Shown: positions 1-21,685 of the stretch, one piece after another | Numbering within the stretch: the first letter of the stretch is position 1 | Layout of the letters: every line of letters begins with the position of its first letter | DNA from: a virus | Reading direction: 5' to 3' (one strand) | IMG/VR virus record: IMGVR_UViG_3300022938_000123 | Coordinates: 1 to 21,685 of that record | DNA: 21,685 bases | Position numbers and translations under genes: made by a program | The notes under the pieces: generated by a model | Databases searched by the model: none | What the model was told of the DNA's origin: nothing | What the model saw: only the letters and a program-made list of their open reading frames with translations

Positions 1-347
1 ATGGTTTTGGACAGTTCCTCACCCAGGTCGCCGCCAATCTGACGGAGTTCGGCCTTGTCCTCGCTGGACATGACCTGTAACCGCAGGACTTTGAAACTTT
101 CCTCGGTCGTTGAACTGACCTCCGGCTCAGGGGCCATTTCCTTCGCTTCTTCCGCGGCTTGGCGCGAGTCGTATTCCTTGGTGTAAACCATTGTCACCTG
201 GGGATCTTCCTTGATATCGCCCGCGTCAAGATGGTTGCAGGGAATCATCCACGGACACATGCGCCGCTTCAGTTCGGTGTTGATACACACAATCCCGTTT
301 CTCGGGCTGTATAAGTATTTTGCTTGTTCGGGGTGTGGAATAGCCAT
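1..347 (-). CDS. Hypothetical phage protein downstream of the capsid gene (3' end outside window)
   Basis: An open frame starts at the ATG at 347 (protein begins MAIPHPEQAKYLYSP) and is still open at the window edge after about 115 codons. The visible part has a Cys-containing N-terminal third (Cys at about 21, 31 and 37, the last two as CPWMIPC). A charged region with many Glu and Lys follows from about residue 60. I do not recognise a family. It follows the capsid gene but is separated from it by a strong terminator, so it is either read by readthrough or from its own promoter. The upstream CAGGA is a modest SD. By position, a small head-completion or capsid-associated protein is possible, but that is inference only. 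Confidence 0.75.
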   Translation of the reverse strand, partial: MAIPHPEQAKYLYSPRNGIVCINTELKRRMCPWMIPCNHLDAGDIKEDPQVTMVYTKEYDSRQAAEEAKEMAPEPEVSSTTEESFKVLRLQVMSSEDKAELRQIGGDLGEELSKT

Positions 348-370
348 AGTCCTGTTATCTCCGGTTGGTT

Positions 371-402
371 AAAAAGTGTGGGGCCAAACCTGACCCCACA
401 CT
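371..402 (-). terminator. Rho-independent terminator after the major capsid gene
   Basis: On the minus strand a perfect 9-bp stem (AGTGTGGGG pairing with CCCCACACT, plus-strand 375-383 and 394-402) encloses a 10-nt loop and is followed at once by TTTTT. It begins 7 nt after the stop of the capsid gene. Stem length, GC content and U-run all fit an intrinsic terminator. It probably ends the structural transcript. Confidence 0.9.
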
Positions 403-408
403 GATCTA

Positions 409-1323
409 TCACCGCTTACCGTACACAATGCCCATGCCTTCAGGTTTTACAACCTTGTAGCCATAGACTTTCAGACCGCGGTAAAGCGTTCCGAAAGTGG
501 ACTCAGCACGGAGATTTTCGTTCTTCACAAACTGGCCGGCAAATGTCAGCGCAGAAATGTGACCGAACGGAATGTTCCAGTGAAGAGTTGTGTCCGTAAC
601 GGTTTCAAGCAGGTTGGACATGTAGATCGTGAAACGATCGATCATACCAACTCTGCCGTTACGCATGATGGAAGTACCGTCACCCGCGAGAGACGCATCC
701 TTCAAATCGGACTTTTTGATCATACCGCACACCCATGGGGGCAATATGATCCAGCGATCCGATTCGGGAACATCCTGCTCGTCAAGCACAGAACCACAAT
801 CCACCAGAAGATCAAGAACAGTGGACTTTGTGATCTGCAAGCCAGTACCGGTAGTACCCAGGTTGAAGCCAGCGGAGCGAACTCCTGCGGTTGCACCTTG
901 GTTACTTGCCGAAGCCTGACCATTGAGTGCGGCCAAGATATCCGTATCAACTACGATCTTGACCTGTTCGGAAGCATCCTTTGTCCAATCATCAACGAAG
1001 CTGTAATCAGCCTGATGATAATCAACATCGTCTGCCACGAAGTTCCAATACTTGCCTTGGTCGATCAGCAACGACTGCACGTTGGGGGTAGGACGCTCAA
1101 CGGTGAGAGTCTGGCCTTTAACGTAGTTGCGGATCGTGATGTCCGGAGTGGTGCGAATCTCAACTTGGTCACCCATGTCTTTGATGTCGCCCTCATACTC
1201 CGTGTTGGAAATGGACGGAATAACACTGGCTTCGTAGAACTTAACCAGCAATTTTCCCGACCAGATTGTGGGTGAAATAATCCCCGATAATTGGGGTACA
1301 CCCGTTGCTACTGGAAAGGACAT
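409..1323 (-). CDS. Major capsid protein (P22 coat / HK97-fold type)
   Basis: The 304-aa protein forms the icosahedral head shell. The N-terminal half carries the pattern seen in phage coat proteins of this group: an SPTIWSGKLLVKFYEASVIP segment (about residues 17-36), then a stretch with GDxVEIRTTPDITIRNY (about 51-67), a KGQTLTVERP segment (69-78) and a DQGKYWNFVADDVD segment (about 88-101). The length is normal for small coat proteins. The start is supported by AAGGAG about 9 nt upstream. It lies directly downstream of the scaffold gene, as expected for a portal-scaffold-coat order, and is followed by a strong terminator. The family call rests on motif recognition, not on a search. Confidence 0.9.
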   Translation of the reverse strand: MSFPVATGVPQLSGIISPTIWSGKLLVKFYEASVIPSISNTEYEGDIKDMGDQVEIRTTPDITIRNYVKGQTLTVERPTPNVQSLLIDQGKYWNFVADDVDYHQADYSFVDDWTKDASEQVKIVVDTDILAALNGQASASNQGATAGVRSAGFNLGTTGTGLQITKSTVLDLLVDCGSVLDEQDVPESDRWIILPPWVCGMIKKSDLKDASLAGDGTSIMRNGRVGMIDRFTIYMSNLLETVTDTTLHWNIPFGHISALTFAGQFVKNENLRAESTFGTLYRGLKVYGYKVVKPEGMGIVYGKR

Positions 1324-1374
1324 AAGTCATTTCTCCTTTTTTGCAAATGACATGATGCGCCTTTCCAGCCAGAT

Positions 1375-2358
1375 TCAGGCGTTAGCCGGAGGGGTAACGT
1401 CAAATATGACCTTACCGGCTTCGGATGCTGCCCGAATCATGGCCTCAAGGCGCTCGTACTCTTTTTCCTTCCCGCGATACTTGCCTTGCGCCGCATCAGC
1501 GTAGAACTTGGCGATTTCTGATTCCTTGATGGACTCAACATCACCGGTGTCTACGGGTGGCGGCGTGCCGCCAGTCGGGGTCGGAGTTTCCTGAGATTGC
1601 AAACGTGTCTGTTCGCCCTGACCATATTTTTCCTTGAAGATACTGATTTGGGCAATGATGGGCTGCGGATTCAGATCTCTTTGCGCCTTCTCGATAATAG
1701 CCTGACGCTCAACACCCAATTCCGGTATGACTTCTGCAAGGAAGCTCTTAAAAACATCCAGACCATTGATCGTTTCCCAGTCAGAATGAGCCTCGGATAT
1801 GGCGGTGAAAAAGGCCTCACCTTTACCCTTGTTCGATTCTGCTGTGAATGATTCAACTTTCTGAACCACTGGTTTCACTGCGTTAGCTGCCGCCTTCGCT
1901 GCTACATCATTGATCCATTGGGGCAGATCATCGCCGTACAGTTCCTTGATATTTTCCGGCACTTCAAAGGTGCTTGGAGCGCCTTCGCCTTCACCGGTCG
2001 TTGTCGCTGGAGCTGCTGGTGGTGTTCCACCGGCCTCAAGTCTTTCCAGTCTTTCCTTGAGAATCCGTATTTCCTCATGCAAGTTCGGAACCTCCGAAGT
2101 GTATTTACCATTCAATACATTAAACTTGTGAATGGCTTTTTCGGCCTCGGCTTTCCAATCTATTTTGCCTACCGGTTCCGGTGTTCCCGTTTCGGGAGTC
2201 GCAACCGGTGGAGTTTCAGGTGTCGCTGGCGGTGTTCCCTCGCTACCGGCCTCGGCAGTTGGGGAGCCTTCCGTTGACTTCTGTCCGTCCTTCAATGCCT
2301 GGAGTTCGGCATCTGCCGCTTCTCCAGCTTCTCGTACTTTCTTTGGTAGTCCTGACAT
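1375..2358 (-). CDS. Head scaffolding protein
   Basis: This 327-aa, highly charged protein has the layout of a phage scaffold. It has a low-complexity Pro/Thr/Glu-rich N-terminal region (about 30-65), a Leu/Glu/Lys-rich likely coiled coil (about 90-113, with EEIRILKERLERLEA), a second Pro/Ala/Thr linker, and helical segments in the C-terminal half. A CAGGAG SD lies 6-9 nt before the ATG. It sits between the portal region and the major capsid gene, where scaffolds are normally encoded. No protease domain is visible. Scaffolds diverge quickly, so the call rests on position and composition more than on sequence motifs. Confidence 0.8.
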   Translation of the reverse strand: MSGLPKKVREAGEAADAELQALKDGQKSTEGSPTAEAGSEGTPPATPETPPVATPETGTPEPVGKIDWKAEAEKAIHKFNVLNGKYTSEVPNLHEEIRILKERLERLEAGGTPPAAPATTTGEGEGAPSTFEVPENIKELYGDDLPQWINDVAAKAAANAVKPVVQKVESFTAESNKGKGEAFFTAISEAHSDWETINGLDVFKSFLAEVIPELGVERQAIIEKAQRDLNPQPIIAQISIFKEKYGQGEQTRLQSQETPTPTGGTPPPVDTGDVESIKESEIAKFYADAAQGKYRGKEKEYERLEAMIRAASEAGKVIFDVTPPANA

Positions 2359-2536
2359 ATCTCAATCTCCTGTTTGGGAGTCGCTTGCGCGGTATTCCCT
2401 GTCATTTGCGGAGTCGGCCTTACCGGTTTTCCGCTGGATTTCCTTCGGCCTGGGTGTTGGATCCTGTTACCGAGTCATGCGCTATGGTGTTCGGTTGTTC
2501 GGATTCAGCCCTGGTCTTGGGGCTTTTCTGATGAAC

Positions 2537-2812
2537 TCAGAAAGCGTTTGAGCCTCTTACTACGGCTCTTGAGGCAATACGATTTGTCACGGATTCCCGC
2601 GCTTCGTCGATTCTTGCCCTTAATTCATAAAAAATCTGTGATCTGCCTTGCGCTGTTTCTTGTTTTTCTGAATAGCGCAGTTGCTTTATTTCCTCGTCTT
2701 CCCACTGTTTCAGGTAAGCCATGAATATTTCAAAATCCGGATGGTTGGCGAGGTTGGCCATGGCCTTCAATTCACGGTCGTTGGCTCTCATTGGTTTGCC
2801 CATCCCGCCCAT
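2537..2812 (-). CDS. Small helical protein between portal and scaffold
   Basis: A 91-aa protein that is mostly charged and helical. It has a segment around NHPDFEIFMAYLKQWEDEEI (about 22-41) and a QGRSQIFYELRARIDEARES stretch (about 55-74) that should form an amphipathic helix. Small proteins of this layout (a D/NF-ExxxxWL helix followed by a QGxxQxL helix) are common between portal and capsid genes in phages, with no established role. Its start overlaps the end of the 127-aa gene by 25 nt. Past its TGA the same frame stays open for 38 more codons, to 2420, in the otherwise gene-free gap 2359-2536. Confidence 0.75.
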   Translation of the reverse strand: MGGMGKPMRANDRELKAMANLANHPDFEIFMAYLKQWEDEEIKQLRYSEKQETAQGRSQIFYELRARIDEARESVTNRIASRAVVRGSNAF

Positions 2813-3171
2813 TTATCACCCCGCCCTGCCCGTTTATCAGCGTGCATCCTGTCGGCACACTGGTCGCATTGCAGGGCAAGCTTGTCGGCAAGATCCTCTG
2901 CATCTTCCCAGGACAGGCCTTTCTCGATAAGGAACTTGAAGGCACGGCCTTTGCCGGAATCATCCAGCGACATGAAGCCAGCAACCTCGTAGCACTTTTC
3001 CTGGGCCTCGCGTAATTCAATCGCTTCCCGCACCGTTTCAACACCGATGCTGGCGCAGTGAAAGTTTTTCAACATGTCCTTGCGGCTGTGGCCAAGGCGG
3101 GCATGAATCCGGTTCCTCGCCATTTCTTCAAACTCGCCGGTTGTCCAGCCAATGATCTGTATATTACTCAT
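2788..3171 (-). CDS. Hypothetical protein immediately downstream of portal
   Basis: A 127-aa protein with no family I recognise. The N-terminal part is basic (a TTGEFEEMARNRIHARLGHSR-like run), the middle is an acidic helix region, and the C-terminal third holds a CDQCADRMHADKRAGRG segment, where a CxxC and nearby His could bind metal. The start overlaps the portal stop (ATGA), so it is probably translated by coupling to portal. Its end overlaps the 91-aa gene. This suggests a head-assembly accessory role, but the sequence does not say which. Confidence 0.75.
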   Translation of the reverse strand: MSNIQIIGWTTGEFEEMARNRIHARLGHSRKDMLKNFHCASIGVETVREAIELREAQEKCYEVAGFMSLDDSGKGRAFKFLIEKGLSWEDAEDLADKLALQCDQCADRMHADKRAGRGDKWAGWANQ

Positions 3172-5204
3172 CCGGCCATTCCTTCAATCGCCTCGGCAGG
3201 TCGTTCCTCGCCACCGGAAGCCGCGTTCTGCGGCTGGTTCTGCCCAGGCGGTGGCAGTTGTTGTGCCATTGCCTTTAACAGCATTTCATCGTTTGATGGC
3301 AGCACCTTGTCAACATCGATAGCATCGATGCCGCGCAAAGCCCCGCGCAGTAATTCCAGCCTGCCCTCCGGCCCCATGATCTGGAAATCGACCGGATTCA
3401 TGGTGTTCTGTAGCGTTTCATTGATCCGTAGCTGTTGCGACTCGCGGTGCAGTAGAGCCTGAGAAGCCTTGGCAACCACCTTCACATCACCCTTATGCTC
3501 CATGTCCTCGTCATACAAAAGTAGGTGTCTGTGCGTCAAGACGGTGCAATTTATGACCACCGCATCGAGGTTCGCGATAACACCCTTCATTAACCGGCTG
3601 CTGCTGTTCATCAGCATTGACAGTCCCGAGGCTGTCCGGCCAGCACCGCCCATGCCGCCACCTTCGCCGGTCATGTAGCGCGGGATACCGGTGTATTCGT
3701 CGGCCAGGGTGGAAAAGAACTCGAAGACCTTCATCAGAACCTCGGCGTTGAGATTAGGCTGGAAGAAGTTCACGGCAGGCCCAGGTGTTCCGTACTTGTT
3801 GGAAACGGTCTGCCAGATCTTCCAGGGGTACATCTTCGTGATATTCTCGCCTTCCGGTAGCCGGTCTATGAAGACCTCGGCTTGCGGGCCTGACGCAATA
3901 CCCATGTTGTTAGATAAAGCCCTGGCGCAGGAGTCGCACATGTCCTGTAAATCAGTCATTAACGGGGGTACGCCGCGTCCCCAGGGCGAGTTACGCACGC
4001 GCACATAGGAATCGGCATGATAATTTCTTTTACGCATTGGATCGTCGTTGAGCGTGGCCCTGATAATGTACTGGCCGATCAGCCAGACATTGGCATCGTA
4101 ATACAGTTCATCATCAACCTGCTCCTTGGATCCCCACTCGCGCAACCACTTGCCGCGAACCTTGGTGTGGAACTCAAGCACATCGATCATGTTGCCAGAG
4201 TCATAGATCTGGTCGTAAGGCCGACCCTCAAGGCGCGAGCGTTCAAAGTCATACCAGAGCCAGTCAACAAGGCCATGGTCGGCAAACTGATCAATCGCCT
4301 TGCGGATCTCCACATCGTTATACCCAGGTGCGCCCAGGAAACCGGAGATCACATCGGGTTCCATCCTGTGGCGCTCAATGAGCGTACCTTCCTGAAAGTG
4401 GCGTGCTTCCGGTGTCAGGTAGATGTCAAACGGTGAAACCGCGTAATACATTCTGGTCAACCGCTTGTTCACGATCGCCCGCAAGCCGTTGGGCCGCATC
4501 GGGTCTGGATCCTTGGCCCACTGCAATTCAAGTTTGGAGCGGATCACCGGCCCGCGGATGATACCGGTCTTGTGGGTGGTGAAGTCTTCCAGGAAGTCAC
4601 CCAACGCATCGTAAAAGTCACCCTGGACGTATTCGTCGTCGATCTTGTCCTCCATACGCTTCGACTGTTCCCTGGCCAGCCGTTTCGCATGTTTCATCAT
4701 TTCGTCCTTATAGGCCTCGATCCGCTCCCGCAACTCCCTGGGATGCGGGATCGCGCCCATCATGATTTGTAGTTCCTGATAGGATTCATCACCAATAGCG
4801 TCAATGACACTCTGCGGGATCTCCGGTATCGGCGTTGGCTCACATGAGAAGGGCCGCTCACCGGATCCGAACAATATATCCCTGAGCCATGCGATTGCGG
4901 CGCGGCACTTGAGATCGGTTAGCATCATCTTGATCTCGGAACCGCCCATTTCCTTGATCGCGGCCAATTTCTGATCGTCGTACTTGCCCTCGCGCTGGCG
5001 AAGATCATTGATCATTTCGCGCTCGATAGGTTGCTTGGCATCCCTGGCCCGTTGCCACTCCCTACGGCAGTGTGTTGCCAGTTCCGAGGTAACGTGTTCG
5101 TTATTGTCTTGTTCCTCGTCGAGAGCGGCCTCTCTTTCGTCGGCGCTTATCTGGTCATTGGTCTTGACCTGCATAATGCCGTAACCTGATCCTACACCAG
5201 CCAT
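3168..5204 (-). CDS. Portal protein
   Basis: This 678-aa protein forms the dodecameric ring through which DNA is packaged. It is long for a portal, as in podovirus-type phages. Features: an N-terminal helical region with a KxxEREMINDLRQREGKYD stretch; a wing and stem region with a KLELQWAKDPDP-like segment; and a conserved core with RGVPPLMTDLQDMCDSCARA followed by a TGIPRYMTGEGGGMGGAGRTAS segment, typical of this portal group. The C-terminus is Gln/Pro/Ala rich. I place the start at the ATG at 5204, one base after the terminase stop. A GTG at 5219 would add five residues but has no SD. It sits directly after the large terminase and before the scaffold region, the usual order. Confidence 0.92.
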   Translation of the reverse strand: MAGVGSGYGIMQVKTNDQISADEREAALDEEQDNNEHVTSELATHCRREWQRARDAKQPIEREMINDLRQREGKYDDQKLAAIKEMGGSEIKMMLTDLKCRAAIAWLRDILFGSGERPFSCEPTPIPEIPQSVIDAIGDESYQELQIMMGAIPHPRELRERIEAYKDEMMKHAKRLAREQSKRMEDKIDDEYVQGDFYDALGDFLEDFTTHKTGIIRGPVIRSKLELQWAKDPDPMRPNGLRAIVNKRLTRMYYAVSPFDIYLTPEARHFQEGTLIERHRMEPDVISGFLGAPGYNDVEIRKAIDQFADHGLVDWLWYDFERSRLEGRPYDQIYDSGNMIDVLEFHTKVRGKWLREWGSKEQVDDELYYDANVWLIGQYIIRATLNDDPMRKRNYHADSYVRVRNSPWGRGVPPLMTDLQDMCDSCARALSNNMGIASGPQAEVFIDRLPEGENITKMYPWKIWQTVSNKYGTPGPAVNFFQPNLNAEVLMKVFEFFSTLADEYTGIPRYMTGEGGGMGGAGRTASGLSMLMNSSSRLMKGVIANLDAVVINCTVLTHRHLLLYDEDMEHKGDVKVVAKASQALLHRESQQLRINETLQNTMNPVDFQIMGPEGRLELLRGALRGIDAIDVDKVLPSNDEMLLKAMAQQLPPPGQNQPQNAASGGEERPAEAIEGMAG

Positions 5205-5205
5205 A

Positions 5206-6657
5206 TTATGTCCATCCACTTACGTTAATACCGCTAGAAACAATGGGTCTGGCCCTGTTCCTTCCAGCAGATAACATTCCGAATCTCGCGAGATCAGCAA
5301 GGTATTGCAGCCCGTCATGTGGGTGCGAATACCGGTTCTTTTTGGGCGTATCCTTGAAGCGCGTCTCTCCTGTAACTTGCAGTCGTTCAAACTGGTAACC
5401 ACCAAGGAAGCCTTTACGCAGCACCTTGCACTTGGGACTGAGCAACAGCCCAGGTTTACCGTCTATCATCATGTTCATGAAGTATTCAACACCCTCAAGC
5501 CGCATATCGATCTTGTTGGTGGTTGCTGGCTCACCAGGGAAACCCTCGTCACTGAGAACGGTAAAACAGGTTTCCTCCGTCATTTGGCCACCCGCGTCAC
5601 CGGACGGATCCCCGCGCACGAAGATAGCTTTTGCAAGCGGGTAATGCTGGTTCATGTAAGGCCTGACCACATTCCGCAGGAATTTCCGCAGGCCCATGCC
5701 GTTTCCGGTTGCATCGACAATGATTTCATCAATGATATTCAGACCACCAAACGGCGTGACCTGACCAACGATGCAGGCCGGAGTGCGGCCAAAGTCAAAA
5801 CCAAGCAATATCGGTATGTCCTTGTACATGACCAGCGGCGCATCAGATACGTGGATCGCGTCATTGTAGGTCGGGTAACATGGCCGACCATCTGCCGAGG
5901 AACCGTAACGGCCCAGGACATACACCTTGATCCATTCAGGCTTTTTGCCTGGGATCTGGCGCTGATAATACTCGTAACCGAGTTCCAGATTGCCTACGTT
6001 TTCGGCATCCGGATTCGGCAGGTAAACCGTGCCGGTATCTGTCTCGACCTTTAACAGTGCCGGTGGCTGTTTGAACAGCGCATAATTTTCCGGACACATT
6101 TCCTCAAACAACTCATACCACCAGTGATCATCATCCGGTGGGTTGGTGTCCATGAACACGCAACTGAATACACAGCCCCCATCACGCTTGGAAGGATACC
6201 GGCCGACACGACCAGTCGCCATTTCGACCACGTTTAGCGGAACCTCTCGGGCCTCGTTGATAAACGCGCCGGTCAGTTCCAGTGATAGCAATTTCTTGAT
6301 ATCAGCCGGCTTGTCCAGCGATAGGAAGATTATCTCCATTTCAACGTCACCGAGCCGCGTGACGGATATGATCGGTGAATCAAACTTGATCGTTGAGAAA
6401 GATCCGAACCAATCCTCAAACGTCCGGATCGATGTTGTTTTCAGTTCAGGGTAGGTATTCCTGATACAGGCGAACCTCGATCTGCGGATCCCGTCACGTT
6501 GCGGTTGCTGTAGCATGGCGATCCGGTAGCACTCCATGAAACCACCAACAGACTTGCCGGATCCGATCGGCCCCATCAACCCACGCACGAACGCGTGCGA
6601 GGCATGGAATTTCGCTATGGTCGGCTCTGCCTGATAGTTGATATCGAGTTCACTCAT
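5206..6657 (-). CDS. terL: Terminase large subunit (ATPase and nuclease)
   Basis: This is the DNA-packaging motor, of about 483 aa. Numbering here starts two residues earlier, at the TTG at 6663. The Walker A loop is GPIGSGKS (31-38), the Walker B region is AFINEARE (133-140), and a motif III-like MDTNP lies at 171-175. The C-terminal RNase H-fold nuclease has GFDFG (Asp290), RGDPSGDAGG (Asp352) and SHPHDGLQY (Asp450) as its likely metal ligands, so it appears catalytically complete. The ATG at 6657 overlaps the stop of the small terminase by 8 nt. The TTG at 6663 also has a well-spaced GAGG and cannot be excluded. Portal follows at once. Confidence 0.96.
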   Translation of the reverse strand: MSELDINYQAEPTIAKFHASHAFVRGLMGPIGSGKSVGGFMECYRIAMLQQPQRDGIRRSRFACIRNTYPELKTTSIRTFEDWFGSFSTIKFDSPIISVTRLGDVEMEIIFLSLDKPADIKKLLSLELTGAFINEAREVPLNVVEMATGRVGRYPSKRDGGCVFSCVFMDTNPPDDDHWWYELFEEMCPENYALFKQPPALLKVETDTGTVYLPNPDAENVGNLELGYEYYQRQIPGKKPEWIKVYVLGRYGSSADGRPCYPTYNDAIHVSDAPLVMYKDIPILLGFDFGRTPACIVGQVTPFGGLNIIDEIIVDATGNGMGLRKFLRNVVRPYMNQHYPLAKAIFVRGDPSGDAGGQMTEETCFTVLSDEGFPGEPATTNKIDMRLEGVEYFMNMMIDGKPGLLLSPKCKVLRKGFLGGYQFERLQVTGETRFKDTPKKNRYSHPHDGLQYLADLARFGMLSAGRNRARPIVSSGINVSGWT

Positions 6658-7201
6658 TGACAACTTCTACCTCACCGTCGATCAGTGGTTTTTCCTTCGG
6701 CCCGAAATTGATCTTGATGTTCACCGGTTTGCTGTCGGTCGCGGCTTTCTGGAACATGCCGTAATAAGCGGCCATGTCATGCAGCGCATTGCCCGCGCCC
6801 CTGGAATCAAACTTCCACTCACCAGTTTCGTTGCCCTCTTTGTCAAGAACCGGATCAGCTTGCATACACCGGTCTATGATCTCCATCCACTTCATTACAA
6901 CCCAGTCTGTGCCGACACCGGAATGATCAACCTTTTCACGTATTAGCGCCCTGACACGGATCCGCACATCTTCTCGCACCATCACGTACCTGAACGCCTG
7001 TTCAAGTTGCTGCTTGGTCTTGTTCTCCACTGGGTAACCAGCCGCTGCCAACGCCAGATGTGGATTGAAGCGTTGAGCATAGTCGATGCAAAAACTTTCG
7101 TATTTCGGTATCAGATGTTCACCAGTGACGGGATCAAGACAATCGATCGCCTTTTTAGCTTTTGATACATAAGCGTGGCGTAATGCTTGTTTTTTGACCA
7201 T
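6650..7201 (-). CDS. terS: Terminase small subunit
   Basis: This 183-aa protein is the likely DNA-recognition subunit of the packaging machine. Residues about 33-60 (KYESFCIDYAQRFNPHLALAAAGYP) match the N-terminal helix-turn-helix pattern of Terminase_2-type small subunits (YxxFxxxYxxxxNxxxAAxxAGY). A middle segment with VGTDWVVMKWMEIIDRCMQA and a C-terminal KFDSRGAGNALHDMAAYYGM region are also typical of phage small terminases. It overlaps the upstream 103-aa gene by 1 nt and the large subunit by 8 nt, consistent with coupled translation. The call is from motif recognition and position. Confidence 0.88.
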   Translation of the reverse strand: MVKKQALRHAYVSKAKKAIDCLDPVTGEHLIPKYESFCIDYAQRFNPHLALAAAGYPVENKTKQQLEQAFRYVMVREDVRIRVRALIREKVDHSGVGTDWVVMKWMEIIDRCMQADPVLDKEGNETGEWKFDSRGAGNALHDMAAYYGMFQKAATDSKPVNIKINFGPKEKPLIDGEVEVVNE

Positions 7202-7512
7202 CAGTACGTCATGGTCACGTTGATGTCGGTTCCGGCTCCGACACTGGAAATCGAGGCGCGAAACTCTTCTTCCTGAGAGCCGACCTCACCGAACTGAACG
7301 CCTTCGTTGGTGAAGGTAAAGGCCGGTATCCATGACGTTCCGTCCTCTGCCAGGACTTGGATCTCGACCGTTGCCCCGTCAAAAGCACCCCAACACTTGA
7401 GCGTTGTCCGGTGGTCGTGAACCTTGATGGTATTGGTTCCGTTGCCGTTCGCGGTCTGGCCCTGGAACAACCATTCAAACTCCTTGCGCCTGTCTTCATA
7501 TTTTTGAGTCAC
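7201..7512 (-). CDS. Hypothetical beta-rich protein upstream of terminase
   Basis: A 103-aa protein. After a short charged N-terminus, most of it is beta-prone: KCWGAFDGATVEIQVLAEDG, IPAFTFTNEGVQFGEV and FRASISSVGAGTDINVTMTY. Small phage proteins with this pattern (W-G-x-F/W-D-G-A-T-V, ending in an F/YRASxSxxxxxTxIxV strand) are common, and I know of no established function. The start codon is a GTG with a well-placed GGAG 8 nt upstream. It sits between the large repeat protein and terminase, with 12 nt to the former and a 1-nt overlap with the latter. A small virion or fibre-associated protein is a reasonable guess. Confidence 0.75.
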   Translation of the reverse strand: MTQKYEDRRKEFEWLFQGQTANGNGTNTIKVHDHRTTLKCWGAFDGATVEIQVLAEDGTSWIPAFTFTNEGVQFGEVGSQEEEFRASISSVGAGTDINVTMTY

Positions 7513-7524
7513 TGAATGTCTCCG

Positions 7525-10398
7525 TTAGGTTCGCGTGCCAAGTATGTCCCTGAAAATACCGCGATAAGGCCCATGGAACGCCCTGGTGAACATCGAGGAC
7601 TGGTATTGTGCGCCGCCCAGGATTGTGTGGGAGCCTATCTGTTCACTTGTTGGTATTCCCGTTGGGCCGATGTTGTTGGTGCTGTCCACCACGTTGATAT
7701 CACCGATTACCTCGGCTGTTGCGATGCCGCCAGCGCCGGTTATTTCCATGCCGATCAGCGCGGTTCCAAACGCCTCTGCACTCGCAACTCCATCCGGTAC
7801 AAAGATATAACCGGTGGTCGCAATGTGGGATCCAACCGCTTCCGCACTGGCTATACCATTTGCGACGATCGTGTACTCAGCCTGCAAGCTTGCGGCTCCG
7901 AAAGTTTCCTCGGATGCGATACCGGTGGGTAGCAGGCTCGGATCCCGCTCAACCAACTGGTCTGGAACAACCTCTGCTGTTGGAATACCGGTCGGAACAA
8001 CATTGACGTTGCCGGTCACTATGGCCGGATCCGGCACAACCTCTGCCGAGGTAATGCCCGTTATCACCATCCCGTAGTTTATGGACGGTGTTCCGATCGC
8101 CTCTGACGTTGCGATACCGGTTGCAACAATTTCCATGTTGATCGACAAACTGCCGATCGCCTCTGCGGTTGCAATGCCGGTGGCAACGATATCCACATTA
8201 CCTGGGGCCAGGGTATGAGAGCCTACGGCCTCGGCACTGGCGATACCGCCCGCGCCCAGGATCGCAAGGATCTGTGAGATCTCCGGATCACCTATAGCCT
8301 CGGCCGTTGCGATTCCGGTCGGAACGATATCTACATTGCCGGTTGTTAATGTCGCAGAGCCATGCGCTTCAACGCTGGCAATGTTACCAACACTGAGAAG
8401 CGAGAGATCGAGTTGCGCCAACCCAAACGCTTCGGCAGTCGCTATCCCAGTTACGATGATATCGTAAGCCGTTGTTACGACATGGCTCCCGACACTTTCT
8501 GCGGTCGCGATACCCGTTGGGATAATATCGACATTGCCCGCAAGAACCGTTAAATCTCCAACAACCTCGGCAGTGGCCACGCCGGTCATTAGAAGCGTCA
8601 GATCTAACTGTGCAGATCCAAACGCTTCCGCGCCCGCGACCCCTGTCATTAGAAGCGTCAGATCCAGTTGCGCCAACCCAAACGCCTCGGCCGTTGCGAT
8701 TCCGGTGGCGATAATCTGTAAATCAAGCTGTGCGGAGCCAAACGCCTCGGCCGTTGCTATGCCCGTAGCTACAATTTCCAGATCAAGCCGTGGTGAGCCA
8801 ATGGCTTCGGCGCTGACTATCCCCGTCAGGCCGGTTATGTCCTGATCTGCGCCACCGGCAAGGATTACTTCAAGACCAGATCCTATAGCCTCTGCGGTCG
8901 CTATGCCGGTCGGAACAATATTGACGTTGCCGGCCAGAACGGTAATCGCGCCAATGGCCTCTGCGGTTGCGATACCCGTAGCTACGATCTGCAAATCAAG
9001 CTGTGCGGAGCCAATGGCTTCGGCGCTGACAATGCCTGTCGCAACAATCTGTAGATCGAGTTGCGCGGATCCGATCGCTTCCGCAGTAGCGATACCGGAC
9101 GCGATTATTTCCAAATTGAGTTGAGCGGCCCCGATCGCTTCCGCAGTAGCGATACCGGTTGCAACGATTTGCAGATCAAGTTGCGCGGATCCTATGGCCT
9201 CGGTAGTGGCAATACCGCCAACAGTCCCGCTTACCGTCTGGTCATACTTTATGGTCGCAGAACCTACCGCTTCGGCGCTTGATATTCCAGTAAGGGGGCC
9301 GACTGTTTGATCCTGGCTGGCTGGCTCCGGAACATGCAATATCTGAAAAAGCATGTCAGAGCAATTAAAATCCTGACCCTTGTTGTCCTTTTCAAACCCT
9401 ATAAAACCATTATTAGAAGCCCCCGGAATGCGATCTTCTCTTACGTCAAAATAATTTACATAGCTAGTTGTAGGGTCAAAATCTGCTGTTCTATCTGTAT
9501 CAGTGGGGCTATAGTTTGAACTTACCATTAAACCATAATGAACCGCACCGGAGCCGCCTGTGCGCTTCATACGCCAGATGCCCTTCATGGCGACTATGTT
9601 TGAATCACCGTCTACATTTGAATCGCCGCTTGGCCCGCCCGCGTTTTCTGCGCCACCTAAATCGTTGGTCTGTGCGACACCCGCCCTTGCCGTGGTGTCA
9701 CTATATATTGCTACATTGGATTCGCTGAACGGAAGGTCTTGTGCGTCAACCCATTGACCGGAATTTAACGCCCCGTTTGAGCCTTTCGTGTAATCTGGTG
9801 TTGCACTTGCAAGGCTTGACCGATAAGCAAAAACCTCACAACCGCCAAGCCGGTCACTGGCTGAGGTTGCGCCTGACATAAAATAAATGTCATCAATCCA
9901 GTTAGTGGCGTCACTAAAGGCTAGTCGTACTAAATCAGGTGAAGACCCATTATCAAAATCCTCACCCGTAACCGATAATGCTGAAGTCCCATCAATAAAA
10001 ACTTCTGCTGTGGTAGTAGTAAAATAAACTTCTACATACCCGCCATCACTAAAATCAGCAGTAGCCGCATCAACCTCACTGGAATTTGCATCCCAAAGTC
10101 TGATTTGACCCAATGCGGTGCTTATTTGAATGGCAATTATTGGTGAGCCGCCACCTCTTATTGCTATAGTGATAGACCCAGCGGTTTGCTTAGACCAGAA
10201 ACCAAAAACATATCCCCCACCTGCATCCGCCACAGACTCAAACGGGTCAAAATCAATTGTGGAGGAACCGACAGCATGGTAGGAATAGGTTCCAGAGTTT
10301 ACCTCGGATGAGGAGATATCTGAGTTTGCATCAGAAGCTACGGTTTCTTCCAGACCGCCAGTTTCAGCACCCCAAAAATTATTAAGGGTTAAGGCCAT
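7525..10398 (-). CDS. Large repetitive fibre-like virion protein with lectin-like N-terminus
   Basis: A 957-aa protein in two parts. Residues about 1-365 form a globular, beta-rich region. Its first about 180 residues (the STIDFDP, YVFGFWSK, QIRLWDA, YVEVYFTTTT and IDDIYFMSG segments) resemble the jelly-roll of concanavalin A-like/LamG domains. Residues about 371-922 are 26 copies of a short repeat with the core GIATAEAIG, spaced mostly about 20 residues apart. The last 35 residues are a distinct cap ending with FHGPYRGIFRDILG. There are only two Cys, no signal peptide and no membrane segment. I infer a long adhesin or fibre with a carbohydrate-binding head. Similar G-I-A/P-S/T-x-E-A-F/I-G repeats are found in phage structural proteins of unproven function. 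It overlaps the upstream gene by 1 nt. Confidence 0.85.
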   Translation of the reverse strand: MALTLNNFWGAETGGLEETVASDANSDISSSEVNSGTYSYHAVGSSTIDFDPFESVADAGGGYVFGFWSKQTAGSITIAIRGGGSPIIAIQISTALGQIRLWDANSSEVDAATADFSDGGYVEVYFTTTTAEVFIDGTSALSVTGEDFDNGSSPDLVRLAFSDATNWIDDIYFMSGATSASDRLGGCEVFAYRSSLASATPDYTKGSNGALNSGQWVDAQDLPFSESNVAIYSDTTARAGVAQTNDLGGAENAGGPSGDSNVDGDSNIVAMKGIWRMKRTGGSGAVHYGLMVSSNYSPTDTDRTADFDPTTSYVNYFDVREDRIPGASNNGFIGFEKDNKGQDFNCSDMLFQILHVPEPASQDQTVGPLTGISSAEAVGSATIKYDQTVSGTVGGIATTEAIGSAQLDLQIVATGIATAEAIGAAQLNLEIIASGIATAEAIGSAQLDLQIVATGIVSAEAIGSAQLDLQIVATGIATAEAIGAITVLAGNVNIVPTGIATAEAIGSGLEVILAGGADQDITGLTGIVSAEAIGSPRLDLEIVATGIATAEAFGSAQLDLQIIATGIATAEAFGLAQLDLTLLMTGVAGAEAFGSAQLDLTLLMTGVATAEVVGDLTVLAGNVDIIPTGIATAESVGSHVVTTAYDIIVTGIATAEAFGLAQLDLSLLSVGNIASVEAHGSATLTTGNVDIVPTGIATAEAIGDPEISQILAILGAGGIASAEAVGSHTLAPGNVDIVATGIATAEAIGSLSINMEIVATGIATSEAIGTPSINYGMVITGITSAEVVPDPAIVTGNVNVVPTGIPTAEVVPDQLVERDPSLLPTGIASEETFGAASLQAEYTIVANGIASAEAVGSHIATTGYIFVPDGVASAEAFGTALIGMEITGAGGIATAEVIGDINVVDSTNNIGPTGIPTSEQIGSHTILGGAQYQSSMFTRAFHGPYRGIFRDILGTRT
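7633..9288 (-). repeat. 26-unit degenerate tandem protein repeat
   Basis: This is the DNA encoding residues about 371-922 of the 957-aa protein. Each unit carries a 9-residue core G-[IV]-[APTVS]-[TSG]-[ATSVE]-E-[ASTVQ]-[IFVH]-[GP]. In the best conserved block (about 390-500) each core is followed by an 11-residue spacer such as SAQLDLQIVAT, giving a strict 20-residue (60-nt) period. Elsewhere the spacers vary from about 10 to 18 residues, some with GNVDIVPT. The DNA copies differ at many third positions, so this is old, selected repetition and not a recent slippage array. Confidence 0.9.
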
Positions 10399-10799
10399 TA
10401 CCGCGCCCTTGTCAGCGTGAAGTTAAGCCGGTCGGTAAAGGTCACATTGCTGATAATAATTGAACGCGAAACCAGATAGCCGTTCGGGGGTGTGCCATCC
10501 CAAAAAAAATCAGGACGAGCAGGATCAGTCAGGGCATCAGGATCAACGACAACACCCTCCTCTTTAAATACATCATCATCCAGCCGTATGCGCACATCAA
10601 TTTCATCCTGGGCGCGTTGCATGAACTTGTTCAGCCGGTTTTGGTTCCAGCTACCACCAGGAATGTCGGCATACATAACCTCAATGGTTCCATATTGACC
10701 AACACCCACAAACTTTATGCCAGTTTCATTGGTTGGCCGCTGGCCCACGACCCACTGGCCAGCGTCACCGTCATAAAATTCTATCCTGCCAATAGGCAC
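10398..10799 (-). CDS. Hypothetical phage structural-module protein
   Basis: A 133-aa protein with a beta-rich N-terminal third (IGRIEFYDGDAGQWVVGQRP), a helical middle (RLNKFMQRAQDEIDVRIRLDDD) and a beta-rich C-terminus (SRSIIISNVTFTDRLNFTLT). I do not recognise the family. The start is a GTG with AAGG about 9 nt upstream, placed just after the stop of the 134-aa gene. It overlaps the start of the large fibre-like gene by 1 nt. Position suggests a connector or accessory for that fibre, but this is inference. Confidence 0.7.
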   Translation of the reverse strand: MPIGRIEFYDGDAGQWVVGQRPTNETGIKFVGVGQYGTIEVMYADIPGGSWNQNRLNKFMQRAQDEIDVRIRLDDDVFKEEGVVVDPDALTDPARPDFFWDGTPPNGYLVSRSIIISNVTFTDRLNFTLTRAR

Positions 10800-10808
10800 T
10801 GGCTGGCC

Positions 10809-11213
10809 TTACAGCTTGAAGATCTTGTTCGCGCCGGAGTCCCACTGAACCGTGATGTTGCCGCCGTTGGGTGTCACCGGCAGGCCGGTTGCTGTATCGA
10901 TGTAAACCAGAAGCGGATCCGTTGCCGCAGAACCGGTGTCCTTGTAGATCACAACCGCCTCGCACGTATCACCGGTCACGGTTGAAAACACCGTATCGGT
11001 CGCATCAGCGACACCAAGCGCCGAGGACATACCGGCCATGGCCTGGGTAGCCACCCGTTCGCCAGCCGGAATATCAGCCAGGAAATCATCGACATCGATG
11101 TCCACCGAATATGTCGCGGTATCCACCAGTACGGCAGTGATGGTGTCATTGACCCAATCGATATCACCGTTTAAGAAAGCATCGCGGCCAAGGCCGTATA
11201 GTGCATTTGTCAT
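10809..11213 (-). CDS. Conserved phage structural-type protein
   Basis: A 134-aa protein of a type often seen in phage structural modules: an N-terminal MTNALYGLGRDAFLNGDIDW segment, an AVLVDTATY strand followed by DDFLADIPAGERVAT, and a C-terminal LLVYIDTATGLPVTPNGGNI segment ending ITVQWDSGANKIFKL. No function is established that I can name. GAGG lies 9 nt before the ATG, inside the last codons of the upstream 49-aa gene. It probably encodes a small virion or tail-associated protein, since homologous patterns usually sit next to fibre and tail genes. Confidence 0.75.
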   Translation of the reverse strand: MTNALYGLGRDAFLNGDIDWVNDTITAVLVDTATYSVDIDVDDFLADIPAGERVATQAMAGMSSALGVADATDTVFSTVTGDTCEAVVIYKDTGSAATDPLLVYIDTATGLPVTPNGGNITVQWDSGANKIFKL

Positions 11214-11219
11214 TTCAAA

Positions 11220-11369
11220 TTACCTCAGAAAGTAAGTAAGAGCGAAACCAATGCCGCCACCAGCCAGTAGACCGACAAGCAAGACCAGTTTCAGGGTTTT
11301 CCAGGGCTTATTGGCAACCCTGACAACTGCCTTCTGACGAAGGCGATTTTTCCAGTGTATAGCGTTCAT
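11220..11369 (-). CDS. 49-aa single-pass membrane protein
   Basis: A short open frame starts at the ATG at 11369 with GGAG 6-7 nt upstream and ends with TAA at 11220-11222. The protein has a strongly basic N-terminus (HWKNRLRQKAVVRVANKPWK) and then one hydrophobic segment of about 22 residues (LVLLVGLLAGGGIGFALTYF, about 28-47), with almost nothing after it. That predicts an N-in, C-out bitopic peptide with a Gly-rich membrane helix. It fits exactly between the 134-aa and 142-aa genes, two to three genes downstream of the holin. It could be a second small holin or lysis modulator, or a minor virion membrane peptide; the sequence alone does not decide. Confidence 0.75.
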   Translation of the reverse strand: MNAIHWKNRLRQKAVVRVANKPWKTLKLVLLVGLLAGGGIGFALTYFLR

Positions 11370-11381
11370 AAATATCTCCGA

Positions 11382-11810
11382 TCAGGTTTCCGACATGACG
11401 AGTACACAGGAATCGATTGCAACATTGCCGCCCGCGTCGATTGATACATCGTCTATTTCCATTGCGCCGCCACCGGCCAGACCGGTTACGTCACCCTGGA
11501 ACACGAAGTTACCGTCAGAGTCATAGGCGCGGAACCAACCGGCTGTTCCGGTATCGTCAGCGTAGGTGTCATCGGATATTGCGTTCGCGGTCGCGGTGGC
11601 ATCACCGCCCGTATCCTGGGCCGAGTTGAAGGCCGGATCATTGGCCGTACATGTCGCCAGCAATGTGCCGGATCCCGTATCGTCTGGGTTGGCCGGTTGG
11701 GTTCCTGAGAAAATCTTGAAATAGCCAGCGGCCGCACCAGCATCCATACGATCGACAAGCGCATCGAGCATTAGCCTGCATGATGCGTTGGGGAATTTTA
11801 CTACTGCCAT
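11382..11810 (-). CDS. Conserved phage hypothetical, probably structural
   Basis: A 142-aa, Ala/Gly/Asp-rich, beta-type protein. It has an N-terminal MAVVKFPNASCRLMLDALVDRMDAG-like helix, a YFKIFSGTQPANPDDT segment and a central TAGWFRAYDSDGNFVFQGDV strand pair. It ends with a strand pattern (MEIDDVSIDAGGNVAIDSCVLVM) typical of small phage virion proteins. I know of no assigned function. AGGAGC lies about 6 nt before the ATG. It is part of the run of small genes between the holin and the fibre-like gene. Confidence 0.75.
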   Translation of the reverse strand: MAVVKFPNASCRLMLDALVDRMDAGAAAGYFKIFSGTQPANPDDTGSGTLLATCTANDPAFNSAQDTGGDATATANAISDDTYADDTGTAGWFRAYDSDGNFVFQGDVTGLAGGGAMEIDDVSIDAGGNVAIDSCVLVMSET

Positions 11811-11823
11811 TGTTTGCTCCTGG

Positions 11824-12354
11824 CTATCTGTTAAATAATGCTTTTATGCCCTGGCCGTTGCCGGTCATGGCCTGCGCAACAGCGCTCCTGGCCCCGCGTT
11901 TTTCAAGGGTTCGACCACCTGAGTAAATGGCCACCACGCTGCCCCAGGCCACCGTGAAGGCATCGGGAATAGTGATTGGTTGCAGTGCCGCAATGACCAG
12001 TTGTTGGGACTCTGGACTGGAAATAAAGGCCGCTAATACAGCCAGTTTGGGCAGTATTACCGAGTTCAGGAAGTACATCAGCAAGCCGGTGTAAATGACG
12101 GTCGGCCGCGCCCGCTTGGTGTAATTGTCGTCCTGGGCCATTTCAGCCTCAATCACCCTGGCCGCGGTGTCCAGTTCCTTCTGAATTGTCCTTTCGATCT
12201 CGGAATCACGCTTTTGTAACAGTGTTTCCATGTCGAGTTTAAATGCGGCCTTTTCATCGTCCGTCATTTTGTAGGTGTCTACAATCTCGGATATGCCCTT
12301 GCCTATCTTGACCAGACCGCCACCGAGTAAGTTAGTTAGCCATTGTGCTGCCAT
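11824..12354 (-). CDS. Holin, 3-TM superfamily (Holin_3TMs type)
   Basis: This 176-aa protein probably makes the inner-membrane lesion that starts lysis. It has an amphipathic N-terminal helix (about 4-28), a charged helical region with LDMETLLQKRDSEIERTIQKEL (about 39-61), an AEMAQDDNYTKRARPTVIYTG segment (about 70-90) and two clear hydrophobic stretches (about 86-111 and 131-147). The last is followed by a GGRTLEKRGAR motif. The DNYTKRARPTV and RTxEKRG motifs are characteristic of the phage Holin_3TMs family. AGAGG lies 9 nt before the ATG. Its start overlaps the end of the DUF5675 gene by 23 nt, so the two are likely co-translated. Confidence 0.9.
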   Translation of the reverse strand: MAAQWLTNLLGGGLVKIGKGISEIVDTYKMTDDEKAAFKLDMETLLQKRDSEIERTIQKELDTAARVIEAEMAQDDNYTKRARPTVIYTGLLMYFLNSVILPKLAVLAAFISSPESQQLVIAALQPITIPDAFTVAWGSVVAIYSGGRTLEKRGARSAVAQAMTGNGQGIKALFNR

Positions 12355-12793
12355 AATCCTCGTCCTCTATCGTGATGTAACACCCACGGCTTTCTATGGC
12401 ATCCACAATCGGGCCGTAGATGCGCTTGTACGCGGCGACCGAGGAATTGATCCTGTCCGTGCCGTGGGCCAGTCCGACACCAATGCAGCCAAGTGTTTCG
12501 TCAGCCGTATTGAGCGGGTGTATATATATGTACTCAAACTGCGGCACGTGGCGTAGCCAGATCATGCCGCGGTGGAGATCGGGGAAACGTGCCGCGAAGC
12601 GTTCGTTCATTCCACCGTTATTACGGATATTCAAGAGGTATCGCCCTGGCGGTATCCTCGTCTCCCCGAATACTTTGTGTTCTCTTTTCGTGTCTTCCAG
12701 CGTGTAGACTGTCTGGCCGAAGACATCGAGCGTGCCAATGGTTGAATTGGCTGTCAGGATCTTCCGTTTCAGGAAGATTTCACCACTCTTCAT
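12332..12793 (-). CDS. DUF5675 family protein, possibly a lysis enzyme
   Basis: The frame is open from 12913, but I choose the ATG at 12793. It has a strong G-rich SD, overlaps the upstream stop by 14 nt, and begins exactly where the family pattern starts (GEIFLKRKILTANSTIGTL). The resulting protein is 153 aa. Typical DUF5675 segments are a TLEDTKRE strand, GETRIPPGRYLL, a FPDLHRGMIWLRHVP region, YIYIHPLNT, and a LGCIGVG turn. The family has no proven activity that I know of. The His...Gly-Cys-Ile arrangement recalls L,D-transpeptidase-like active sites, but this is only resemblance. It directly precedes the holin, and no other endolysin is visible here. Confidence 0.8.
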   Translation of the reverse strand: MKSGEIFLKRKILTANSTIGTLDVFGQTVYTLEDTKREHKVFGETRIPPGRYLLNIRNNGGMNERFAARFPDLHRGMIWLRHVPQFEYIYIHPLNTADETLGCIGVGLAHGTDRINSSVAAYKRIYGPIVDAIESRGCYITIEDEDYGSTMAN

Positions 12794-12986
12794 TTTCCCA
12801 CCCCCTGGTTTTTTCCAGCATGACACCCACATCGACCGAACTGCACTCATCATACGGGTGCAGTCCGTGTTCTGCCCAGTATTCAACTGGCGGGCAGGCA
12901 CACTCTGCGACATGGTTCATGCCGTGGACTGTGCAGATAAAGTCGTCGCACATATCGCACCGGATCCACGGAGTAATAACACTCAT
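12780..12986 (-). CDS. Small Cys/His-rich protein, likely zinc-binding
   Basis: A 68-aa protein with CDMCDDFICTVHGMNHVAEC starting at residue 10, followed by ACPPVEYW. It has CxxC at 10-13, then Cys18, His21, His25, Cys29 and Cys31. The C-x2-C-x4-C-x2-H pattern followed by a CxCPPxxxW segment recurs in small phage proteins and predicts a compact zinc-stabilised fold. No function is known to me. AGGA lies about 9 nt before the ATG. It ends 14 nt inside the DUF5675 gene, so it belongs to the lysis-region operon by position. Confidence 0.75.
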   Translation of the reverse strand: MSVITPWIRCDMCDDFICTVHGMNHVAECACPPVEYWAEHGLHPYDECSSVDVGVMLEKTRGWENEEW

Positions 12987-12996
12987 TCAACTATTC

Positions 12997-13506
12997 CTAT
13001 CGAGGTCTTAGAGCATCGCAGTTCGGATATTCTCCAAGCACGCAATCCCTGTACTCCTTGGCAGCGGCCTTGCGCCTCTCCAATTCATAACGGCGTTCAG
13101 CACTTGAAGATGTTACCCCGTCCTTGGCCTCGTACCGTCTGTGCAGGTACAAGGCTTCGTCGGCATTATTGTATAAATCAACGGCATCCGCGAGTTCGAT
13201 CGACTTGACCATAGCCCCGAAATCCTTGATGTGATTAACCATCATGGTGTTCTGTTCGGCCTGGGCGCTGGCTATCTCCGCGACCTGCGTTTCGATATGG
13301 GTTTCATGCCTTTCAACAGCCTTGTACATTTCCTGCTTTCCAGCAGCGTAAGCAGCGTCAGTCATGAACTCCATATCCAGCATGGTCTTACCGAACTGGA
13401 TAGCGACAAATACCATGGCCAGCAGTGCGGCTAATGTCGCGCCACTGGCCCTGAATATTGTCTTGCGCGGATCCTTGATCGTTATCGTTGTTGGCGAATT
13501 ATTCAT
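12997..13506 (-). CDS. Membrane-anchored coiled-coil protein (possible spanin-like)
   Basis: A 169-aa protein with a short N-terminal segment, one hydrophobic helix (about 21-37, LAALLAMVFVAIQFG) and a long charged helical region (about 55-150) predicted to be coiled coil. A C-terminal CVLGEYPNC pair could form a disulfide. With a cytoplasmic N-terminus, most of the protein would face the periplasm. That layout is shared by inner-membrane spanins, and the gene lies in the lysis region. I see no partner lipoprotein, so the spanin idea is tentative. AAGGGG lies about 11 nt before the ATG. Confidence 0.7.
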   Translation of the reverse strand: MNNSPTTITIKDPRKTIFRASGATLAALLAMVFVAIQFGKTMLDMEFMTDAAYAAGKQEMYKAVERHETHIETQVAEIASAQAEQNTMMVNHIKDFGAMVKSIELADAVDLYNNADEALYLHRRYEAKDGVTSSSAERRYELERRKAAAKEYRDCVLGEYPNCDALRPR

Positions 13507-13536
13507 CCGTGACTACCCCTTACAGGCGTAGCCTGA

Positions 13537-13947
13537 TCAGATCTTGTTGACGGAGATATAAAAGCCCAGGATGGCGGCATCGATTTCGCTGTCGAGCGTC
13601 AATGCAACCACCGCAGCAGCGGGGAAGAACTTGGTCACTGGTGCGGCTGGCGCAGATAATGGTGTTGCGACATTCAGATCCAGGGCATCAACAAAGCCGT
13701 TTGGATCCTCGGCCCAACCGAGATCGGCCGTTGCAACGCCGCCCTCTGCGGTTTCAACATCAGGAACGATGGTGACAATAGATCCGGCAGGAACATCGAA
13801 CAACTGTAGAACAGAAGCCGCGGCATAAGTCAGTGCCGAGGCATCGACCTGCACGTAGTTGGTGGAAGGATTGGCAGCTTGCCGACCAAGAGCGCGGGGC
13901 TGCATATTGGCAGAATTACCGCCAACTCTTAAATTGAATGTTGCCAT
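13537..13947 (-). CDS. Small beta-rich virion protein (structural-type)
   Basis: A 136-aa protein rich in Ala, Val and Asp with alternating strand patterns: VLQLFDVPAGSIVTIVPDVE, GVATADLGWAEDPNGFVDAL and a C-terminal AILGFYISVNKI strand. Small beta-sandwich proteins with an xTADLGxxxDPxGFVD-like centre are frequent in phage structural modules as decoration or head-stabilising candidates. GGAG lies 8 nt before the ATG. It is the first gene after the large terminator and structured leader at 13948-14190, so it probably heads a transcript of its own that continues into the lysis genes. Confidence 0.72.
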   Translation of the reverse strand: MATFNLRVGGNSANMQPRALGRQAANPSTNYVQVDASALTYAAASVLQLFDVPAGSIVTIVPDVETAEGGVATADLGWAEDPNGFVDALDLNVATPLSAPAAPVTKFFPAAAVVALTLDSEIDAAILGFYISVNKI

Positions 13948-13981
13948 TTTTAAATCTCCATCTGTGGAAAAGAATTAAGAC

Positions 13982-14092
13982 GGGTCACCGACTGTCGGTT
14001 GCATACTTGCCATATACGAACTTAAGCGGCCGGAGCGGAATGAGGACTAGGCATCGCCCCGCCACACCCTGTAGTTGAACAATCGGTGACCC
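13982..14092 (-). ncRNA. Candidate structured leader RNA element closed by a 10-bp stem
   Basis: A perfect 10-bp inverted repeat (GGGTCACCGA at 13982-13991 and TCGGTGACCC at 14083-14092) closes a 111-nt segment that has no gene. On the minus strand an inner helix can form between GGCGGGG (14063-14057) and CTCCGGCC (14035-14028). It has seven pairs, one G-U and one bulge, and the G-U pair favours the minus-strand RNA. The 3' arm of the closing stem can instead form a short ACCGA-CAG-UCGGU hairpin, so two folds are possible. The element lies in the leader of the 136-aa gene, with the SD 20-30 nt further on. The length and the lack of a T-loop rule out a tRNA. Confidence 0.5.
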
Positions 14093-14094
14093 AT

Positions 14095-14124
14095 AAAAAA
14101 AGCCGCCCTGGAAGGCAGCTTTAA
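14095..14124 (-). terminator. Rho-independent terminator after the sulfotransferase-like operon
   Basis: On the minus strand AAAGCTGCC (14122-14114) pairs with GGCGGCTTT (14107-14099) over 9 bp with one G-U, with a 6-nt loop, followed by a run of seven T. On the plus strand the same place would hold a C-A mismatch and no T-run, so the direction is clear. It ends transcripts coming from the XRE-deformylase-sulfotransferase genes, or acts as a leader terminator for the promoter-like boxes at 14159-14186. Confidence 0.85.
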
Positions 14125-14132
14125 GCTATTTA

Positions 14133-14147
14133 TCGGGTAAACCCCGA
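14133..14147 (-). other. Small hairpin upstream of the terminator
   Basis: TCGGG and CCCGA form a perfect 5-bp stem with a 5-nt loop just upstream (minus sense) of the terminator and downstream of the promoter-like boxes. It may be a pause or protein-binding hairpin in the leader. The stem is short, so it could be chance. Confidence 0.35.
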
Positions 14148-14158
14148 CAATCTTCTCT

Positions 14159-14186
14159 CTTATACAGGTTTTATCCCGCCTTGCAA
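14159..14186 (-). promoter_or_regulatory. Candidate sigma70-type promoter
   Basis: On the minus strand TTGCAA (14186-14181, 4 of 6 to the -35 consensus), a 16-nt spacer and TATAAG (14164-14159, 5 of 6 to the -10) are correctly spaced. A start near 14152 would give a leader of about 205 nt running through the hairpin, the terminator and the 111-nt stem-closed element before the 136-aa gene. It lies in non-coding sequence right after the stop of the sulfotransferase-like gene. Confidence 0.5.
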
Positions 14187-14190
14187 ACCG

Positions 14191-14724
14191 TTACGAAACC
14201 GTTGCGCAACGGTAGAGATCGAAGTCCTTTTTGAAGACGGAGGAAATAAGCCGGTGTTCTATATCCTTAATTTCATGATTAAGCCTTATAGCGCCTATAT
14301 TCTGCGCTTCTACGTCTTGATAGCCCAAATAAGCAAAAAACTGCTTAATTCCGGCTTCAAGCGGCCAATAATGCGTAGCAACATCGTGATAAAAGTTAAG
14401 TCGGCCGGATCCAAAGCCAGTAAGCGGCGCAAACGGAGCGATTATGAACTCTTCGAAGCGCATGAATCTGCTCCCGTCCTTGACGAAGGCCCAATGCGCT
14501 TTCATCTGCAACCCGTATTTGTACCAGGAAAACAGGTGTTTGACCGGTTCCCGAGTGAATGTCCAGATCGGCAAGCCTGTTTCACGTGGAACGTCCTTCA
14601 CCAGCACATGTCGGCAACCGGTACGCTTGCAACCCTTCACGTTTTCCTCAAAGGCGACTGCCGTTGCGCGTGAAGCCGTGCGCGGGGTTTCAAGGAAGAT
14701 CAGCTTGTCCGGCACTATGACCAT
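14191..14724 (-). CDS. Sulfotransferase-like protein (paralogue 2)
   Basis: A 177-aa protein with the two nucleotide-binding signatures of PAPS-dependent sulfotransferases. It has a 5'-phosphosulfate loop-like FLETPRTASRA (10-20) after an IVPDKLI strand, and a 3'-phosphate motif-like TREPVKHLFSWY (57-68). It is shorter than typical family members (200-300 aa), so the acceptor-binding part is reduced. The N-terminal 70 residues clearly match the 170-aa protein at 14997-15509. It would transfer sulfate from PAPS to a sugar, lipid or protein acceptor that cannot be told from sequence. Its start overlaps the stop of the 87-aa gene by 1 nt. A terminator follows its stop. Confidence 0.7.
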   Translation of the reverse strand: MVIVPDKLIFLETPRTASRATAVAFEENVKGCKRTGCRHVLVKDVPRETGLPIWTFTREPVKHLFSWYKYGLQMKAHWAFVKDGSRFMRFEEFIIAPFAPLTGFGSGRLNFYHDVATHYWPLEAGIKQFFAYLGYQDVEAQNIGAIRLNHEIKDIEHRLISSVFKKDFDLYRCATVS

Positions 14725-14987
14725 CAGAATTTCATAAATTGAGACATGTCGGCGTGCCTGATGATCTTATCAAAGGGCGCGCCTTCATTGTCTTGAAGGA
14801 TTCCGGACGCATCGAGATCTGTTCGGATCTCGCATGACCAACTTTCCGAAATACCGTCTATGCGCGTGGCTTCGCCACCGGTGTTGCCACTGGCCACCAC
14901 GCCAAGGCCACCCTCATCGCAGATCACTATATCGCCAGCGTGCAGGGGTTGGTTGTTCCAGTATTCAAATTCAATTCTAAAGTCCAT
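14724..14987 (-). CDS. Hypothetical protein between two sulfotransferase-like genes
   Basis: An 87-aa acidic, beta-prone protein with an IEFEYWNNQPLHAGDIVICD start and a GLGVVASGNTGGEATRIDG turn region. A DNEGAPFDKIIRHADMSQF segment closes it. The ADMS/HADM-type ending and the GD-I/V-V motif recall small phage proteins with an SH3-like barrel, but I cannot name a family. AGGA lies 8 nt before the ATG. It sits 9 nt after one sulfotransferase-like gene and overlaps the next by 1 nt, so all three are one translation unit. It may assist or accept the modification, which is inference. Confidence 0.68.
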   Translation of the reverse strand: MDFRIEFEYWNNQPLHAGDIVICDEGGLGVVASGNTGGEATRIDGISESWSCEIRTDLDASGILQDNEGAPFDKIIRHADMSQFMKF

Positions 14988-14996
14988 AATGTAGTC

Positions 14997-15509
14997 CTAA
15001 AGTGTTAATTGCCACGCATAGTCGTCTACGAAGTAAAGTGAAGCCGCGAACAGGGCTTTACCGTCCTTTTCTACCAGATCCTTGTTATGTTCGTTGATGT
15101 GTGGCATTTCATCGACGAGGATCCCGAGCCGGTTGAACATATTGAATAAACCGCGCTCAAGCCAGAAAACCTTATCGGCTATGTCGCGGTACGGGTTCAG
15201 GATAAAGGGATCGAAGCCAGGGCGCTCTGTGAGCTTGCCAATAGGCAGGCCTTTTTCTATAAAGTCCACAAACGGTTTTTTCCTGTTGGCAGTCGCCAGA
15301 TACCATGAAACAAGATGATCAAGCGGATCTCTGGTTACGGTGACAAGCGGCAGGCCGGTGGCTCTTTTTATTGCCATGGCCAGATTGCAGCCAACGTGAC
15401 ATTTCTCTGAAACAGTCGCGCCTGGGATCTTTGACAGCACCGCACGGCAGGACTTGGATCCGGTGCGCGGGGTTTCCAGAAAGATGAACTTATAGGGAAT
15501 GATTATCAT
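14997..15509 (-). CDS. Sulfotransferase-like protein (paralogue 1)
   Basis: A 170-aa protein with a 5'-phosphosulfate loop-like FLETPRTGSKS (10-20) and a 3'-phosphate motif-like TRDPLDHLVSWY (59-70). These are the two hallmark PAPS-binding segments of cytosolic-type sulfotransferases. The first 70 residues align with the 177-aa protein downstream; the C-terminal parts differ a lot, which suggests different acceptors. It keeps Cys21, Cys37 and Cys41. No SD is visible before the ATG at 15509, but a 7-codon frame (ATG at 15529) ends with TGA overlapping this ATG, so re-initiation is possible. No in-frame upstream start exists before a stop. Confidence 0.7.
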   Translation of the reverse strand: MIIIPYKFIFLETPRTGSKSCRAVLSKIPGATVSEKCHVGCNLAMAIKRATGLPLVTVTRDPLDHLVSWYLATANRKKPFVDFIEKGLPIGKLTERPGFDPFILNPYRDIADKVFWLERGLFNMFNRLGILVDEMPHINEHNKDLVEKDGKALFAASLYFVDDYAWQLTL

Positions 15510-15525
15510 CTTGGATGATTGATTG

Positions 15526-15675
15526 TCATGTTGTGAAGGGCCGTGCTGGATTGCTTAACCAGCCTGGGGCGCTGCCCCGAGCCAGACTGCCAAGAAGGGG
15601 GAGAGACATCTGGCTCCGTGTGTCTATTAAGACGGGCCATCCGGTCACCACACCGACGACCCTCCACAAGACCAT
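15526..15675 (-). CDS. Doubtful 49-codon ORF in the structured gap
   Basis: An ATG at 15675 has AGAGG 7 nt upstream, starts 4 nt after the previous stop, and its TGA overlaps the next ATG (15529). This is the spacing expected of a coupled small gene. Against it, the peptide (MVLWRVVGVVTGWPVLIDTR, then a Gly/Ser/Pro-rich end) has no recognisable pattern. The same bases hold several perfect hairpins that constrain the sequence for another reason. Coding status is open. Confidence 0.3.
   Translation of the reverse strand: MVLWRVVGVVTGWPVLIDTRSQMSLPLLGSLARGSAPGWLSNPARPFTT
15539..15638. other. Branched hairpin cluster (candidate structured RNA)
   Basis: Three perfect hairpins stand almost side by side: GCTGG/CCAGC (15545-15563, 9-nt loop), GGGGC/GCCCC (15566-15578, 3-nt loop) and GAGCCAGA/TCTGGCTC (15579-15616, 22-nt loop). 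An outer helix, GGCCGT (15539-15544) with ACGGGCC (15632-15638, one bulged G), can close them into a four-way junction. All pairs are Watson-Crick, so strand cannot be deduced. The surrounding genes run leftward, which favours minus. There is no T-run, so it is not a plain terminator. Confidence 0.45.
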
Positions 15676-15679
15676 TGTA

Positions 15680-15883
15680 CTACCTCTTCACCAGAGAAAG
15701 CAAATGCTTGAAGCACCTGGAATTATCCCAACCGTAGGGTGCTGCATAGAGCAGGTGTTCTTTTGTGTTGCCGGTCTTGAACCTGCGCACGCTGTATCTT
15801 TCGCCTTGCAGGATAACAGCATCACCACACCGAAGGATCCGGTCTGTCTTGAAGCCCTGATGCTTGCCGCCGATGATGATCAT
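15680..15883 (-). CDS. Small hypothetical protein
   Basis: A 67-aa basic protein: RILRCGDAVILQGERYSVRRFKTG (about 15-38) looks like a small beta barrel with a GD-x-V motif, followed by YAAPYGWDNSRCFKHLLSL. I do not recognise a family. AAGGGA lies about 7 nt before the ATG, and the gene starts 21 nt after the second XRE gene, in the same operon. It could be a regulator accessory or a nucleic-acid-binding peptide given the basic charge; the sequence does not decide. Confidence 0.6.
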   Translation of the reverse strand: MIIIGGKHQGFKTDRILRCGDAVILQGERYSVRRFKTGNTKEHLLYAAPYGWDNSRCFKHLLSLVKR

Positions 15884-15904
15884 AGATAATCCCTTAATGG
15901 GTTT

Positions 15905-16180
15905 TTATCCTCCATCTTCTGTTCCTCGTAGTAGTTCATTAACAAACATGACCGACACTTTGCGGCGGTTGATTTCATCGAAACGTGCCTTGACCTTGCA
16001 GCGCTCGTCAGAGGCTTTTATGCACAGTAACTCCCAGAAAGCGGCGTGCATGGCCCGTTCTCCACGCTCATAGCGCGACACCATGGTTGAAGAAGTCAGG
16101 TGCAAGCGCCGTGCAACGTCAAGCTGTGACCAGCCCATGCGCTTGCGCAGTTTCTTGATATCGTCAGGGGCGGGCTTCAA
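15905..16180 (-). CDS. XRE-family helix-turn-helix regulator (second paralogue)
   Basis: A 91-aa DNA-binding protein of the Cro/CI (XRE) type. Residues about 6-52 hold the five-helix HTH: IKKLRKRMGWSQLDVARRL, then a recognition-helix region TSSTMVSRYERGER, then AAFWELLCIKA. The start is a TTG at 16180. It is the only suitable start after an upstream in-frame stop, since the first ATG would cut helix 1. The first 17 nt overlap the Cys-rich gene. The C-terminal about 35 residues are basic and may dimerise or contact DNA. It shares LRKRMGW...WELL.IK with the regulator at 17464-17706. Confidence 0.85.
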   Translation of the reverse strand: MKPAPDDIKKLRKRMGWSQLDVARRLHLTSSTMVSRYERGERAMHAAFWELLCIKASDERCKVKARFDEINRRKVSVMFVNELLRGTEDGG

Positions 16181-16445
16181 CAGTGTTCTCGTTCAGCTTG
16201 TGATCACCACACCAGTCATTGACAAACACCACTGGATAGCCGTTCATTGTTGGGCAGCGCCTGCGGCAGCGGCCCAGGTTGACTACCTCGATATCCGGAA
16301 CAGCGTGGATCTCGCCCTCTTCAAGGGTTGAATAATCCTTATCCGTCATGGTCGCAACCTGATTGATGGTCTGCTTTTTCGGGCAGAACCACATACAGGT
16401 TTTGCACTTCATGCTCTCAGATCTGTGTTTCCAGGGGTCAGTCAT
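16164..16445 (-). CDS. Cys-rich zinc-binding small protein
   Basis: The open frame reaches 16568, but the ATG at 16445 overlaps the previous stop by 8 nt and starts where the conserved part begins, giving 93 aa. Two Cys clusters are seen: KCKTCMWFCPKK (about 14-25) and GRCRRRCPTMNGYPVVFVND followed by WCGDHKL. The pattern C-x2-C-x3-C...G-R-C-R-x2-C-P-T-x-N-G-Y-P-V-V-F...W-C-G-D-H recurs in phage and bacterial small proteins, where the Cys and His probably hold zinc or a metal cluster. The role is not known to me. Confidence 0.78.
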   Translation of the reverse strand: MTDPWKHRSESMKCKTCMWFCPKKQTINQVATMTDKDYSTLEEGEIHAVPDIEVVNLGRCRRRCPTMNGYPVVFVNDWCGDHKLNENTVEARP

Positions 16446-16773
16446 TTTTAATTCCGAGTTTGTGATTAACGAATTTATCGAGGGTTCCGCGCAGGTAGCC
16501 GATCTCGCCTTCAAGGTGTTCGGAGTTGTGCGGATCCCGCAAGGGTTTGGAAGGCCGGCAACCCGCAATCCAGAGTTCGTTTATCAATCGTTGCGCCATG
16601 TCCTCGTCCATGGTCATAAGTGGGGTCACAATATTGCCGGACTCATTTGGTTCCAAAATCAGGGGTTGGGCGACACTTACAACATTGTGTTCGTCCTTCT
16701 CAGCGTAGTAAAGCCTGAGTCCATTGAACATCATGGAGCGCTCAACTGAAAATTGTGCAGTCCTCGTAATCAT
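16438..16773 (-). CDS. Hypothetical protein in regulatory operon
   Basis: A 111-aa protein. Its N-terminal half reads as beta (RTAQFSVERSMMFNGLRLYYAE). The middle has DEDMAQRLINELWIAGCRPS, which resembles a short helix used in several phage proteins of unknown function, and the C-terminal part is a helical LEGEIGYLRGTLDKFVNHKL segment. It has a GGGAG-type SD and overlaps the upstream gene by 4 nt and the downstream gene by 8 nt. The function is unknown. It is clearly part of the leftward operon with deformylase. Confidence 0.72.
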   Translation of the reverse strand: MITRTAQFSVERSMMFNGLRLYYAEKDEHNVVSVAQPLILEPNESGNIVTPLMTMDEDMAQRLINELWIAGCRPSKPLRDPHNSEHLEGEIGYLRGTLDKFVNHKLGIKND

Positions 16774-16967
16774 TCATAAACTCCCATTTCTATGAAATTC
16801 CCACCGCTGTCAAAGTCGAAGATCGTGTAGAAGCAGTGATAACCCTTAACGCCTTCATCACCTTCGCTGCACGTGATGCAGTGGCCACCGGTTGAATCCA
16901 CGCCTTGCTCGGCATACTCGATGCCGAAATCATCAAGCAGGGTCTTGAGTTTTTGTAAATCATCCAT
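16770..16967 (-). CDS. Small hypothetical acidic protein
   Basis: A 65-aa protein starting MDDLQKLKTLLDDFGIEYAE, then a beta-hairpin-like stretch with HCITCSEGDEGVKGYHCFYT and a C-terminal FDFDSGGNFIEMGVYE. The helix followed by a three-to-four-strand sheet with FxFxxxGxFxxMGxxE is a common layout for very small phage proteins of unknown role. It overlaps deformylase by 8 nt and the next gene by 4 nt. Confidence 0.72.
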   Translation of the reverse strand: MDDLQKLKTLLDDFGIEYAEQGVDSTGGHCITCSEGDEGVKGYHCFYTIFDFDSGGNFIEMGVYE

Positions 16968-17463
16968 GTGCTGACCTTAATTTCGCGGGTGTGACACGGC
17001 GCTCAAACATGGTGATGCCATCAAGATGATCTATCTCATGCTGGACAACCCGCGCCAGATCGTTGCGCCACCTGTACTCAACCGGATTCCACAACACGTC
17101 ATAACCTCTTACCGTGATCTTCTTATGCCTGAAAACCTTCACATGTGAAAGCGGGAAGGACAGACAACCCTCTTCCTGGCACGACATACCGCCCCAGGCC
17201 CGCACCACCACCGGATTAATAAGCGCTTGTGTAAAGCCGTTGAAGTTAATCACTATCACACGCTTCATCACATCGACCTGATTCGCGGCCAGCCCCCAAC
17301 CCGACTGATCCTCACAGATCTTCAACATAGAGGCCACCAGTCCAAGCACAGACTCACCTGCCGGAACCTCAGCACAGTAATTTTTCAGATTGTGGCTACT
17401 TACCTTCATTTCATCGGCCGCTACATCGTTCTCGCTTAAATACTCCTTCAACATGTATTTCAT
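16960..17463 (-). CDS. def: Peptide deformylase
   Basis: This 167-aa enzyme removes the formyl group from the N-terminal Met of new proteins. All three family motifs are intact: motif I GWGLAANQ (55-62), motif II EEGCLS (97-102) with Cys100 as metal ligand, and motif III QHEIDHLDG (141-149) with His142 and His146 as metal ligands and Glu143 as catalytic base. Length is normal for a bacterial-type enzyme. It has a short N-terminal extension and no targeting signal. AAGG lies 8 nt before the ATG, which directly follows the stop of the XRE gene. Phage deformylases are known from marine phages and cyanophages. Confidence 0.96.
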   Translation of the reverse strand: MKYMLKEYLSENDVAADEMKVSSHNLKNYCAEVPAGESVLGLVASMLKICEDQSGWGLAANQVDVMKRVIVINFNGFTQALINPVVVRAWGGMSCQEEGCLSFPLSHVKVFRHKKITVRGYDVLWNPVEYRWRNDLARVVQHEIDHLDGITMFERRVTPAKLRSAHG

Positions 17464-17706
17464 CTACCAACCTTTCTCTACCCTTCGCGCACGTTGCAGT
17501 ACATTGACCTTGATCTTAAGTAATTCCCACAACCCAGGCTTCATCCGGCTCTTGCCGTTCTCCCAGTTCATCACCGCGACCCCAGATACACCCACCAACT
17601 TGGCTATATCCACCTTCGTCCAGCCCATACGCTTGCGCAGTAACAGCAATTCGTTCGGATCCGGCCCTTTCTCATACGGGCAAATTAAGGAATCAGGTAT
17701 CGACAT
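17464..17706 (-). CDS. XRE-family helix-turn-helix regulator (first gene of leftward block)
   Basis: An 80-aa Cro/CI-type DNA-binding protein. The HTH spans about residues 18-63: NELLLLRKRMGWTKVDIAKL, then VSGVAVMNWENGKSRMKPG, then LWELLKIK. The frame continues 21 codons upstream to an ATG at 17769, but that would cover the SD and start of the divergent gene, so I use the ATG at 17706. The SD for that start is poor. As the first leftward gene next to a divergent gene, it is well placed to control both directions. It is paralogous to the regulator at 15905-16180. Confidence 0.87.
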   Translation of the reverse strand: MSIPDSLICPYEKGPDPNELLLLRKRMGWTKVDIAKLVGVSGVAVMNWENGKSRMKPGLWELLKIKVNVLQRARRVEKGW

Positions 17707-17767
17707 AATGTGACCATAGTACCACCCGATAGACCAAAGTGCTATAGTGGGGAGGAGGACTGAAACC
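17707..17767. promoter_or_regulatory. Divergent intergenic region between regulator and nuclease genes
   Basis: This 61-nt stretch must hold the start signals for the leftward XRE-deformylase operon and the rightward nuclease gene. Visible are TATAGT (17743-17748), usable as a rightward -10 but with no good -35; several ATAG/CTAT half-sites (17716, 17729, 17742), possible operator parts for the adjacent XRE protein; and the GGAGGAGG SD for the nuclease. I cannot define exact promoters. Confidence 0.5.
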
Positions 17768-18349
17768 ATGAAGCAATTATCTATCGAGGATCGGAACCTC
17801 GCTAAAAAAATAGCGAACCTGCTTGAGCGCCAGCACCAGGGGCATCAATCCCAAGTCAAATTGGCCGACGACTTTGTTTACAAGGGTTACTGTGGAGAGA
17901 TCTTTTTTGCCAGGGAGTTCGGTTTGCCATTCAAGTTTGTTGACCGCCCTGGTGGTGATAACGGCATTGATTTCGACACCGACATTACCATAGACGTTAA
18001 AACCGTGACCCTGGCCAACTTCAAGAACATGCGGGAAGCACGATCAAAACGCCATTTAATGGTCAAGGAAGGACAGGCGGTTGCCGATGTCTATGTCCTG
18101 TGCGGATACCTGCCAGATGCCCGTTGCCACCTGATAGGCTGGGAACGTAAGGAAATCATCAATGCCGTACCGCCACGGATCTACCCCGCCAAAGGCGGTA
18201 TCAGCAACCATGTCATTGAAGCAACCTACCTGGAACCCATGGAAACCCTGTTGCCCATACTCCGGCCAAGCCCAGGCCTCTTGGAGCAGGAGCGGATACG
18301 CAATCAGACCATTTCCCAGTGGCTTGAAGATTTTGACTCCCACGCGTAA
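17768..18349 (+). CDS. PD-(D/E)XK nuclease-like protein
   Basis: A 193-aa protein. It has a helical N-terminus (LAKKIANLLERQHQ, about 11-24) and then the nuclease core: helix GYCGEIFFAREFG (about 40-52, with Glu44), GGDNGIDFD (62-70, Asp68) and ITIDVKTVTL (73-82, Asp76 and Lys78). This matches the E...D-x(n)-D-x-K active site of the PD-(D/E)XK superfamily. Later strands (DVYVLCGYLP, CHLIGWERKE) complete a typical restriction-endonuclease-like sheet. The start at 17768 has GGAGG 9 nt upstream; the earlier GTG at 17747 lies in that SD. The substrate is unknown: it could degrade host DNA, resolve phage DNA or be part of a defence. It is transcribed divergently from the XRE gene. Confidence 0.82.
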   Translation: MKQLSIEDRNLAKKIANLLERQHQGHQSQVKLADDFVYKGYCGEIFFAREFGLPFKFVDRPGGDNGIDFDTDITIDVKTVTLANFKNMREARSKRHLMVKEGQAVADVYVLCGYLPDARCHLIGWERKEIINAVPPRIYPAKGGISNHVIEATYLEPMETLLPILRPSPGLLEQERIRNQTISQWLEDFDSHA

Positions 18350-18413
18350 AAAAATAATATTTCAGAACAAGCACTTAGTTAGGAGTCGCCACTACTGATA
18401 TACAGGAGAAATT

Positions 18414-18653
18414 ATGTCCAAGTCAAAGAAGCAGTTAAAAGCACGGATCGACTACCTTGAGCGCTCCTTAATCATCGAGGAACACCAGTGGCATGAACGC
18501 TACAGGCGACAGTACCAGGAGTTTGAGGATAGAACCCGATTGCTACGTGAGCAATTAAATAAGTTGATTGACTTAAAAATTAAGGAATTGGTCACTACAC
18601 CACCTGTCTACATGGTCATGGACTTGGCAAACAAGGAAGATAAAAAAATATAA
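18414..18653 (+). CDS. Small coiled-coil protein
   Basis: A 79-aa protein that is almost all helix: KKQLKARIDYLERSLIIEEH followed by RRQYQEFEDRTRLLREQLNK. It is highly charged, with heptad-like Leu/Ile spacing, and ends with a short hydrophobic VYMVMDL and a Lys-rich tail. A good AGGAG lies about 7 nt before the ATG. It is 64 nt downstream of the nuclease gene and could be co-transcribed. It may dimerise or bind a partner; I do not recognise a family. Confidence 0.7.
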   Translation: MSKSKKQLKARIDYLERSLIIEEHQWHERYRRQYQEFEDRTRLLREQLNKLIDLKIKELVTTPPVYMVMDLANKEDKKI

Positions 18654-18991
18654 AAATTAAGCACTTTTCCTTAGACCAATAATGCGTGGATTGGGGATAT
18701 ATAGGGGTATAGGGGCAACGCGCCCGCAGTCCCGCCCCCACCCCCACGCACCAACAAGCCACAAACACACCGGCCAGAGCCAAAAAGCACCGAACCGCGC
18801 CATAAACAAGGAACAAGCGCCAAGCAAGCACAGATCCGCCAAGCAAGCAAAACAAGCCAATTACGCCTTATTCACCCAATTAAGCATGATATCCCCTATT
18901 TGGACGCTCTCAGATGCCCATCAGGGCCATAACCCGGGGCAACCTTGACCATGGCATTGCTTAAATCATGGGTATTTCGTGGTCTACGTGG

Positions 18992-19010
18992 ATTAAGACC
19001 GGTTCTTAAT
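18992..19010. promoter_or_regulatory. Operator-like palindrome
   Basis: ATTAAGA and TCTTAAT form a perfect 7-bp inverted repeat around CCGGT. It lies in the gene-free region and abuts a TTAATTAA. This size and symmetry suit a dimeric repressor site. It has no T-run, so a terminator is less likely. No proof of binding is available. Confidence 0.35.
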
Positions 19011-19023
19011 TAAGCGATCAGGC

Positions 19024-19048
19024 AAAGAAAAGGCGCAATTAAGCGCCT
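19024..19048 (-). terminator. Rho-independent terminator of the zinc-ribbon gene
   Basis: On the minus strand AGGCGC, a TTAATT loop and GCGCCT form a perfect 6-bp stem followed by TTTTCTTT. It lies about 25 nt after the stop of the 70-aa minus-strand gene. A second small hairpin, CCAGG-GCGA-CCTGG, lies between the two. The direction is fixed by the T-run. Confidence 0.75.
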
Positions 19049-19072
19049 AATCTTCGACCAGGGCGACCTGGG

Positions 19073-19285
19073 CTACATCATGTACAAGCAACACTCTTCT
19101 GCACCGTAGACAGCATATTCTCCACAGTTGTCACACTCGCCTCTACGCATATCAGGCTCGCATGAATCGTGTTCCATGCCACATTTAAGACAGAAACCGG
19201 TGTTATCAAGACCAATTTGGCATTGCTCGGCACACTCCATAACATAGTCAAAATCAAGACTCGGATGAACTGTAAAACTACTCAT
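19073..19285 (-). CDS. Small zinc-ribbon-type protein
   Basis: A 70-aa protein with CxxxC (18-22), TGFCLKCGMEHDSCEPD (29-45), GECDNCGEYAVYGAEEC (49-65) and a CCLYMM end. The CxxC pair at 32/35 and the CxxC at 51/54 predict a zinc ribbon. The pattern with E/DPD...CxxCG...V-Y/F-GAEE-x-L is common in small phage proteins without a known role. AAGGAG lies about 8 nt before the ATG. It is the only minus-strand gene among rightward genes in this part and has its own terminator, so it is a single-gene unit. Confidence 0.82.
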   Translation of the reverse strand: MSSFTVHPSLDFDYVMECAEQCQIGLDNTGFCLKCGMEHDSCEPDMRRGECDNCGEYAVYGAEECCLYMM

Positions 19286-19413
19286 TTTCTTGCTCCTTGC
19301 GCGTGTGCGCGTAGTCGTTTACATGAATTGGGATTTCTTAATTTCCCTTTTAAGCACTCCAAGATTAAACCATTGGTCTACCCAAATCAAGCAAAATACT
19401 GACTTCTATCCTA

Positions 19414-19433
19414 TACTATCAGTACATATAGTA
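19414..19433. promoter_or_regulatory. Candidate operator in the leader of the rightward genes
   Basis: TACTAT (19414-19419) and ATAGTA (19428-19433) are perfect 6-bp half-sites separated by 8 nt, in the 232-nt gap between the divergent zinc-ribbon gene and the 62-aa gene. TATACT (19412-19417) and TATATT (19456-19461) nearby are possible -10 boxes, without clear -35 partners. The half-sites resemble those in 17707-17767, so one repressor could act at both places; this is inference. Confidence 0.35.
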
Positions 19434-19517
19434 CGTGCATTACTCACAGTATGGGTATATTATGTAGTCATGCCTTAATTAAGGAATTAAGGAAATTAAG
19501 CCAAGAGGACAAAGATC

Positions 19518-19706
19518 ATGGATATCAAGATCAAGATCAATACTGATAACGCGGCATTTGATAACAATGAAGCCCGCTACTTGGGCTATTTGCTTATCAG
19601 GTTAGCCGGTACATTTGAATATGAAGGAATTGCGGAGTCTGATGGTTATCACATCATGGACTTCAATGGCAATACTTGTGGAACAGTAGAGGTAACAGGG
19701 TCATGA
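19518..19706 (+). CDS. Small conserved phage protein
   Basis: A 62-aa protein: MDIKIKINTDNAAFDNNEAR, then a LGYLLIRLAGTFEYEG helix-strand, a SDGYHIMDFNGNTCGTVEV beta pair and a short end. The layout, K-I-x-I-N-T-D-N-A-A-F at the start and D-x-N-G-N-x-x-G-x-V-E-V at the end, recurs in many phages as a small early protein without a known function. AGAGGA lies about 8 nt before the ATG. The stop overlaps the next start (ATGA). Confidence 0.8.
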   Translation: MDIKIKINTDNAAFDNNEARYLGYLLIRLAGTFEYEGIAESDGYHIMDFNGNTCGTVEVTGS

Positions 19707-20215
19707 GAGCTTCCGAACAATGGGAAAGAGCTTACGAGCAACAGATAGCTACACGTCAACGTCCATCAATATTGGGTGGGCGTGACTACTACCTTGGCGC
19801 AATCCTTGACTACCGTCCATTTGGAGCGCCTGCCAATGCTTTGGGCTTGCGACGTGTACGTGTGGATGAGATTGACCCTTGTGGGCGTAATCAGTGTCCT
19901 GTGTTTTCCGGTCGCTTGCTTGAAGAGTTTGATAACGGCATGTCATTGGGTGCGTCTGTTTGGGGTTACGATGATCAAATCGTGGCAGTTATTCATGCCG
20001 GTGATATACCTGCGCCGTTTTACATTGAGGTACTTGATGAGCATGACGAGGCTTGGGAAGCGCTTGATGAAGGCCCGTTTCATACTGCTGCTGATGCTTT
20101 TCAATATGCACGTGCAGAAGTCGGTGTTGAATGGCGTGTAGTTAAGAAGCTTGCGGATTCCGTTTATGTAGGCATTGATGAATATAGCCGCGAAGTCACT
20201 GATGGAGAATGGTGA
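19703..20215 (+). CDS. Hypothetical protein of the rightward accessory block
   Basis: A 170-aa protein whose ATG overlaps the stop of the 62-aa gene. The frame is open from 19676, but that part lies inside the previous gene. The N-terminal part is helical (ASEQWERAYEQQIATRQRP). The middle has hydrophobic strands (SLGASVWGYDDQIVAVIHAG) and a FYIEVLDEHDEAWEALDEGP segment followed by a helix AADAFQYARAEVG. No family is recognised. There is no signal or membrane segment. Confidence 0.72.
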   Translation: MRASEQWERAYEQQIATRQRPSILGGRDYYLGAILDYRPFGAPANALGLRRVRVDEIDPCGRNQCPVFSGRLLEEFDNGMSLGASVWGYDDQIVAVIHAGDIPAPFYIEVLDEHDEAWEALDEGPFHTAADAFQYARAEVGVEWRVVKKLADSVYVGIDEYSREVTDGEW

Positions 20216-20421
20216 TGCCTGAAATCAACATGACCGAACTTATTCCTGATATGAACATATCGCAGATGTGGGGGCTTTGGTGCAAGTTTAACCAAGACCC
20301 TGATCAATCCCCTACCTTCACTCACTTTATGGCGCGTGCTACGTCAGCAGACAGTTATCTGATGATTCTGTGGTGTGGCATGTGGCTCGGAATTGAACTC
20401 GACGGATACACACACTCATGA
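20215..20421 (+). CDS. Small hypothetical protein
   Basis: A 68-aa protein with an acidic N-terminal part (PEINMTELIPDMNISQMWGL), then WCKFNQDPDQSPTFTHFMAR and a hydrophobic SADSYLMILWCGMWLGIELD end. I choose the ATG at 20215, which overlaps the previous stop and has GGAG 7 nt upstream; an ATG at 20209 would add two residues. The TGA overlaps the start of the next gene. The same frame stays open past this TGA, which is better explained by the frame break in the next gene than by readthrough. Confidence 0.65.
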   Translation: MPEINMTELIPDMNISQMWGLWCKFNQDPDQSPTFTHFMARATSADSYLMILWCGMWLGIELDGYTHS

Positions 20422-20631
20422 TCATCCGAGCAACCGCTATCGACCGAGCGCTTATCCACACGTGCGAAGCGTACATATGGAGAGCGTTGCTTGCAGGAGA
20501 GCGAGTGGCTTGAGGCGCGTGGACTCGATGATGATTATCTACCCGAGCCTGACGGTGAACTGCGTTATTTCGTGGTCATTGAATCAGAGCGCGGTTCTCA
20601 CAAATCTACAGGATGCAGACATTATGAATGA
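20418..20631 (+). pseudogene. Small gene with an apparent one-base frame break
   Basis: The ATG at 20418 overlaps the previous stop and opens 31 codons (MIIRATAIDRALIHTCEAYI and on to ALLAGERVA) to a TGA at 20511. In the next frame the reading EWLEARGLDDDYLPEPDGEL continues into RYFVVIESERGSHKSTGCRHYE, with a TGA at 20629-20631 that overlaps the next gene's ATG by 8 nt. Skipping one base near 20501-20505 (GAGCGAG) joins both into a single about 70-aa protein that fits exactly between two coupled neighbours. This looks like one gene carrying a frameshift. It may be a sequencing error, a true mutation or programmed shifting; there is no classic slippery site. I do not recognise a family. Confidence 0.6.
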
Positions 20632-20941
20632 AGTAATCACACTGGGTAAGGAGTTTTACCTTGAATCACAATCATGGCATTACGACCTGACGGTTGGCTT
20701 GGCAGACGAGCCGACTGTCAAGCTACGCGTTACCATCGAGCGTAACGCCTACGATTTCCAATCTTCCATGATTGGTTATGCACTTGATCAGAACTCACTG
20801 TCTTGGAACCGGCTTGTTGTTAAGCCAATCAAGGGTGCGCACTGTGAGAGTGTTTCCTACGTCGATGAATGGGCGGATCAGTCTCTTTTTGACATTGATG
20901 CACGTGCCATCATCGAGCAACTTATCTTAATCGTTACCTGA
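20624..20941 (+). CDS. Hypothetical protein
   Basis: A 105-aa protein starting MNEVITLGKEFYLESQSWHY, followed by a beta-rich centre with DLTVGLADEPTVKLRVTIER, a QSSMIGYALDQNSLSWNRLV segment and an acidic FDIDARAIIEQLILIV end. The open frame extends upstream to 20375, but that part is out of register with the previous genes, so I use the ATG at 20624 that overlaps the previous stop by 8 nt. An AGGA lies about 11 nt upstream. It looks like a small alpha/beta domain with no recognised family. Confidence 0.65.
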   Translation: MNEVITLGKEFYLESQSWHYDLTVGLADEPTVKLRVTIERNAYDFQSSMIGYALDQNSLSWNRLVVKPIKGAHCESVSYVDEWADQSLFDIDARAIIEQLILIVT

Positions 20942-20951
20942 GAGGATTATT

Positions 20952-21299
20952 ATGCAAAAGCTACTTTTAAAAGCTCATATTGAGCAACTGACCAAGAACT
21001 GCCACAACAATAACCTTACCGGTGAGGGTGGTGATGATATGCCGGTGGTCAAGCTGTTCCATGCTTACGGGCGCGGTACTTGGTTGATTACCGAATATGA
21101 TCCCGACAACAACTCGCTCTACGGATTGTGCGACCTGGGTATGGGTTTTCCCGAGATTGGCAGTGTCTCGCTTGCTGAACTGGAATCAATGCGTCACCCC
21201 ATGGGCTGGCAGAGCATTGAGCGCGATATCCACTGGGACGCTGACAAAACGCTTGCTGAATACGCAGCGGCAGCGCGCAAGGTCGGATATATCGCCTGA
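20952..21299 (+). CDS. DUF2958 domain protein
   Basis: A 115-aa protein. From about residue 31 it matches the DUF2958 pattern: PVVKLFHAYGRGTWLITEYD, then LYGLCDLGMGFPEIGSVSL, AELESMRHPMGWQSIERDIH and a C-terminal LAEYAAAAR helix. The domain is widespread on plasmids, integrative elements and phages and has no established function. The first about 25 residues are an extra N-terminal segment; an inner ATG at residue 30 would give just the domain but has no clear SD. AGAGGA lies 5-6 nt before the ATG. Confidence 0.88.
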   Translation: MQKLLLKAHIEQLTKNCHNNNLTGEGGDDMPVVKLFHAYGRGTWLITEYDPDNNSLYGLCDLGMGFPEIGSVSLAELESMRHPMGWQSIERDIHWDADKTLAEYAAAARKVGYIA

Positions 21300-21305
21300 A
21301 ACAAC

Positions 21306-21328
21306 TAAGCGCTGTCAGAGAGCGCTTA
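21306..21328 (+). terminator. Perfect hairpin after DUF2958, possible weak terminator
   Basis: TAAGCGCT and AGCGCTTA form a perfect 8-bp stem with a 7-nt loop, 6 nt after the DUF2958 stop. The following bases (CTTGTTTCT) are T-rich but broken, so it may attenuate transcription or stabilise the upstream 3' end instead of fully stopping it. Confidence 0.45.
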
Positions 21329-21357
21329 CTTGTTTCTATCAACGAGAGGAAAAGAGT

Positions 21358-21685
21358 ATGAACACATTTAACCTGCGCTTCTGTCGCGAGGAATTAACCC
21401 ATGTCGATTACACGATGGCAATCAAGCCCAGTGATATCAAGCTTGTCGGCAGCATGAGCAACGAGGAATTGTACGATTGGGCGCACTCCGTTTCTTATGA
21501 TGAAAAGTATGCCGGTGATCGCCCTGAATTTTATGATTGGATAAGCGGCAAGGAATATGTCGAGGGTGAAGGTGAGCGCGGCATGTTTGATTTCAGGCTT
21601 GAGACTTATAGCCCGAGTGGTTCACGTTTGGCAGAAGATGAGATTGGCAAGCCTGTGCCTCCTATCGATTACATTCACATTGATC
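21358..21685 (+). CDS. Hypothetical protein (3' end outside window)
   Basis: An ATG at 21358 with GAGAGGAAAAGAG upstream opens a frame of 109 codons that runs off the window. The protein begins MNTFNLRFCREELTHVDYTM and continues with an acidic helical part (MSNEELYDWAHSVSYDEKYA) and a GEGERGMFDFRLETYSPSGS beta part. No family is recognised. Its composition and SD style match the other small genes of this rightward block. Confidence 0.7.
   Translation, partial: MNTFNLRFCREELTHVDYTMAIKPSDIKLVGSMSNEELYDWAHSVSYDEKYAGDRPEFYDWISGKEYVEGEGERGMFDFRLETYSPSGSRLAEDEIGKPVPPIDYIHID

Follow-up and report, generated by a model that had tools for sequence, protein, structure and literature searches.

An intrinsic terminator and a leader with a predicted stable fold between two gene blocks of an uncultivated tailed phage: a putative transcription-unit boundary

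Structured 5' leaders stabilise bacterial and phage mRNAs, the E. coli ompA leader being an example. The locus described here has in common with leaders of the ompA type a stable stem that lies 5' to a short single-stranded ribosome-binding stretch and precedes the gene of a probably abundant protein. It differs from them in that its element is larger, multi-branched and placed directly after a terminator, and its stabilising effect is putative. With the lambdoid PR'/tR'/Q system, in which a -10-like sequence is used in the initial transcribed region (PMC6606751), it shares a terminator within the leader before lysis and structural genes. Unlike that system, it has no recognised Q gene or Q site, its promoter is weak and an extra 115-nt fold lies past the terminator. 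Like the element, the HK022 put RNA is folded and lies close to the beginning of a long phage operon; its action in cis reaches terminators 10 kb or more distant (PMC9378689). However, put is about 70 nt long, consists of two stem-loops and lies downstream of early promoters, whereas here the terminator comes first, and no sequence relation to put was found. The phi29-type prohead RNA (PMC5340915) resembles the element in length (about 117 nt), in its paired ends and in its two-arm junction.

The window, by which we mean the whole stretch of DNA analysed, is the 21,685-base record IMGVR_UViG_3300022938_000123 of an uncultivated tailed phage, which is probably a fragment. We examined a minus-strand leader of 243 nt (13948-14190). 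Downstream of it the late block runs uninterrupted on the minus strand over 13.5 kb, from 13947 down to 409. It begins with genes for a 136-aa protein, a 169-aa protein, a DUF5675 protein and a holin, continues with structural and tail genes and ends with packaging and capsid genes, namely small and large terminase, portal, a gene in the scaffold position and the major capsid protein. The families matched in this block are virion structural, lysis, terminase, portal and capsid families. Upstream of the leader, the same strand encodes two HTH proteins, a peptide deformylase (16960-17463), two paralogues and unknown proteins. The leader is the boundary between this small regulatory and accessory block and the structural, lysis and packaging block (Table 1). 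The paralogues, of 177 and 170 aa, are 34% identical and are separated by an 87-aa gene; sulfotransferase-like motifs were recognised in them by eye only, with no significant family match. The 957-aa tail protein of the late block (minus-strand gene 7525-10398) contains many repeats of about 20 residues within 7672-9300, with a DNA spacing of 60 nt.

Table 1. Features of the leader and its flanking genes (coordinates are those of the window)
Feature	Coordinates	Strand	Remarks
Upstream gene, 177 aa	14191..14724	-	paralogue of the 170-aa gene at 14997-15509
-35/-10-like boxes, TTGCAA-16-TATAAG	14159..14186	-	seen in the sequence, weak; TTGCAA 14186-14181, TATAAG 14164-14159
Upstream hairpin, core TCGGG-GTTTA-CCCGA at 14147-14133	14129..14150	-	folds as 8 pairs
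Intrinsic terminator, 10-pair stem AAAGCTGCCTTCCAGGGCGGCTTT then T-run	14095..14122	-	top-ranked among the terminator-like sites of the window
P1 5' arm, ATGGGTCACCGATTGTT	14078..14094	-	17 continuous pairs with 13996-13980
P2 arm, G+C-rich, 17-nt loop	14026..14065	-	centroid structure; alternative pairings, moderate confidence
P3 hairpin, GTATAT-GGCAA-GTATGC	14001..14017	-	common to MFE and centroid structures
P1 3' arm, GACAGTCGGTGACCCGT	13980..13996	-	17 continuous pairs with 14094-14078
32-nt linker with Shine-Dalgarno GGAG	13948..13979	-	partly covered by a weak 6-bp hairpin
136-aa gene, first of the late block	13537..13947	-	ATG at 13947

A 9-bp intrinsic terminator with seven T had been proposed for this leader, and it is borne out: a G+C-rich stem is followed at once by the T-run, and the stem has 10 pairs when its U-G closing pair is counted. 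The core pairs have probabilities of about 1.0 in the predicted ensemble. From the upstream genes through the end of the late block, it is the only strong terminator on the minus strand. We found no antiterminator fold competing with it. A riboswitch or attenuator with two exclusive folds, one of them the terminator, was rejected because the terminator 5' arm has no competing partner with a probability above 0.05. The terminator and the helix P1 do not compete with each other in the predicted folds.

Past the terminator, the sequence-only reading had placed a 111-nt segment closed by a perfect 10-bp stem. The perfect arms are present (GGGTCACCGA at 14092-14083 and TCGGTGACCC at 13991-13982, minus strand), but the stem is longer than described, since P1 has 17 continuous pairs, three of them G-U, and closes a fold of 115 nt. 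In shuffles of the 243-nt leader the 17-pair helix had P = 0.0017 and the 10-bp stem P = 0.016. The latter by itself is not notable, because the whole window holds five perfect inverted repeats of at least 10 bp with a span of 40-200 nt, as compared to 2.8 expected from shuffles. P1 exists on the mRNA-sense strand only, as its G-U pairs become A-C on the opposite strand. That strand has no helix of 12 or more pairs with a comparable span, and its DNA fold is not significantly stable.

The 115-nt element is predicted to form a three-way-junction-like structure, in which P1 closes two arms, P2 and P3, with a folding energy of -50.5 kcal/mol. In the predicted ensemble P1 is formed essentially always, with pair probabilities of about 1.0. 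The element has a z-score of -3.8 (1 of 200 shuffles equally stable) and the leader one of -4.8 (0 of 200). The z-score of the leader alone is not exceptional, because about 17 others among the 1438 windows scanned had an equal or lower value. After the stem come GGAG and then the ATG of the 136-aa gene, so that the Shine-Dalgarno site claimed for this gene was verified. Open reading frames of up to 26 codons occur in the leader, none of them with a visible Shine-Dalgarno site. No tRNA or tmRNA was found, and no match in the window exceeded the gathering threshold of any Rfam family; the best sub-threshold matches fall mainly on the terminator. A partial copy of the gene start within the element was considered and rejected, as 43 of 500 shuffles were equally good.

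On the upstream side of the terminator, the -35/-10-like boxes noted earlier at 14186-14159 are there, but they match the consensus only weakly. About 35 sites on the same strand of the window are equal or better, and the boxes rank about 42nd-60th among the sites of the window. The 5-bp hairpin also noted there was recovered, and with its flanking TTG/TAA it folds as 8 pairs. Between the terminator and the 136-aa gene we found no convincing sigma-70 promoter: the best score, 7.0, is reached by 812 sites on the strand. The late mRNA would therefore have to arise from a phage-specific promoter, by RNA processing or by read-through.

We favour, with about even confidence, a model in which the leader is a transcription-unit boundary. 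The terminator would stop the message of the upstream accessory genes. The late message, probably starting just past the T-run, would fold at its start into a very stable element made of the 17-pair P1 and the two-arm junction, so that a short linker, which carries the Shine-Dalgarno site, separates the fold from the first late gene. Such a fold would most likely protect the late mRNA from decay at its 5' side and separate the ribosome-binding site from upstream RNA. Of the functions first offered for this leader, protection or insulation of the 5' end is the best fit to the boundary position, the strong terminator, the sense-strand-specific fold and the short linker before the ribosome-binding site. 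For antitermination and for a stable small RNA we obtained no positive evidence, with no competing fold, no Q-like gene recognised beside the site, no Rfam match and no homologue in the collections searched. We also count as support that this phage has another large hairpin 33 nt before its major capsid gene, compared to 32 nt here, and that this second hairpin shows compensating changes in L003. The main weakness of the boundary model is the missing promoter after the terminator.

That missing promoter keeps alive a lambda-like gate, which we consider rather unlikely. RNA would start near 14152 and stop about 58 nt on, until a later phage factor permits read-through into the late genes. The boxes, the short leader, the terminator and the late block are indeed ordered like PR', tR' and the late genes, and positions +1 to +6 of the putative transcript, GATTGT, are a formal match to a -10-like pause element (NANNNT). 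However, such a hexamer has a chance of occurring of about 1 in 5 by our own arithmetic, and the promoter is weak. A Q-like protein was not recognised among the proteins scanned in the window, which is probably part of a larger genome, and the upstream neighbour is not one. Inspection by eye showed no Q-site-like direct repeat between the boxes, although Q sites vary between phages.

The 115-nt element might instead be all or part of a stable small RNA that is cut from the late transcript and acts in trans. Its compact fold with ends joined by a long helix would fit this, but it has neither a promoter nor a terminator of its own, no Rfam match and no homologue, and we regard this as distinctly unlikely. 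Three further proposals we rate, all to the same degree, as very improbable. One is that the element belongs to a new class of cis- or trans-acting phage RNA, made only past the terminator and needed for expression of the late block or for assembly. Another is a put-like cis RNA that makes polymerase ignore later terminators across the 13.5-kb late block, as its two arms and its location at the beginning of a long operon might suggest. It is made less likely by the position of the element past the only strong terminator, where it could not rescue polymerase; few strong terminators lie downstream on the strand to be overcome, and the element is larger than put and has one long closing helix rather than two stem-loops. 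The third is an element acting at the DNA level, either a tiny mobile insertion, of which the arms would be the terminal inverted repeats, or a site bound by a protein. The inverted repeat is perfect over 10 bp and, when extended, matches at 13 of 15 positions, but the extension depends on G-U pairing, which occurs on the mRNA-sense strand only. Neither the window nor the phages and plasmids searched hold a second copy, and no flanking duplication was seen by eye. The switch once suggested between the 111-nt fold and a small hairpin in its 3' arm is hardly credible: the local pairing CCGA-CAG-TCGG is possible, but the proposal is contradicted by the predicted cost of freeing the P1 5' arm, 18.8 kcal/mol, with P1 pairs at a probability of about 1. 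A prohead-RNA-like role, suggested by the shape of the element, was rejected, as the phage has an ordinary small and large terminase and not a gp16-type motor; prohead RNA gave no Rfam match to the element even at E 5. A 4-nt loop-loop complementarity, UGCC/GGCA, is possible within the element, with a chance of roughly 1 in 10 by our own arithmetic.

We searched for relatives of the leader and of the neighbouring genes. BLAST searches of phages and plasmids with the leader found no homologue. A comparable helix occurred in 0 of 226 leaders of 83 related records, these leaders being roughly called with a crude gene finder; the same search code recovers P1 in the window itself. A covariance model built from the single sequence had no match in 42 related records, which is a weak negative given that no positive-control genome was available. 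The pattern of exact arms matched 53 times in viral contigs, apparently by chance; several of these matches are near-identical to each other and none is element-like. A search with the 136-aa protein gave only L002, whose protein is 37% identical and encoded directly after the L002 capsid gene; weak matches lie at the same post-capsid place in two more records. The genome collection contained no homologue of this protein and only distant terminase matches, and protein searches with the 177-aa and 169-aa proteins found no homologues. In our phage the 136-aa gene is the first of the late block and is separated from the major capsid gene downstream by more than 12 kb, and this position is unusual because its relatives directly follow the capsid gene. 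The nearest relatives are L003, with a terminase 80% identical, which is a 7.5-kb fragment ending short of the leader region, and L040, with portal and capsid proteins 57% and 69% identical. The leader may be particular to this phage lineage.

The strongest fold of the window scan is a long hairpin at 1357-1453 (minus strand), which covers the capsid leader together with the last part of the scaffold-position gene. It has counterparts at about 6798-6922 in L003 and about 11363-11471 in L040. In L003 the two main helices keep 15 of 16 pairs (9 unchanged, 4 with a single-side compensating change, 2 changed on both sides and 1 broken), and a short third helix that lies between them is not conserved; the L003 region overall is not unusually stable. 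The equivalent hairpin of L040 differs in sequence, and only 2 of 200 shuffles matched its stability. In all three, GTCATTT(G/A)CAA follows the hairpin and starts 28-31 nt before the capsid ATG. These compensatory changes are a lead and not a result, with helices picked from the window's own fold, a hairpin that partly overlaps the end of the preceding gene and few sequences.

Taken alone, the leader fold is an isolated case for which no relatives are known. The compensation in the capsid hairpin suggests that structured leaders before virion genes may be selected in this group. If the fold sets the stability of the late mRNA, the leader would be a compact example of the separation of early and late messages combined with protection of the late message.
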